From: a cyanobacterium endosymbiont of Rhopalodia gibberula
GTDB lineage: Bacteria; Cyanobacteriota; Cyanobacteriia; Cyanobacteriales; Microcystaceae
Length of the DNA stretch: 64,000 bases
Direction: 5' to 3'
NCBI RefSeq assembly: GCF_003574135.1
Contig: NZ_AP018341.1
Location: forward strand, 1,178,001 to 1,242,000
Made by a program: the position numbers and the translations under genes. The notes below the pieces were generated by a model. That model was not told the origin of the DNA and did not search any database. It saw nothing but the letters and a program-made list of their open reading frames with translations. Numbering within the stretch: position 1 is the first letter of the stretch; the number at the start of each line of letters is the position of its first letter. Below, in pieces: positions 1 to 64,000 of the stretch.

Positions 1-623
1 TGGGCATAAAACCTAACTATCCCTCCACAGGTTATGGTTATATTGAACAAGGAGAAAAACAGGGCGGTTGTGAGGAGTTGCCAATCTATCGCGTCAGTCG
101 CTTTACTGAAAAACCTGATCAAGAAACTGCTCAATCTTTTATTGCAACAGGAAAGTTTAGCTGGAATAGTGGGATGTTTATTTTTCGGGCAGAAGTCGTA
201 CTCAAAGAATTAGAAACCTATGCCCCTAAGATGATGCAATTATTGAAAGACAAAGGCGAAGCAGCTTATTCTGAATTAGAAAAGATAAGTATTGACTATG
301 CTCTGATGGAAAAAACCCAGTTAGCTTACGTTTTACCAGCTCATTTTGTTTGGGATGATTTGGGAGACTGGAATTCTTTAGAAAGACTTACCAAAGGAAA
401 TAGGTCTAATGTAGATTTAGCTAATCACGTTCATTTAGATACCCAAGGGACGATCGTTTATTCGGGTGACAAAAACCACATTATTGCTACTATTGGATTA
501 AAAGATCTGGTGATTGTGCACGACGGTAATGTTACCCTAGTGATCAATAAAGAACGCACTCAAGACATCAAAAAACTATTAGAGTTATTGCAAGCTGACG
601 AACAATTAAAAAAGTATTTGTAA
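1..623 (+). CDS. Mannose-1-phosphate guanylyltransferase, 3' part (cut by window edge)
   Basis: The reading frame is open from base 3, so the gene begins before the window; the TTG at 78 is internal. The product would make GDP-mannose from mannose-1-phosphate and GTP, feeding surface glycans. The visible part carries the family's sugar-binding stretch: FTEKPD near the start, then WNSGMFIF, and a later FVWDDLGDW motif, as in the ManC/RfbM catalytic domain. It ends soon after the nucleotidyltransferase and left-handed helix region, with no cupin-type isomerase domain, so it is the short monofunctional form. About half the protein is seen. Confident of the family; the exact sugar nucleotide is inferred. 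Confidence 0.88.
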   Translation, partial: GIKPNYPSTGYGYIEQGEKQGGCEELPIYRVSRFTEKPDQETAQSFIATGKFSWNSGMFIFRAEVVLKELETYAPKMMQLLKDKGEAAYSELEKISIDYALMEKTQLAYVLPAHFVWDDLGDWNSLERLTKGNRSNVDLANHVHLDTQGTIVYSGDKNHIIATIGLKDLVIVHDGNVTLVINKERTQDIKKLLELLQADEQLKKYL

Positions 624-835
624 ATACCGGTATTGGATAGAATAATCATGAATCATTCCATTCCCTAACAGAAACAAATTAGGGATTATGAATGCTGGTT
701 CTTCCAGACTTTGAATACGATTAGTTTATAACTAACAACTTCTAAAATTTTTATTCTGAACCATACGCTATAACCCCAAAAACTCCCAATTCTTACTCAT
801 TGTGATGTTATCGTAGCTAATCGGGAAAAAATTTA

Positions 836-2485
836 ATGTTTTCTTTAACTCAAACCAGTGCACGTCAACGGGAAATTATCGAAGTAGTCCTCAGTAATGG
901 GTGGGACTATATGCGGGGGTTATTGACATTGGGAAAAGTTGATAACCCTCAGATTCCCCCACCTGAGGTTCTACGAAATATTCTAGTAGAATTAGGTCCA
1001 TTTTATGTAAAATTAGGACAAATTCTTAGTACTCGTCCTGATATTCTTTCTCCCAGCTATATCAAAGTGTTAACTGCTTTACAGGCTAATGTTCCCCCTG
1101 TGTGTTGGGCTGAGATTGAGGAGCTGCTTTTACAAGAATTACAACAACCTCTAGAGAATGTATTTGAAACCATTAATCATGAGCCAATTGCAGCCGGTTC
1201 TATTGGTCAAATTCATCGGGGCACTTTAATCAAAGGAACCGAAGTAGCGATTAAAATTCAAAGACCAGGAATCGATAAAATTGTTGCCCAAGATATTGCT
1301 TTAATTCAGGGAATTGCTGAGCTAGTTTCTTTTACGGAGTTTGGACAAAATTATGACATTGTTAAATTAACAGACGAGTTTGCTCAAGCTATTAAGTCGG
1401 AACTAGATTTTACCCAAGAGGGACGCTACACTGAGCGCATTAGCCGGAATTTAGCAACAGGTAGCTGGTTTGATCCTAAAGATTTAGTCGTTCCCCAAGT
1501 TTATTGGGAAGTTAGCACAAAAAAGATCCTAGTCTTGGAATGGTTAAATGGTCAACCCATCCTTAATGCAGATCTCAGTATATCTCCTAGTCGGAAATCT
1601 GTTGAGAAGCGGAAACAAGAGATAACAACCCTACTATTTAGAGCTTTTTTTCAACAGCTTTATATTGATGGGTTTTTCCATGCTGACCCTCATCCAGGAA
1701 ATATTTTTTACCTAGATGATGGCAGGGTTGCCATCATTGATTGTGGTATGGTGGGGCGACTTGATCCTCGAACTCAACAAATCTTAACAAAACTCTTATT
1801 AGCAATTTTTGACTTGGATGCCCAAAGTTGTACTCAGCTAACGATTGAGTTATCGGAGTCAGGACAACCTGTTAGTTTAGAAAAATTAAAAACAGATTAT
1901 GAAAGAATCTTACGAAAGTATTATGATTTAAGCATTGCTCAATTGAACTTTAGTGAAGTGGTTTATGAAATTATACAAATTGCTCGACAAAATAAAATAA
2001 AAGTTCCTGGAAACTTGGGATTATATGCTAAGTGCCTAGCCAATCTAGAAGGGACAGCCAGACAATTTAATCCTTCAGTCAACTTGTTTGATGAAATAAA
2101 ACCATTAATGACTGATTTATTTCGTCGTCAATTAGTAGGAGATACCCCATTACAAACTAATTTAAGAACTATTTTAGATTTAAAATCTATTTATTTGAAA
2201 ACTCCTCGGCAAATCGAGATACTATTAAATCGCTTATCTTCAGAAACTTTACAATGGAATTTGCGCCTAAAAGAATTAGATCCTCTACGCCGTAGTGTTG
2301 ATGCTTCTGCTAACCGTCTATCTTTTAGTATCGTTTTAGGTTCATTAATTGTAGGAGCAGCCATTATTTCTAATGGGTCTAAAACTCAACAATTATCTAC
2401 GATTAGTGTAGCTTTATTTGCCGCAGCAAGTTTATTAGGAGTGTGGTTACTTATTAGTATTTTAAGATCAGGACGTTTAAAGTAA
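836..2485 (+). CDS. ABC1 (AarF/UbiB) family atypical kinase
   Basis: 549 residues, the usual length for cyanobacterial ABC1 proteins. The signature parts appear in order: YVKLGQ (about residue 57), an alanine-rich nucleotide loop AAGSIGQIH (about 119), VAIKIQRPG with the ATP-contacting lysine (about 137), HADPHPGN (about 282) and the metal-binding IIDCG (about 299). Two hydrophobic segments at the C-terminus (about 495-515 and 525-545) suggest a membrane anchor. Family members support prenylquinone synthesis or turnover; several paralogues exist per cyanobacterium and I cannot tell which this is. It stands alone, 212 bases after the preceding gene. The ATG gives a full-length N-terminus. Confidence 0.9.
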   Translation: MFSLTQTSARQREIIEVVLSNGWDYMRGLLTLGKVDNPQIPPPEVLRNILVELGPFYVKLGQILSTRPDILSPSYIKVLTALQANVPPVCWAEIEELLLQELQQPLENVFETINHEPIAAGSIGQIHRGTLIKGTEVAIKIQRPGIDKIVAQDIALIQGIAELVSFTEFGQNYDIVKLTDEFAQAIKSELDFTQEGRYTERISRNLATGSWFDPKDLVVPQVYWEVSTKKILVLEWLNGQPILNADLSISPSRKSVEKRKQEITTLLFRAFFQQLYIDGFFHADPHPGNIFYLDDGRVAIIDCGMVGRLDPRTQQILTKLLLAIFDLDAQSCTQLTIELSESGQPVSLEKLKTDYERILRKYYDLSIAQLNFSEVVYEIIQIARQNKIKVPGNLGLYAKCLANLEGTARQFNPSVNLFDEIKPLMTDLFRRQLVGDTPLQTNLRTILDLKSIYLKTPRQIEILLNRLSSETLQWNLRLKELDPLRRSVDASANRLSFSIVLGSLIVGAAIISNGSKTQQLSTISVALFAAASLLGVWLLISILRSGRLK

Positions 2486-3079
2486 ATGTTTTTTTATTTA
2501 GAAAACTTTTTATTAAATAGATAATAAGCTGTAGTACAAGTTAAGTAGTAATTAGTTACCATCTTTAATGTAAAAATATTTAATCATGTATACACGATTA
2601 AACACCGTGAAAAGAATTTTTCATAGGTAGGTACGGTTTACTATGATAAATTCAACTTTCTAAGCCAATGCTTGTAAAAATTTTAATAAATCTAATAATT
2701 TATTACCTAACTATTAAAATTTTTCTACCAATTTAAAAATTATATAGACAGTTAAGCAACTACAGAACTGTATATCAATTCCATTTTTATTTTTAGCCAT
2801 GAGTTCATCTAAGTTTGAGTGCACTTTTAAAGATTTTTATAAAATTAGAATTGCAAAATGATGACAACAAATTTCTGTATCTTGATGCGCATTTACCAGT
2901 AATATTTAACAATACGTGGCGTATATACTGTTTTTCCTTGATTTATTTCAGCTTCTGAAAGTTAGAGACTAGTCTATATTTTTCTGTCTATATTTTTCTC
3001 TTTTTTTTATATCATAAAAATTTATAACTCTAGCCTCTGAGTAAATAGCCTTAAAAAAACAAAATCTAAATCATATTAA
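2486..3079. other. AT-rich gap without a recognisable gene
   Basis: No frame of useful length. The stretch is AT-rich and leads into the transposase remnant that follows. I see nothing supportable in it. Confidence 0.6.
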
Positions 3080-3720
3080 TCTTTAAAACCCTTTCGGTAG
3101 TTGCATAAGTTTTTATTTAATTAAATCCTCTTTCTGTTATACTTCGTTCTGAAATACAAATTAGTAGAAAAAATAAGTATAATTTTTTTGTTTCCATTAT
3201 TTCTGTTTTGCTTTAACTAAACTACTTGTATGCACTAAATTATTATCAATAATAATTACCGTATCTATTCCTTCATGTTTATAGTATTTTCCTCTCTATT
3301 TAAAATTTTTATAAAATTTTTTATAATTAAGTTAATTTTTTATTTAAAGTGATAAAAGTTTTTATTAAGTTCGTATACTTCTATTATATTTAGTTATTTT
3401 TTTACTTATTGGGTAATTAGATATTTTTTCTGCTTAAATAATTTTTAAATAATTTATTTAAAAATTGTATTTTGTTAAAAACAATAAATTGACCTAATAT
3501 AAAATTTATTTATCTTTCTTTCCTCCTGTATTAAAGATGATATTTTTGCTTTTATTCTTTTTTTAAAAATTAGATATAAGTTAACTTTTAATTATTTTGG
3601 CTAGTTTTTTAGGCATGCCGGTGTCTAAAAATAGCTTTTTAGAAACTTTAAAAAACTATTTTAATTCATCTCTTTACTTATTTTTTCTTTCTTAATTGAA
3701 TATTTCCTGTTTTCTAAAAC
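3080..3720 (-). pseudogene. Decayed IS630-family transposase
   Basis: Read on the minus strand, pieces of an IS630-type transposase can be followed in several frames. Near 3620 the complement reads GMPKKLAKIIK, the same N-terminal helix as GRLPKDLAKIIR in the copy near 12.1 kb. Near 3190-3280 it reads DTVIIIDNNLVHTSSLVKAK, the DDE-domain strand with the D-N-x-x-x-H pattern. Stops and frameshifts run throughout, so no protein can be made. Sister fragments lie near 11.6-12.3, 27.7-28.2, 36.8-37.3 and 56 kb. Borders are approximate and I did not find the terminal inverted repeats. Confidence 0.7.
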
Positions 3721-4318
3721 AAATAACTACATATTGCTGTTGATTCTTAAAAAGAAAGACTAATTTTTAGAATTAAGTAACTATTTACCATTTATCACAA
3801 TGTATTTGTACAAAATAAATCTGTATTTCTTCTGATAAAAAAACTTACTCTTTATAGTTAACACAATCTCTTTTTAAAGAAACAATCTTCGATTTATTAG
3901 TTTTTTTTATGCTTAAATTTTTTATTTTCCTTTTAAAGAGTTTTTAGATTGTAACAATCTCTTACTTTGCTGATTTTATAGGAGATTGATAATACAATAA
4001 TTACTTTCTGATAATTCTTGAATAAGTTTTTTTAATAAACTTCGTGAAAATTAATGTAGTTAAAAGTTTGTTTTTTTCAAAATTTTCTCTCTCAGATTTA
4101 ATAAATTAAGATTTTTTTGTCTTCTGTTCTTAACATTTAATACTTCTGCTTATAATGATTGATATAACAAATTACTGTTACTCACTAGCGAGAATACTTC
4201 CATTGCTTTTAGTATTTACTTTATGAATATCCTCTTATTGATTTTTTTTGAAAAAAAGAGAAAATATGATATTAAGTTAGTAATCAATAGTTATTGGCGT
4301 TTTATTTAGACTGGAATT
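3721..4318. other. AT-rich gap upstream of the metallophosphoesterase
   Basis: About 600 bases of very AT-rich sequence with no persistent frame. It presumably contains the promoter of the gene starting at 4319, but no clear sigma-70 pair stands out against the base composition. Confidence 0.5.
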
Positions 4319-5419
4319 ATGAATTTAAATCGCCGTCAATTCTTGATTGCCAGTGGAAGTTTATGTGGGTTAAGAATTGCTACTTCAACGCATCCAGGAT
4401 TGAGAAGTGAGAATACAAACTTTCAACTTCCATCTACCCCCATTCAAAAATCCAAAAATTCCCCTATTTCTTACCCTTTGGCCGTTGCCCCCCCAGGATT
4501 ATTTGCTCCTGTACGAGGAAACACCAGAATTGTTGTTATTAGCGATCTTAATAGTCAATATGGGTCTACCATTTATGAATCAGAAGTTAAACAAGCAATC
4601 ACTCTTATTCCAGGGTGGAAACCTAACTTAGTATTGTGCGGGGGGGATATGATTGCTGGACAAAAAAGATCCCTTACCACAAACCAAATTCAAGCCATGT
4701 GGTCAGCTTTTGATACTAATATCAGTGGCCCTTTACGTCATTTTAAGATTCCCTTTGGGTTTACCATGGGTAACCATGATGGATCAGGAGCAATTTATCA
4801 AGGAAGATATACTTTTGCATTTGAAAGAGAATTAGCTTCAAATTATTGGAATAAACCGACCCATAATCCAGGATTAAACTTTATTGATCGGGTTAATTTT
4901 CCTTTTTATTACAGTTTTATTCAAAATGATATTTTCTATCTAGTTTTGGATGCTTCCACCCATATTATCTCCTCTGAACAGTTAACCTGGATAAAAAAAA
5001 GTTTAGCAAGTTCCACAGCGCAAAAAGCAAGATTAAGACTGGTTATTGGTCATCTCCCTCTTTATCCTATAGCCGTAGGACGGAATAATGTAGGAAATTT
5101 TTTAAGTGAGGGGGAAACATTACAGTTAGTGTTAGAACGCTATAAAGTTCATACTTATATTAGTGGACATCATCACGCCTATTATCCAGGAAAAAAAGAC
5201 CGATTAGAATTACTTCATATCGGTGTGTTGGGAGCAGGTCCCAGGAAGTTACTAAACAGTAATATTATTCCCAGCAAAACTTTAACAGTAGTTGATATTG
5301 ATCTAAATTCTCAGACTACCGATTATACGACTTATGATATGAAGACTCTGGAAGTTATCGATATTAAAACGTTGCCTAAATTTATTGGGAAAGTGCGGCG
5401 AAAAGATCTTAATGGTTGA
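4319..5419 (+). CDS. Tat-exported calcineurin-like metallophosphoesterase
   Basis: 366 residues. The N-terminus has a twin-arginine signal (NRRQFLIASG, residues 4-13) followed by a short hydrophobic stretch, so export of a folded, metal-loaded enzyme through the Tat channel is expected; tatC is at 49.9 kb. The metal-binding blocks of the calcineurin-like fold are present in order: VISDLN (about 73), CGGDM (about 108), GNHDG (about 150), IGHLP (about 243) and SGHHH (about 281). The substrate is unknown; the family includes phosphodiesterases and phosphomonoesterases. The gene is alone, with AT-rich sequence upstream. Overlapping frames inside it are shadows. Confidence 0.88.
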   Translation: MNLNRRQFLIASGSLCGLRIATSTHPGLRSENTNFQLPSTPIQKSKNSPISYPLAVAPPGLFAPVRGNTRIVVISDLNSQYGSTIYESEVKQAITLIPGWKPNLVLCGGDMIAGQKRSLTTNQIQAMWSAFDTNISGPLRHFKIPFGFTMGNHDGSGAIYQGRYTFAFERELASNYWNKPTHNPGLNFIDRVNFPFYYSFIQNDIFYLVLDASTHIISSEQLTWIKKSLASSTAQKARLRLVIGHLPLYPIAVGRNNVGNFLSEGETLQLVLERYKVHTYISGHHHAYYPGKKDRLELLHIGVLGAGPRKLLNSNIIPSKTLTVVDIDLNSQTTDYTTYDMKTLEVIDIKTLPKFIGKVRRKDLNG

Positions 5420-5494
5420 CTCAAATTCTTGACAGGAGATAAACAATTGACGAAGAGGTCAATTTGATTGACTTTTCCTAAGTAAAATCCATCG

Positions 5495-5861
5495 TTATAC
5501 TAATTTTACATTGAACTCATCATTATTAAAAGTCCATCGTTTCAATTCTTCTGACTCAAAACGAGGCAATAAATCAAAAGTCTCTCGTAACACATCATCA
5601 ACGGCTTTATATGCAATCTGTACTCCACCGTCAAAGATAACCTCCCCTTGTTGGTTAACAATCACAGTTTTAAGGATTCTACCATAATAAGAGAACCCTG
5701 GTTCTTGAGAAGAAAAATCCTCTTTAGGAAGAATGGGATCGACATTGATTAGATGAGATATTAACAACCCTGTTATAAAATTGCTGCATTCGAGAAACAA
5801 TAATGGCAAATTGCTCACAATCTTGATTGTCATCAAGACAAAAAATTAAAACTGTGGGCAT
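5495..5861 (-). pseudogene. Small unidentified gene broken by a frameshift
   Basis: The open frame ending at 5495 covers only the C-terminal part (from about INVDPILP, through GRILKTVIVNQQGE, to the stop). Its natural N-terminus lies in another frame, starting at the ATG at 5861 (MPTVLIFCLDDNQDCEQF). The two pieces meet around 5760, where reading must shift once; ATGs inside the downstream frame, such as at 5836, look fortuitous. Joined, they would give a soluble protein of about 120 residues. I do not recognise the family. It may be a recent pseudogene or a sequencing error, since the rest of both pieces is clean. Confidence 0.55.
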
Positions 5862-6158
5862 TTACCGTTTCAAACTATCAGTTAAGCTTAATCTTGTTGG
5901 ATCCAGAGAACTGTTCCCTGCATAGACAACAAAAATATTGCCGCCAAAAAATCATAATCGATATTTACCCAAGCTGTAGAGATTTCCCTGGTTCCTAAAA
6001 TTACTTACTTCCATAGTTATGACAAGGATGAAACAGATTTTAATCTGATTGTTCCACCAGCAATTTCCTATTAGTCGTGATAAACGCCATGGTTATTAAA
6101 AACCTTCATTTTTATGTTTAGTTAAAATAAAGTCACAAAAAATATTCTAAGAAATCTT

Positions 6159-6668
6159 GTGACTCAGCAGCCAACTACAGCACAATCAACCTATCGAAAA
6201 ATTTCCATACAGACAAAGTTTGCCAATAGCTACTATGCTATTTTAGGACTTTATCCGTCTGCTTCTGCCGTCGAAATTCGGAGGGCTTATCGGGAGTTGA
6301 GTAAACGTTACCATCCGGATACCACGGACTTACCCCCAGAAGTAGCTACAAAGCAATTCCAAAAGCTTAACGAAGCCTATGGAACTCTAAGTAATCCTGA
6401 AAAACGATCACTCTACGATCTGCAAATTGGTTATTCTCGTCAGAATGTGATTCAAACTCTCGATGAGAGTCCCAAACAAAAGGTTTTAGGAACTTCTCCA
6501 TGGCGAAATTCAGCTTATTTTGATTCAAGTAATCGTCCTTTGTCAGCCGGAGAAATTTTCGTTCTGTTTATTTTAGGATTAACTTTTGTAGTATGTATAA
6601 TCTTGGCGATCGCTATTAGTCTCTTTAGAGGAAATCAAATTTTTTCTTTTACTGCAGTCTTTCCTTAA
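6159..6668 (+). CDS. J-domain protein with C-terminal membrane anchor
   Basis: 169 residues from a GTG start. A complete J domain occupies about residues 22-87: it opens with NSYYAILGLYPSAS, has the invariant HPD in SKRYHPDTTD (about 51-53) and closes with the helix ending KRSLYDLQ. The J domain stimulates the ATPase of a DnaK-type chaperone. A hydrophobic segment at about 129-153 should anchor it in a membrane. It lacks the Gly/Phe and zinc regions of DnaJ itself, so it is a type III J protein of unknown client. A HIP1 octamer lies within the gene at 6606-6613. Confidence 0.88.
   Translation: MTQQPTTAQSTYRKISIQTKFANSYYAILGLYPSASAVEIRRAYRELSKRYHPDTTDLPPEVATKQFQKLNEAYGTLSNPEKRSLYDLQIGYSRQNVIQTLDESPKQKVLGTSPWRNSAYFDSSNRPLSAGEIFVLFILGLTFVVCIILAIAISLFRGNQIFSFTAVFP
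6606..6613. repeat. HIP1 octamer
   Basis: GCGATCGC, the palindrome overrepresented in many cyanobacterial genomes. Further copies are at 31496-31503 and 42058-42065. Few are left in this window. Confidence 0.8.
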
Positions 6669-7110
6669 CAACCTACTTCTTAAATAAGGAATAATAAAGT
6701 GGCTTGACTACTGACAGACTGAATTAGTGGACTTATCGAATTTCTAGATGAGTGACTTCATTATGACATTACCTCCTCTTGAGACTCTTCTTTATAACCA
6801 TCTTCTTCCTAAGATTAACAAATAGCTTGTCGAAATCTAGGCTAATCTTGAATAATTAACAGTTTGCTCTCCTAATCCTAAAGCAGAAACCGTAGATGAA
6901 GAGATTACACGAACTTTTAAATACTCTCTAAGTCGCTAAGGGCTTGAATCAGCTGTTTGTTCAAATTCTCTAGATATCTTCAATAGTGATCTTTTTTTTC
7001 AAAACGAGACGAAGTGACTCATTTACTAATAAAATAAGAGTAAGGGGCCTGCTGTCCTTCCAAGAACTGCAAGCCACGGTTTGATGTTGTTACCTTGATT
7101 GAAGTAGTAA
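6669..7110 (+). other. Gap with a possible gene remnant or small-RNA gene
   Basis: From 6763 the plus strand reads MTLPPLETLLYNHLLPKINK before a stop, then coding-like fragments (CSPNPKAETVDEEI) in shifted frames. This suggests a decayed gene that I cannot name. The last 100 bases are less AT-rich and run directly into the terminator-like hairpin at 7111, so a non-coding RNA ending there is an alternative. Confidence 0.35.
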
Positions 7111-7152
7111 GCGTTGTTTAGTTTAGCCTCTAAACGACGCTATTTTTTATTT
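7111..7152 (+). terminator. Rho-independent terminator, plus strand
   Basis: A 12-base-pair stem with one G-U pair (arms AGCGTTGTTTAG and CTAAACGACGCT) with a short loop is followed by a T-rich run (ATTTTTTATTT). The orientation fits a transcript coming from the left, where no intact gene exists. It lies 40 bases beyond the end of the minus-strand cyAbrB gene but has no T-run in that direction. Confidence 0.65.
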
Positions 7153-7190
7153 GGCTAAGTCTAGAAAAACTGAATGGATTAACATTAATT

Positions 7191-7574
7191 TTATTCCTCA
7201 TAATCATCAAGTTCACCAAGTTGTCTGAGATGGATATGCTTCCGCCCTAAGGTAATTTCGAATTCGTCCCCTGGTTGTAGACCCATTTTTTTTGTGTAAG
7301 CTGAACCAATCAAAAGATTACCATTGGATTGCACACTAATTCTATAACTAGCTGAACGTCCGCCTCTTCCCTGCCCTTCCGAAGAGCTATCTAATTCAAT
7401 TCCTTCCGCGTCAATTAAGGCGTTAAGAAATTTCATCATGTTGACTCGTTCTATACCATTTTTAGTTTGGGTATAGTAGCCACAAGCTCTAGCTTTTTCT
7501 TCTTTACCGAGGTTACCTAGCGCTTTAACTTTTTCGACTAATGCTGTACCGGTCAGGGGTGTATCTTGACTCAT
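7191..7574 (-). CDS. cyAbrB transcriptional regulator
   Basis: 127 residues, typical of the two-member cyAbrB family found throughout cyanobacteria. The N-terminal half has the conserved TPLTGTALVEKVK opening and ACGYYTQTKNG; the C-terminal half carries the AbrB-like DNA-binding region with GSAYTKKMGLQPGDEFEI and HIHLRQL. These proteins act as global regulators of carbon/nitrogen balance and other genes. I cannot decide between the cyAbrB1 and cyAbrB2 lineages by eye. It diverges from the Rrf2 gene at 7889, with 314 bases between the two starts that should hold both promoters. Confidence 0.88.
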   Translation of the reverse strand: MSQDTPLTGTALVEKVKALGNLGKEEKARACGYYTQTKNGIERVNMMKFLNALIDAEGIELDSSSEGQGRGGRSASYRISVQSNGNLLIGSAYTKKMGLQPGDEFEITLGRKHIHLRQLGELDDYEE

Positions 7575-7888
7575 TAACTTAAACAGTAACTAAATGAATA
7601 ATATGGTTGACAGATTAGAGATCTAAGATGACACCGAGCAACTCAAAAAGTGCCACGATTGCTAACTATCTCCCCCTCTATTTTACACACAACAAGTAAA
7701 CTTTATCTACCATCTGACCAGATCAATAATAATCTATTGCTCTCGATCTTTAAATAAGAATCATCTACAGAATTTACAAATATTTGAGTCTCAGGGTTTT
7801 TGTTGAGAATAACGTGTTATAAAATCAACAACACACCCTTTAACAGTGCCTTATAGTCTACTCAAAACTAAGGTAACAAACTAACCAA

Positions 7889-8332
7889 ATGAAGTTAACA
7901 ACTCGCGGTCATTATAGCGTTAAAGCTTTGCTGGATCTTAGCTTACAGCCTAACTATGGTCCAACTTCAGTAAAAGCGATAGCAAGACGACAAGATTTAC
8001 CAGCTCCTTACTTAGAAAAATTACTAATTGAAATGCGTCATTCTGGGCTAGTTAAGTCAGTACGTGGTTCTCAAGGAGGCTATCAATTGGCCTGTCAACC
8101 TAATCAAATTTCCCTAGGACAAATTCTGGATGCAGTTGAAGAAAAAAACCAACCTTTGTCAGGTTATCAGCCCGATCTTACTCAGGGATCAGATTGGGTT
8201 GCATTTAGTTTATGGAAGCGGCTTCATGAGAAACTTAAAGAGGCACTTTACAAGATTACTCTTGCTGATCTTTATTATGATGCTCGCAGTTGGCAAGCTT
8301 CTCAAGGAGAAGCAACAAGTTTTGTGGTATAA
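7889..8332 (+). CDS. Rrf2-family transcriptional regulator without the cysteine cluster
   Basis: 147 residues. The N-terminal winged helix is clear: MKLTTRGHYSVKALLDL, then PAPYLEKLLIEMRHSGLVKSVRG and SQGGYQL, the recognition-helix and wing regions of Rrf2/IscR. The three-cysteine iron-sulphur motif of IscR is absent; only one Cys is present (about residue 70), so this is a cluster-free or differently sensing member. It lies 260 bases before cobD on the same strand. A hairpin at 8427 between them probably ends its transcript. Confidence 0.88.
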   Translation: MKLTTRGHYSVKALLDLSLQPNYGPTSVKAIARRQDLPAPYLEKLLIEMRHSGLVKSVRGSQGGYQLACQPNQISLGQILDAVEEKNQPLSGYQPDLTQGSDWVAFSLWKRLHEKLKEALYKITLADLYYDARSWQASQGEATSFVV

Positions 8333-8426
8333 GAGACTAATACTTAATATCTAAAAACCAATTAAGTCACTATAAAACTTGATGTTATTTTTGTCTGCTA
8401 AGCTTATGTGTCACTATTAAGTAGTA

Positions 8427-8466
8427 TTTTTCTTGATTAAAATCAAATAATTTTAATCAAGAAAAA
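8427..8466. terminator. Perfect 17-bp hairpin after the Rrf2 gene
   Basis: Arms 8427-8443 and 8450-8466 are exact reverse complements with a 6-base loop. Each arm ends in an A or T run, so it could work as a bidirectional Rho-independent terminator for the gene ending at 8332. Confidence 0.6.
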
Positions 8467-8591
8467 ATATTGATAAATCAAGTTTTTTTATAAACGATTT
8501 AGTGAAAATAATTTAGATAAAAAATTTAATAAAACTATAAACTTTAATAACCTCACTAAAAAAATAATTTTAACTAAAAAATAATCAGATT

Positions 8592-9578
8592 ATGAAGACA
8601 AATCTAGAAGCAATTATTTTAGGGATAGCTGCCATAATTGATTATGGAATAGGCGATCCTGAGGAGTGGTGGCATCCCGTACAAGGGATAGGATGTGCTA
8701 TCTCAAGGTTAAGTAGAGTTGCAATCATCACTTGTCAAAGAAAATGGCAACGTCGCTGGTGCGGAATTATCCTAGGGTTAGGGATAATTCTTAGTAGTGG
8801 AACTACTAGTTGGATAATCGTTCACCTGGCTAAAAATATTCATTTTTTACTAGGAATTGTAGTCCAAAGCATTCTCCTAGCAAGTTGTTTTGCAACCAGA
8901 AGTTTATGGTTTGCAGCTGAAGCAGTTCTTTCTTCTTTAGTCAAAGGAAATATCGTAGTTACGCGTACTCAACTTAGTCAATATGTAGGAAGGGATACAG
9001 ATAATCTCTCAGAAGAAGAAATCCTACGCGCTGTCCTAGAAACGGTCTCAGAAAATGCTGTCGATGGGGTAACAAGCCCGTTATTTTATGCAATCGTTGG
9101 GGCATTTTTTCCAGGAATTGGATTGGTCCCTTTTGCCTTAAGTTATAAAGCAGTTAGTACCCTTGATTCAATGATTGGTTATCAAAAAGATCCCTTTAAA
9201 GATCTAGGCTGGTTTAGTGCAAAGTTGGAGGATTATTTAACTTGGTTTCCCTGTCGTTTGACCGTATTAACCCTAGCCTTAATATCAGGAAAACCCCTAG
9301 CTGTATTATCAATTTGTCGTCGGGATGCTCCCAACGATCCCAGTCCCAATTCTGGTTGGAGTGAGTGTATTTACGCAGCTATTTTAGGAGTTCAATTAGG
9401 GGGGACCAATACTTACCAAAGCAAATTAGAACACAAGCCATTATTAGGAGATTCCCTAAATCCGATCACCCCAACAATTATCTATCAAGCTTTACAATTA
9501 ACTCAGATTTGTTTTCTTTTGTGGTTGGGATTAGGGATAGTGAGCTTATTTTGTTTAACAAATTTAACACTTTCTTGA
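8592..9578 (+). CDS. cobD: Adenosylcobinamide-phosphate synthase (CbiB/CobD)
   Basis: 328 residues of an integral membrane protein with several hydrophobic segments. It joins adenosylcobyric acid to aminopropanol phosphate during cobalamin assembly. Recognisable CbiB features are the opening DYGIGDPEEWWHPVQGIG, the central YVGRDTDNLSEEEI, ETVSENAVDGVTSPLFY, and KAVSTLDSMIGYQ. Length and motifs are complete, so it looks functional. It is convergent with cobC, whose stop lies 80 bases downstream on the other strand; cobO is 3 kb further on. Symbol usage differs between cobD and cbiB; the enzyme identity is firm. Confidence 0.92.
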   Translation: MKTNLEAIILGIAAIIDYGIGDPEEWWHPVQGIGCAISRLSRVAIITCQRKWQRRWCGIILGLGIILSSGTTSWIIVHLAKNIHFLLGIVVQSILLASCFATRSLWFAAEAVLSSLVKGNIVVTRTQLSQYVGRDTDNLSEEEILRAVLETVSENAVDGVTSPLFYAIVGAFFPGIGLVPFALSYKAVSTLDSMIGYQKDPFKDLGWFSAKLEDYLTWFPCRLTVLTLALISGKPLAVLSICRRDAPNDPSPNSGWSECIYAAILGVQLGGTNTYQSKLEHKPLLGDSLNPITPTIIYQALQLTQICFLLWLGLGIVSLFCLTNLTLS

Positions 9579-9657
9579 CCTTACTACGAACCCCTATTCC
9601 TAAATCGTTAGTTCTCTGTTTCCTGAAGTTTACTCGGCTATTCCCGCTGTGTTGTAT

Positions 9658-10722
9658 TCAACTTGATTGCACTTCAGCCAAAGCTTTTATTAATTGTTGG
9701 TTTTCAGCATCGGTTCTCACTGCTACCCGAAAATAGCTGTCACCTAATCCAGAGAAATTTAGACAATCACGGATCAAAATCCGATATTTTTTTAACAATT
9801 TCTGTTGTACCTGGGAACTAGGAACTTGAGTTTTCACTAACAAAAAATTAGCAGCACTGGGGAAGGCTTGCAATCCCTTGAGGTTTAATAATCCTCTCAA
9901 TAAACCTTTTTTGCTAGCAACTAACCAAGACCAAGTTTGCTGTTGAAACTCATGATCATTGATTACTGCCTCTCCCACGGCTGCCGCTAAGTTATTAACA
10001 GACCAAGGATCTCGCCATAATTGCCATCGTTGAAGACGATGAGGATGGGCGATTGCGTATCCTAATCGAAGTCCAGGAATACTATAAAATTTGGTGAGTG
10101 ATCGTACAATCACCAAATTTGGATAATCGCCCACCATCGGAATTAGGCTTTGTTGCTCATGAGGCGGTAAAAAGTCCATAAAGGCCTCATCAACCACCAC
10201 TAAAGCAAATTTTTCAAGTAAGGGTAATAAAATATCCTTATGAAACAACTTCCCTGTGGGATTATGGGGATTGTTAATGATCACTCCGCTTGATTGGGGG
10301 TCAACAGGGTCTAAGTTCAGAGAACAAGTTTTGCTTTCCCAAGAGAAGGAACAAGACTTTACCTTAGCACCAAATCCTTGTAGAGCGCGCCAATAGTCCC
10401 AAAAACAGGGAACTATTAAGTAAGTGAGTTTTAGATTAGCTAACTCCCGACCTGCCCAGGTTAATAATTCGGCTGCCCCATTACCGGGAAAAATCCAATC
10501 AGGTGAAATGTTATGCAATTGTCCTAAGGCTGATCGCAATCGAAGATAATGGGGATCAGGATAATGGGCAACAGCGGTTACTCCCTGCTGAAGAGCGGTG
10601 ATCGCACTGTTGGGAGGTCCTAAAGGATTAATACTAGCAGAAAAATCTATAATAGAGGTGACTGGGCAGCCTGCTTCATTCGCTGCCCAGGTTAAGTTTC
10701 CTCCATGAATAGGCCGTTTCAT
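9658..10722 (-). CDS. cobC: Threonine-phosphate decarboxylase, PLP-dependent
   Basis: About 354 residues from the ATG at 10722 (MKRPIHGGN). An upstream in-frame ATG at 10755 would overlap the HU gene and adds a non-conserved leader. The enzyme makes (R)-1-amino-2-propanol phosphate, the substrate used by CobD/CbiB. It is a class I/II aminotransferase-fold protein: IDFSASINPLGPP at the N-terminus, VIINNPHNPTG (PLP pocket), DEAFMDF, and RSLTKFYSIPGLRLGY containing the Schiff-base lysine. Motifs appear intact. It follows HU on the same strand with 16 bases between and may share its transcript. Confidence 0.92.
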   Translation of the reverse strand: MKRPIHGGNLTWAANEAGCPVTSIIDFSASINPLGPPNSAITALQQGVTAVAHYPDPHYLRLRSALGQLHNISPDWIFPGNGAAELLTWAGRELANLKLTYLIVPCFWDYWRALQGFGAKVKSCSFSWESKTCSLNLDPVDPQSSGVIINNPHNPTGKLFHKDILLPLLEKFALVVVDEAFMDFLPPHEQQSLIPMVGDYPNLVIVRSLTKFYSIPGLRLGYAIAHPHRLQRWQLWRDPWSVNNLAAAVGEAVINDHEFQQQTWSWLVASKKGLLRGLLNLKGLQAFPSAANFLLVKTQVPSSQVQQKLLKKYRILIRDCLNFSGLGDSYFRVAVRTDAENQQLIKALAEVQSS

Positions 10723-10738
10723 CCTAACGGAATAACAC

Positions 10739-11020
10739 TTATAACTTGGGTGCAACTTTTTCCTTAAATAGTTTCCCAGCAGAAAATGCCGGAACCCTTG
10801 TCGCAGGAATTAACATTTTTTCGTTCGTTTTTGGGTTACGCCCTTCACGAGCTTTGCGATCACGCACCTCAAAGGAGCCAAAACCAACAAGAGTGACTTT
10901 ATCGTCCCCGGAAACTGCTTCCATGATGGTATCAATGGTAGCCGAGATAACTGCCTCGGCCTGTTTTTTGGTGACATCGGCTCTATCTGCTACTGCGTCA
11001 ATTAATTCGCCTTTATTCAT
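10739..11020 (-). CDS. HU-type nucleoid DNA-binding protein
   Basis: 93 residues, the standard HU length. It has the MNKGELIDAVA start, VGFGSFEVRDRKAREGRNP and the flexible beta-arm tip NPKTNEKMLIPATRVPAF, ending GKLFKEKV. It compacts and bends DNA as a dimer. A strong ribosome-binding site (AGGGAG) lies about 9 bases before the ATG. It is upstream of cobC on the same strand. The opposite-strand frame covering this gene is a shadow. Confidence 0.95.
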   Translation of the reverse strand: MNKGELIDAVADRADVTKKQAEAVISATIDTIMEAVSGDDKVTLVGFGSFEVRDRKAREGRNPKTNEKMLIPATRVPAFSAGKLFKEKVAPKL

Positions 11021-11303
11021 TACGAGAATCTCCCTTTGTTCTTAATTTGATGGTTTTTAGGATAAATTTCTCCAGTGACATCTTGCCATGGGAAATTTTT
11101 CTAAGGAGCCAATTAGAGAAATGCTAGTTTGGGGAAATCCCCCAAATCCTCATAGGCTAGATGTTTCACTGCATTATTCTAAGCTTTATTTGTCTTCTTT
11201 GGGATCGCTTAAACCTTTAATTTCTGTAGATTTTGTTGGCTTTTCTGAAAATTTGTTCCCTAAACTTGCCCCTTGTGTATTGAAGTATCCGAGAGAAAAC
11301 TAG

Positions 11304-11560
11304 CAGTAACGGAGTGAGAGTTTAAGTAATTAGATAGTAAACTAATATAAAAAATTTGAAAAATTAAAACTCAATAGATTTTACGCAAGTAGCTTTCAAT
11401 AAATGTCAAAAAAGTAAATTATTTTATATCTTTATATTTAAGTAATTAAAGTTAAATCCATATTGCTTTAGTTTATATTAAATATAATATCTATTTTGAA
11501 CAAGACCTTATTTGACGAAATAACTAAATCAGGTTTATCTTAAAACATACTTTCAGCAAT
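11304..11560. other. AT-rich gap
   Basis: Nothing recognisable between the region upstream of HU and the IS630 remnant. Confidence 0.5.
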
Positions 11561-12290
11561 TTTGTAAGTCTTATTTAATGCCCTTCCCTTCTATTCGATT
11601 TAGTTATAAACTATAAGTTAGTAGAAAACTATAGATATAATTTTTTTTCTTATTAGTTTAGTTAAAGTTAAACTAAACTAATCGTGCTTACCTAGTAACT
11701 ATCAAGAGCAATTGCCGTATCTGTTCCTTTACCTTTGCAGTATTTTTTATATTTGTTTGCTTTTTTGATTTCTTCTTTGGAAAATAGAGTAATTTTTGAA
11801 TAAAATTTTTAAGATATTAATACTAATTATATATTATAGGCTTGATACAATTAGAAGTGTTTATTTGTTACGAGAACTATTTAAAATATTTTATCTTCTA
11901 TTCTTTACCAAGTTTTTTTATTCTACTTTTCAGAAAATTCTATAATTTTTATATTCCTTGAATAACCTATTTAGGAACTATTTTCCTAATTATATTCTCT
12001 GATAGATTGATACAATTTAGGATTTTTGTAGATTTTGACATAATACTTTTACTGTTATTTTTATTTTGGATAAAATTTTTAGCTCGTGAGTTAAATTCGA
12101 TGATTTTAGTTATTCTAATTATTTTAGCTAAATCTTTAGGCAGTCTGCCATGTAGTAATTGATGAGCACTTTTTTTACTTTTTTTTAAAAGTATATTTAT
12201 TTGTAACTGTTTATATTTTAATTTTGGCAATATAATTCCCGTAAAACTGTTTGAGAAGTTTTAAAAAATTGACAGAAGTTCATGAAAAAT
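11561..12290 (-). pseudogene. Decayed IS630-family transposase, N-terminus best preserved
   Basis: The minus strand keeps an 87-codon frame (12230 to 11967) reading MPKLKYKQLQINILLKKSK, then LLHGRLPKDLAKIIR and FNSRAKNFIQ: the helix-turn-helix end of an IS630-type transposase. The DDE part follows in broken frames down to about 11640, with GTDTAIALD near 11720 where sister copies read DTVIIIDNN. It is cut by stops and frameshifts. A palindrome at 11652-11682 replaces part of the DDE segment. Confidence 0.72.
11652..11682. repeat. Perfect 12-bp inverted repeat inside the IS630 remnant
   Basis: Arms 11652-11663 and 11671-11682 are exact reverse complements around a 7-base loop. In sister copies the matching stretch (encoding SLVKAK) is not palindromic, so the symmetry probably arose after insertion. 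Confidence 0.6.
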
Positions 12291-12416
12291 TGGGCTTTTG
12301 AATAATAACTAAGAGCTCGAACTGTGTAGTATTCACATAAAAACAAGTTATCATGAACGGTTATCATAGACGACAATAGAGAAGAGTCATGTCTGTAAAG
12401 AACAAACAGAGAGATG

Positions 12417-12462
12417 GAGGACTGACTGTTCTGAGATACGAAGGCTCAGAACAGACATCCTC
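12417..12462. promoter_or_regulatory. Structured leader element upstream of cobO
   Basis: A hairpin with a 9-bp perfect stem (arms 12427-12435 and 12445-12453) is extended by an outer GAGGA/TCCTC helix (12417-12421 with 12458-12462). No T-run follows, so it is not a simple terminator. A TATAAT box lies at 12471-12476. This region is less AT-rich than the desert to its left. I see no cobalamin-riboswitch B12 box. Function unknown. Confidence 0.35.
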
Positions 12463-12589
12463 TTAGAAAATATAATGGTGAAGAGTCGGTCGGTCCTAGA
12501 GAGTAACAGCAAAGTCGAACGACGAAAACCGTTATTTAGTCAAGAAGATTAGACAGGAATAATCTCCGGCGGTTGTAGTGTAAGTACAA

Positions 12590-13252
12590 GTGGTCAGAGT
12601 GTCAAAAGCTCAGATTTTAATTACAATGATTTCCATGGCTGATCAAACCTATCTTTCTCCAGAACAATATCAGAAAAAAATGCAGCGACGTAAGGAGGCA
12701 CAAGCACAACGTCTGGCCAAGATGTCTGATGAAAAAGGACTTGTTATTGTTAATACTGGTAATGGAAAAGGCAAAACCACAGCCGCTTTAGGAATGGTTA
12801 TAAGATCCCTTGGCCACGGGTTCCGAGTGGCTGTCGTCCAATTTATTAAAGGAGCTTGGGAACCTGCAGAAAAAGAGGTATTAAGTCAGTGGGGGGAACG
12901 ACTGGAATTTTATGCTATGGGGGAAGGATTTACATGGGAAACCCAGGATCAAGAACGAGATATCGAAAATGTCCAAGTTGCCTGGGAAAAAGGGTTGTCT
13001 TTTATTTGTAACAAAAAGTATCGATTAGTGTTACTCGATGAAATTAATGTTGCCTTAAAATTGGGCTATCTCAATGTAGATACGGTTTTAGAAGGACTGT
13101 CCCAAAAACCGAACACCACTCATGTCATATTGACAGGACGAGGTGCACCACCCCCATTAATAGAAAGAGCGGACTTAGTGACGGAAATGACCTTGATTAA
13201 GCATCCTTTCAAAGAACAAGGGATTAAAGCTCAACCGGGAATTGAATTTTAG
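12590..13252 (+). CDS. cobO: Cob(I)alamin adenosyltransferase, CobO/BtuR type
   Basis: 220 residues from a GTG; an internal ATG (MISMADQTY or MADQTY) could be the true start and loses nothing conserved. The enzyme transfers the adenosyl group of ATP to the cobalt of corrinoids. The P-loop is GNGKGKTTAALG (about residue 56), followed by VQFIKGAW, the Walker-B-like LVLLDEINVALK and ILTGRGAPPPLIERADLVTEM near the end, all standard for CobO. The stop codon abuts the stop of the minus-strand gene at 13253 with no spacer. It is the third cobalamin gene within about 5 kb. Confidence 0.93.
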   Translation: MVRVSKAQILITMISMADQTYLSPEQYQKKMQRRKEAQAQRLAKMSDEKGLVIVNTGNGKGKTTAALGMVIRSLGHGFRVAVVQFIKGAWEPAEKEVLSQWGERLEFYAMGEGFTWETQDQERDIENVQVAWEKGLSFICNKKYRLVLLDEINVALKLGYLNVDTVLEGLSQKPNTTHVILTGRGAPPPLIERADLVTEMTLIKHPFKEQGIKAQPGIEF

Positions 13253-13834
13253 TCAATTTGAAGATAAACAAGCATCTAGAATACGTTGGTCGTTGTCACT
13301 GAGATTACTAAGACGATGATATCCCTCTAACGTGATTTCTGAAGCTCGTCTGCTGTTGGTGGCTACTGGAGAGACAACTTGTAAGCCGATGGCATAATTG
13401 TATTTTATGCCATCGTGAGGATCGACAATAGAAAGATTTATTTGACGACTATCAAAACTACCTGAAAAACAGTTAAATTCTGATCTCGGCATATAGAATG
13501 CTCCAATAACTTCCCCTTTTTGAACTTTAAAGACTAAATATTCTTGTCCCATAGTTTCTGGTTCTGGTGATCGCCCATACAGATAAACCCCGTTAGCTAA
13601 GCCACTAGTTCGCGTTAAGGAAACTTCTTCGGACGGACTCTCTTGACTATGAGATGAATTTTCTTCAGCTGCATATACAAAATGATCACTAATTGTCCCT
13701 GAGCTAATGAGCAGACTCAGAAGTACTATAGATAACAATCGGAGATGTGTGAGTGAAAATAAGAGTGTTGGAACAAAAGACATTTGATTTCCCTGAACAT
13801 ATGAACTGATATCAATTACAAGAAATGTACTCAT
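13253..13834 (-). CDS. Secreted or anchored conserved protein of unknown function
   Basis: 193 residues. A hydrophobic segment at about 29-46 (LRLLSIVLLSLLIS) is a signal peptide or anchor; the true start may be the internal Met before SFVPTLLF (residue 18). The mature part contains a compact domain with GVYLYGRSPEPETMGQEYLVF, GEVIGAFYMPRSEFNCF and ITLEGYHRLSNLSDNDQ. I recognise the look of a conserved cyanobacterial protein but no function. It converges with cobO, the stop codons touching. Confidence 0.75.
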   Translation of the reverse strand: MSTFLVIDISSYVQGNQMSFVPTLLFSLTHLRLLSIVLLSLLISSGTISDHFVYAAEENSSHSQESPSEEVSLTRTSGLANGVYLYGRSPEPETMGQEYLVFKVQKGEVIGAFYMPRSEFNCFSGSFDSRQINLSIVDPHDGIKYNYAIGLQVVSPVATNSRRASEITLEGYHRLSNLSDNDQRILDACLSSN

Positions 13835-13842
13835 TTAAGCTA

Positions 13843-13965
13843 ATGTCAAAACCGGGAGGAAGTCCTCATTGGGGACGATCCTTTGTGCCATTAGATAATG
13901 CTGTTGAACTCGTTGTCTCCAAATATGCTCAACTGAACTATTTTTCCAAAAAAAAACAGAATTGA
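13843..13965 (+). pseudogene. Short coding-like fragment, possible N-terminal remnant
   Basis: A 40-codon frame begins MSKPGGSPHWGRSFVPLDNA and stops after KKKQN. The first 33 residues look like real protein and codon use resembles the neighbours, but the frame then runs into an A-run and a stop. Probably the start of a gene whose rest has decayed. Family not recognised. Confidence 0.35.
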
Positions 13966-14220
13966 TAGAAACACAACATCTGCTCGGTTCAACTTGTTTT
14001 TAAAGCAATTATTTAACTGTCCCACAAAACACTGCTGGGAGCTGACGTTAACTAGCTCAAAAAAGTTTCCCCACTACCATTTTCATTGTGCAGTAGTTTT
14101 CTAAAATAGGAGAACTTTTTTCTTAAGTTTTAATAAATGAATAAATGATCAACAAATGGACAAGATTTTGATTAACAACACAATTAATTGTTATCAAATA
14201 ATTTTCTTTACGTAAAAAAT

Positions 14221-14243
14221 GCGATCGTTGAGAAGACGATCGC
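14221..14243 (-). terminator. Terminator of the sigma factor gene
   Basis: Arms GCGATCGT and ACGATCGC form an 8-bp stem with a 7-base loop; on the minus strand a T-run follows (bases 14214-14220). It lies 53 bases past the sigma gene's stop. The stem contains a HIP1-like core. Confidence 0.7.
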
Positions 14244-14295
14244 TTTAATCTATTTAAGCTGATGTTTGTAGAATACCCAATGACTAGGAATTGAT

Positions 14296-15315
14296 TTAAC
14301 TAGCTGCCAAGTATTCCTTAACATTTGCTTTACTCCTACGTAAGTGGACTAAGGCTTGATGTTCTAACTGACGAACTCTTTCACGACTAATATTGAGCTT
14401 TTTACCAATTTTAGCTAGGGATAGTTCTTTCCCATCCTCTAACCCAAAGCGCAAAGTAAGGATCATATGTTGCTGTGGAGTTAATTCCTTCATTAAGTTT
14501 CTCAAGTCTTGGCGTAGTAACTCTTGGGTAATGTAGTTGTCAGGAGAAACACCTTGATCTTCTAGAAGTTCTAAAAGTTCTGTGTCTTGATTATCCCCGA
14601 CTCTGACATCTAGAGAAATAGGTTGACGCGCTATACTTAAACACTCCCGAATTTGGGAAGCTTCTAGATTTAAAACTTCACCAATTTCGGTAGGGGTAGC
14701 ATTGCGACCTAATTTTTGAGATAGTTCTCGTTGGATTTTCTTGATTTTGTTAAGTTTTTCGGTAATGTGAATAGGCAGACGAATAGTGCGAGCCTGTTGG
14801 GCGATTGCTCGAGTAATTGCTTGACGAATCCACCAGTAAGCGTAGGTAGAGAACTTATAGCCTTTGGTTGGATCGAATTTCTCAACTCCTCGCTCCAATC
14901 CTAAACTTCCTTCTTGGATAAGGTCGAGAAACTCCATGTTGCGCTTTTGATACTTCTTGGCAATGGCAACCACTAGACGCAAGTTAGCTTCAATCATTTT
15001 ACGCTTTACCCGATTCCCCTGGTCAATAGTTTTCTTTAGGTCTACTTGGCTAAGGTTGACAGCTTTAGCCCATTCTTTAAGACTTGGTTCTTGTCCTAAG
15101 TTTTGAGTAAGTCGCTCTTTTATTTCCAACAGAGACATCATTCTTTGTACTTGTTTCCCATATATAATCTCCTGCTCATGGGTTAACAGAGGTACCCGCC
15201 CAATCTCATGCAGATAAGTCCGCACCATATCTGCTGAGTACATAGGCTGTTTCGTTTTTGAGTTGACATTAGCAGTGGGCATTGGTACGTTATGGCTCCT
15301 TGAAACCTGCTTCAA
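14296..15315 (-). CDS. Group 2 sigma-70 factor (SigB/SigD-like)
   Basis: 339 residues, the size of cyanobacterial non-essential group 2 sigma factors. Region 1.2 is [20 protein letters not shown]; region 2 has [35 protein letters not shown] and the promoter-melting [15 protein letters not shown]; region 3 [12 protein letters not shown]; region 4 contains [19 protein letters not shown] and the -35-binding [17 protein letters not shown]. It lacks the long N-terminal extension of principal SigA. Which group 2 paralogue it is cannot be fixed by eye, though SigB or SigD resemble it most. It stands alone with a terminator behind it. Confidence 0.88.
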
Positions 15316-15812
15316 AGTCTTTCACTATACTTTAGTGTTTTCCCAGAAATTGAGTAGATGCACACAAATGCACTAGAAAAAACAATCAAAGCGTAGTCGA
15401 TACGACTTTGATCTTACTCCATATTAGCTCATCTATTTAGATGATGGCAATTATCGAAAGGTTTATCCTTGATTTAGGGAGATAGAGTGATTTAAACCAC
15501 TTCTAGTAAAGATTGTAGCTATTCCTTGAAAAGTAAACTTTAGGACTCTATTCACTATAGTTACGTGAAAATAAATATGACGAGAGATTGAAGTTTAGGG
15601 AATTTCATAACATAACAACAGCTACATCCTTGTAAAAGCTATTGTACAAAATCATTAATTAAAATGATTAACGACAAATAAACCTTAGATATTAATTTAT
15701 ATAACTTATGATAAATATATCAATCTTAATATGCTTAATAATTATTGCTCAAAAATTCTTTGAAAAGCTTTATTAACAATGATTTTAAATAATTACTTGT
15801 TATCAACAGAAG
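15316..15812. other. AT-rich gap upstream of the sigma factor
   Basis: No persistent frame. It should contain the sigma gene's promoter. Nothing else recognised. Confidence 0.5.
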
Positions 15813-16010
15813 ATGAAACAAAAGTTAGTGAAACCAATTGATAGAATTTTACTTCGTAAGCGTTCTTGGATTGAAACGATTAACGGCAAACACTTAAACA
15901 TCTCTCAAAATTCAATTTGAGAGATGTTTAAGTGTTTGAGACTGTTCTGTTCAGTTTTTGTGCTCGACTGATTACTTATTACCTATTTACCTTAAAAATT
16001 TTCTCTCAAT
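15813..16010 (+). pseudogene. IS982-family transposase fragment
   Basis: The plus strand reads VKPIDRILLRKRSWIETING then KHLNISQ before a stop. This matches the C-terminal DDE part of IS982 transposases (LLRKR-IETIN--LKNISQ). Only about 35 residues remain; the natural continuation after NISQ is replaced by the perfect inverted repeat at 15887-15938. No inverted repeats of a whole element were found. Confidence 0.68.
15887..15938. repeat. Perfect 23-bp hairpin inside the IS982 fragment
   Basis: Arms 15887-15909 and 15916-15938 are exact reverse complements with a 6-base loop (ATTCAA). The left arm is the transposase coding sequence (KHLNISQ); the right arm is its inverted copy, which breaks the frame. 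No T-run follows directly, so a terminator is less likely than an inverted duplication. Confidence 0.85.
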
Positions 16011-16219
16011 TGAGGTTTAAAAGTGAAGTTAGCCTTGCCCCTTGGTATATTTGAACGAAAATTGTAGTCTTAACTATTGGCGGTTACCATTTCGGAGTTG
16101 GATAATCGTCAGCCTTGTTGTGTTTTGACTTAGATATTGAGAATAACAAAAGTGTTTTTAAATCTCGCCTAACTTATGTACTCAATCAAATGATATGATT
16201 CAAAAAGGGTTTATCCCGT

Positions 16220-16554
16220 GGGGCTGTGGCTCAGTAGGATAGAGCAAGCGCCTCCTGAAGTATCGGGCATCATGGACGGAAACGCCATAGATGGATGTGG
16301 TCAAATTCAAGGAAGCCTAAGTCTTCTTAAGGATAAGGTAATCTTGAGCCAAGCTCTACGTCCCTGGTAGAGAAGGTGCAGAGACTGGTTGTAGCTCGCC
16401 AAAGGGAAACAAAGGCAGTAGGGCTAATAATGTCTACAACATAACGGCCACCACCTAAGGACATCAGGTCTAGGGTGAAGGAATAGTCCAGAGAGTGGGG
16501 AAACTCACACCAATCTGAAGCGCTAGGTCGCCGGTTCAAATCCGGCCAGTCCCG
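16220..16554 (+). tRNA. tRNA-Arg(CCU) interrupted by a group I intron
   Basis: Exons 16220-16256 and 16518-16554 join into a complete cloverleaf: 7-bp acceptor stem (GGGGCUG with CAGUCCC, one G-U pair), D stem GCUC/GAGC, anticodon stem AGCGC/GCGCU with loop CUCCUAA (anticodon CCU, reading AGG), T stem GCCGG/CCGGC with loop UUCAAAU, and discriminator G. CCA is not encoded. The intron lies directly after anticodon base U36. Without splicing the loop would not close, so splicing is required for a working tRNA. It is the only tRNA I find in the window. Confidence 0.92.
16257..16517 (+). other. Group I intron (261 nt) in tRNA-Arg(CCU)
   Basis: The insert begins after U36 and ends in G, as group I introns do. 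The conserved core elements are present: GTGCAGAGACT at 16376-16386 (R element, 5' side of P7) and AAGGAATAGTCC at 16478-16489 (S element), with GACU able to pair with AGUC. It carries no reading frame of its own; the 70-codon frame on the other strand is fortuitous. Size and core resemble the IC3-type introns of cyanobacterial tRNA genes. I did not fold the whole molecule. Confidence 0.85.
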
Positions 16555-16880
16555 TTAATCTGTCAGCAAGTCTCTATGAAACGGTAACTAGAGAAAGCAT
16601 AATATAATGTTAGCTTTGAGCCTCATCCATAACTGAGTACTTAAATCTATAAACTTCTTGGTTTAAGTCAGATAGAGGTCACAAACATCGATGGTTTATG
16701 GCTTATGATTGACTTTGCTGTGAGTTGTTGTGAAAGTCTAATGACTTTAAATAGCGTTTCTCACGAAGGAAAAGATTGAAGTAGACCCTAATTTATTTTC
16801 TGTTGTATAAAATTAAAAAAACTTTGTATTTCATTAGAATGCTTTACGACTATCCCAATTAGTTCGATAGTTCCATTATT
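16555..16880. other. Spacer between tRNA and YdcF-like gene
   Basis: No frame or RNA recognised. Confidence 0.5.
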
Positions 16881-17477
16881 GTGTTCATGTTATTAAAAAC
16901 TAATCCCAAAAAACACCGTGTAAAAGTCCTTTCATCTCGTCGGAGGTGTAGATTGTTACCTCTAATTTCTCTGGTAGGTATTAGTCTGTGGGCCGGTTGT
17001 AAAGAATTACAGAGTTATATGGTACAACCTGAAGCAATTTTTGTTTTGGGAGGACATGAAGAACGCGAATACTTTGCCGCTCAATTGGCTACTCGACACC
17101 GCGATCTCCCCATTTGGGTGTCTTCTGGGAGTCCTCAAAGCCATGCTAAAAGGATTTTTAGAGAAGCCGGTATTTCGAGTGCTCGACTTTATCTCGACTA
17201 TCAGGCACGGGACACTGTAACTAACTTTACAACCCTAGTGGATACCTTCAAAAAACAAGGTATTGATAGTGTTTATCTAGTTACTTCCGCTAATCACATG
17301 AACCGTGCTCGCGTTATTGGGGAGATTGTTTTTGGCACTCAGGGAATTATACTTAAACCTATGGCCGTTGAGTGTGATCGTCCTCCTGAACCATTCAAAA
17401 AAATCCTCAGAGATGTAGCTAGGTCACTGCTGTGGGTGGGAACAGGAAAAACAGGAGAAACTTTGATTGTTCCTTAA
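16881..17477 (+). CDS. YdcF/SanA-like (DUF218) membrane-anchored protein
   Basis: 198 residues from GTG; the ATG six bases later is an equal candidate. A basic N-terminus followed by LLPLISLVGISLWAG (about 26-40) gives one membrane anchor. The DUF218 core follows: EAIFVLGGHEEREYFAA, WVSSGSP, then DYQARDTVTNFTTLVDTF and VYLVTSANHMNRA, containing the polar residues conserved in this Rossmann-like fold. Family members affect envelope properties in enterobacteria, but the reaction is unknown. Not obviously in an operon. Confidence 0.83.
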   Translation: MFMLLKTNPKKHRVKVLSSRRRCRLLPLISLVGISLWAGCKELQSYMVQPEAIFVLGGHEEREYFAAQLATRHRDLPIWVSSGSPQSHAKRIFREAGISSARLYLDYQARDTVTNFTTLVDTFKKQGIDSVYLVTSANHMNRARVIGEIVFGTQGIILKPMAVECDRPPEPFKKILRDVARSLLWVGTGKTGETLIVP

Positions 17478-17969
17478 ATTAAACTCTCAGTGAGATTTTT
17501 AAGGTAAGTTGCCAAATGTTTTGTGGTTGAAGCTTTGTTCTTTTAGGAAGACTTTGTGTGCTACCATTATGCTGCAATGATGCGAATGAGGTGTTTATGG
17601 AGTTTTTTTTTAGAAGATTAATTTTAAGACTTTGTACTCGACAATAGCTAATAAACTCCCCTTAAGACGTTTTCTTTGATGGAGAAGCTCTACCCAGTTA
17701 GACGGAATAAAAGGTAATTAAAGGTTTAATTGTGAGTTAGTTCGAGCCATTAAATATTCCGAGAACTATGCGTCCTGTTGTCGGGTAGTTAATGTGTGTC
17801 GAACTAGAATACTTATGGATTTGATTTGGCGGAAGTGTAACCTGGAAAAACTATGTCTAGCTAAAGAAAAAATAAGCAAAAGTCCCTGCTGTTCTAAAGA
17901 CAGGAAATGTTAAAATGAAGAGCTGTGCGTTGAGTTTAAAGCAGCAAACACAGGCTTAGGAGAGATCTC
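17478..17969. other. Gap before gltX with coding-like debris
   Basis: On the plus strand, around 17740-17910, one frame reads RAIKYSENYASCCRVVNVCR and onward without stops for about 55 codons, ending just before gltX. It has many cysteines and no convincing start; I do not recognise it and treat it as debris. A TAAAAT box near 17912 may belong to the gltX promoter. Confidence 0.35.
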
Positions 17970-19415
17970 GTGACACCCAGAGTTCGTATTGCACCAAGTC
18001 CCACTGGAAACCTACACATTGGAACTGCGAGGACAGCCATTTTTAATTGGTTATTTGCTCGTCATCACTGGGGGCAATTTATTTTACGCATTGAAGATAC
18101 AGATCTTGAGCGATCACGACCAGAATATACGGAAAATATTAAATCAGGACTCACTTGGCTAGGGTTGAATTGGGATGAGGGTCCCTTTTTACAAACTCAA
18201 CGTCTTGATCTCTATCGTCAAGGAATTCAAACCTTACTTGATAAGGGGTTTGCTTATCGTTGCTACTGTACTCCCGAAGAATTAGAAGAAATGCGGGAGA
18301 AACAAAAATCAAAAAATCAAGCCCCTCGCTATGATAACCGCCATCGTCATCTCACTGAAGCAGAATGTCAAAAATTCGAGTCTGAAGGCAGAAAACCAGT
18401 TATCCGTTTTATTATTGATGATAACCGTGAAATTGTCTGGAATGATTTAATCCGGAATAAAGTAATCTGGAAAGGAAGTGATCTCGGCGGGGATATGGCA
18501 ATCGCTCGTGTTCCTCAACTCGAAGGAGAGTCCTTTGGACAACCTCTATATAATCTAGCGGTGGTGGTTGATGACCTAGACATGAAAATTACCCATGTCA
18601 TTCGGGGAGAGGATCACATCGCCAATACTGCTAAACAGATTTTACTTTATGAAGCTTTAGAGGGAACAGTTCCAGACTTTGCTCACACCCCCCTTATTTT
18701 AAATCAGGAGGGACGAAAACTGTCTAAACGCGACGGAGCATCATCTATCGATGATTTCCGTAAAATGGGCTTTTTACCCGATGCTCTCGCTAATTATATA
18801 ATGCTTTTGGGTTGGACTGCTCCTGACTCCACTAAGGAAATTTTCACCCTGAGTGAGGCAGCGAAAGAATTTAATTTAGAAAGGGTAAATAAAGCGGGGG
18901 CAAAATTTGATTGGGATAAACTAGATTGGATTAATAGTCAGTATCTCCATCAAGTTCCAGCCTCAGAGTTAGTCGAGCTAGCTTTCCCCTATTGGCAAGA
19001 AGCGGGTTACGAAGTTAATTTGAAAAGTGATCGTCTTTGGTTAGAAGAGTTAGCAGCCCTGATTAGACCTAGTTTAACTAGGTTAACTGATGTAGTAAAA
19101 GAGAGCCGTTCATTGTTTGGAAAAACACTTAGTTATAGTAAGGAAGCTCTAGAGCAATTGCAAAAAGAGGGAGTCAAAGACATCATACAAGCTGTGGTTG
19201 ATAATTTAGTTAATTATCCTCAATTAACTGAGGACAATGCTAAAGAAATTATAAAGCAAGTTGCCAAAGATTTTAGTGTGAAAAAAGGGTTCATTATGCG
19301 CTCCCTCAGAGCCGGTTTAATGGGTGAATTGCAAGGGCCTGATTTGATTCAATCTTGGCTTTTATTGCACCAAAAAGGATGGGATATAATCCGTTTGCAA
19401 GACAGCTTAAGTTAA
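17970..19415 (+). CDS. gltX: Glutamyl-tRNA synthetase
   Basis: 481 residues from GTG, with AGGAGAG about 7 bases upstream as ribosome-binding site. Class I synthetase signature: [20 protein letters not shown] (HIGH-type motif at about 15-18) and KLSKRDGA (about 250-256, KMSKS-type loop). [11 protein letters not shown] and the C-terminal anticodon-binding helical part are present, and the length is normal. It charges tRNA-Glu; in cyanobacteria Glu-tRNA also feeds Gln-tRNA by transamidation and tetrapyrrole synthesis. Single gene, followed by a 2-kb desert. Confidence 0.96.
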
Positions 19416-21453
19416 ATATAGAAAAAGTGATGATAGAATTTTTTTAAAAAAGATAACTTTTTTTGTAAAGTTTGTAATTTTTGAGTTACTTTGAATATTA
19501 TTCACTTTATAATGAACAGGACTAGAGAAAAAATAGACCAATTTATGTGTTTTTTTAGAGAATTGATGTTAATGCTAGAAAAACTACTAGTTAAATTCTT
19601 GGAAAGAATTCTTCAATAATTTTATCAAAAAAGCATAGAAATAAATTTTTGGTCATGATTTTTATTCGCCAAGTTTCTATGTGAACTATTTAGTACTTAT
19701 GGGAAACTTTAAGAGTTTAAAAATAAACAAACAATTATATGTTTAAAAATTACTTGTCTTCTTAAAAAGAAATTATAAATTTTCTAGTACAAAGAAAATA
19801 AAAAATTTAGAAAATATTAAACGTTGTATTTACTACTAATTTACAAATAAATTAGTAATTAGTAATTATTGCTCTGATTATAGAAATCATAACATTATCA
19901 GCTACGTTTCCACAAGACTTAAAAAAATACTGTGTTTTTGGGGAGAAAAGTAAAAAATTAAAGGTTGTACTGAACCGGTTACATAAAAATTTAAAATATA
20001 AAGACAAGGTTTAATTACTAATAATAGACCAACTAAAAAATATGATTATAAATTATATAAAATTCAATATTTATACTTTATTTATATCTATGGCATCAAA
20101 TATTTAAATTGTTTTAATGAAAGGTATTCTAAATTTAAAATAATTTACTATCATCCATTATCAGCCTTAAAATTAGATATAAACAGATTAATTCATTTAA
20201 ATAATCAACTTAACAATAACAATAACTCGCGTTTATTATGGCTTAACCACCAAAAAACTTAATCTAAACAATGAATTAACTATTTAAAATTAATTTCGGA
20301 CAGAGAAATATATCTATCTTGAGATAGATATATTGTTTTTAACAAAAAAACAAATAAATTTAGAGAATTGTTAGGCTAACTTTAAAAAACCAAAAAAGGA
20401 TCAAAATTATTAAATATATTTAAAATAGTTACATTCTTAATGTAATGAGGAAATAGAAAACAGAAAAAGGGCTCAAAGATATGGCTCAATAATTACAGAT
20501 AAAAAACTAAGATATCGAGATAGTTTTTTAAAAAAACCGCTTTTTTTTAAAAGTCATTGTATAGTGTTAGTAGATTTATATAAAGAGGTGAGTCCATAAA
20601 TTATAAAAATAATAATATCTGAAGAGTTAGTAAAATAGCTATAGGCTTAAAAAATAAGTTTTTACCAAAGTTAAAGAGATTAGTATAGCCTTTAGAAAAC
20701 TCTCTAAAAATCTCATAAAAAATAATACCACAGCAACATTATAAATAATAATAAATTGGTTAAGTATTATTAAATAAATTAATAATAAGTTAAATTATTG
20801 AAAATAAACCCTTAAGAGAGAAACTTAAAAACTTAAAATACTAGTCAAGAATAAAAAAAAATATAATGGTTAAATTAATAAAAAATATTTTTTTATTGAA
20901 AATGAATAAGATTAAAGCAAAGAATAAATAGTCAAATTAAATTATATGAATAAAGCGTCTTATGGACAAGTATTATGACATTAATACTTATAGTCCATTT
21001 TAAACTTTTTTTACTAACCTGGCAGTATAAAATATTATTTCAATTTCTAAAAAAATTAAGAATTAGCCAAAATTTTACTAAATATGAATGTCAAACAAAT
21101 GGAGTGGACGCAATTTGTACATATTTATCAAGTTAGTATTATCCATACAGCTGATAGAGGACTAGATATATAATCTAATTTTGAACTTGGCGATTTAAGT
21201 TGAATATTCAATACTAAAAAAGTCAAGAACATTATTAGTTAAGTAAAAATAATTCTCTTATAGAACAATGTGCTTTCTTGTTTAAAGAAAAATTTACTAA
21301 TTTTTTAGTATCTAAACTCACAGCACCATTAAAACAATATTTCAATAAATTTATTTTTTAAACAATTAAAATTATATAGTTCTGTATCAAAATATCATTT
21401 GATATAATCAAATACCCCAGATAGGGTATGATTGATAATCATCAATTTAGTTT
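19416..21453. other. 2-kb AT-rich desert
   Basis: No intact frame. It holds small hairpins (19833-19855, 9-bp stem; 20307-20334, 13-bp stem) and coding-like shreds such as MEWTQFVHIYQVSIIHTADR near 21095-21160 that I cannot assign. The sequence looks like old pseudogene material drifted to AT. Confidence 0.55.
20307..20334. repeat. 13-bp perfect hairpin in desert
   Basis: Arms 20307-20319 and 20322-20334 are exact reverse complements with a 2-base centre, followed by GTTTTT. It resembles a terminator, but the nearest gene end upstream is 900 bases away. Confidence 0.6.
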
Positions 21454-22548
21454 TCAAAGAAATCTTTTCAAAACCTCTAAAGTAGAATGCCCAGTTTTTT
21501 GCCAACTGAATCGACTAGATTGTTGTAAACTCAAGGTTTTTAACTGTGATCGTAACCCATTATCATTGATAATTTGTTCCATTGCATCCGTCATTTCTGA
21601 TACCTGATAAGGATTAATTAATAATCCCGCATCTCCTGCAAGTTCAGGTAGAGAAGATAAGTTAGAAGTAATAACAGGTGTTCCACATCCCATTGCTTCT
21701 AAAACCGGAAACCCAAATCCTTCCCATAAGGAAGGAAATACTAATGCTAATGCTTGATTTAATAGAATAGGTAATTGATCATAGGGAATGTAATCAAGAA
21801 ATTTAATCTGATTTATTATTCCCAATTCTGTTGCTTGTTGTTGTAATTTTGGGGTATAACGTTTATCTGTTTGCCCCGCTAACCAAAGTTCATAATTTTG
21901 ATGATTCTTAACTCCTGCAAATGCTTTAATTAAACGAGATAAATTTTTATGGAGATCATGACGACCTAAATACAGGAAATAGGGAAGACTAGTTTTAGAG
22001 CTTATTTTTTTTGTTAATTTTAACGGACGAAAATGATTTGAATTATAAGCAAGAAGAATAGGAGTTATTTTTTTAGCAGAAATTCCAAAGAAATCAATAA
22101 TATCTGTCGCTGTTGCTTGAGAATTACAAAGAATATGTTTAGCTTCTTTTAAAACTTGTGGAATATAATTTTTAAAATAAGGTATTAGAGGGGAGTTCTT
22201 TTTAGGAAAACGCAATGGAATTAAATCATGCACCATGACGACGGAGCGACAATCAGTGTACAATGGAGCTTCAGGAACTGGTGAAAATAATAATGAACCT
22301 TCTAATTTTTTATAGATTTTTGGCAACTTAAACTGTGTCCATAATAATCTACGAAAATGACCGATAGTTCCTTGTTCTGGAGTTAAATTTTTAGGGACTA
22401 AATAGCAATTAAAGTTGTGATTATTTTGGGCTATTAATAATGTAGGATTGAGATTTTTTAAGTAAGGAAAAATACTGTCAGCATAAATAGTAATACCAGT
22501 CGGTTTAGACATCAACAGAGAAAGATTAATAAATAATTTTTTTGTCAT
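21454..22548 (-). CDS. GT-B fold glycosyltransferase, family 4 type
   Basis: 364 residues. The C-terminal half shows the GT4 pattern: FLYLGRHDLHKNLSRLIKAF, then PSLWEGFGFPVLEAMGCGTPVI with the two glutamates spaced E-x7-E (EGFGFPVLE), and SSLPELAGDAGLLINP. These retaining enzymes use nucleotide sugars. It is the last gene of a minus-strand cluster, 12 bases after the preceding glycosyltransferase, to which it is similar in the C-terminal domain. Acceptor and donor sugar unknown. Confidence 0.9.
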   Translation of the reverse strand: MTKKLFINLSLLMSKPTGITIYADSIFPYLKNLNPTLLIAQNNHNFNCYLVPKNLTPEQGTIGHFRRLLWTQFKLPKIYKKLEGSLLFSPVPEAPLYTDCRSVVMVHDLIPLRFPKKNSPLIPYFKNYIPQVLKEAKHILCNSQATATDIIDFFGISAKKITPILLAYNSNHFRPLKLTKKISSKTSLPYFLYLGRHDLHKNLSRLIKAFAGVKNHQNYELWLAGQTDKRYTPKLQQQATELGIINQIKFLDYIPYDQLPILLNQALALVFPSLWEGFGFPVLEAMGCGTPVITSNLSSLPELAGDAGLLINPYQVSEMTDAMEQIINDNGLRSQLKTLSLQQSSRFSWQKTGHSTLEVLKRFL

Positions 22549-22560
22549 TTCAATGAACCA

Positions 22561-23718
22561 TTAGTTAATGAATTGATAAGCTTTAAAAGTTTCTTGTGCC
22601 GTTTTCTCCCAAGAAAATAATTTTGCTCTTTCTTTTCCTTTCTTAGTTAATTCTTCTCTTAACTGAGAATCACTAATCACCTTTAAAATGGCTTCAGCTA
22701 ATTCTAGGAAGTCATTAGGATTAATCAATAATGCTGCATCTCCTGCAATTTCAGGAAGGGATGAAGTATTAGAGGTGATTACGGGAGAACCTAATGTCAT
22801 TGCTTCTAGAACAGGTAAACCAAATCCTTCATAAAAAGAAGGATAAATAAAAGCCTCAGTTTGAGCATAGAAAAGAGCTAATAATTCATCAGATAAATAG
22901 TTTAAATAATAGATGCTTTGCTGGTATTTTGAATTTTCTATTGCTTCAAAAATAGATTGATACTTCCATCCCTTTTGACCAATTAAAATGAGGTTATGAG
23001 GAATTTTATTTTGTTCCTTTAAATAGTCAAACGCTTTAATTAAAGTAATCACATTTTTTCGAGGCTCAAGAGTACTAACAAACAAAAGATAAGGAATGGA
23101 AAAGTTATAATCTATAGAATTTTTTAGGAGCTCAATCTTATCAGGTCTAATCTTATAAGAAGAGTAACGACTTGCTTCGTAAGTTATCTGAATTCTCTCA
23201 GAATTAATATTAAAATATTCAATAAGATCCTGTTTATTACTTTCAGAGAAAGTAATAATCAAATCTGTCCATGCTAAACAGCGTTTAATTCGTTCTAAAT
23301 ATCCTTGAACAAGGGTAGTAGAATATTGAGGATATTTAAGAAAAGTTAGATCATGGATAGTCATTATCTTACGACTTTTGCGATAAGGATAAACATAATG
23401 ATCCGTTCCATGAAGAATATTAGGTTTGTTTAGATATCCCTCAAAATGTGACAAGATAGGATTAGGATATTTTGCTAACACATCAGCAATAGTAACAGGA
23501 ATAGGTAAGATAGAAACTTTAGGATAGTCAGTCAAAAAATGAGGTATGGAAAAATTCCTCAAAAGCCAATTTTTGACGGAAGGATGAAAGTAAATTTCCA
23601 GTTCAAAGTTTTCGGTTTCTTGTAATTTAGCTAATGATGCTATTATATTTAAGGTATAGACTCCAATTCCGCTAAGTTTTCCCCTAAGCGGTGTTCCATC
23701 AAGACAAACTTTAAACAT
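22561..23718 (-). CDS. GT-B fold glycosyltransferase, family 4 type
   Basis: 385 residues. The N-terminal domain opens with LDGTPLRGKLSGIGVYTLNI, typical of mannosyl/rhamnosyl-transferase-like GT4 members; MTIHDLTFLKYP and YLLFVSTLEPRKNVITLIKAF follow. The donor site is PSFYEGFGLPVLEAM with E-x7-E, then SSLPEIAGDAALLINP. Its start overlaps the stop of the upstream gene in a TAATG arrangement (one base shared), so the two are probably translationally coupled. Part of the surface-glycan cluster; specificity unknown. Confidence 0.9.
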   Translation of the reverse strand: MFKVCLDGTPLRGKLSGIGVYTLNIIASLAKLQETENFELEIYFHPSVKNWLLRNFSIPHFLTDYPKVSILPIPVTIADVLAKYPNPILSHFEGYLNKPNILHGTDHYVYPYRKSRKIMTIHDLTFLKYPQYSTTLVQGYLERIKRCLAWTDLIITFSESNKQDLIEYFNINSERIQITYEASRYSSYKIRPDKIELLKNSIDYNFSIPYLLFVSTLEPRKNVITLIKAFDYLKEQNKIPHNLILIGQKGWKYQSIFEAIENSKYQQSIYYLNYLSDELLALFYAQTEAFIYPSFYEGFGLPVLEAMTLGSPVITSNTSSLPEIAGDAALLINPNDFLELAEAILKVISDSQLREELTKKGKERAKLFSWEKTAQETFKAYQFIN

Positions 23719-24887
23719 TATTTCTGGTTGACTATTTTTTGCATAGCTTCAGCATAGCGATTCAAACAATGATAGTTTAGGTAACTATTTTGCATTACTT
23801 TAATTTTATTTTTTATATTGGAATACTTAATTATTTTAATAATAGAGATAAATACTTCTTCAGGAATTTCCCAATTGATAATTAATTCACCTAAATCATA
23901 TTTAAGCAATTCGTAAGCCATCCAAGTTTTATCAGTTACCAAAGGTATTTTACCAGCAATGATGGACTCAGTAAAAATCCCTGATGTTCTTTCTCCATAA
24001 GCCTGGCAGTCATAGGGCAATAAGATAACATCACTCATATTTAACCAGTAATTATACTCTTTTCTTGTTAGTTTATCTTGAATTAATTTAAGTTTAATTC
24101 CTCCTTTAGTTACTTCTAAATTAGATTTTTCTGCTGCAATTAGACAAATTTTATCACTGTTATTAAAATTGCTATCAACTAATTTTTTGATAATACTCCA
24201 TCCTTTTTCTTCTCTAGGAAAACCTGGCCACCAACATAAAATCCCAGGAAGCTTATCTTTTATATCGTAATTATCAACTTTAATTTCAGCATGGGGAATT
24301 GGCATTACTGTAACATGTTCTTGAAAATAGTTAGATAAAGACTGACCTAATAAATCACTATCTGTTAGTAACTTCAAGTTACCTGCTGGTAAACTTTTTT
24401 TGATTAAATAATTAAGAAACTTATAAACAGATCTAGTTTTGTCTTTATGAGTATTTCTACGATAAAGTAGCCAAACTGATAGATTTTTTGTAGGAACTAG
24501 CCATAAGGCAATCGTTAATGCAAACAATTGCAAATGAATAAACCTCTCGAGAAAAACAATAGATAATTCTGATTGATAAATAACGTTGTTTCGTAAATAT
24601 TTAGCTGTTGTCGTCCCTAAATAAAAAACTCCAGTTAACCTTAAAATTTTTTGCCAGAAATTACCTTCTTTTTCAAGATCAAAATTGCTTAAACAGTCAT
24701 CCCATTCTGCAAGTAAATCAACAACTTTTGACTTATAAGGAATAGCAGCTAAATGTTTCCAACCTAACTTAGAAACTGCTTTACTAACCGCTTGATGATA
24801 GGGAACAATATGTCCTTTACCTCCCATTAAATTAGGAATTAGTGAAACTAATATAGGTGTTGAAGACTTTTCCTGATTTTCAATCAT
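23718..24887 (-). CDS. Glycosyltransferase-like protein
   Basis: 389 residues, sharing a base with the next gene's start. It is less typical than its neighbours: the N-terminal half has SLIPNLMGGKGHIVPYHQAV, the C-terminal half ILCWWPGFPREEKGWSII, WLNMSDVILLPYDCQAYGERTSG and ESIIAGKIPLVTD, which match a GT-B fold donor domain (YGERTSGIFTESI in the place of the E-x7-E loop). A hydrophobic patch around 115-135 might touch the membrane. I take it as a glycosyltransferase from fold and context; donor unknown. Confidence 0.75.
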   Translation of the reverse strand: MIENQEKSSTPILVSLIPNLMGGKGHIVPYHQAVSKAVSKLGWKHLAAIPYKSKVVDLLAEWDDCLSNFDLEKEGNFWQKILRLTGVFYLGTTTAKYLRNNVIYQSELSIVFLERFIHLQLFALTIALWLVPTKNLSVWLLYRRNTHKDKTRSVYKFLNYLIKKSLPAGNLKLLTDSDLLGQSLSNYFQEHVTVMPIPHAEIKVDNYDIKDKLPGILCWWPGFPREEKGWSIIKKLVDSNFNNSDKICLIAAEKSNLEVTKGGIKLKLIQDKLTRKEYNYWLNMSDVILLPYDCQAYGERTSGIFTESIIAGKIPLVTDKTWMAYELLKYDLGELIINWEIPEEVFISIIKIIKYSNIKNKIKVMQNSYLNYHCLNRYAEAMQKIVNQK

Positions 24888-24985
24888 TAATAAATCTTAT
24901 CTCATTATAAAAAACTGTTTTATTAATACAATACAAAGTCAACTGTTCGTATTTTATTATTTTTTTGTCAACAAAACTGACAACC

Positions 24986-25561
24986 CTACTCTAAGTTTAT
25001 TAGTTTAACTGTCTCAAACAATTTTTTAAAAACTTTAATTTCTATCGGATATTGCTCTAATTTTTTTATTGTTTCTAGTCCACGTCCTGTCAAAATTAAA
25101 ATAGGTTTACAATTAGCCCTAATAGCAGCTTCTAAATCACTAGGTGCATCACCAATAAAGAAAGATTGAGACAGAACTATGTGATGTTTTTTAGATGCGT
25201 TAATCAACATTTCAGGAGAAGGTTTACGGCAAAAACACCTGTCATCAGGACGGTGGGGACAAATAAAAATATCAGCAAAGGATACCCCAAAATAGCCATA
25301 CTGTTGCTGAATATAACAGTGAACCTTTTCAACATCTTGCAAGCTGTAATATCCCCTACCAACTCCGGCTTGGTTAGTGATTATAATCAGTAAATAACCT
25401 GCATCTTGCCATTGTTTTAAAGCTTCTCCCGCACCATCAGGAAGCTTGACTTGTTCAGGTTTACTTAAGTAGGGGACGTAGTCAACAATCACCCCATCTC
25501 TATCTAGAAATAGGGCTTTATTGAAATGTGTATGAGAAGTATTGGTTGGATAATCCACCAT
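24986..25561 (-). CDS. gmhB: D-glycero-D-manno-heptose 1,7-bisphosphate phosphatase (GmhB)
   Basis: 191 residues of a HAD phosphatase: FLDRDGVIVDY (nucleophile Asp in DxD, about 19-21), IIITNQAGVGRG, the zinc-binding CPHRPDDRCFCRKPSPEM (about 107-124) peculiar to the GmhB/HisB-N group, and FFIGDAPSDLEAA. It removes the C7 phosphate from heptose bisphosphate. It is followed downstream by glycosyltransferases and preceded by gmhA 8 bases upstream, so heptose-nucleotide synthesis for a surface glycan is the likely role. The kinase and nucleotidyltransferase steps are not in the window. Confidence 0.9.
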   Translation of the reverse strand: MVDYPTNTSHTHFNKALFLDRDGVIVDYVPYLSKPEQVKLPDGAGEALKQWQDAGYLLIIITNQAGVGRGYYSLQDVEKVHCYIQQQYGYFGVSFADIFICPHRPDDRCFCRKPSPEMLINASKKHHIVLSQSFFIGDAPSDLEAAIRANCKPILILTGRGLETIKKLEQYPIEIKVFKKLFETVKLINLE

Positions 25562-25569
25562 TTCAGATC

Positions 25570-26163
25570 TTAAACCGCAATTTGCCCTTCTAAGCCAGCA
25601 TTAGCAAATAACTGCGCCTCCACTTGTTCACAAATTCGATGATAGGTCATTAGGTGAATTTCTTGAATATAGGGGGTGTGGTGTTGTTTTACAAAAAGGG
25701 GATAATCTGACATTTCCTTGAGTGTCCCGCCATTATTTCCCGCCATTCCGATAGTAACCAATCCCATATCTTTAGCCATCTCAAAAGCACGCACTACATT
25801 AGCAGATTTTCCAGACGTAGAAAGTCCCCAAAGAATATCCCCCGGTTTTCCAAAAGCTTCCACTTGGCGGGCGAAGACTGTTTCATACTCGTAGTCATTA
25901 GCCCAAGCGGTCAAAGTTGCCGGATTAGTTCCTAGGGCGATTGCGGGTAAACCTCTACGATGAAGTTGAAACCGCCCCACAAATTCAGCCGCAATATGTT
26001 GAGCATCGGCCGCGGAGCCACCATTACCACAAATAAGTAATTTATGTCCATCTTGAAACTGTCTAGCAATTAAACTGATTGTTTGTTCAACTGAACGACA
26101 GTATTTGGGGTTAAACGCTTCTTCTAGGCTTTTTAGCCTATGTTGAATCCAATAATAACTCAC
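25570..26163 (-). CDS. gmhA: Phosphoheptose isomerase, SIS domain (GmhA)
   Basis: 197 residues. SIS-domain motifs LLICGNGGSAADAQHIAAEFVGRF and LWGLSTSGKSANVVRAFEMA are exact for GmhA, as is the C-terminal HTPYIQEIHLMTYHRICEQVE with the active-site Glu and His. It converts sedoheptulose-7-phosphate to heptose-7-phosphate. It lies between the epimerase (22 bases upstream) and gmhB (8 bases downstream), a tight operon. Confidence 0.92.
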   Translation of the reverse strand: MSYYWIQHRLKSLEEAFNPKYCRSVEQTISLIARQFQDGHKLLICGNGGSAADAQHIAAEFVGRFQLHRRGLPAIALGTNPATLTAWANDYEYETVFARQVEAFGKPGDILWGLSTSGKSANVVRAFEMAKDMGLVTIGMAGNNGGTLKEMSDYPLFVKQHHTPYIQEIHLMTYHRICEQVEAQLFANAGLEGQIAV

Positions 26164-26185
26164 CGTTACTCCTCACTTAACTCAC

Positions 26186-27112
26186 TTACCTAGCCGGAAC
26201 AAGTTTTTCTTGTTCGAGCCAGAACCACTCTATAGTTTTAGCTAACCCTAATTCTAATGGAGTTAACTTGAAATTGGGTAAAGATTCCTTAAGTTTGTCA
26301 ACAACTAAACACTTAGACCTAGCTCCTACATAGCGAGAAGTATCAAATTCAATCCGATTGAAGTCGTAGTCAACTTCTCTACAGATTAGCTTGGCAAAGT
26401 GTCGGATAGTGTATTCCTCCCCTGCACCAATGTTAATCAAGTCATTATCGATGGTAGCAGCTAGTTGGGTAGCAATCTTAGCAAAATCTTCAACAAAGAC
26501 CAATTCCCGTAATTGGGTTCCATCTCCCCATAAGACCACAGGTTCGCCATAAAGTTTCCCACGAATTATCTTACGAATTAGATCGAAAATAAAGTGCATC
26601 TGTCGCCCATCGGTGTGATACCCTGGACCATAAAGGGTAGAAGGAACTAAACAGAGGTATTTTAGACCATATTGTTTATTTAAAGCTAATAAACCTGCGT
26701 AGAGCATTCGTTTAGTCATAGCATAGGTAAACAAACTGCTGATAGGTATCCCTGTGAGGTAATTTTCCTCAAATAAGGGTAAATTAGGGTCATAGGCGCA
26801 ACTTGTCCCCATACAGATAAATTTAGCCTGGGGTTGGTATTTCTGCCACCATATGAGAATATGAGTATTCATTTGTTGGTTAATAATCCATTGTTCCCCT
26901 GGATGGTAAAGACAAAAATCCCCTGCCTGGGTCCAGGCGGCTAAATGGTAGATTTGATCATAGTTGTGATCGTTAAAATTGAGTAATGAGTTAGGTTGAG
27001 TGAGATCGCAGTTTTTCGAGTCGAGACAGACTATTTTGTGTCCTTGTGCTTGAAGTTGACAACAAAGATTAGTTCCGAGAAACCCTGTTGCACCAGTAAT
27101 TAGGATGTTCAT
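26186..27112 (-). CDS. NAD-dependent nucleotide-sugar epimerase/dehydratase, GDP-fucose-synthase-like
   Basis: 308 residues of an extended SDR. The NAD-binding loop is GATGFLGTN (about 7-15), the catalytic Tyr-Lys pair is in YAMTKR (about 134-139) with the Ser in MGTSCAYD, and VPSTLYGPGYHTDG plus WGDGTQLRELVFVEDFA resemble GDP-L-fucose synthase and heptose epimerases. Next to gmhA/gmhB it probably acts on the heptose nucleotide or on GDP-mannose-derived sugar. First gene of the minus-strand cluster. Confidence 0.85.
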   Translation of the reverse strand: MNILITGATGFLGTNLCCQLQAQGHKIVCLDSKNCDLTQPNSLLNFNDHNYDQIYHLAAWTQAGDFCLYHPGEQWIINQQMNTHILIWWQKYQPQAKFICMGTSCAYDPNLPLFEENYLTGIPISSLFTYAMTKRMLYAGLLALNKQYGLKYLCLVPSTLYGPGYHTDGRQMHFIFDLIRKIIRGKLYGEPVVLWGDGTQLRELVFVEDFAKIATQLAATIDNDLINIGAGEEYTIRHFAKLICREVDYDFNRIEFDTSRYVGARSKCLVVDKLKESLPNFKLTPLELGLAKTIEWFWLEQEKLVPAR

Positions 27113-27304
27113 TATTGAAGACTCGTTTTATTAGTATTAGTCGATCACCCCTACGGGAGAGCAGCGTAGAGATAATATAGCGATGACATAGAGTTTTGTA
27201 AAGAGTACCAAAAGTTGAGAGACACAGAGTCTTTTATTTTCAATAAACGCCAAAACTTCAGAATAAAAAAATAACGAATGATGATATCATTTATCAATAT
27301 AATC

Positions 27305-27336
27305 TTATATAAGATAAACGTATTTATCTTATATAA
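27305..27336. repeat. 14-bp perfect hairpin upstream of the glycan operon
   Basis: Arms 27305-27318 and 27323-27336 are exact reverse complements with a CGTA loop. It lies about 190 bases before the first gene of the minus-strand cluster. No T-run follows in either direction. Confidence 0.55.
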
Positions 27337-27679
27337 AGGTCTTGATTAAGCTTGAAAATACTTTGATATTTTTATCGTACTAAGTCGAATAATGTAGAAG
27401 CGCTAAGTTAAGAAACTTCGGAGTTGAAAACTAACAAAATGTATAAGTCGATAAGATATCCTTTTAATCAACTTAAATAGTATCATTAATACTTTCTAGT
27501 GTTTTTTTAGTTTCTTCCTGGTCAAAATATACAATAATTTATTGATTTTAGTACTAATAAAAGATTTTAGTACTAGTAAAATTTTAGATGCAAATAAAGG
27601 ATAAAAAGTTCAATAAATTTAAGTCCTAGTGAATATATAAGATAGTATTTTTTAAGAAAAATTCTAGATAAATTATTCA

Positions 27680-28200
27680 AAATATCTAATGGTTATAGAA
27701 CTCTGTAAGAAGTAAAAAAATAATTTTATATTATAAAATATAAAAACTAGTAGTTAGTTAAGTTTTTAAAAAAGAGAGAAAAGTAAAATTAACTCCCAGA
27801 AAAATCCATAAGTTTTCCTAAAAGAAGCTAGATATAAAGACTAAAAACAGTGAAGATAAGAATTAACCTATTTTTTAAAAAAATTAAAAAAAGTAGAAGT
27901 ATTTTAGATAGAGATGTCAATACAAATGGATCTTAAAAGTACTGCAATAATAAAAGAGTAAATACGGTAATTATTAATTAATAACAACTCAGTACATACA
28001 AATAGTTTAGTTAAAGCCAAACTGAAACAATGGGATAAAAAATATATCTATATTTTCTGCTAACTTATAGTTTAATACTAAATTAAATAAGAGATAAATT
28101 ACGTTAAATAGAAATTTATAAAATTATTTACAAATATTTATTAATTGTTCATATACAAATAAGTAATTATTTATTATCTTGACATTTATTTAAATGAATT
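27680..28200 (+). pseudogene. Decayed IS630-family transposase
   Basis: On the plus strand near 27950-28090 one frame reads VNTVIINNNSVHTNSLVKAK, then LKQWDKKYIYIFCLPTYSLILN: the IS630 DDE core (D-N-x-S-V-H and LPTYSP-LN). The first Asp is now Asn in this reading. The frame stops soon after, and the N-terminal half upstream is only shreds. One of at least five related remnants here. Confidence 0.78.
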
Positions 28201-28856
28201 AAATTATTAAAATTAGTAAAAAAGCTGTTAAAAAATTTAAAAACTTATTTTAGTTAATTTTGATTTTGTTAAAAATATGAAGCATTAAATTAATTAATTT
28301 CTTAACAAATAGACTAAAATCAAAACTGTAGATTTGGAAAATATGATAGCTGTCTTAAGTGACTATATATCGCTATATACTCGACTCTCCTAAAGAATAC
28401 TCATACTAATCCTGAATTTTATTAATCATAAATAGTCTTTAGATTCAGGTTATAGCCAGTACCATATTGGCCAGAGTCCTGACATTTTTCTTGTAAAGCT
28501 TGAGCTCATTCTATTGTCTGTTTGTAGTAATCTGTTCTGTAAATATCTGTTTTTACTCTTTTATTTATGGATTAAACTCTTAAATAAGCTTTTGTACATT
28601 GAAACTGCTTATTGTTAAAATTAAAAAGAAAGCTACAATACTATTTTTACCTTACTAAGGTGAAGTTTAAATATGTTTAATCGAAGCTTACATAAATCTA
28701 TATTCTCTCACTCTAGTTAATTTTAACGAACACCGGCTTTTTTAGCTTAAAAAAAGCCAGAGTCTCACTTCGGTCTAAAAGAAAAAGATAAAACCGAACA
28801 AAAATAATGCTTCTCTTATTTTAATTTAAAAAGAAAGTTCATAAAAAAGTAACAAG
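28201..28856. other. AT-rich gap before aguA
   Basis: Mostly featureless. The complement of 28420-28520 has one frame reading CQDSGQYGTGYNLNLKTIYD, perhaps the tail of a dead gene. A 9-bp hairpin (GGCTTTTTT/AAAAAAGCC) lies at 28736-28759. Confidence 0.4.
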
Positions 28857-29891
28857 ATGTATTTACTTCCTGCTGAATGGTATGAACAGGATGGGGTAGT
28901 CTTAACTTGGCCCCATCAAGATACGGACATGGCTCCCTTCCTAAAACAGGTATATCCAATTTATCTTAAAATTAGTCAAGCAATTACCCAACGTCAAAAG
29001 TTGGTTTTAATAGTTCATGATTCTATTCTTAAATCTAAAGTTGAAAATCAGTTGATTTCCTATAAGGTAGACTTAAAAAATGTAATATTTATTATTGCTC
29101 CAACTAATGATATTTGGATAAGAGATTATGGAATTATTACTCTAATTAACTCACAAAAAAAGCTAAAAATAAATAATTTTATTTTTAATGGATGGGGAAA
29201 TAAGTACACAAGTTATCTTGATAATAGAATTAATAGTTACCTGATCGATCAAGTAATTAATCCTGAAGTGAAAACTGAATCTATCCCATTTGTTCTAGAA
29301 GGAGGAGCAATTGATTCAAACGGAAAAGGAACACTTTTAACCACTAAATCTTGTCTGTTTAATACTAATCGTAATCCTCAGTTTACTCAAAGACAAACAA
29401 AAAAAATACTGACAGAAAAATTAGGAGCTAAAAAAATTATTTGTCTAGAGCATGGATATTTAGAAGGAGATGATACAGACAGTCATGTTGATACTTTAGT
29501 TCGTTTTGCTCCTAAAAATACCATTGTTTATGTTACTTGCCATGATAAAAAAGATAGTCATTATAAAGATATCCAAGGGCTTGAAGCTGAATTAAAAGAC
29601 TTGAAAACAGAGGAAGCAAAAAATTACAATTTAATTTCTCTTCCTTGGCCTGAACCTAAGTATAATGCTCAAGGAAATAGACTTCCTGCTACCTATGCAA
29701 ATTATTTAATTATTAATGGTGCGGTGTTGGTTCCTATTTATCGGGATAGATCAGATGAGATAGCATTAATACAAATTCAAAAAGCTTATCCAAATTATCA
29801 CATAATTGGGATTGATTGTTTGCCTTTAATTTATCAATTTGGTTCATTACATTGTATTAGTATGCAACTTCCCAAAGGATTGCTTAAATGA
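28857..29891 (+). CDS. aguA: Agmatine deiminase
   Basis: 344 residues of a penta-helix-fold guanidino-modifying enzyme. It hydrolyses agmatine to N-carbamoylputrescine. Family motifs in order: PAEWYEQDGVVLTWPH, DIWIRDYG (about 84-91), FVLEGGAIDSNGKGTLLTT, GDDTDSHVDTLVRF with the catalytic His (about 210), and near the end GSLHCISMQLP with the nucleophilic Cys (about 332). All appear intact. It pairs functionally with aguB 0.8 kb downstream, together converting agmatine to putrescine. A strong hairpin follows the stop. Confidence 0.93.
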   Translation: MYLLPAEWYEQDGVVLTWPHQDTDMAPFLKQVYPIYLKISQAITQRQKLVLIVHDSILKSKVENQLISYKVDLKNVIFIIAPTNDIWIRDYGIITLINSQKKLKINNFIFNGWGNKYTSYLDNRINSYLIDQVINPEVKTESIPFVLEGGAIDSNGKGTLLTTKSCLFNTNRNPQFTQRQTKKILTEKLGAKKIICLEHGYLEGDDTDSHVDTLVRFAPKNTIVYVTCHDKKDSHYKDIQGLEAELKDLKTEEAKNYNLISLPWPEPKYNAQGNRLPATYANYLIINGAVLVPIYRDRSDEIALIQIQKAYPNYHIIGIDCLPLIYQFGSLHCISMQLPKGLLK

Positions 29892-29936
29892 TTAAACAAT
29901 ATATATTAATTAGTGACAGTGATAGTTGTCCTAGAC

Positions 29937-29981
29937 TAACATTAAAAAACAATACTAAAAAAATATTGTTTTTTAATGTTA
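29937..29981. terminator. Perfect 18-bp hairpin after aguA
   Basis: Arms 29937-29954 and 29964-29981 are exact reverse complements with a 9-base A-rich loop, 46 bases after the aguA stop. The 3' arm carries six consecutive T within the stem rather than after it. A terminator is the likely role. Confidence 0.65.
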
Positions 29982-30149
29982 TCGATATCTCAAAAAAAAA
30001 TTATTACAAAATAAAGTCAAAAAATATCAAAGTTTTGGCAATTATTAATTACTAATCTATCAGACCTAATCTAGAAAAGCCAATTTTATCGATCAAGTTC
30101 GCTAAATTATGCTTTATTTTCGTTGATCACGTGTAATTAATTTAAGTTC

Positions 30150-30545
30150 TTATTGTTTGTAGAATAACATCTTCTGTATACACAGAATCTATTGATTAAA
30201 TTGTATGGATACAGAGGAATAGATTTGTGATAACTTATGTCATCTTAAGTTGACTGAAAAGCTTTTAATTTTCTGCAGTGAATTATAATCAAATGTAGTT
30301 TTAACCCCTAATGCTACCCCACATAATTTTGCTTCCATCCAATCTAAGCCTTCAAAAATTTGGTATGCTTACTGTGAAAACTATAATAGAATTCTATTAA
30401 GAGTGGGATTATTAAACTAATTCCTATCACTTCTCTTTTGTGGATCTTTGAAAAAGAGTACAGCAATATAACCATCCAAGGCATAGTGCCAGCTCTCAAT
30501 AAACACTGCTTCTAGCATAGAGCTGTTACTTCCATTTCTCTTCAT
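30150..30545 (-). pseudogene. Decayed gene of unknown family
   Basis: From the ATG at 30545 the minus strand reads MKRNGSNSSMLEAVFIESWH then YALDGYIAVLFFKDPQKRSD, a stop, more coding-like text with stops, and IFEGLDWMEAKLCGVALGVK. The single dominant frame with only a few stops marks a young pseudogene of at least 100 codons. I do not recognise the family. Confidence 0.55.
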
Positions 30546-30660
30546 AACTCCTCATTGAGCTCACGTTACAAAACAACGAAACCAAAACTTTAAATATAGG
30601 GTAGATAATGTTCACTAAGAGGTTAAGATCACGAGCAAAAAATTTTCGTTTAGTCAATTT

Positions 30661-31548
30661 ATGATTAATTCTCTAAAAGTTGGCTTAGTTCAGCACAGTA
30701 ACACAGAAGATTTAGATAGCAATCTCGAAAAGAGTAGTCAGGGAATTCTGAAAGCAGCTGCAAAAAATGCTCAATTAATTATTTTGCAAGAACTCCACAG
30801 AAGTCTTTATTTTTGCCAGACAGAAGATTTTTCTTCGTTCAATTTGGCAGAGACTATACCAGGTCATTCTACTCAAATTTTAGGGCAACTAGCACGAGAA
30901 TTAGGGGTGGTAATAGTCGCTTCTTTGTTTGAAAAACGAGCAATCGGTTTGTATCATAATACGGCAGTTGTTTTGGATAAAGATGGTAAAATTGCAGGAA
31001 AATACCGGAAAATGCACATCCCCAATGATCCTGGTTTTTGTGAAAAATTCTATTTCACTCCTGGAGACTTAGGGTTTGAACCGATTAATACCTCTGTAGG
31101 GCTCTTGGGGGTAATGGTTTGCTGGGATCAATGGTTTCCCGAGGCAGCACGGTTAATGGCCATGAAAGGAGCACAAATACTAATCTATCCGACAGCGATA
31201 GGTTGGGACTCTAGAGATAGCCAAAACGAGCAAATTAAGCAAAAAGAGGCTTGGATCATTGCACAACGCGCTCATGCTATCTATAATGGTATTCCTGTGA
31301 TTAGTTGTAACCGTGTGGGATATGAAGCTAATACCAATGGTAAAACTGAAGGAATTCTTTTTTGGGGAAATTCGTTTATTGCTGGGTCTCAAGGCGAGAT
31401 TTTAGCACATGCAAGTGAAGATCAAGAAGAGGTAGTGACGGCTACGATTGATTTACAACACTCGGAAACTGTACGCTGCATTTGGCCATATTTACGCGAT
31501 CGCCGCATCGATCATTATCAAGATTTACTTAAAATTTATAGAGATTAA
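30661..31548 (+). CDS. aguB: N-carbamoylputrescine amidase
   Basis: 295 residues of the nitrilase superfamily. The catalytic triad is visible: Glu in ILQELHRS (about 43), Lys in KYRKMHIP (about 117) and Cys in VMVCWDQWFPEAA (about 154). PNDPGFCEKFYFTPGD and the VISCNRVG stretch match the plant/bacterial AguB subgroup. It releases ammonia and CO2 from N-carbamoylputrescine to give putrescine, completing the route begun by aguA. Not co-transcribed with aguA as far as I can see: a hairpin and a minus-strand pseudogene lie between. It contains a HIP1 site. Confidence 0.93.
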   Translation: MINSLKVGLVQHSNTEDLDSNLEKSSQGILKAAAKNAQLIILQELHRSLYFCQTEDFSSFNLAETIPGHSTQILGQLARELGVVIVASLFEKRAIGLYHNTAVVLDKDGKIAGKYRKMHIPNDPGFCEKFYFTPGDLGFEPINTSVGLLGVMVCWDQWFPEAARLMAMKGAQILIYPTAIGWDSRDSQNEQIKQKEAWIIAQRAHAIYNGIPVISCNRVGYEANTNGKTEGILFWGNSFIAGSQGEILAHASEDQEEVVTATIDLQHSETVRCIWPYLRDRRIDHYQDLLKIYRD

Positions 31549-32260
31549 TCATTGTTGTTTTAGGTATAAGCCTTTTATTTTCTTCGTATTTATGTGTCTG
31601 GAGCGTGAAGTTTTAGGTTCTTATTTTTACTCGATTTTATTGAATTAGTCCCTTGACAAAAAGAAAAAATACTCAAGAATTAGGAAAGTAAGAGAATTAG
31701 AAAGGTTATCAGTTAACAACTAAGTTTTTGAGTATAAGTTATTATACAACTACTCAGATAACGTCCGTAGTTGTTGAGGCAATTTGGTTGTGCTTTGCAT
31801 TAAAGAAACATAAAAGTTTCCACCAACCCAAAATTTATCAATATTTCTATTGCAACGAAAAGTAGTTACAGAAGACAGTGAGTAATGGTTCTGTTAACTT
31901 TATGGTTATTGATAAACATTTCGATGGCTTCTTCTTTTATTTTTATACTTTCTACTATAGGAGATTCTTTTAGAATGGTGTAATACTAAATATGTTCGCA
32001 AAAAAATAAAAAAATTGCATATAAAATTATTGAGAACTTTTATTAAATCAAACAAAACTTTTTATAAAAACTTTCGTAAAAATAAATTAATCTACACAAT
32101 TATTTACAGTTAACTTAATTAACCATAAGTTAGGCAACTCTATTGATCTATTTTTCTTAAAACTCATCATTGCTTCAACTGGATCAAATTTACCTTTAAA
32201 CTAAAATAACATCATCAAATAAATAGATAATTATCAATTATTAATTATCTGTTATCAGTT
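31549..32260. other. AT-rich gap
   Basis: No frame, RNA or remnant recognised in about 700 bases. Confidence 0.5.
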
Positions 32261-33160
32261 ATGAAATTACCTTCTCTCTTAAAACCAGGAGACTTAGTGC
32301 AAGTTGTCGCTCCTAGTGGTCGGCTAAAAGAATTATCTGCATTTGAAAAAGGACTGGAAATCTGGCGATCACGGGGCTATCAAATTCAATTGGCAAGTCA
32401 CTGGAACGCCTGCGAAGGATATTTAGCTGGAACCGATACCCAACGACGACAAGCATTATTAGAAGCTTGGGAAAACCCCCACTGTAAAGCCATTGTCTGC
32501 GCTAGGGGAGGCTATGGAAGTGCCAGATTGCTAGAAGACTGGCAATGGAACTCTGTTTCGGCTTCATCACCAAAATGGATAATTGGCTTTTCTGACATCA
32601 CAGGATTGTTGTGGAGTTTAGCAAAAGAAGAGATTGCCAGTCTTCATGCCCCTGTTTTAACCACTTTGGGATCGGAACCTCATTGGTCAGTTCAACGGTT
32701 ATTTAACTATCTCGAAAGAGGACTGTTACCTCCTCTCAAAGGTTTAGGATGGGAAGGTGGACAAGCCACAGGAACCCTACTTCCAGCAAACTTGTCCGTC
32801 GCTACTCACTTATTAGGAACTCCCTTACAACCATCTTTAGATGGGGTCATATTAGCCCTAGAAGACGTGAAAGAAGCCCCATACCGTGTAGATCGTTTTG
32901 TTACTCAATGGCGGCTAATGGGAGCATTTAAAGGGGTTAAAGGGATTGCTCTAGGGCGGTTTAGTCAATGTGACTTACCGCCATCGAGCTCAAGCTGGAC
33001 AGTAGATCAAGTACTACGTGATCGCCTTAGCGATCTTAATATTCCCATTGTCTCGGATCTTCCTTTTGGCCATGATGGGGAAAATGCAGCCTTACCTGTA
33101 GGAACTCAAGTAAGTTTAGACGGAGATCTTGGAGTTCTTAGCTTTATCAACTCAGATTGA
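32261..33160 (+). CDS. LD-carboxypeptidase (muramoyltetrapeptide carboxypeptidase)
   Basis: 299 residues, S66 serine peptidase family. It opens with LKPGDLVQVVAPSG, and contains CARGGYGSARLLEDW, IGFSDITGLLW with the presumed nucleophile Ser (about 112), LALEDVKEAPYRVDRF with the conserved Glu, and PFGHDGENAALPVG with the conserved His near the C-terminus. It trims the terminal D-Ala from recycled tetrapeptides. Complete and probably active, implying that peptidoglycan turnover is kept. Alone, with a hairpin at 33417 downstream. Confidence 0.92.
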   Translation: MKLPSLLKPGDLVQVVAPSGRLKELSAFEKGLEIWRSRGYQIQLASHWNACEGYLAGTDTQRRQALLEAWENPHCKAIVCARGGYGSARLLEDWQWNSVSASSPKWIIGFSDITGLLWSLAKEEIASLHAPVLTTLGSEPHWSVQRLFNYLERGLLPPLKGLGWEGGQATGTLLPANLSVATHLLGTPLQPSLDGVILALEDVKEAPYRVDRFVTQWRLMGAFKGVKGIALGRFSQCDLPPSSSSWTVDQVLRDRLSDLNIPIVSDLPFGHDGENAALPVGTQVSLDGDLGVLSFINSD

Positions 33161-33416
33161 TCTGAAGTATGGTGTCGGGATGACAGATTGAATGCTAATA
33201 ATTATTTCTTAAAGAACAAATTCCTCTCTGTGTTTCCCGTGCCAATAAAAGAAAATAGTATTTAGATTCATGTAAGTTACAGTTAAAATTCTAATTGTTT
33301 ACTAGCTTAACTATGAGGTAATAATCAAACTTATGATTGATTAATATATTGTCTTAATCAAGTGAACTATAATCCACTCTATTGAGGTAGTTAAATCTAA
33401 TAAATTATTTATTTTT

Positions 33417-33446
33417 TACTTACCTAAAATTACTTTTAGGTAAGTA
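33417..33446. repeat. 13-bp perfect hairpin
   Basis: Arms 33417-33429 and 33434-33446 are exact reverse complements around TTAC, 256 bases after the LD-carboxypeptidase stop. A possible distal terminator. Confidence 0.5.
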
Positions 33447-33677
33447 TTTGCTCGAAATTATCCTCATATAAAAAGTTTTTATTGCTGGATATTAAGTGAT
33501 TTATTTTGAACTATAAATTATAGCAATTGTCATAATTTATATGAATTCTGAGATAGATAACTTGATAAGTATTATAGATACTTTGAAACTTCACTGTCTT
33601 GTGGTTATTTCCCCGTATATGAGTGTAAGTTATATTCTTTTAATAGTTGTTAATTATGGAAAACACTAGGGTAATTT

Positions 33678-33890
33678 ATGGCTGTTGCTCCCGTTGAAAT
33701 TGATAGGGTTAAATAACAATTATATAGAATTAAATTACCAATATTGGCAATTTGGTGAAGTGATGATCGAGTTCTTCCTGTTAGTCAAGCGGAAAAATTA
33801 CTCATATCTATGCCCGACACTTGCTAAGTATTCCTAGAAAATGCCGGATACATCTGACAGATAGAAACACCTGGAGGTCATTTTTAAAAT
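33678..33890 (+). pseudogene. Remnant of an alpha/beta hydrolase C-terminus
   Basis: Plus-strand shreds read KLPILAIW then SDDRVLPVSQAEKLL and, one frame over, LENAGYI and QIETPGG. These match the usual hydrolase ending with the catalytic Asp strand (PILAIWG-DDRVLP) and the catalytic His loop (NAGH-PQIE-P), here Tyr in place of His. Several stops and at least one frameshift. The N-terminal part is gone. Confidence 0.62.
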
Positions 33891-33939
33891 TTGTTAAATC
33901 TCTCAAGTTTTACTAAAACTCATTCAGTGCAGGTTGGAC

Positions 33940-34983
33940 TTATAGTGTGTTAACTTCTAACTTCGTGACTTCTTCATCATTAATAGTCAAACCATAACAA
34001 TCTCGTACAAGATAGAGGGGACGTTCTTTAACTTCCTCGTAAACTCGACCCAAATATTCTCCAATTACCCCTAGGCTGATTAGTTGTATTCCGCCCAAAA
34101 ATAAAACAGTTACCATCAAAGATGGATAGCCAGGGACATCAACTCCTGAAACCAATGTCCAGACAATTAAAAATAGTCCATAGAAAAAAGCAAACAAAGA
34201 TAACAATACTCCAACGTAACTCCAAACTTTCAAAGGAACCATACTAAAAGATGTGATTCCATCAATAGCGAAATTCCAGAGTTTCCAGTAATTCCATTTA
34301 GTTTGTCCTTGGTAACGAGGAGGACGATCATAGAAAATCGCTGTTTCTTTATATCCTACCCAAGCAAATAATCCTTTCATAAAACGGGTTCGTTCAGGGA
34401 TTTTTTTAACAGCTATGACTACTCGCCGATCCAAGAGTCGAAAATCCCCGGTATTTCTAGGAATAGGAACGCGACTCATTTTACTAATCACTCGGTAAAA
34501 CATATCGGCTGTAAAGCGTTTAAGCCAACTTTCTCCTTGACGTGATCGCCGTTTAGCATAAACAACATCATACCCTTCGCGCCATTTGGCAATCAGTTCT
34601 CCAATTAACTCTGGGGGATCTTGTAAATCTCCATCGATTGGGATAACAGCTTGTCCTTGAGCATAATCGAGACCAGCGGTTAATGCGATTTCTTTTCCAA
34701 AATTACGGGATAGTCCAATCACCTTAATTTCCGGATAAAGTTGATGATAATCAATTAAATTCTTGAGGGTATTATCTCGACTTCCATCATCAACACAAAT
34801 GATTTCATAGGTCAGATTTAATTGGTCTAAAACTGATAACAGTCGTTTAAAAAGCTGGTCAATATTCGGTGCTTCGTTATACAAAGGAACAACAACCGAT
34901 ATTTCCATTGAATCCATCATGGGGTCTATAGGATGACTCATCGTTAGAGAGTAGCTGTTTGTAGATACATTTAAAGTGATCAC
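33940..34983 (-). CDS. GtrB/DPM1-like membrane glycosyltransferase, family 2
   Basis: 347 residues; the conserved part begins at MEISVVVPLYNEAPNI, so the start may be about 25 residues further in. GT2 signatures: CVDDGSRDNT, GLSRNFGKEIALTAGLDYA, the DxD in PIDGDLQDPPELI (about 117-119) and RNTGDFRLLDR. Two hydrophobic segments near the C-terminus (about 253-280 and 289-311) are those of polyprenyl-phosphate glucosyl/mannosyl transferases. It would charge a lipid carrier with one sugar for envelope glycans. Alone between two gaps. Confidence 0.88.
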   Translation of the reverse strand: MITLNVSTNSYSLTMSHPIDPMMDSMEISVVVPLYNEAPNIDQLFKRLLSVLDQLNLTYEIICVDDGSRDNTLKNLIDYHQLYPEIKVIGLSRNFGKEIALTAGLDYAQGQAVIPIDGDLQDPPELIGELIAKWREGYDVVYAKRRSRQGESWLKRFTADMFYRVISKMSRVPIPRNTGDFRLLDRRVVIAVKKIPERTRFMKGLFAWVGYKETAIFYDRPPRYQGQTKWNYWKLWNFAIDGITSFSMVPLKVWSYVGVLLSLFAFFYGLFLIVWTLVSGVDVPGYPSLMVTVLFLGGIQLISLGVIGEYLGRVYEEVKERPLYLVRDCYGLTINDEEVTKLEVNTL

Positions 34984-35069
34984 TCAGCCAAAACAATCGG
35001 CTCTTCTAGGATAGCTGTGATAAAACCACAATAAATAAAAGCTAAGAGTCTTACTTTACAAGTATTCCG

Positions 35070-35115
35070 CAATTCCAAAAACTTAATTTCTATAAACATT
35101 AAGTTCTTGGAATTG
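35070..35115 (-). terminator. 18-bp hairpin with one mismatch after argG
   Basis: Arms 35070-35087 and 35098-35115 pair at 17 of 18 positions with a 10-base loop. It lies about 150 bases beyond the argG stop and before the glycosyltransferase start on the same strand, separating the two transcripts. Confidence 0.5.
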
Positions 35116-35263
35116 TAGAACACAGTCATAATAAAAGTTTTGAAAGTTATTAGCTATTAATCTATCATACTTAGTCTAAAATAACCAAAATGTTCAATAT
35201 AAAAACTATGGTAATAGTTCTGATGTCATTGGACTCTACTAATAAAAATAAATTCTATGGAAA

Positions 35264-36487
35264 TTATGACTTTCTAGGAGTAACTATATTTTTGGACCTT
35301 TGCGCCCAAACTCTGGTAGGAAGTCCCCAAATATAGATAAAACCCTCAGCCGCCTTATGATCAAAGTTATCATCTGTTCCATAGGTAGATAAATTTGGAC
35401 TGTAAATAGAATTGTCAGAGTACCGACCTACAATGACGGCGTTTCCCTTGAATAATTTTATCCGAACTGTTCCCGTAACACGGTCTTGGGTTTGGTCAAT
35501 TAAAGCATCGAGAGCTTCTTTTAAAGGACTGTACCATAACCCTTGGTAAATCAGTTTACTGTAGGTATCACCTACTCCCTGTTTATACTGAGTCACATCG
35601 GCAGTGAGGGTCAAACTTTCTAAGTCTCGGTGAGCATCAATTAACACTAATAATGCAGGAGCTTCATAGATTTCTCGCGATTTAATGCCTACAACACGAT
35701 TCTCGACCATATCTAGACGACCGATTCCATGATTACCTACTATTTCATTTAATTGACTAATCAAAGTCACGGAATCGAGTATTTGACAATTGAGACTGAC
35801 AGGAATTCCTTTTTCAAATCCAATCTCTATATATTCAGGCTCATCAGGAGTATCCACAATCGCTTTAGTCATTAAATAAATTTCTTCAGGAGGTTCGGTC
35901 ATTGGATCTTCTAATGGACCTGCTTCAATACTACGTCCGAGGAGATTACGATCAATACTGAAAGGAGAAGATTTTTTAACGGGGAACTCAATGCCGAATT
36001 TTTCCCCATAGGCTATGGTTTCCTCACGACTCATGTTCCATTCCCGTGCTGGGGCGAGAACTTTTAGGTCAGGATTAAGGGCGAGGATACCTAAGTCAAA
36101 GCGTACCTGATCATTTCCTTTAGCGGTACAACCGTGGGCGACTGCATCCGCCCCATATTTTTCCGCTGCTTCTACTAAGAGCTTAGCAATTAAAGGACGA
36201 GCTAATGCGGTAGATAGAGGATAGCGATTTTCATAAAGAGCATTCGCTTGAATCGCCCGAAATCCGTAGTCTTTGACGAATGTTTCTTGAACGTTAGACA
36301 CCAAAGATTCTAAAGCACCACATTCGAGGGCTTTGGCTCGAATTGGACCTAATTCGTCCCCTTGTCCCAAGTCAGCAGATAAGGTGATTATATTTTTTAC
36401 CCCCCATTCTTGTTTGAGATAGGGAATACAAACAGAGGTATCAACTCCTCCAGAATAGGCAAGGATAACTTTATCAATACGACCCAT
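35264..36487 (-). CDS. argG: Argininosuccinate synthase
   Basis: 407 residues, full length. The ATP pyrophosphatase loop is [17 protein letters not shown] (about 9-25); [30 protein letters not shown] and [14 protein letters not shown] are the citrulline/aspartate-binding regions. It joins citrulline and aspartate in arginine synthesis. Arginine is the precursor of agmatine, so this gene, aguA and aguB lie on one route to putrescine. The ATG is preceded by GGAG about 14 bases upstream. Confidence 0.96.
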
Positions 36488-36749
36488 AAAAATTTATCTC
36501 CAACAAACAACTATTGAGGTCATTTTACTGGAGTCGAGAGTTTTTAGTTATGAGTCCTTATTAAGAATACAGAACAATTAAGAAATTTAGAAGTTACGTA
36601 TTAACAGATAAACTTAGATATAGTGCACCTGAGAATACAAAATAGTGGCTAAGAATAAATAGCAAAAATAGTTAAAGAAATCGCAGATTTAGTGAAGCTG
36701 TTAAAAAATACAATTGGGAAAACTGTTTTCAGATAGATTTTTCAAGGAA

Positions 36750-37260
36750 TAGAAGAGTTGTAACAAAGATATAAAATACTCTTGAAGGGCTAGCCAAAAA
36801 ATAAACAAACTTGTTGGTAGATAACAATGATATAAGATTTAAAATCTAAAATTTAAAAAAGAGAAAAAGAAGTTGATTTAAGTAGTTTTAAAAAACTTAG
36901 GAGCGTAAATAAAAGAGGACTATATATTTTAAAAAATAAAACTAAATATGAAAAGTCATCTATGTCCTAAACAGAAAAATAAAGCAAATTAAAAGATTTC
37001 AAACAAAGAACTAAGCAGAGCTAATAAAAAATGGTAAATATTAAAATATGAATACGGTAATTGTTCTTGGGAATTGCTTAGTATATATTAAGTAATTTAA
37101 TCAAAGCAAAATTGAAAAATTAAAAAAGAAAGAGTGATTTATAGATTAAGATCTAACCTAGACTACAGAACTAAATATAATAAAAAGCATAAAATTATTG
37201 TAAAGATATTTAAGGATAATTTAAATTAAATTACAGTGTTTAAACAAAGTTTAAATATGA
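36750..37260 (+). pseudogene. Decayed IS630-family transposase
   Basis: Near 37049 the plus strand reads NTVIVLGNCLVYIK, and after a stop FNQSKIEKLKKKE. Aligned with the other copies this is the DDE strand (DTVIVLDN-SVHTSKLV-SKIE-WKK), with Asp changed to Gly and many stops. The upstream part is shreds. More decayed than the copy at 27.9 kb. Confidence 0.68.
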
Positions 37261-39372
37261 TTAATCTAAATAAAAAATAATTAAAGGTATAAAAAATTAA
37301 CCCTAGTTCTTCAGGTATAGCAAAAATATTATATTGACTTTTATTTAGACATATCTACAATCAATATTTTTTTGTTTTTGATTAGTTAGTTATAAATTTT
37401 CAGTAAAAAAAGTTGATATTGGAAGTTAACGTCTTTTTATTCTTATCTTTAAAAATTTGGTTAAGCTTGTAACTGAATTAATAAATAATTAGCTTTTTAA
37501 AATAAAAAAATAAAAGCTAAAATTCAAAATTTAATAACATAAAGATTCAAAAAAAATTAGAATTTTAGCTATTTAATTTAAAGTAAAAATTTGGTAAAAT
37601 ACTAATTCCTATTGGTTAGAAAGTTAAATATACTCAGGATAAATCGAGTATTGGGATTTATCCTAGTTTTTTGATGTTTATGCTCATAAACGTTGAATCT
37701 TTAGCCACTAGCCAATCAAATCAGTTTAATGATACGGCGCGGACTAATATAATTGAAAACATAGTGTTTATCGTACTTATTATAAGGTGTACTCAATGCC
37801 TGTTCAGAAGCCTTCTACTTCAAAGCGATAACTCCTGTACCCTATTGGGGTGAAAACTTCTATCGATATGAAGTGACTCACTCTATTCTAGAGTGAAAAT
37901 GGAATTTATTAAAAATAAAATTTACGATCTCTTAAAATTACAAAAAAATATATATTATTTTTATAATTTTATTTAATTTTTATATAAAATAAATGAGATA
38001 AAAGTATTTTATTTTGTTCTTAAACAAGAGGAAATACTACCTTTAATTATAAAGCCATAGTTAAATTTGAAAAGATGATGGTGGTTTCATCCATGTACAA
38101 CTTTAAAATATTTTATTTAATTTTTTTTAGTTCAAGCAACAGCGTAAACTAATCAAAGAAGTTAGAACTATAGAGAAATGAATAAAAATACAAAGTAGAA
38201 AGATATGACTATTTCTATTTAATGGATTTAAATTACCTTAGATAAAAATATCTTCTCTTGTTTGTTCACTTCATTTTCTTGGGTTATATTCTGAATATCA
38301 CTATTTAAAAATTTTTTAATAACTTTTATATTAAATTTTTTAATTTTTTTAAAAAAATGACTATATTTTTATATATATAACGTTTAACTTAACGATAGCT
38401 TATCTTATAAGATATACTTGTCTTTACTTAAGATAAATCTATTATTTGTACCATAAACTCAATTAGATTTTAATATTTTACTTCTCTAAATATTTTTATA
38501 TTTTCTGAACTTAGAAAAGAATAAAGAAAGGATAGATTACACTTAACTTAGATAGTAAATAATATCCTAATTTTAATAAAATTTAATGGTTTTTGGCTCT
38601 TAGCTAATTGACTAGTTTTTGCTTCTCTCTGGCTTATATGTAGCTTTTAAATTATTTTAAATTTAGTGAATTTTTTTTATTTAATTTTTCTAAAAGTTTG
38701 TATTTACTTATTAACACATTTAAGACTAATTCCTATAATGAGGATATGTTCTCAATATTTGTAGCTAAAAAAAGATGTTTTTATAAACAAGATTCTTTTT
38801 AATTTACTAGAAGCTTTATTTTTTAAAATAAAAGTGTCTAAACAATTCTTCATTGGCTTTGATCCCTGTTTTAAATTTTCTTAAAATTATTAAATCTATT
38901 TTTTTATAAATTATCTATAATCATTAGAGTAGACTATAGCAAATAATACATCAGGGAAATGGGAAAACCTACTAATAGTGAATGGTGATAAAAACTCATC
39001 TGTATAACAAAAAGAAGGTGTCTATTTTAGACTTATATATAATTAATTAGTAGCTGATAAGTTTTAAGACTCTTATTCCAAATGTATTTTTTGACTTGAA
39101 AAACTTTTATATAAACAAAGTTTTTGTGAGTATCAAAATTTTATAAAATAAATTTTTGGCTTTTGTTTATTACGATTTTGTTATAGCCAGTCTAGAATAA
39201 CTAATGAAGCCTACCTTTAGACATTGAATTATGTCAATACACCAATTCCTTACGAGAAGAAAAAAAGATAAAAACTTCAAGAATAAACTTGAGGAAGATT
39301 CAAAACTGATTGTTAGCTAAATGTAAAATCAAAAATACTATACAAACATACTGAGGATTTTTTGATTAATAC
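37261..39372. other. 2.1-kb AT-rich desert with a small dead gene
   Basis: Around 37670-37890 the plus strand has coding-like text (SLATSQSNQFNDTARTN, then after a frameshift EAFYFKAITPVPYWGENFYR and YEVTHSILE), probably a dead gene of about 70 codons that I cannot name. The remainder, to smpB, shows nothing recognisable. Confidence 0.45.
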
Positions 39373-39840
39373 CTAATATTGTTTCATTGCCCGTGATATT
39401 TCTCTTTCATCCTGACGACGTTTGATGGTTTCCCGTTTGTCATGAAGTTTCTTACCTCGTCCTAACCCTAAACTAACTTTAACTAAACTTCCTTTGAGGT
39501 ATATTTTCAGGGGAACTAAAGTTAAGCCTTTTTGTTCAATTTTTCCAATTAACTGATTAATTTCTTTACGGTGTAACAACAATTTCCGATTCCTACGAGG
39601 ATCATGATTAAAATATTGACTACTAGCCTGATAAGGCGAAATATTAACGTTAAGCAACCACGCTTCCCCTTTCTGAATTAACGCATAGCCGTCACCCAGG
39701 TTAACTTTACCTGCTCGAATGGACTTAACCTCTGTTCCTACCAATGCAATACCCGCCTCGTAGGTTTCTAAAATTTCATAAAGAAAACGGGCTTTGCGAT
39801 TATCGCTAATGATTTTGATTGGTTGTTTTTGATTACTCAT
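39373..39840 (-). CDS. smpB: SsrA-binding protein SmpB
   Basis: 155 residues, the normal length. KIISDNRKARFLYEILETYEAGIALVGTEVKSIRAGKVNL is the conserved OB-fold start; LHRKEIN and the basic C-terminal tail GLGRGKKLHDKRETIKRR follow. It delivers tmRNA to stalled ribosomes. The tmRNA gene itself was not found in this window. Alone between long gaps. Confidence 0.95.
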   Translation of the reverse strand: MSNQKQPIKIISDNRKARFLYEILETYEAGIALVGTEVKSIRAGKVNLGDGYALIQKGEAWLLNVNISPYQASSQYFNHDPRRNRKLLLHRKEINQLIGKIEQKGLTLVPLKIYLKGSLVKVSLGLGRGKKLHDKRETIKRRQDEREISRAMKQY

Positions 39841-40970
39841 AGGACTTCAAGTGTAACATGATTTTTCTTCAAGGTTACAGTTATGACTTTTCCAAACTAA
39901 GTATATTTAATTAACAGTTAATAACTACTATAACTTTTATTTTAACTGTATTAGATAACTCTATTTTTTTTACAAGGATAAAGTTTTTATGATTTGATAA
40001 ACTTTGTAAAACAAGTCTAGAAGAGTCACAATTATTCTCTTATATAGGGTAGAATTGGTTCAGAACTAGATAATTATTATTCCTTGTGAAGATTATGACT
40101 TGTTAACTTTTTTCTAATTTGTATAACAAAGTTAAAGTAACTGATAGTTATTTAAACTCTAAAAGGACTAAGTGACTGTTGCTTGATTTGTTATTAAAGT
40201 TAAAATAATTTTTCGCACAACCATATACAAATGTATTTTATTGGCTCGTTTTACTCGGCTATCTTTCTAGAGTGCTTCATGGAATTTATTCAGATATTAA
40301 ATAATTAAAACTTAATAGCTTTATGAGTAAATCTTGATCTAAATCTCTATTAAACTGTGTATTAGTTAATTAAATTTATTAATATTTAAAGTTAAGTATA
40401 TTTCCTTACTCAGTACCTGATTAATTTGATTAAACCATTGGTGATAACCATCCTTAATTAGAGCAATAGTAAATCATTTTTTGGATAAAATTGAACAATA
40501 TCTGGACTAATATAGTAAAGATACACAATAAATCTTTATATTTTTTAACTTAAATACTTTCATTATCTGAGTTAAACTCATTATATATAAACTTTACAAA
40601 AAAAACCTTATTTGCTTTAAAGATGTTGTCAGTTAAACCTGTAACTTATTGCAAGTTCTATGATGCGACTGAGGTCGTTTTTAAATTGTAATAAACTGTT
40701 TTAATAGGAATTCTAATGATACAGCCAAAAAACATAGTTTTTAGATTGTAATAAATTACAAAAAAAATAAAAGAAGTTGATTATGCTTTACTCTCTAAGA
40801 ATAAACTCTTTGATTATAAGTTTAACAGAGTTTATTTATTTTTTTTAGCATTTATAAAACACTAATCGAACATGGAGAACTGAAACTAAATATAGATATT
40901 AATTTTGTTTTTAAAACAAGTCAAAAAATAATATTAATCAGTTTTTTAAATACTTATTTAAACCATTAAA
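39841..40970. other. AT-rich gap
   Basis: 1.1 kb without a supportable gene. Short coding-like shreds (MLSVKPVTYCKFYDATEVVF at 40624-40690, plus strand) are not assignable. Confidence 0.45.
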
Positions 40971-42167
40971 ATGCTTGATATTGCAAAAATTGCTAAAAAA
41001 ATACCAGAAATTAGTCAACATTTTCGACAAGAAGTAGATGCTAGTTATGGACGGTTGAAAAAAGCACAAAAAATCTTACATAAGATACACGATAAAGAAA
41101 CTGAATTAATTAAAAAATATGAGAAGTGGCGCGATTTCCTGACTTTTTCAGCAGCTATTCCTATCGAACCTCTAAATACCAGAATTAACCTGACATCACC
41201 TCCCTATAGTCATAGTGTTTTTGCTACTGATGGCTCTCAAATTTCTCCTTCTCACCATGAAATCGCGTATTGTTATTTAATAAATGTTGGACGTGTGATG
41301 CTTCATTATGGACAAAATTTACATCCTTTACTTGACAGTTTACCTGAAGTTTATTACCGTCCAGAAGATATTTATATTCCCAAACAATGGGGAATTCGAA
41401 CAGAAGAATGGATAGGATATCGCCGTAGCGTTTTAGAAGCGGAAATTCTTGCCGACATGGCTTGTCGTTGGGTAAACCTCCCAGGTGCGCATCAAGAACC
41501 TAATTTAGCAATGGTGGACGGTTCGTTGATTTACTGGTTTTTGGAGGGATTACCTAAGGGAGCACGAGATCACATTCTCCCCCCAATCCTAACAGCTTGG
41601 GAACAGTTACAGAAATCACGAATTCCTATAGTAGGTTATTTAAGCGCATCTCGTAGTGTGGAAAGTATAAACTTTTTACGGTTATACACTTGTCCTTTCA
41701 ATACCCCAAATTGTTTTACCAATTGTGGAGACTCAGAAGAAAAAAATTTACCTTGTCAAATAATAGAACCTTTGCGGGATATAAACCTTTGGGGACATTT
41801 TTTAGAACCTGGCCAACGAGGTCCTTTATGGCGTAGTTCTCAACGAATTCTAGAATTATATGAGGAAGCGCAACAGATTTATTTTTGTTATGTTAATCTG
41901 GGATCAGAAATTGCCCGAGTGGAATTTCCCGCTTGGGTTGTCGAAGATAAACCCTTATTAGAACAGGCTTTAGGTATTCTGTTAGGACAGGTCAGTAAAG
42001 GATATGGTTATCCTATCGCTTTATCTGAGTCCCATAATCAAGCTGTTATTAGAGGAGGCGATCGCGTCAGATTCTTTGCTCTACTTGAACAACAAATGAT
42101 CCGTGCTGGGTTACAAAACGTTGGAACATCTTATAAAGAAGTTAGAAAACGAGAAAGTATTGCTTAA
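40971..42167 (+). CDS. NurA-domain nuclease
   Basis: 398 residues. A basic, helical N-terminus precedes the NurA domain, which begins at SVFATDGSQISPSHHE (metal-binding Asp at about 86) and has the second block LAMVDGSLIYWFLEG (about 182-196); later blocks include IVGYLSASRSVESINFLR and the C-terminal YPIALSESHNQAVI. NurA-type 5'-3' nucleases work with HerA ATPases in archaea; in cyanobacteria they occur as conserved single genes. The HerA partner is not here. It contains a HIP1 site. Family firm, role in DNA repair inferred. Confidence 0.82.
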   Translation: MLDIAKIAKKIPEISQHFRQEVDASYGRLKKAQKILHKIHDKETELIKKYEKWRDFLTFSAAIPIEPLNTRINLTSPPYSHSVFATDGSQISPSHHEIAYCYLINVGRVMLHYGQNLHPLLDSLPEVYYRPEDIYIPKQWGIRTEEWIGYRRSVLEAEILADMACRWVNLPGAHQEPNLAMVDGSLIYWFLEGLPKGARDHILPPILTAWEQLQKSRIPIVGYLSASRSVESINFLRLYTCPFNTPNCFTNCGDSEEKNLPCQIIEPLRDINLWGHFLEPGQRGPLWRSSQRILELYEEAQQIYFCYVNLGSEIARVEFPAWVVEDKPLLEQALGILLGQVSKGYGYPIALSESHNQAVIRGGDRVRFFALLEQQMIRAGLQNVGTSYKEVRKRESIA

Positions 42168-42200
42168 TCGAGACTTTTTGACAGTTTTAGTTTTTACCTG

Positions 42201-42241
42201 GATGGAAAAGTTATTTTCTGGGTTTTCCATCTTTCCATTTG
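42201..42241 (+). terminator. Terminator of the nurA-like gene
   Basis: Arms GATGGAAAA (42201-42209) and TTTTCCATC (42233-42241) form a 9-bp stem followed by TTTCC, 33 bases after the stop. Confidence 0.6.
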
Positions 42242-42488
42242 CTTCTTTGTAGGGAGAGGCGATTATCACTCTTCTAGACTAAGCATGATCTATCAGTAAC
42301 CGACAACTTTCAACAATCCTATTATGAAATAATTCTATAACCACAAAAACTTCACTTTGATAAAAACTAGGTCTTTAAAGTCTTAAAAACCTTATCGAGC
42401 AATACTTTCAGTTTTTTTACTATGATTTCTTTCATAACTACACTAGAAAAGTCGTAATTACGCATCGTTGAAGAAAAACTGTCTAAGT

Positions 42489-43052
42489 CTAAAGATTTTC
42501 TTTCAATCTATCTAACTCATCATCAAGTTCCCACTTCTGAAATTCAGCTTCAAGGGGATCGGTCGCTTTATTATAGGAATAGTAATTAACCCCTTGATTC
42601 CAACCAATATTACTGTAATTTTCCTTGGTGTAAGCCGATTGAGCTTGTGTGACTTGAGTTTGAACTTCCTGTTTACGTTTTTGAATTTGACGAAGTAATT
42701 CTTTAGTTTTAATAATTTGTTGTTTTGCTCCTTGCATTTGTCCCCAAAGCTGATTTCCTTGGCGCAATAAAGCTGCCTCTCTTTGTTGGGCAGGTTTTGC
42801 TAAATCTAAACGTCCGACTGCTATAGCTTTAGCAATTCTTCGGTGCCACCGCTGAATATCTTGAGCCACATTCAAAATATCATTTTCTAAGCGTTTTTTT
42901 TGTTTTTCTAATTCAATAATTAATTTTAGCGTTTCTTTTTCCTGTTCTCGTAGCTGTTCTAGAAGAGCTTGTAACTCTAGATGAGGATTCTTTCTGAGGA
43001 ATTCTTCAAGTTGTGTTTCGAGAAATTGACTAAAGTTTTCAAAAATATTCAT
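42489..43052 (-). CDS. Cyanobacterial coiled-coil protein of unknown function
   Basis: 187 residues, largely helical. From about residue 38 to 145 the sequence is rich in Glu, Lys, Gln and Leu with heptad spacing (LREQEKETLKLIIELEKQKK, KTKELLRQIQKRKQEV). The start MNIFENFSQFLETQLEEFL and the inner HRRIAKAIAVGRLDLAKPAQ resemble a conserved cyanobacterial family (I think of TIGR04376, not certain). The C-terminal 30 residues are acidic (LDDELDRLKENL). No catalytic motif; a structural or PspA-like role would be speculation. Confidence 0.75.
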   Translation of the reverse strand: MNIFENFSQFLETQLEEFLRKNPHLELQALLEQLREQEKETLKLIIELEKQKKRLENDILNVAQDIQRWHRRIAKAIAVGRLDLAKPAQQREAALLRQGNQLWGQMQGAKQQIIKTKELLRQIQKRKQEVQTQVTQAQSAYTKENYSNIGWNQGVNYYSYNKATDPLEAEFQKWELDDELDRLKENL

Positions 43053-44080
43053 GCAACTATTAACTAATTTAATAACTAATTAAAAATTTCTACTCTACTT
43101 CAAGATAGCGTGTTTATCCGTTAGGATAAATAACTATTTTCTGATTTTGTACTTATATCAACATACAACCACTTATTTCAATAGACTCTTCAAGGAAAAA
43201 ACACTGACTAATCCCATTATTGAGTAAAAACAACAGAAGGATGATACGCCTTATTTGAGTGATCCAACTAACTCGTGTCTAGAATTTCCTATGAAAGTCA
43301 GTACTGATGAAATTGCCATCGGACATGATCACTTATAAAGTATTTCACTCAACACATTGGTGAGACACGAACCTGGGTCGGAGAAGTTGATGAGCGATTT
43401 TGGATAGGAATAGGAGTGACAGGAGACAGGGAAGTAGTTAGAGGTGATGCCACTTCTGATAAAAATTACTGTGACAGATGGATAGTTGATCATTTAGACT
43501 CAACTGGGGTTTAAGGGTTAGGTTTTGTATCAATAGCCTTCATGGACTGCTCTAGATACGCAATAAACTGAGTATCATCTAGGGATTAGAGACGATTTCA
43601 AGTCTTTTGTTTTTGGGAACTAGAAAGTAAGTAACTATAACTTATCCAACCACAATGCCACTAAAATAAAACATGTATAACTTACCTTAAAGAGGATTTT
43701 GTCCAAAAATTATAGGATAGAACGACCGCTTTTAATTAGACTCACGAGTTCTTTTTATCGCCTTATTGAATTTATTTTTGACTACTTACTCAAAAATAAA
43801 TTAACAACACTATGTTTAAGAACCATCAATGAAATAGGAAAACTGTCAATAAAAGAGACAGGAATTGATGAGAGTTAATAACAATCTAGGATCTCAAAAG
43901 AAAAAGAAAATTTAAATCAAGTTCTGAAAAAATTCGTAAATTTTAAAAAAGGGCTAAAAATAAAAACAAAAAAGTTAAGGAGAGGACTTATTAATATTCT
44001 AATTTTTATTTAGAGCTACTGACTTATTTTTAAACGACAATCGCTCAATTTCATCCCAATACAATCATCCACTCAAAATT
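43053..44080. other. 1-kb gap with one non-AT-rich patch
   Basis: Around 43270-43560 the sequence is noticeably less AT-rich than the rest of the gap and has coding-like frames on both strands (plus: TWVGEVDERFWIGIGVTGDR). I cannot assign it; it may be a decayed gene acquired or lost more recently than the surrounding sequence. Confidence 0.4.
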
Positions 44081-44725
44081 TTAGTCCTCAGCTCGCCATT
44101 CTCTGTTACCAATCCTAGGCGATGTACTATTAGGAACTTCTAACCGTGAAGGACGAGTGCGAGTATTTCTGCGAACATTAGTAACCCCATCAGGTTCAGG
44201 TAAAAAGGCAATGGGATCAACCGCTGTTCTTCCCTTAGGGTGAATTTCAAAATGTAAATGGGGCCCAGTACTATTGCCAGTACTTCCCATCTCAGCAATT
44301 TGTTGTCCTTGTTCAACTTGTTGTCCGCGACGAACTAAAAGCCGACGGTTATGTCCATAAAAACTGATGCTACCGTCAGGATGACGTAATTTTACCAAAA
44401 TTCCATAGCCTTGAGAATTCCATCCGGCTGAAATCACTACCCCAGTGGCGGACGCAAAAACCGGGGTTCCCATTGGTCCTGCAATGTCAATTCCTTCGTG
44501 CATATTGCCGTAACGTATTCCAAAACCAGAAGTCATTCGCCCTTGAGTTGGCCAAATATAACCTGTAGATATTTGAGGGGTTTTCAGTTTATATCTGTTA
44601 GAGGTATTGGGAGAAAATTTTATCCTACCGTTTGAGTCCCCCGACGCCTCAACTATATTGTTACAAAACACGGATAGGAGCAAGCTAACACTCGTTAGGG
44701 CTAATCCCGGAGATAATCGTTTCAT
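44081..44725 (-). CDS. M23 zinc metallopeptidase (peptidoglycan endopeptidase)
   Basis: 214 residues with an N-terminal hydrophobic signal (LALTSVSLLLSVFCNNIVEA). The M23 domain spans about 55-175: WPTQGRMTSGFGIRYG, the zinc ligands in MHEGIDIAG (H-x3-D, about 76-80) and GPHLHFEIHPKG (HxH, about 157-159), and GNSTGPHLH. It should cleave peptidoglycan cross-bridges in the periplasm. No LysM or coiled-coil domain is attached. Complete, arguing that the cell wall is still remodelled. Confidence 0.92.
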   Translation of the reverse strand: MKRLSPGLALTSVSLLLSVFCNNIVEASGDSNGRIKFSPNTSNRYKLKTPQISTGYIWPTQGRMTSGFGIRYGNMHEGIDIAGPMGTPVFASATGVVISAGWNSQGYGILVKLRHPDGSISFYGHNRRLLVRRGQQVEQGQQIAEMGSTGNSTGPHLHFEIHPKGRTAVDPIAFLPEPDGVTNVRRNTRTRPSRLEVPNSTSPRIGNREWRAED

Positions 44726-45365
44726 ATGTTTTAAGAGAAATTAAAGTCTTATGAGTAAGAAGGTTTTGTTAAAAACTTGAAAATGTTGTGAAATTACTTT
44801 ACTTGATATATGTCAGAACGTAAAGGCCGCAATAATGACTGATCTGTTTCATAAAACCTATGCAATTTTTTAGAAAAGTATTCGTGTTAAATTTCTGCTG
44901 CAACCTAGAAATTCAACTTCTTTTCGTCTTTGGCGAAGCGCACCCCAAAGGGCTAATTTTACCTCTGAACGGAGTGTCTGATTTTTTGTAAAAATATCTC
45001 TTTGCTTATATCTTAAGCGAAGAGAAGGAGAATAACTCGTCTGAATAAACCCAAAAGTTACAATTTTGGGATACTATTCCTCAGTTTTTGGAAAAAAGAA
45101 AGATTATCAAGCAAATCGTTGTGACTAATAATGCTCAAGAGTTATTTTAAATTAAAACCTATTACATTCATACAACCACCAATCAGAGGTATTAACCCTA
45201 ACTTATAAACTATAATGGGCGAGTTGCCTACGAGTTTAAGTTAAGTCCTATCTATTCAATAAGATAGGAGTTGATAGTAGTTGTTTCATTGATCGTGATA
45301 TTATCCCTATAATTTAGACAATTTTAGAATTGCTTCAACTTAGGAAAACTCGTTTGTGATGATCA
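44726..45365. other. Gap of about 640 bases
   Basis: Coding-like fragments in mixed frames on the plus strand (for example NPKVTILGYYSSVFGKKKDY near 45050-45110), not assignable. Nothing else seen. Confidence 0.4.
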
Positions 45366-45860
45366 TTAAAAATAAAGATGATTTTGACGAATTTCTTCTA
45401 ATAATCCCCCACAAGCATCTAATAATAAATCAATTACCTTATCAAATCCTGCCCGACCTCCATAATAAGGGTCTAGGATTTGTTTTTCATGATGTTGTGT
45501 CATAAACTCACATATCAAGCGCACTTTATTCTTATACACTCCTTGGGAATCAAGAACTAAAATATTTTGATAATTTTCCTGATCCATTGCTAAAATCAGG
45601 TCAAACTGTTTAAAGTCAAACCAATCAAATTGCCTAGCCCTGCCCCGAAACTCAATTCCCCGACTCAGTGCAGCAGATTTCATTCTACGATCTGGGGCTG
45701 CACCAATATGGTAACTTGATGTCCCCGCCGAATCGCAAATAATCTGTTCTTCTAAATTCGCTTCTTTGATTAGGTGGTTCATAATATTCTCCGCTGCCGG
45801 AGAGCGACAAATATTACCAAGACAGACAAACAACAATCTGTATACCATGAAATTTACCAA
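45366..45860 (-). CDS. Low-molecular-weight protein-tyrosine phosphatase
   Basis: 164 residues, or fewer if the second Met (MVYRLLF) is the start. The P-loop is LFVCLGNICRSPAAE (C-x5-R, about 12-18) and the general acid Asp lies in LDPYYGGRAGFDKV (about 130). CDSAGTSSYHIG and LILAMDQENYQNI are the other conserved blocks. It dephosphorylates phosphotyrosine in proteins; cyanobacterial homologues are active but their targets are poorly known. Divergent from the SGNH-like gene at 45995, with a 134-base shared promoter region. Confidence 0.93.
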   Translation of the reverse strand: MVNFMVYRLLFVCLGNICRSPAAENIMNHLIKEANLEEQIICDSAGTSSYHIGAAPDRRMKSAALSRGIEFRGRARQFDWFDFKQFDLILAMDQENYQNILVLDSQGVYKNKVRLICEFMTQHHEKQILDPYYGGRAGFDKVIDLLLDACGGLLEEIRQNHLYF

Positions 45861-45994
45861 AATACCTTATAACGACGATTCTAACTGAATTTGAACCAGG
45901 ATACTCTAGATTATATGCTGGATTCTAACCCTGATCCAATGCTAAGGTTCAATCACCAAATTTATACTCCTGCTTCTTAGAGGAAAATTTTCAA

Positions 45995-47404
45995 ATGTTG
46001 AATTTACTTAAGAAAACTCGTTCTTATAGTTCCTATAACAACAATTTCTACAATAAAAAGCCCAATCGCTTCCCTAAAATTTCCTTATTTTGGCTGCTCC
46101 TTGCTTGCCCTGTTTTAATTATCCTTTCGGAGTTTTTAGCTCAAGCTTATTTAGGAGTAACAGGTAAAGATAACAATATAGATGGTAAGTCACCTTTAAT
46201 AAAAGCCTATCAGCTTAACTTCCTGACCGCTAATAAACGACCAATAGAAGGATTGACTGACGGAGGAGATTTATTAGTTAAGCGCAGTCCTACCTTGGGG
46301 TATGAACTTATAAGTCCTCAAAAAGGTGAATTTTGGCAAATCAATGAACAAGGGGTACGGGATAGTGAGCCTCTACCCTTAGCAAAACCGAAGAATGAAA
46401 TTCGGATTTTTATTTTAGGGGGGTCGACCGCTTTTGGACAGTTAAATACTAATAACCAGGCCACTATTAGCCATTACCTTGAAGCTCGTCTTAAACAACG
46501 AGTTGAACAACAAAAAAGTTCTCCAGCTCAATACCGTCCTGATGTTTTTCCTTTTTTTGCTCCCACTAGAAGACAATTAACAAAATTACCTCCCAAGATT
46601 CGTGAGGGTAACTATCGAGTTATTAATGCCGCAGTTCCAGGATATGCTTCAGGAAATCAATTAGCTAAATTAGCCCTGAGAATTCTACCTTATCAACCAG
46701 ATTTAATTGTGGTCTTGGATGGTTATGAAGATTTGATGTTACAAAGTAGTCAGCCTCAAGCTGATATTCCCCATATTGACGAGTTTTTAGCCGATGCCAA
46801 AGTTTACTTTCGTTATTCTTTGGATTTTTCTTTTAATCAATGGCTAAGAAGTACAGCATTAGTGAAAACATTTAACTCTTTTACTCCTCAATCTTCTGTT
46901 TCTTTAGACCAAACCAGTTTAGCCCTCAATAATGAGGGTAAATCTCTCGAGTCCTATTTACCTAATGATATTGAAGAGTTGAAACGTCGGGTTGACCGTT
47001 ATAGAGAAAATCATAAACAGTTAATTAAGTTATCTGCACGATGGGAAATTCCTGTTGTGTTAGCCATTCAACCAGAGATAACCTCTCGTAGTGTAGATCA
47101 ACTTTCAGCTGAAGAAAAGGCTATCCGCAATCATTTGGGAAAGGATTATCTTGAGGACTTTCCTCAAGCTTATGGTGAATTAGTGAAGGCGAGTCAACAC
47201 TTGGCTAAAGCATTTCCAAAAAATATAAAAGTCGTTAATTTTTACCAGAGTAATTCTTCTTTTCCCACTCCGATGTTCTCTGACACCATCCATCTAACTG
47301 AGCAATCTAATAAGGTAATGGCAGAAAAGCTTTATCATGCAATTACTGCTTGGGAAAAAATACAGATCATTCCCCAATATTTTTACCTTAAGACAAGTCA
47401 GTAA
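45995..47404 (+). CDS. Membrane-anchored SGNH/GDSL-like protein
   Basis: 469 residues. One hydrophobic segment at about 30-50 (ISLFWLLLACPVLIILSEFL) anchors the protein; the rest should be outside the membrane. SGNH-type blocks can be seen: IFILGGSTAFGQL (Ser of block I, about 141), NAAVPGYASGNQL (Gly block), PDLIVVLDGYEDL (Asn/Asp block) and FSDTIHLTEQSNKVMAE (Asp-x-x-His, about 429-432). Such proteins often deacetylate or acylate surface glycans. The substrate is unknown. Downstream lies transposase debris. Confidence 0.78.
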   Translation: MLNLLKKTRSYSSYNNNFYNKKPNRFPKISLFWLLLACPVLIILSEFLAQAYLGVTGKDNNIDGKSPLIKAYQLNFLTANKRPIEGLTDGGDLLVKRSPTLGYELISPQKGEFWQINEQGVRDSEPLPLAKPKNEIRIFILGGSTAFGQLNTNNQATISHYLEARLKQRVEQQKSSPAQYRPDVFPFFAPTRRQLTKLPPKIREGNYRVINAAVPGYASGNQLAKLALRILPYQPDLIVVLDGYEDLMLQSSQPQADIPHIDEFLADAKVYFRYSLDFSFNQWLRSTALVKTFNSFTPQSSVSLDQTSLALNNEGKSLESYLPNDIEELKRRVDRYRENHKQLIKLSARWEIPVVLAIQPEITSRSVDQLSAEEKAIRNHLGKDYLEDFPQAYGELVKASQHLAKAFPKNIKVVNFYQSNSSFPTPMFSDTIHLTEQSNKVMAEKLYHAITAWEKIQIIPQYFYLKTSQ

Positions 47405-47659
47405 CTCAGAAAAATTATAGATCATAGAATGAATTACCATAACTTGTTGCCCAAAGTTGAAGTTTATGGACTTATAAAAAAACACCTCAAACTCAGATCT
47501 TACATCAGGATAAATAAACTTGATAGAAAGAACAATTTTTAAAAAAGTTATTACCACAATCTAACCTTATTTCTTCTCTATACTAGTTAATTTTAAATTA
47601 GGTGTGGTTATATAGGACTATTTCCACATACCTGAAGAAAATATTCTTTAATTGAGGTA

Positions 47660-47900
47660 AAATGAATTACTATGGGGTTTTTATTAGAACAAAATAACGA
47701 TGCTACTTTACAATAATTAATTACCCACTTGAAAGAAAAAAGAGATGTTGCAGTTAGTCTGTCTACCATGTGTCGTTTAATCTTAAAAGTTAATTTAATT
47801 TTAAAAAATACTTCATGTTTTGGAAGTCTACATAGATAGGGTTAAACTTTTAGACGGACATATTCCACATGCTATGTCATTATCCGCATAAATGAACAAC
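47660..47900 (+). pseudogene. IS630-like transposase N-terminal remnant
   Basis: The plus strand reads GVLLEQNNDATLQ, then LITHLKEKRDVAVSLSTMCR and LILKVNLILK, with HV/SL-type continuation in shifted frames. This is the second helix-turn-helix and linker of an IS630-superfamily transposase (---VSLSTM-R-LK-L-LT-KK). It differs from the other IS630-type remnants here. The DDE domain is not recognisable. Confidence 0.55.
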
Positions 47901-48394
47901 CCTGTAAAAGAGACTTTTCCATTGAAGGTTTATAATGAGGCGATTTAAAAGACATTGATTATTCCTTACAAGAATGGATAAAATCCATAATTAGAATCTT
48001 TGATGCCATTTGCAATGACTAGTTATTGGAAAGCGAAAAATCATCTATTTTAAGTTAAATTTAAGTAAAATAAACCGAAAATGGACAAAAATTTACCAAA
48101 TCAATATTTAAACAGGCTGACAGTACTCAACTTAAATAAACTTTAGTCAATTAATTACACCTTCACATCAAGAATATTAGTAAATGGACACAATTAGCAT
48201 ACTTGGACTGTATGTCTAGAGTAAAATCTGACTGTGGTTGGATTGTTTTATATAGATGGATAGATCGGTCGACTGATCTATCCCAGACTCTTGCACCCTG
48301 TTTATACTGATAAGTTATGAAATTATAGATAGTTACTACACAACGGAATGATTGATATTTTCCAGTTAAGAAAGTACTATGATGGATTGAAGAA
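47901..48394. other. AT-rich gap before the DUF3067 gene
   Basis: Shredded sequence continuing from the transposase remnant; no supportable gene. Confidence 0.45.
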
Positions 48395-48472
48395 ATGCGA
48401 TCTTTCATGATTAGAGTTATCAATCTAAGTTATGATGAAAAGGGGAGTTTAGTTTGTGGACTAGAAAAAATA

Positions 48473-48784
48473 ATGACTGGACAAGAATTACATACACTGC
48501 TGTTCAGTAAATGGGGCAGGTCTTATGATATCCAGTTACGAAAAGTCAAAGGAAAGATTTTTTGTCAGGTGATGTGGAAATACCTCGAACAAGCTTCTTT
48601 TCCTATGTCTCAAACTGAGTATTTTAACCATTTAGACGTCGTTGCGAGTTATCTAACAGCTTGGGGAAGTACAGAGCAGATTATCACTTATTTAGAGCAA
48701 ACTCATGATCGCCCTCGTCTGGGTAAAGTGATTGGTATTTCCCTAGATTTAGGAGAAAAAACTTCTGAATGGATTTTAGATTAA
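48473..48784 (+). CDS. DUF3067 family protein
   Basis: 103 residues from the ATG at 48473 (MTGQELHTLLFSKWGRSYDI). The open frame extends to 48395, but the family starts at this Met. QLRKVKGKIFCQVMWKYLEQASFPMS and the following HLDVVASYLTAWGS are the conserved body found across cyanobacteria and chloroplasts. Function unknown. It stands alone in a broken neighbourhood yet is intact, which suggests it is needed. Confidence 0.85.
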   Translation: MTGQELHTLLFSKWGRSYDIQLRKVKGKIFCQVMWKYLEQASFPMSQTEYFNHLDVVASYLTAWGSTEQIITYLEQTHDRPRLGKVIGISLDLGEKTSEWILD

Positions 48785-49873
48785 TGTAATCAAAAAAATA
48801 CTTAAATCAACTAACTTAACTTATTTTTCTATTGAACTATTTCTACTTTTTTACTCAGTTTAATGATGATTTATAATTATCTTTATAGTCGATGTCTTAC
48901 TTGTCAAGTTTCTGGTGAAATCAAGTTTTCTTTACTGTTTTTTTTACCGAGATAACCTATCTGATTGTGATAAAAGTTTTTGGGCTTGTTTTGCGGTAAC
49001 CTTCTTAGTAGGGTTAATAGGGCTGAAGAATACCACATCCCCTTTTAGATTGTCTCAGTGAAGATAGGTACACCCAATATATCAAGGTTTAAAAGTGCAA
49101 GAAAATTTATTTTTCTGAGAAAATTATTGCTATAACTCAACATATCTAATAAGTTTGAGCATAAGTTCTGCATTAATTTATCCTGCCGATTGATAATCAA
49201 TTTTTGATGTCCATAAAATATTTTTATCTGTTTCAAAGCCAACAAGAGAGGTTTTAAAAAAAATCAATAACTCTGTTTTAGTAACGTACTTTTAAACAAA
49301 AACGGTAAAGGCTATTTTTGATGCTTCTACTAATCTTAAAAGAGTTCTTTATTTAACTGAATTATTTGGTTCTCTAAAAAAAACTTCTCTGTATTCAATA
49401 ATAATGTTGTGTTTTCTAACCTTCTCTAGGGTTGACAACTAGACTATCACTATATGACTATATTTCCGCTATGTAATGTTATTTTGAGTAGATTAGTCAA
49501 CGGTTAATTAATAAATTATTTCATCTTAAACTTGCTTAGTTTATCTAAAAACAGCGACTAGAACCTTTACTACTTTTTCTGTGTATTTTTAAATTGGTAA
49601 TTCTAAAATCAATTCTCTTACTTAAATCATAAAGTTAGTTTATCGTATGCAGTTAGTATCAATATCTTTTGAGTTATTGTCAATATCAATCTTATGAAAA
49701 ATAAATCAATTTTATCCTCACTAAAAATTAATGAGCAACTCTTTTTAAAAACGAGGATTAGAATCTGAAAAATTTATATATTTTCGAAAAGTTAATAGGC
49801 CTAAAGTTAAATACAGAATTTACTAAATTTTAGAGATTTTCATTACTCAAAATTCAATATTAACTATCGACTA
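48785..49873. other. AT-rich gap
   Basis: 1.1 kb with no intact gene. The minus-strand frame near 49045-49245 (ALKQIKIFYGHQKLIINRQD) looks like a scrap of an old gene; not assignable. Confidence 0.45.
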
Positions 49874-50638
49874 TCAATTTCCTGTTAATTTCAACATTCC
49901 AATTCCGCTAAAATATAGTACTAACACAGCAGTAGCTAATAAAGATTGGGTTAACGGATCGGTGGAAGGCGTTAAAACAGCTCCCAAAATAACAGAACCT
50001 AAAACAATTACACGCCATACTTTAAGCATTTGTTTCGAAGAAACAATTCCAAGAAAACCTAAAGCTAATTGAATAATAGGAATTTGGAAAGTAAGTCCAG
50101 TACTAAACATCAATAGTAAAATAAACTCAAAATAGCGATCAATTGACCAAGACTGTGCGACAATACCAGCTCCATAATTAATAAAAAACTGTAAGGCAGC
50201 AGGAATTAATACCCAATAAGCAAAGGCTAATCCAACTAAAAATAAAATACTTGATCCTAAGACGACAGGACCTAATAAGCGACGCTCTCGACGGGTTAAC
50301 CCAGGTAAAACAAATTGAAGAATTTGGTAGAGAACAAAGGGACTTGATATTAAAAATCCACTATATCCAGCAACTTTAATCGATACAAAAAAGAATTCTC
50401 CTGGAGCTAATTGTAAAAATTCAACATCTTGAGCAGGAAACTGCAACCATTGCACTAAGGGTTTTACAAAAATAAAACAGCTAATCATTCCGATAACAAC
50501 TGCAATTAACCCATAAAAAATACGTCGACGCAATTCCTCGATATGATCAAACAAGGACATTTCTACATCATTAGGAATTTCGTTGAGATAAGTCTGTTGA
50601 TCGGTTAGAGACGGAATTTTAGTATCTGTTGTGTCCAT
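49874..50638 (-). CDS. tatC: Sec-independent translocase subunit TatC
   Basis: 254 residues with six hydrophobic segments. The cytoplasmic N-terminus has the conserved [16 protein letters not shown]; the first periplasmic loop [27 protein letters not shown] and [12 protein letters not shown] are standard TatC. It recognises twin-arginine signals; the metallophosphoesterase at 4319 is a candidate client. TatA/B are not in the window. Alone on its strand. Confidence 0.95.
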
Positions 50639-51135
50639 AATATAGGATTTATAATTAAAATTACTGCTTTACTATTTTAGTTTGTCATGACTTATGTATC
50701 AATTCTTATTGATGTCAATATCTCTGAGTAAAACTTTATAAAAAACTTAAAATTCTATTTTATAAAAAGAAAAATATTATGGTTACTTATGAACAAGCCA
50801 ACCTCAGTACCCCCTAATATAGAATCAAAAGTATGGAATTATGTCCCAAAATTACGCATGAATTGGATAGAATCCGCTTTAACTATTATCGATGTTTGCC
50901 ATAGAAATCAATTCCTATGAATGAATTATACGATCACTCATTAACTAACCTTGAATTTTCTTGTAACGTACATGTGTATAACAGGATCGACGGCATTACT
51001 GCCAAAACGGCGATGGAGTTGTGTCAAACCGGAATGTCCTGAGGTCGTGGAAATTAATGGTAGTTTGGCTGCTTAGAAGACAACCTGCCATTTTATTGTA
51101 AACGAAATTTCTAGTTTATTCTAATCAAGTTAAGT
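50639..51135. other. Gap with coding-like debris
   Basis: Plus-strand frames near 50780-51080 show fragments such as SVPPNIESKVWNYVPKLRMN and TGSTALLPKRRWSCVKPECP, suggesting a dead gene of about 100 codons; family not recognised. Confidence 0.4.
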
Positions 51136-52461
51136 TTAGTTATTTATACTATTACATACTTCAGTTAGAGAATAAATTACATCATCAGCTAGTAATTCTA
51201 AAGTTTCTTGACTAATAGAAGGTTGAGAAACAATAAAATTAAGAGTCATTTTCTCATTAAATGTTGCAACAGCAACTGTGAAAATTCTATTAAAAACAAC
51301 ATTAGACGGAACAAAACTAATTTCTTCTAAGATTAATTTACCCTCTATTTTAGGAATTTTAATTTCGCCGATATTGGTAACTGAAACTGTTGCAAAAGTT
51401 GTCTCAGAATTAACCAAGAAATTTTCTATAATTTTTCGAAGCACTAATAAAGGCTTAAACATATCTTTTCGATTTAAACCTTTATTAATTTGTCGAGTAA
51501 CATCTCTTGCTAATTCCCAAAATGGCATCTCTGATTTTAGAGTATGAAAAGACATTAAAAACGAGATAAGCATTCCCATCTTTTCAGGGGAGACTTCTGG
51601 CTTAATTCTTCGCCGTAAATCTACATAAGAAGCACAGGAAATATTAACTTTTCTTAATTTATTTTTCCTTATCTTATTGGCAACTGCAATTAACATTGCT
51701 GAACATAGAGCTCCGTGAACTGTCGTCTTTTCTAGTTGACATAGTTTGATTAATTTTTTTGTATTTTCTGGAGATAAATATCGCTGAGTTATTCCACAAC
51801 TACGCAACTCAATAGCTACATCTTTTTCCGATTTTAATGATTCTATCCGATGGACAAACATCTTAATTCTAAGCATCCCCAAAAAATAAATACTATTAAC
51901 TATACTTATTTTATTGTTAATCCATTGAAGAAAAGAGTTATTTAAAGATAAGGTGGGAGATATTAGAGATGAACTAGAATTTAATTTTAAATTTTGTTCT
52001 GAAGCGATAATTTGACAATAATTAAATATCTCTGCTTGAAGTCTCACAGATGATAAACCATCTGATATAGCATGATGTATGGTCGTAATCAGGTATTTTG
52101 TATCAGGTTCTTGTTTATCTAAAACTAATAAACATCTCAACAGATACTTACTACTTTCCAAGGGAGTATTTAACTCTCTTAAAATAAGATCTTTTAAAGA
52201 AATATCTTGCTCAAAATAAAGAGTATCTAAAGGAATTTTGTATTTATTTTCAGAAATAAAATGTAGATTATCTAAAGTTCCTACTATTAGATAGTCTAGA
52301 TAGGGATAATTAGATTGAACTAAATCCAAAGTCTTCCTTAGAATTACTTGATTAATATCACCCTTAATACGACTTATAATAACTATATTTAATGAGCCTC
52401 CATAGCGATTTAATATTTCCATCACTTGTTCGTTAGAAATCAACTTTTCCGGTCTAGACAT
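51136..52461 (-). CDS. Stand-alone condensation-domain-like acyltransferase (PapA/AATase type)
   Basis: 441 residues. The active-site motif TTIHHAISDGLSS (HHxxxDG, about 147-153) is that of the CoA-dependent acyltransferase/NRPS condensation superfamily. The N-terminal pattern (a long substrate-tunnel domain) and the C-terminal SVTNIGEIKIPKIEGKL and FTVAVATFNEKMTLNFIVSQ (a DFG-like floor loop) fit PapA5 or alcohol O-acetyltransferase-like members. There is no NRPS or PKS partner nearby, so it probably esterifies a lipid or sugar. Its AT-rich, Lys/Ile-rich composition matches neighbouring genes. Confidence 0.78.
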   Translation of the reverse strand: MSRPEKLISNEQVMEILNRYGGSLNIVIISRIKGDINQVILRKTLDLVQSNYPYLDYLIVGTLDNLHFISENKYKIPLDTLYFEQDISLKDLILRELNTPLESSKYLLRCLLVLDKQEPDTKYLITTIHHAISDGLSSVRLQAEIFNYCQIIASEQNLKLNSSSSLISPTLSLNNSFLQWINNKISIVNSIYFLGMLRIKMFVHRIESLKSEKDVAIELRSCGITQRYLSPENTKKLIKLCQLEKTTVHGALCSAMLIAVANKIRKNKLRKVNISCASYVDLRRRIKPEVSPEKMGMLISFLMSFHTLKSEMPFWELARDVTRQINKGLNRKDMFKPLLVLRKIIENFLVNSETTFATVSVTNIGEIKIPKIEGKLILEEISFVPSNVVFNRIFTVAVATFNEKMTLNFIVSQPSISQETLELLADDVIYSLTEVCNSINN

Positions 52462-52562
52462 AACAGTGAATCACTCATTAAATAAATAATGACTATTTTA
52501 AGTGATCAAAGTGTATCTAAAATAATGTACTATTCGTAAATATATTGTTCTCTTATGAAAGA

Positions 52563-53252
52563 ATGCATTTATTAATTCCGGCAGCAGGATTAGGAAAACG
52601 GATGGGAAGTGATCGCAACAAACTTCTCCTTAGTCTCTTAGGAAAACCATTATTAACTTGGACACTTCTGGCGGCTGAAGCATCTGAGAAAATTCGCTGG
52701 ATCGGTATTATTGGTAAATCCTATGACTTTCCTAGTTTTCAGGAAATTATTACCAATCTTTCTGTAACTAAACCAGTAGAATTAATCCAAGGAGGCGAGA
52801 CTCGTCAACAATCAGTTTATAATGGACTACAGGCTTTATCCATAGAGGTACAAAGAATCTTGATCCATGATGGAGCAAGATGTTTAGCTACTCCAAAACT
52901 GTTTGATCGTTGTGCTGAGGAATTACTAACCTGTCAGGGATTAATTACAGCTATTCCTGTTAAAGACACAATTAAAGTTGTTGATCAGCATAAATTTATT
53001 CAAAATACCCCAAATAGATCTCAATTGTGGGCAGCTCAAACTCCTCAAGGATTTGATGTTAAACTTTTAAAAAAATGTCATGAAAAAGGAAGGAGTTCAG
53101 ATTGGGAAGTTACCGATGATTCAGCTTTATTTGAAATGTGTAAGTTACCTGTAAAAATTGTGGAAGGGGAAGAAACAAACCTAAAAGTAACAACTCCAAT
53201 TGACTTAGGAATTGCTGAATTTATTCTTAAAAAGAACTTGAGTATATCTTAA
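52563..53252 (+). CDS. ispD: 2-C-methyl-D-erythritol 4-phosphate cytidylyltransferase
   Basis: 229 residues from the ATG at 52563 (MHLLIPAAGLGKRMGSDRNK); an in-frame ATG at 52545 adds six residues. The nucleotide-binding PAAGLGKRM, QGGETRQQSVYNGL, ILIHDGARCLA, AIPVKDTIKVV and TPQGFDVKLLKKCHEKG and VTDDSALFE are all conserved IspD blocks. Third step of the MEP isoprenoid pathway, essential in cyanobacteria. It diverges from the acyltransferase gene, the two starts being about 100 bases apart. Confidence 0.95.
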   Translation: MHLLIPAAGLGKRMGSDRNKLLLSLLGKPLLTWTLLAAEASEKIRWIGIIGKSYDFPSFQEIITNLSVTKPVELIQGGETRQQSVYNGLQALSIEVQRILIHDGARCLATPKLFDRCAEELLTCQGLITAIPVKDTIKVVDQHKFIQNTPNRSQLWAAQTPQGFDVKLLKKCHEKGRSSDWEVTDDSALFEMCKLPVKIVEGEETNLKVTTPIDLGIAEFILKKNLSIS

Positions 53253-54112
53253 CTGATTAATAATTCATAGCATTTATTATGCTCCGTTTTGGACTTATAA
53301 AGTATTTAAAACCAGTGTTAAGTCTCTTATAATCCTACTTTCCTAAAGTAAGTCCACACATAGCTACATATGATATGATGACATGAAATATAAAAATATA
53401 CTTAATATATGTTTTTCGGAATGTATTTTAAAGAGGTTTACATAATAAAGTTATCCGTGCTAAAAATATATTTTAAAGTAATTAGAATCATATTTTTTTA
53501 TACTAATAACATTTAAAAACTTTTTTATCATAGGGATCTTTATAGTATAAAAAAAATAATAAGTTGTACCTAATGTATTTTACTTAGTGTCTTGTTTGCA
53601 AACAGTTTCTAAAGTAGACAATAAGCAAGAGAAAACAGTTTAGCCCCAAAATTAATGCTCTTCTAGACTGGATCTAGGTTTAGTAAATTAACATCTAAGT
53701 AGATAAGTAAAAATAAATCTTAAATAAAGAAACAGTTAAAAAAGAGTGATCACTAGATACTAGTTTTTCTAAAAAACTAGGCTTATATAATTAGAGGAGT
53801 GAAGAATATCAAAGTTGCCTCGCGACCTAAAAACTCTCTTCAGAACTAGAACAAGAACAGAAATATTATGTTTAAATTCTAAGAAGATAAAAAGTAAAAA
53901 AGATTGCAAATTAAGTATAATAGTACTACTCTAATTTCATTAGAACAATAGTTAGTATTGTTCGATAGATTTTTAAATAAAGATAAGGATTATGAGATCC
54001 TTCGAAAAGTAAAACAAATAGTTAACAATTATCCGAGATTTGAAAAAAGTGAAAAATCAAATTAACTCACAATTACACTTGTAACCACGGTTTAGCCATC
54101 ATCATCTTGCTC
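53253..54112. other. AT-rich gap
   Basis: 860 bases, no recognisable gene or remnant. Confidence 0.5.
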
Positions 54113-55390
54113 TTAATGTTCAACTTCTTGTTCCCAAAGATCCTTTTCAGTCGTATAGCTGATATCAGTTTTAGTGATTAATTTTTCTGCTGCAAATTCA
54201 CAAGCATATTTTATTTTACGCTGTAGAGTTTTACTCGGTTGCAATAAATCTTCTGCTCTTTTTTGTCGAATCATATTACGAGACTCAATTTTATTATTAC
54301 GCCACCGAATCCAGAAATAGCGAACCAAAGGAGTTCCTAGGAAGGCTATTGCATAGACTAATAATATCCAATAAATAGAGCTAGCAAAGAAAACTAATCC
54401 TGTCATTTGGTTGACAACTTTAGGATCTTTAATTAAATATCCTAAAACCAAAACTAGAATAAAATTTAATACTCCTAACCCAGTTGCTAACATAATTTGT
54501 CTGCTACTAGCTCGACTAAATAAATAAGATTTTTCTTTTAAATAGCTAGTAACTGAACGCTTTTTATGAAGTTGAGCTGTTACTTGTAACTCAGGGAAAC
54601 AATAGATTATTTCTCCTTGGGAGGAAACTTTAGGATAACCGTTAAATCTTGTCAGAATAGGCAGCATATAATCTTCATTATCTTCGTCGTATTGAGTTAT
54701 CTTATCTAGATAAGGAAGAACTTGTTGAGCAATAATTGCTCCTTGATTATTACGGATTACTGACCCAATTTCTTGCCAACGATATTTTTCTAAGTCATTA
54801 TTAGGATTACCTTCACCGAAGAGAAATGAAAAAATAGCTTCTAGAAAACTAAGATTGCTTTCTTGCCGATTTCTTTCAGAACTTTGATACGATTTATCTA
54901 GATAAAGATCGTAATTATGATCAGGATAAAAAATCCAAAATAAATCGGAAAAACTTGGAAAAAAAATAAAATTGTCTCTATAACCTAGACCTCTACTTTC
55001 TTGATAGTCTCTATCTTTTCCACTATCAGATCTAATAACAACAACAATTATAGCAATAGTAATCATCACAAAAACGACAGAAGCAATCAGAATTACTCCA
55101 AAAGAAATACGAATTAAATAAAAAAGAGCATTCCAGATTTTTTTCCAGGTTTCCTTAAAGCGAAGTTTCCAGTATTTATTGCGGAGAATTGTCTTAAAAT
55201 TTTGTGGGAAAAGATAGATGATTTCACCTGATTCAGCCACTTGTAAATGTCCTCCGCTATCGGAAGCTAAAGCTAGCAATCCCTGTTGAACCACATTCAG
55301 TTCAAGTCCTGCTTGGGTAGCGACGTCTCCAACAGTCACGCGATACCCTAATTGTTCTACGGATGTCATAATTTCAGGACTGAGGGTCAT
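54113..55390 (-). CDS. Conserved cyanobacterial membrane protein with two winged-helix-like repeats
   Basis: 425 residues. The first 70 residues (GYRVTVGDVATQAGLELNVV ... GGHLQVAESGEIIYLFP) look like a small winged-helix domain; a second such unit appears at about 213-262 (QEIGSVIRNNQGAIIAQQVL ... GYPKVSSQGEIIYCFPEL). Each is followed by a hydrophobic segment: about 88-117 after the first, and about 300-355 (two spans) after the second. So the protein is two copies of domain plus membrane part. I recognise it as a conserved cyanobacterial type but know of no function. The C-terminus is charged. Confidence 0.78.
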   Translation of the reverse strand: MTLSPEIMTSVEQLGYRVTVGDVATQAGLELNVVQQGLLALASDSGGHLQVAESGEIIYLFPQNFKTILRNKYWKLRFKETWKKIWNALFYLIRISFGVILIASVVFVMITIAIIVVVIRSDSGKDRDYQESRGLGYRDNFIFFPSFSDLFWIFYPDHNYDLYLDKSYQSSERNRQESNLSFLEAIFSFLFGEGNPNNDLEKYRWQEIGSVIRNNQGAIIAQQVLPYLDKITQYDEDNEDYMLPILTRFNGYPKVSSQGEIIYCFPELQVTAQLHKKRSVTSYLKEKSYLFSRASSRQIMLATGLGVLNFILVLVLGYLIKDPKVVNQMTGLVFFASSIYWILLVYAIAFLGTPLVRYFWIRWRNNKIESRNMIRQKRAEDLLQPSKTLQRKIKYACEFAAEKLITKTDISYTTEKDLWEQEVEH

Positions 55391-55984
55391 ATTACATTGC
55401 CTTCTCTATAATCTTTTCTAATTTTTAGTATAAACAACTCACCTTAAACATTCTCTACTCGTCTATAACCTTGAAGAAATGTCAAGAAAACATAATTTAC
55501 AAAATGTAAATAATTTATTTTTACTTAAAATTTTACGAACTAATTACCATATTAAATCTTGAATAAAACAACCATAAGCTTTATCTAAATTAAATATAAC
55601 TCCAATAAAATTATAGTATTTATATATTTAACTTAGGTAAGTTTTATTTAGTTTTAAATAAACTAAAGATAACAATTCAGGAGTAGTAATATAAAATTAT
55701 CATTTCAAAAAAAAATATTTTTATGTTTCTTTTTTTTAGAAATTAAACTAGAATTTATCCAGCTTTAGTTAACTCTCTCTAAAGTAACTACTTTAATCAA
55801 CATAATTTAACTAAATTAGTTAAATTATGTTGATATTAAAATATTTTTTCAAAAATTTTCCAAACTTATATTTAATGTTTTTTTTCTTATAATTATATTC
55901 GATTTTTTATATTTTTGTACATTTAAAACTATTTAATCTATTTTTTTTAGGGGTCAAATAAATTACATTCTTTTATTAAGTAAT
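55391..55984. other. AT-rich gap with a 39-base palindrome
   Basis: Upstream of the membrane-protein gene. Apart from the palindrome at 55796-55834 nothing is recognisable. Confidence 0.5.
55796..55834. repeat. Perfect 19-bp palindrome with one-base centre
   Basis: The 39 bases read the same on both strands except for the single central base (55815). Both flanks are AT-rich. Located about 400 bases upstream of the gene starting at 55390 and not at the end of any gene. Confidence 0.75.
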
Positions 55985-56225
55985 TTGCTTAGCAATTGCT
56001 TTCATAGTTTTAATTTCTGATAGTTTAACTCAATTTGTAAATTCTTTAACTTTTCATTCTTTTATGTTTAAATTAAATTTTTCTAATCTTATTCTTATTC
56101 TGGGATAAATTTTTAGGTACAAGTTAACTTTGATAGTTTTTGTGTATCTAATCATGCTAGCTAAATTTTCAAGAAGTCTGATATTTAGCAATTACTATTT
56201 TTTAACAACTTTTTGATTTTACATT
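55985..56225 (-). pseudogene. IS630 transposase N-terminal remnant
   Basis: The complement reads LLNIRLLENLASMIRYTKTI and onward, matching position by position the better preserved copy near 12.1 kb (LLHGRLPKDLAKIIRITKII), then decays in frameshifts. Only the helix-turn-helix part remains. Confidence 0.62.
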
Positions 56226-56632
56226 TATTAAAGCCCAACCACCTATCATTCTATCTCAGACAATCCATATGCCAGAAATATTCAACCAAAACAACTTTCA
56301 CTACATGCCAAATATAAAGGAATTAGTGATTTTAGAACTTCAACTTGTGCAACGGACTACCTTATCATAATTGACTCTCAATGGAGAGAAAAAAACTTAT
56401 TAAATTCTCCTAGTCTTCTTCCATAAAGTTATAGTCACGACGCATTTAATACACTAAACTAAAAAATAATAAAAGACTAGATTATTATTCTACAAAAACA
56501 AAGTCCACCTCCGTCAACTCAGTCAATAGGTTGTGTAGACAACTTTTATTTATATGTCCCAACTTTTCAGGATTTAAGTCTATGAAGTGTAATGCATAAT
56601 GGTTTAGCATAACTGAAACTGCAAAATTTAAT
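56226..56632. other. Gap downstream of dnaE-C
   Basis: About 400 bases, less decayed in appearance than the deserts but without a frame I can support. Confidence 0.4.
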
Positions 56633-57985
56633 TTACTTAGCTACAGACATTAAAGGGCTAGTGTAAACAAAAAAGTCAGCACTCTCAAGAGAGGAGATTG
56701 CCCTAAATTCATTTTGTACCCAATAATTTTGACCGAAACGAACAAACTTTTGTTGACTTCCAATACCAATAATGGCAATAACGGGAATTTTAGCTTTTGT
56801 TTTATCCCTAGAATTTTCTTGAAGAATTCTTTTTAAATTCTGTTGATAATTTTGATTAACTGCTTGTTGAATAGTTAATTTAACTATTAGTATCTTTACG
56901 TTTTCTATAATTTCTCCATTTTCAATAATTAGTTGAACTTTATCATCTCGATGGTCAACTCTACCCCAAATAATCAGATGGTTATCTTCAACTAATAATT
57001 CTTTAATTTGTTCATAAGCTTCAGAAAAAACTACCCCTTCTGATTGTCCAGAAATATCCTCTAATGTTATAAATGCCATTTCTTTTCCAGTTTTAGTTAC
57101 TATTTTTTTGACCTCATTAACCATTACAACAGCACTAACTTTAGATTTAGATCTTTGATTCTCTAATTCACTCAAATTAATAGGGGATAAAACTTTAGCT
57201 GCTTCTTTAACTGATTTCAAAGGATGCTCAGAAACATAAAAACCTAAATATTCTTTTTCTAACTTAAGTTTTTCAGGTAGAGGAAAATCAGCTATAGAGG
57301 GGGAACTTGGTTCCTGATCAAATTTAGACTGATTGTTGGCATTATTCTGGATACCATTGCTTACCATATCAAAGATATTTAATTGACCAGTTTCTTTCTC
57401 TTTAGCTCGTTTTTGTGCCCAAGAAATAATCAAGTCAAGATCATTTATTAATTGATTTCGGTTAGCTTTAACTTTGTCAAATGCTCCACAATAAATTAAA
57501 GTTTCTAAGGATCGTCTGTTGACTACTCGTAAGTCAACACGACAGCAAAAATCAGCCAGAGATTGAAAATTTTCTCCTTTCTCCCTAGCTTTTAATATGT
57601 TATCAATAGTTCCTTCTCCCAAATTCTTAACCGCAGATAACCCAAACAAAATCTTATCCCCAATGGGAGTAAAATCTTTTTGGGAACGGTTAATATCAGG
57701 AGGATCAACATGAATTCCCATCTTTTGAGAATTTTCTCGGTACTTTTCTACCTTATCTTGATTATCACTGCTAGCTGTCAATAAAGCCGTCATGTATTCA
57801 ACAGGATAATTTGCTTTTAAGTAAGCAGTTTGATAGGTAATATAAGCATAAGCAGTGGAGTGAGATTTATTAAAGCAGTTAGACGCAACTGCGCCATTGG
57901 CTAATATAAAATTATGATCTTGAACAACTCCAATATCGTAGACTGGTTGTTTTCCTAAAGACTTACAACTAATAATTTTAGCCAT
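56633..57985 (-). CDS. dnaE: DNA polymerase III alpha subunit, C-terminal part, with split-intein C-half
   Basis: 450 residues. The first 36 ([11 protein letters not shown] ... [22 protein letters not shown]) are the C-terminal half of the cyanobacterial DnaE split intein, ending in Asn36; the extein follows at once with Cys+1 in [16 protein letters not shown]. The intein block F His (DHNF) is present. The extein carries the end of the polymerase domain, the helix-hairpin-helix region ([17 protein letters not shown]) and an OB fold (about 270-350, [20 protein letters not shown]). The other half, DnaE-N with Int-N, must lie elsewhere; the two proteins trans-splice into full replicase. Everything looks intact. 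Confidence 0.95.
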
Positions 57986-57988
57986 GTT

Positions 57989-59041
57989 ATGTTAACCAAT
58001 AATACCTTAAAAAAATATCAGAACTTCTCTAAACAAATATGTTTGGCTATAGCCATCATTAATTATCGTACCTCCAATTTAGTCATTGACTGTTTGCTTT
58101 CACTTGAAGAGCAAATAGATATTAACGAACATTGCGCCATGTTGGCAGATAATGTTTCTGGGGGTGATTCGGTTCTTATGTTAAAACAGAGTATTCTTGA
58201 TAATCAATAGAATTCTTGGGTTAAACTGATTAATTCTCCTATCAATGGGAGAATTTCAGCGGTAAACAACGCTGGGATTAAAGCTGTCACTGTCGATGCT
58301 TATCTCTTACTTAATAGCGATACTATTATTAAGCCAGGGATGATATTATCTCTCTTAGAAGCTTCCGATAACAATCCTGAAGCTGGATTAATTAGTACTC
58401 GGTTAGAATGACTAAACACAAGTCCCAAAATCGACTGTTTTCGTTTGTTATAATTTATTTATCAGTGAATTGATCAAAGCTGCAAGGACTGGACTAATTG
58501 CAAAATTTATAATTTTCTACAATGTGCCAATGAACCTCAATAAACTAGTTTTGCCTGTGTTCTATTCGTCGGCAAGTTATTAAACAAGTTAGTTTAATAG
58601 ATAAATGCTATTCCATGTACTTTGATGATATCGATTACTGTCGCTGTGCTAGAGGTAAAAGTCGGAAAATCTTTCACTAGACTGAGGCGAGAGTCGTTCA
58701 TTTACGAGAAGGAAGTAGTTCGGCTAAATCTGATATAGTAGCTCGCAAACAAACGCCTACACCCTTATTTTATGCTTCTCGTTCTTACTATTCTACTAAA
58801 TTCTATGGAAGAACAAGACTGTGATTTTCTAATCTGTTCTGGTTAGTAGGATGTAGTGTCTTTTTAATAAGAGAACTAGTAAGTAATTCCTCTGGTGTTG
58901 TTTGTGAATATACAGCACAAGATATTTGTATAAATTGGCGTGATCCTTTGAAGCCTCTGATTCTACCTAAAAATAATCTTAGAAATTGTCTGGTTTTATT
59001 ATTATTGGTGGTATGAAATGCACTACTAGTTCTATTCATGA
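57989..59041 (+). pseudogene. Decayed family 2 glycosyltransferase (rhamnosyltransferase-like)
   Basis: Coding text runs for about 1 kb with several stops and frameshifts. It begins CLAIAIINYRTSNLVIDCLL and continues after a stop with INSPINGRISAVNNAGIKAV then YLLLNSDTIIKPGMI (the DxD site). After frameshifts come SMYFDDIDYCRCARGKSRKI, ARVVHLREGSSSAKSDIVAR and YASRSYYSTKFYGRT, all typical of GT2 rhamnosyltransferase-like proteins. The ATG lies only 3 bases from the dnaE-C start on the other strand. Clearly once a full gene; now dead. Confidence 0.85.
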
Positions 59042-59069
59042 ATAATTAGCTATACAATCAGAGATCTTT

Positions 59070-59489
59070 ATGACTAAACTTAAAAAGCCTAATTTTTTTA
59101 GTGATAAAAATCAATCTGTTCAGGGGCTAGACTGGTATTTATCTGACGTTAATAAAACCTTTGATAACAACATATCTAGTGAATCTAGCACCCATTACAC
59201 TTAACTCTCCACCTATCCTCACACTATTGAACGGTTATAAAAATATGTTCCCTATGCTAGTCCCATATATGTGATGCGTTATCCCATTGATCAGTTAATC
59301 TCTCAACACATTCATGAATGCAGTCAACAAGTTGTTTAAGTTAATTTCAATGAAGTGATTTACCAACACCTAGAATTGATTACATGTGCTCTCTATACAA
59401 AGCAACTTATCCCCTATTTTTTAACTTTTGAAAGCGATAAAGTTCTCCTGGTATTTTTCGAAGCAATGTTACCTAATTATCAAAAATAG
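59070..59489 (+). pseudogene. Decayed sulfotransferase
   Basis: From the ATG at 59070 (MTKLKKPNFF) one frame can be followed with at least three stops. It contains YVPYASPIYVMRYPIDQLIS, matching the sulfotransferase 3'-phosphate-binding helix (VP-AK-IY-MR-P--R--S), and later LELITCALYTKQLIPYFLTF and LLVFFEAML. The N-terminal PAPS loop (GTTSL type) has been lost. It follows the dead GT2 by 30 bases, suggesting a former two-gene surface-modification unit. Confidence 0.72.
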
Positions 59490-59994
59490 TTAGAGATAAT
59501 TTATGTTTTTATTAGTTACTCAAAAAAACTAAAGTAGGATAAAAAAATAAATACTAGTAATATTTCTAGTCAACAACCGATCATTAAGAATAGGATAATT
59601 AAGAGTAAGTAACTAGACATGTTAGCAAAATCTCTTGGACTTCAGGAGCTAAGACGTTAGTTTATTACTAAAGGTTTTTGGACTTTGGTAATAAATCTAT
59701 ATATAATTAAGAAAAAAACAGAATTGACAAAAGAAAATATAGAAAACCTTCAAAAAATCTTTGACCAATATTTAGATATTTTAGGGTCTTTATTCAAGAA
59801 AAGATTATGTTGTTTTAATTTCAAAAACATCGCTGAACTTAGTTCAATTAATCAGGTCAAATCCGTGGCAAAGTAGTAGAGAAAATCATAATTAACAGGG
59901 AAATTTAGCAAAACCCACAAGCTAGCTTTTCTACTCAAAGTGTAGTGAATCGATAGGGAGGGTACAGGTCTAATAAAACTTGTCTTTTAAGATT
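59490..59994. other. AT-rich gap
   Basis: Nothing supportable; the 63-codon frame at 59685 has no recognisable features. Confidence 0.45.
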
Positions 59995-60170
59995 ATAAAG
60001 GTTGATTAGACTGTAAGCATATCTTTATGATCAACTTAATTTTCTGATTGAACTCCTTTACAATTCCTTGGGAGGCTCTATTGTCGAAATAAGCTATAAT
60101 TTCGTCTATATATCTACTCATTGTCTTATGACTCCTTGGAAAATATTGATAATCAGTTTCTGTCTACTCT
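59995..60170 (-). pseudogene. ISL3-family transposase C-terminal remnant
   Basis: The complement reads SRYIDEIIAYFDNRASQGIV then KEFNQKIKLIIK, which matches the ISL3 ending (EI--YF--R-TQG-VEG-NNK-KLIKR). Only about 45 residues survive; flanks are unrecognisable. Confidence 0.62.
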
Positions 60171-60555
60171 AGGAATTTTTCGAAACCCTCATCACTTGTT
60201 GTCTGAATCGAGGAGCTAGTGCTTTTTGCTCAAAAAATATCCTATAAATTTCATAATTTATTATTGATCTTAATGCAAATTTATTGAATTAGGCTTAATA
60301 ATAACAAAAGATAAATTTTAGTTTTACTTTCTTAAAAAGACTTATTTTGAACAACAAATAGTTAATAAATATATAAGTATATTCACAACAGAAATAATTA
60401 ACATGGAGATTGTAAGAAGGTGTATCATTAGAGTTTTTAGTAAAATTTAATCTTTTTAAAAATCATAGAATGTATGTGAAACAATTTCCTAATACTCTAA
60501 TTTTATTAAAGTTAATAGTAAAACTTAAATATATCTTCTACAAGAAGACATTTAT

Positions 60556-60587
60556 TTAGCTCCTAATAATAAATTATTAGGAGCTAA
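60556..60587. repeat. 14-bp perfect hairpin
   Basis: Arms 60556-60569 and 60574-60587, loop TAAA. GC content of the stem is higher than its surroundings (AGCTCC core). No gene end nearby. Confidence 0.7.
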
Positions 60588-60793
60588 GTTCTCTACGTTT
60601 CTGCGAAAATAACCTATAGAAAATGAGAATAAAAATTTAATCAACACTTTTTTATAGAAGTTACTTCTTAAAGTTAAAGTCTCAGTTACTAATGAATTTA
60701 TACAACGTGATTGCATTTTATTTTAGATCTTAATATTTAAGACTTATCAGGCTACAAACTTACTTTTTAGACTCAGTTTTAGTTATTAACATA

Positions 60794-60825
60794 CTATCTT
60801 CTATATCTATTAATATAGAAGATAG
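60794..60825. repeat. 13-bp perfect hairpin
   Basis: Arms 60794-60806 and 60813-60825, loop CTATTA. No gene end nearby. Confidence 0.65.
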
Positions 60826-61311
60826 AACTGCTATTTTATAGAAAGTTATTCAACTCAGTATAAATAAAATAATTAACTATTAACAAATATTACTTTTTAA
60901 AAAATCTATAATTTTACAAAAGTATTAACGGTATTATTGTAATTACAATAGGTTATTTTAAAACAATTTTTAACCACATTTTTATATTTAAATTGATGTG
61001 AAAACAATAAAAGCACAAACACAAAAATTTTTTCTCAAGTAATCAGATAATTAACTTCTTTTATTGATAATGTTTATGATGCAGGACCAGTAGTTCATAC
61101 ATATATATTGTGTATATTGCAGATAAAAAAATAAGTTTTTCCCTTAAATTTTGATTTAATTGTTTAAACCCTAACAATAAAACTCAACAGTTTATCAGTA
61201 TTGGCATTGATGGTGTTTTTTATATAATTCTAGAATTTCTTTTGAAGCTAGATAAATTTTTTATTTAAAAGATGTTTTCTAAGAAGGTATGAAATATCAA
61301 GATAAAAGCTA

Positions 61312-61351
61312 AGCAGTTAAAATTTAGATTTTAAGCTAAATTTTAACTGCT
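61312..61351. repeat. 16-bp perfect hairpin followed by a T-run
   Basis: Arms 61312-61327 and 61336-61351 with an 8-base loop, followed closely by AGTATTTTTTTATTTT. It has the form of a plus-strand terminator, although no gene ends upstream within 1 kb. Confidence 0.7.
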
Positions 61352-61790
61352 AGTATTTTTTTATTTTATAGAAAGTCAATGATTAAGTTTAATATATTAT
61401 TTTCTGTATCATTCTGATATCATCTTAATGAATTTTGAGTTTTAGCTTTATTTATACCAAAAGTGAACACTAAATAATTTTGTATTAACTAAATTAAAAT
61501 AGAAAGTATACTAAAGTATTTAAAAAAAATTAACTCTCATTGAAAATGAAGCTCTACTAAATAAAATCTTAGAAACTAAACAAAAACCTAATAAATCAAA
61601 TCTTAAATCAGTTTAGGATCTTTAAGAAAGTTATGTTGTTTACAGTCTGGTAAAACCTTATAAAACAACTCTGACTTTAGATCACTTGTCAAATAAAAAA
61701 AGAATACAAGCAAGCATAAATTGATCCTTAACGACTCCTAATAGTTATCAATTAGTAGAAGAAAATAATGATATAACATTATGACACAGG

Positions 61791-62115
61791 AATATTAGAA
61801 TGTGATCTAAGAAGTTAAGTTTTATAGACTTTTTTTTAATGTAACTGGTGTAAATGTAGCTATGGTCCGTCACTTTAGCATAGCAACAAAAGTAAAACGA
61901 GATTTACTATAAATCTCCAAATAATTAAAAAAATACTACTCTAATCGGATTAATAGCTACTAGAATACCCCTCTTGTTGTTTACTTCTGAAAAGAAAACA
62001 AGTAAAGAAATTTTTAAAACTCATATTAAAGAAAGTTTTAATCCCATAATTACTTGCTGGGGCTTATGTTATTGTGAATAATTTGCTGGTCTACAAAGCT
62101 AAAGCTGTAATGACT
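61791..62115 (+). pseudogene. IS630-superfamily transposase DDE remnant (second type)
   Basis: Plus-strand shreds read NTTLIGLIATRIPLLLFTSE then IFKTHIKESFNPII and, one frame over, LIPLLAGAYVIVNNLLVYKA-like text. This fits the DDE part of another IS630-type transposase (NVTLIGAI ... F---V---L-P-L-PGA-VVMDNL-VHK-K), with the catalytic Asp replaced by Asn. Several stops and shifts. Confidence 0.6.
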
Positions 62116-62217
62116 TTAAAAGCCACTTCATCAAAAAAAATGGATTGAAACTTGCCACTTATGGAGAGGACGTAAAAGTCTTTAATATTAGTATTAAAAA
62201 GCAGTCCTCTGTCAATA

Positions 62218-62556
62218 TCAATCTTCATCGAGTGCCGGAAAAGCTTCCTCAATTTTCCATAAATTTTCTTTATTTTCAATAACCCAACTACGAGTTTCTG
62301 GGGTCAACTGCTCCCAAACAACATCAATCGCAATATGGGGAGATGCATACTGGTATTTTTGTCCAAATTTCTTTAAATTATCAGCAACATTGTCAGAAAT
62401 ACCAAAGTAAGACCAGTCAACTTCGAGTTTCATCCCAGAGACACCACCCGTTGGATCAAAAATTAATTGCGCCGTTCTCACTAAATCGGCAAAATGTCTG
62501 GGCTCGAGTCCGGTGATTTCCTGAATTTTTTTTGCTTGGCTATTAGTTTGTTTCAT
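62218..62556 (-). CDS. Small soluble conserved protein of unknown function
   Basis: 112 residues, intact, with an acidic end (EEAFPALDED). No membrane segment, no cysteines. Features include IQEITGLEPRHFADLVRTAQ, LIFDPTGGVSGMKLEVDWSY and WEQLTPETRSWVIENKENLW, which read like a compact alpha/beta protein. I do not know the family. It is the only intact gene between dnaE-C and the window end, flanked by decayed DNA on both sides; survival there suggests it is under selection. Confidence 0.72.
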   Translation of the reverse strand: MKQTNSQAKKIQEITGLEPRHFADLVRTAQLIFDPTGGVSGMKLEVDWSYFGISDNVADNLKKFGQKYQYASPHIAIDVVWEQLTPETRSWVIENKENLWKIEEAFPALDED

Positions 62557-64000
62557 AGGGTTGTATTCCTATACAGTTATATATCTATTTATACCTATTA
62601 AGGGTACAAAAATCAACCCCTCTTGCTCAATTATCTTTGATGTAGATGTTTTGGTATCAATTCAAAATAATTATAATTTAGTTGACATTAACGGTTTCCA
62701 TGATCACATAGTGTAACGGAATTGATTAAGTTAAGTTGAGTAGTTAATAAAGATCTTCTTATCATAAACATTGTTATCTTCATTTATAATTTTATTTTTA
62801 ATACTTACTGTTTGCGTTAGCTACACTGGAATCTTATATACGAGAAAATGTAGTTACTTATGTTAGATTTTTAAATCTAAAAAATAAGTAAATCCTCGGA
62901 AAAGTTCACAGAAATTAATACTTTATCTCTACTTATCCAAGTAGAAGCCGGTAAAACCGCAAGTCAAAAGATTAATACCTTATAAAACTGCTAATCTATA
63001 AACTTAAGTTTTGCAAAGAGATTTCTATAAAATCTTTAAGTAAGTCAATGGACTCCTTTCCCACTATAATAGCAATCTGAAGAAAAGAAAAGTTCTTAAA
63101 TCTTAGAGACTATATTGATATTTTCTGTCAAATAAAACACCGACTAAACACAATAAAAAATTATGGACTTACTATTATAATTAGTCAAGAAACTAAGCAA
63201 GTTCAAAAATTTTGAATACTTAGTCAAAAACAGTATGTAAAGTCTATGTGTGTTCTAGAACAGAGGTTAATTCTAAGAAAAAAAAAGTAAGTATAGCAGT
63301 AGAACTAAAACCTAAAATGTTTTACTCTTCTTTATTCGATAGTATTCTGTTGCCTTTATCTCAAATATAAAATTTTAGTTAACGCCCTAAATCCTATACA
63401 ATAAGCTAGGGGACAATTATATAAAGTAATTGATTGTTAATATTACCTATTAAGTTAATTTTTAAAAATTAATTTTAAAGTTATTTTTCTAGCCATACTA
63501 TCTCTTCTTTCTCTAACCTATTATCCAGAAAATAAATTATATTTTTCGTATTAATACTGATTCTATATTGATTAAATATTTTATAAATAAAAATTTCTAG
63601 AATATCTTTAAAAAATTCTTTATTTTGATACTATTTAAATTTTATAAATTTTCTTATATTTCGAAAATATTTTCTTTTTTATTTAGATAATTTTACCTAG
63701 AAACTTATTAAGTAAAGTAGATTAATCTACTTTACTTAATAAGTTAACAATAACAAATTTATTGTATAATAATACACATGCAATTGCTAGAAAAATTAGA
63801 ACTTAATCTGATATTAAAGATCAATATTATAAGTGTTTTATAGCAATCTAAAATTATGTTCTTAAATAAATAGTTATTTTTGATTTTTTAAAAAAAATTA
63901 GTACTAGATAAACTTAAACATATATTTAGTAATATTTCTGAATATGTCAATTCAACCTTATGTTCTTGACCAATACCTGATACAGGAGCTTTGATAGGAA
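62557..64000. other. Terminal AT-rich desert
   Basis: 1.4 kb to the window end with no supportable gene; contains the 44-base palindrome at 63702. The final 60 bases have a coding-like minus-strand frame (PIKAPVSGIGQEHKVELTYS) too short to judge. Confidence 0.5.
63702..63745. repeat. Perfect 44-base palindrome
   Basis: Arms 63702-63723 and 63724-63745 are exact reverse complements with no spacer. It is the longest spacer-free palindrome I found and is not next to any gene. Confidence 0.85.

Follow-up and report, generated by a model that had tools for sequence, protein, structure and literature searches.

What is the insert that splits the anticodon loop of the tRNA-Arg(CCU) gene in the spheroid body of Rhopalodia gibberula (RgSB), can it still be removed from the transcript, and why is it kept? 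The question arises in a genome for which the parts of PMC5638926 available to us report 286 pseudogenes and 22 IS elements, none of them likely transposable. We analysed the locus within a window of 64,000 nucleotides (the whole stretch of DNA under study, to which all positions refer) from a host genome that consists of a single 3,020,309-bp contig. Open reading frames (ORFs) of 150 aa or more cover only ~48% of this window (1-64000), consistent with a decaying genome. The reading that we favour, with a probability of about 0.9, is that the insert is an inherited group I ribozyme, predicted from comparative sequence data to be splicing-competent, in the genome's sole tRNA-Arg(CCU) gene. It is a known kind of element, belonging to a cyanobacterial family that looks under-described.

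The gene and its intron

A covariance search with cmscan returned a match to RF00028 at 16244-16510 (+) that covers the complete model (1-253 of 253) with 72.1 bits (gathering 50) and an E of 2.4e-16, the sole Rfam match above threshold in the 64-kb window. ARAGORN found zero tRNAs in the window when introns were disallowed, and a tRNA-Arg(cct) with a 261-base intron at 16220-16554 when they were allowed; the joined exons (16220-16256 and 16518-16554) were recognised as a tRNA-Arg(CCU) of 74 nt. The gene, on the + strand, is 335 nt long when unspliced, and a group I intron of 261 nt divides it after U36 (Table 1). Several adjacent exon splits also pass ARAGORN as CCU, and the 37/37 split is alone among the accepted ones in combining a U.G at the 5' site with a G as the final intron base. 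The CCA end of the tRNA is absent from the encoded 3' exon.

These results bear out the initial annotation, which had proposed a group I intron in tRNA-Arg(CCU) and had recommended the covariance search that now exceeds the RF00028 cut-off; the insertion after U36, the terminal G and the R and S motifs that it described were all found in place. Its further statement, that the spliced exons give a cloverleaf while the unspliced gene does not, holds in its first half only: the minimum free energy (MFE) fold of the unspliced RNA preserves the acceptor, D, anticodon-stem and T arms, which enclose the intron; the interruption is in the anticodon loop. The same fold also displays the intron helices P1 to P6, P8 and P9, and P7 is absent from it because P7 forms a pseudoknot with P3.

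Table 1. Parts of the interrupted tRNA-Arg(CCU) gene, in window positions.
Feature	Position	Strand	Evidence
5' exon: acceptor 5' strand, D arm, anticodon stem 5' strand, C32-U36	16220..16256	+	ARAGORN, joined exons, 28-row alignment
Group I intron, 261 nt; begins GAA, final G = omega G	16257..16517	+	RF00028 72.1 bits, covariation
P1: exon CCU pairs with intron GGG; splice-site U.G in 28/28 rows	16254..16267	+	alignment helix 4
P2, GAAA loop; 6/10 pairs with double-sided change	16268..16293	+	alignment helix 5
P3 5' strand, pairs with 16446-16451	16297..16302	+	alignment helix 6
P4-P5-P6 domain	16307..16377	+	alignment helices 7-9
P7 5' strand (R motif), pairs with 16485-16489; invariant in 28 rows	16381..16386	+	alignment helix 10, RF00028
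Extra P7.1-like hairpin between P7 and P3; stem 16388-16394/16434-16440	16387..16442	+	alignment helix 11
P3 3' strand	16446..16451	+	alignment helix 6
P8	16452..16477	+	alignment helix 12
P7 3' strand (S motif)	16485..16489	+	alignment helix 10
P9, GAAA loop	16495..16508	+	alignment helix 13
3' exon: A37, A38, anticodon stem 3' strand, variable loop, T arm, acceptor 3' strand	16518..16554	+	ARAGORN, 28-row alignment

Splicing would follow the order established for group I introns (guanosine attack, then exon attack after the terminal G). The anticodon CCU would pair with the internal guide GGG to form P1, so that U36.G marks the splice site; a guanosine bound in P7, where by analogy the guanosine site would lie, would attack the bond after U36; and the freed U36 would then attack after the terminal G, ligating U36 to A37 and releasing the 261 nt. 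The intron is no longer mobile by itself in this genome, since the endonuclease gene of some relatives is absent. It probably persists because precise excision seldom happens and a deletion with inexact ends would destroy the tRNA.

A sole tRNA-Arg(CCU) gene

A tRNA family search of the whole genome returned 39 uninterrupted tRNAs, and ARAGORN assigned an anticodon to every one of them (39/39). Their arginine anticodons are UCU, ACG and CCG only, CCU being confined to the interrupted gene. Rescue by a second intact tRNA-Arg(CCU), which would have made the present copy a relic in the terms of the initial annotation, was rejected: the complete genome holds 0 CCU among its 39 uninterrupted tRNAs. 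The DNA of the gene matches one other place in the genome, the intron of tRNA-Leu(UAA), which is the other group I intron above threshold and whose host gene likewise stands outside the 39.

The published tRNA count for RgSB is also 39 (PMC5638926, PMC11131595, both seen in part) and, judged from these totals, the interrupted tRNA-Arg(CCU) and tRNA-Leu(UAA) appear to be missing from it. The omission probably stems from the use of tRNAscan-SE, which stands in the reference list of PMC5638926 and which, in its version 2.0, is not designed for the detection of group I introns, as stated in the portion of PMC8450103 available to us. The same annotation gap may affect many Cyanobacteriales.

Covariation and constraint

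We aligned the intron-bearing tRNA-Arg(CCU) genes of 28 genomes, the window gene included, and scored the alignment against a hand-drawn structure of 92 pairs, 71 of them in the intron, that takes in the tRNA arms, helices P1-P9 (P3 and P7 forming a pseudoknot) and the extra hairpin. Standard pairs fill 96.7% of the cells, and double-sided changes occur at 32 of the 92 pairs of gene and intron (24 of them in the intron, out of 71). Covariation scored 0.181, against a shuffled mean of 0.100; none of 500 shuffles reached four of the five covariation measures, and one of 500 reached the fifth (the number of pair types). Such shuffles ignore the relatedness among the 28 rows, whereas slid-partner controls preserve it, and with the latter pairing fell to 31-40%. 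P1 with its U.G, P7 and the anticodon stem are invariant in the alignment, so that P7 itself provides no covariation evidence; within the P3/P7 pseudoknot core, 2 of the 6 pairs of P3 show a double-sided change.

All 71 intron pairs are formed in the window sequence. The figure is 68 to 70 of 71 in the three other spheroid bodies compared with RgSB (G000), namely EcSB (G001), EtSB (G003) and uoEpiScrs1 (G004), and in two further genomes of the same family (G013, 1,443,806 bp; G021, 1,491,611 bp) that we take to be probably UCYN-A; the lowest rows of the alignment form 62 of 71. The hairpin of three rows (G009, G019 and G036) looks misaligned, which lowers the hairpin's pairing score. Compensatory changes occurred within reduced genomes as well: a C-G pair of P2 is U-A in uoEpiScrs1, and a P3 pair is G-C in one of the probable UCYN-A genomes and A-U in the other.

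The intron changes more slowly than its surroundings. Relative to the window copy, the intron differs at 8/261 positions in EcSB (3.1%), 12/261 in EtSB (4.6%) and 18/260 in uoEpiScrs1 (6.9%), whereas three adjoining intergenic stretches differ by 12.5-17.2%, 15.8-20.0% and 28.0-31.2%, respectively. Similarly, the introns of G013 and G021 are 8.3% different from each other, compared with 22.2% for the 300 bases before the gene and 15.6% for those after it. Among the spheroid bodies, the hairpin insert diverges by 5-14% and the intron core by 2-5%. Taken as a whole, the conservation data fit an intron RNA that selection would be keeping functional.

Could the intron nevertheless be a decaying relic that no longer splices, with tRNA-Arg(UCU) reading AGG? 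A tRNA-Arg(UCU) does exist, AGG is a rare codon, with 38 occurrences among the 10,340 codons of the window's 33 ORFs that reach 150 aa, and the genome is decaying, as its pseudogenes testify (PMC5638926, in the part seen), but a relic would hardly evolve, intron and exons alike, several times more slowly than the flanking intergenic DNA, nor retain nearly all helix pairs in the four spheroid bodies compared, and we consider this reading very unlikely. The slow divergence and the kept pairing also speak for the initial annotation's assertion that the intron must stay functional. The assertion goes too far in one respect: the cell's need for tRNA-Arg(CCU) is no more than likely, because the tRNA-Arg(UCU) of the genome might in principle decode AGG through wobble pairing. 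A bolder proposal is that guanosine-dependent splicing ties the supply of tRNA-Arg(CCU), and hence the decoding of AGG, to the nucleotide state of the symbiont, and that intron and hairpin would for this reason have been kept in spheroid bodies and probably in UCYN-A, like the plastid tRNA-Leu intron; we hold it to be improbable.

Counting against the favoured reading, 16050-16700 contains two promoter-like sites against a shuffle mean of 1.1, i.e. no excess, the upstream one lying >100 bases ahead of the gene, and no terminator-like site.

Distribution and descent

Matches to the gene were found in 47 of 59 genomes (its own genome counted), as contiguous copies in 28, in two parts in 7 and through the exons or the tRNA-Leu intron only in 12; among the two-part matches, three have an endonuclease gene between the parts and four are without the hairpin. 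Of 291 genomes drawn evenly from the order, 222 had a match, about 152 of them within the intron itself (a repeated hand count of genomes with a best E of 1e-15 or lower), and at least 30 of 388 genomes of the class gave strong matches (>90 bits) to a model of the intron 3' part plus exon under strict filters. Fifty of the 56 named GTDB-species stretches that fit a narrow pattern could be bracketed as tRNA-Arg(CCU) introns, in genera that include Microcoleus, Trichodesmium, Okeania, Planktothrix, Arthrospira and Prochloron. Altogether, 115 of the 121 loci examined for introns were bracketed. The remainder, looser patterns included, are L101, L103, L105, L134, L138 and L144, five of which have the pattern no more than ~250 bases from an end of the fetched stretch; L138, from a 'Spartobacteria' bin, yielded no tRNA by ARAGORN. 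Other relatives have an uninterrupted tRNA-Arg(CCU), as ARAGORN reported for 12 of 13 loci fetched for that purpose (L080 gave no tRNA).

Phage and plasmid collections gave no match. Seventeen IMG/VR stretches fit a short exon-intron pattern; none has an Rfam group I match above threshold or an ARAGORN-interrupted tRNA-Arg, so that we took these fits as chance and rejected them as a sign of spread by phages or plasmids.

The comparison with free-living relatives that the initial annotation had called for shows the intron to be present there, e.g. in SU2 (G002) and in Rippkaea orientalis PCC 8801 (G006; 4,679,413 bp), a member of the same genus as the window genome. No LAGLIDADG match was found in these two genomes, in RgSB or in the three other spheroid bodies, and the gene-free form is thus also that of free-living relatives. 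The initial annotation had regarded the retention of the intron in a reduced genome as notable. This view does not survive the finding that PCC 8801 and SU2 carry the same endonuclease-free form; retention is best seen as inheritance and not as a peculiarity of reduction. The plastid tRNA-Leu intron is a precedent. Another is the tRNA-Arg(CCU) intron of the intracellular bacterium Bartonella (PMC7717549, seen in part). The annotation's remark that the surrounding mobile elements are all dead agrees, at the level of the whole genome, with the IS elements described in PMC5638926.

In sequence identity, the window intron is closest to its counterparts in the other spheroid bodies (97, 96 and 94%), followed by SU2 (93%) and PCC 8801 (88%), and the published species tree gives the same closest relatives (PMC11131595, in the part available). 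We also built a tree of 131 intron rows, in which L191 and L200 were split by hand, L193 was excluded for a misplaced 5' splice site, and only one copy was kept of each of the duplicated L031, L032 and L072 (the others being L163, L170 and L171); as named and unnamed loci overlap, these rows do not stand for 131 species. The rows of the window genus lie close together with a support of 82-91, yet Crocosphaera-like, Spirulina-like and other rows are intermixed with them at weak support, and the probable UCYN-A rows stand beside the tRNA-Leu outgroup and not near Crocosphaera, perhaps through long-branch attraction. With no clean clade for the genus and the probable UCYN-A rows placed by the outgroup, the tree alone cannot prove descent free of transfer; vertical descent within the genus is likely, chiefly on the strength of the identities. 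Introns whose J7/3 (the segment between P7 and P3) is bare form nearly a single clade (22 of 23 rows, 100/100), with L073 outside it. Within Microcoleus, some species carry a bare intron (L125) and others one with the hairpin (L093), in distant parts of the tree, possibly by horizontal replacement at the same site.

A recent horizontal acquisition by the endosymbiont would be in keeping with the homing endonucleases that occur in the intron family, with the two separate lineages at one site within Microcoleus and with the weakly supported mixing of other genera into the rows of the window genus. The order of identities agrees, however, with the species tree (PMC11131595, as far as seen), no LAGLIDADG match was found in the window genome, and the phage and plasmid collections gave none either; we hold such an acquisition to be extremely unlikely.

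Relation to known introns

The tRNA-Leu intron of the same genome is a ribozyme of the same type, 76% identical to the window intron over query bases 82-167 (P3 to P7); unlike the latter it interrupts another tRNA, at a different position of the anticodon loop, and has no J7/3 hairpin. The tRNA-Leu intron is also the one that plastids kept through endosymbiosis. With this identity and with a GAAA loop on each of P2 and P9, the window intron may belong to the IC3 subgroup of tRNA introns, which is marked by relatedness to the tRNA-Leu introns, by such loops and by a short P5. The tRNA-fMet intron of Synechocystis, another group I intron of the anticodon loop, is sometimes accompanied by an endonuclease (I-Ssp6803I) that belongs to a different family from the LAGLIDADG proteins of tRNA-Arg(CCU) introns; it differs from the window intron in sitting in another tRNA. 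Part of PMC8450103 mentions the cyanobacterial tRNA-fMet group I intron.

The alphaproteobacterial introns of Agrobacterium and Bartonella (BbgpI) are found in the same tRNA, beside CCT, and BbgpI, the nearest case with a splicing test, splices both in vitro and in vivo, according to the sections of PMC7717549 available to us. Akin to the present case, the BbgpI host tRNA went unannotated until the intron was taken out; as opposed to the window intron, no J7/3 hairpin or endonuclease is mentioned for BbgpI in those sections, the likeness being one of published description rather than of compared sequences. A survey of cyanobacterial tRNA 'group I introns' (PMC5733544) lists, in the part seen, introns of 22-49 nt in tRNA-Arg(ACG) (22-nt), -Gly and -Lys, a size far too short for group I introns, and that part does not mention tRNA-Arg(CCU) introns. 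Among the matches listed by full-text literature searches, we recognised no true group I intron in a cyanobacterial tRNA-Arg(CCU), and we claim no first description.

The J7/3 hairpin and the homing endonuclease of relatives

The more interesting part of the story is the cyanobacterial family as a whole, some members of which house an endonuclease in the J7/3 hairpin; in the literature searched it seems under-described. Across the 131 intron rows, J7/3 is bare (two bases) in 23, forms a hairpin of 34-82 nt in 67 and holds, in the other 41, 622-662 nt that include an endonuclease gene. The window intron, whose insert measures 57 nt, is of the hairpin-only form and lacks the intact intron-encoded endonuclease by which a mobile intron is recognised. 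The single extra hairpin occupies the place at which introns of the IA subgroup carry the extra helices P7.1/P7.2, between P7 and P3; since it is missing from the 23 bare rows, it fits an addition onto another core, and it is outside the canonical group I core.

In the relatives, the endonucleases of tRNA-Arg(CCU) introns are proteins of at least roughly 200 aa, and the one that was scanned (G042) matches LAGLIDADG_2 (PF03161, E 5.5e-33) and, weakly, I-SceI (E 0.002). A protein search of 388 genomes of the order gave 74 with a match, 41 of them strong (42% identity or more); all 36 strong matches examined sit in tRNA-Arg(CCU) introns, inside the J7/3 hairpin. Some of the weaker matches (33% identity or less) come from genomes that match the tRNA gene via exons only (G066, G106 and G138), so that the endonuclease family is wider than the tRNA-Arg(CCU) intron. 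The 23S rRNA introns of cyanobacteria likewise combine a group I intron with a LAGLIDADG gene; unlike here, the host gene is that of an rRNA, and the proteins are single-motif ones of 143-181 aa among the rows listed in the part of PMC1995217 that we saw.

Is the hairpin, then, what an endonuclease gene left behind when it was lost? Inserts that carry the gene form a similar hairpin from their ends (7 or more pairs in 33 of 41, against 10 of 820 shuffled ends), and in G070, G080 and G092 the gene is split into two pieces in place. A first intron tree required 9 changes of endonuclease label, and a tree of 114 non-redundant rows required 4 changes between the endonuclease and hairpin-only forms. 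With duplicates and the long rows L199, L211 and L212 removed, AU tests rejected neither a single endonuclease clade (p 0.42) nor a single hairpin-only clade (p 0.56), and the hairpin as a proven scar is not upheld. These tests leave room for the converse, that the hairpin is an older structural element which an endonuclease gene entered later, and two further observations point the same way: the stem is kept with double changes in endonuclease-free rows (helix 11), and it has 7 or more pairs in 55 of the 67 hairpin-only inserts. The genes broken in place argue against such an order of events, as they indicate that loss is ongoing, and so does the resemblance between the ends of endonuclease-bearing and hairpin-only inserts; we would give the older hairpin slightly less than even odds.

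Whichever came earlier, one site presents a graded series of intact endonuclease, broken endonuclease, hairpin only, no hairpin and no intron. As this series reaches obligate symbionts, it allows tests of how a mobile intron passes through its life cycle and becomes fixed while a genome undergoes organelle-like reduction.

A second kind of gene was encountered in two bare introns, L201 (G565) and L207 (G693), whose P5 region harbours a different endonuclease gene, HNH_2 (PF13391; E 8.5e-11 and 2.8e-6), encoded on the opposite strand; relatives of this gene occur at L213 (G258) and L214 (G180), both also with long tRNA-Arg(CCU) introns. By these matches, homing genes of two kinds seem to have entered the intron family. 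The intron of L193 (G145:C11), from a 2.2-Mb genome of the order that is 99% complete, contains a LAGLIDADG frame that is open over 262 aa, unlike the introns of the reduced symbionts, which lack it. Finally, the endonuclease frame of L031, L032 and L072 crosses the 3' strand of the hairpin and P3 and stops at a TAA that starts in P8, so that gene and ribozyme overlap.
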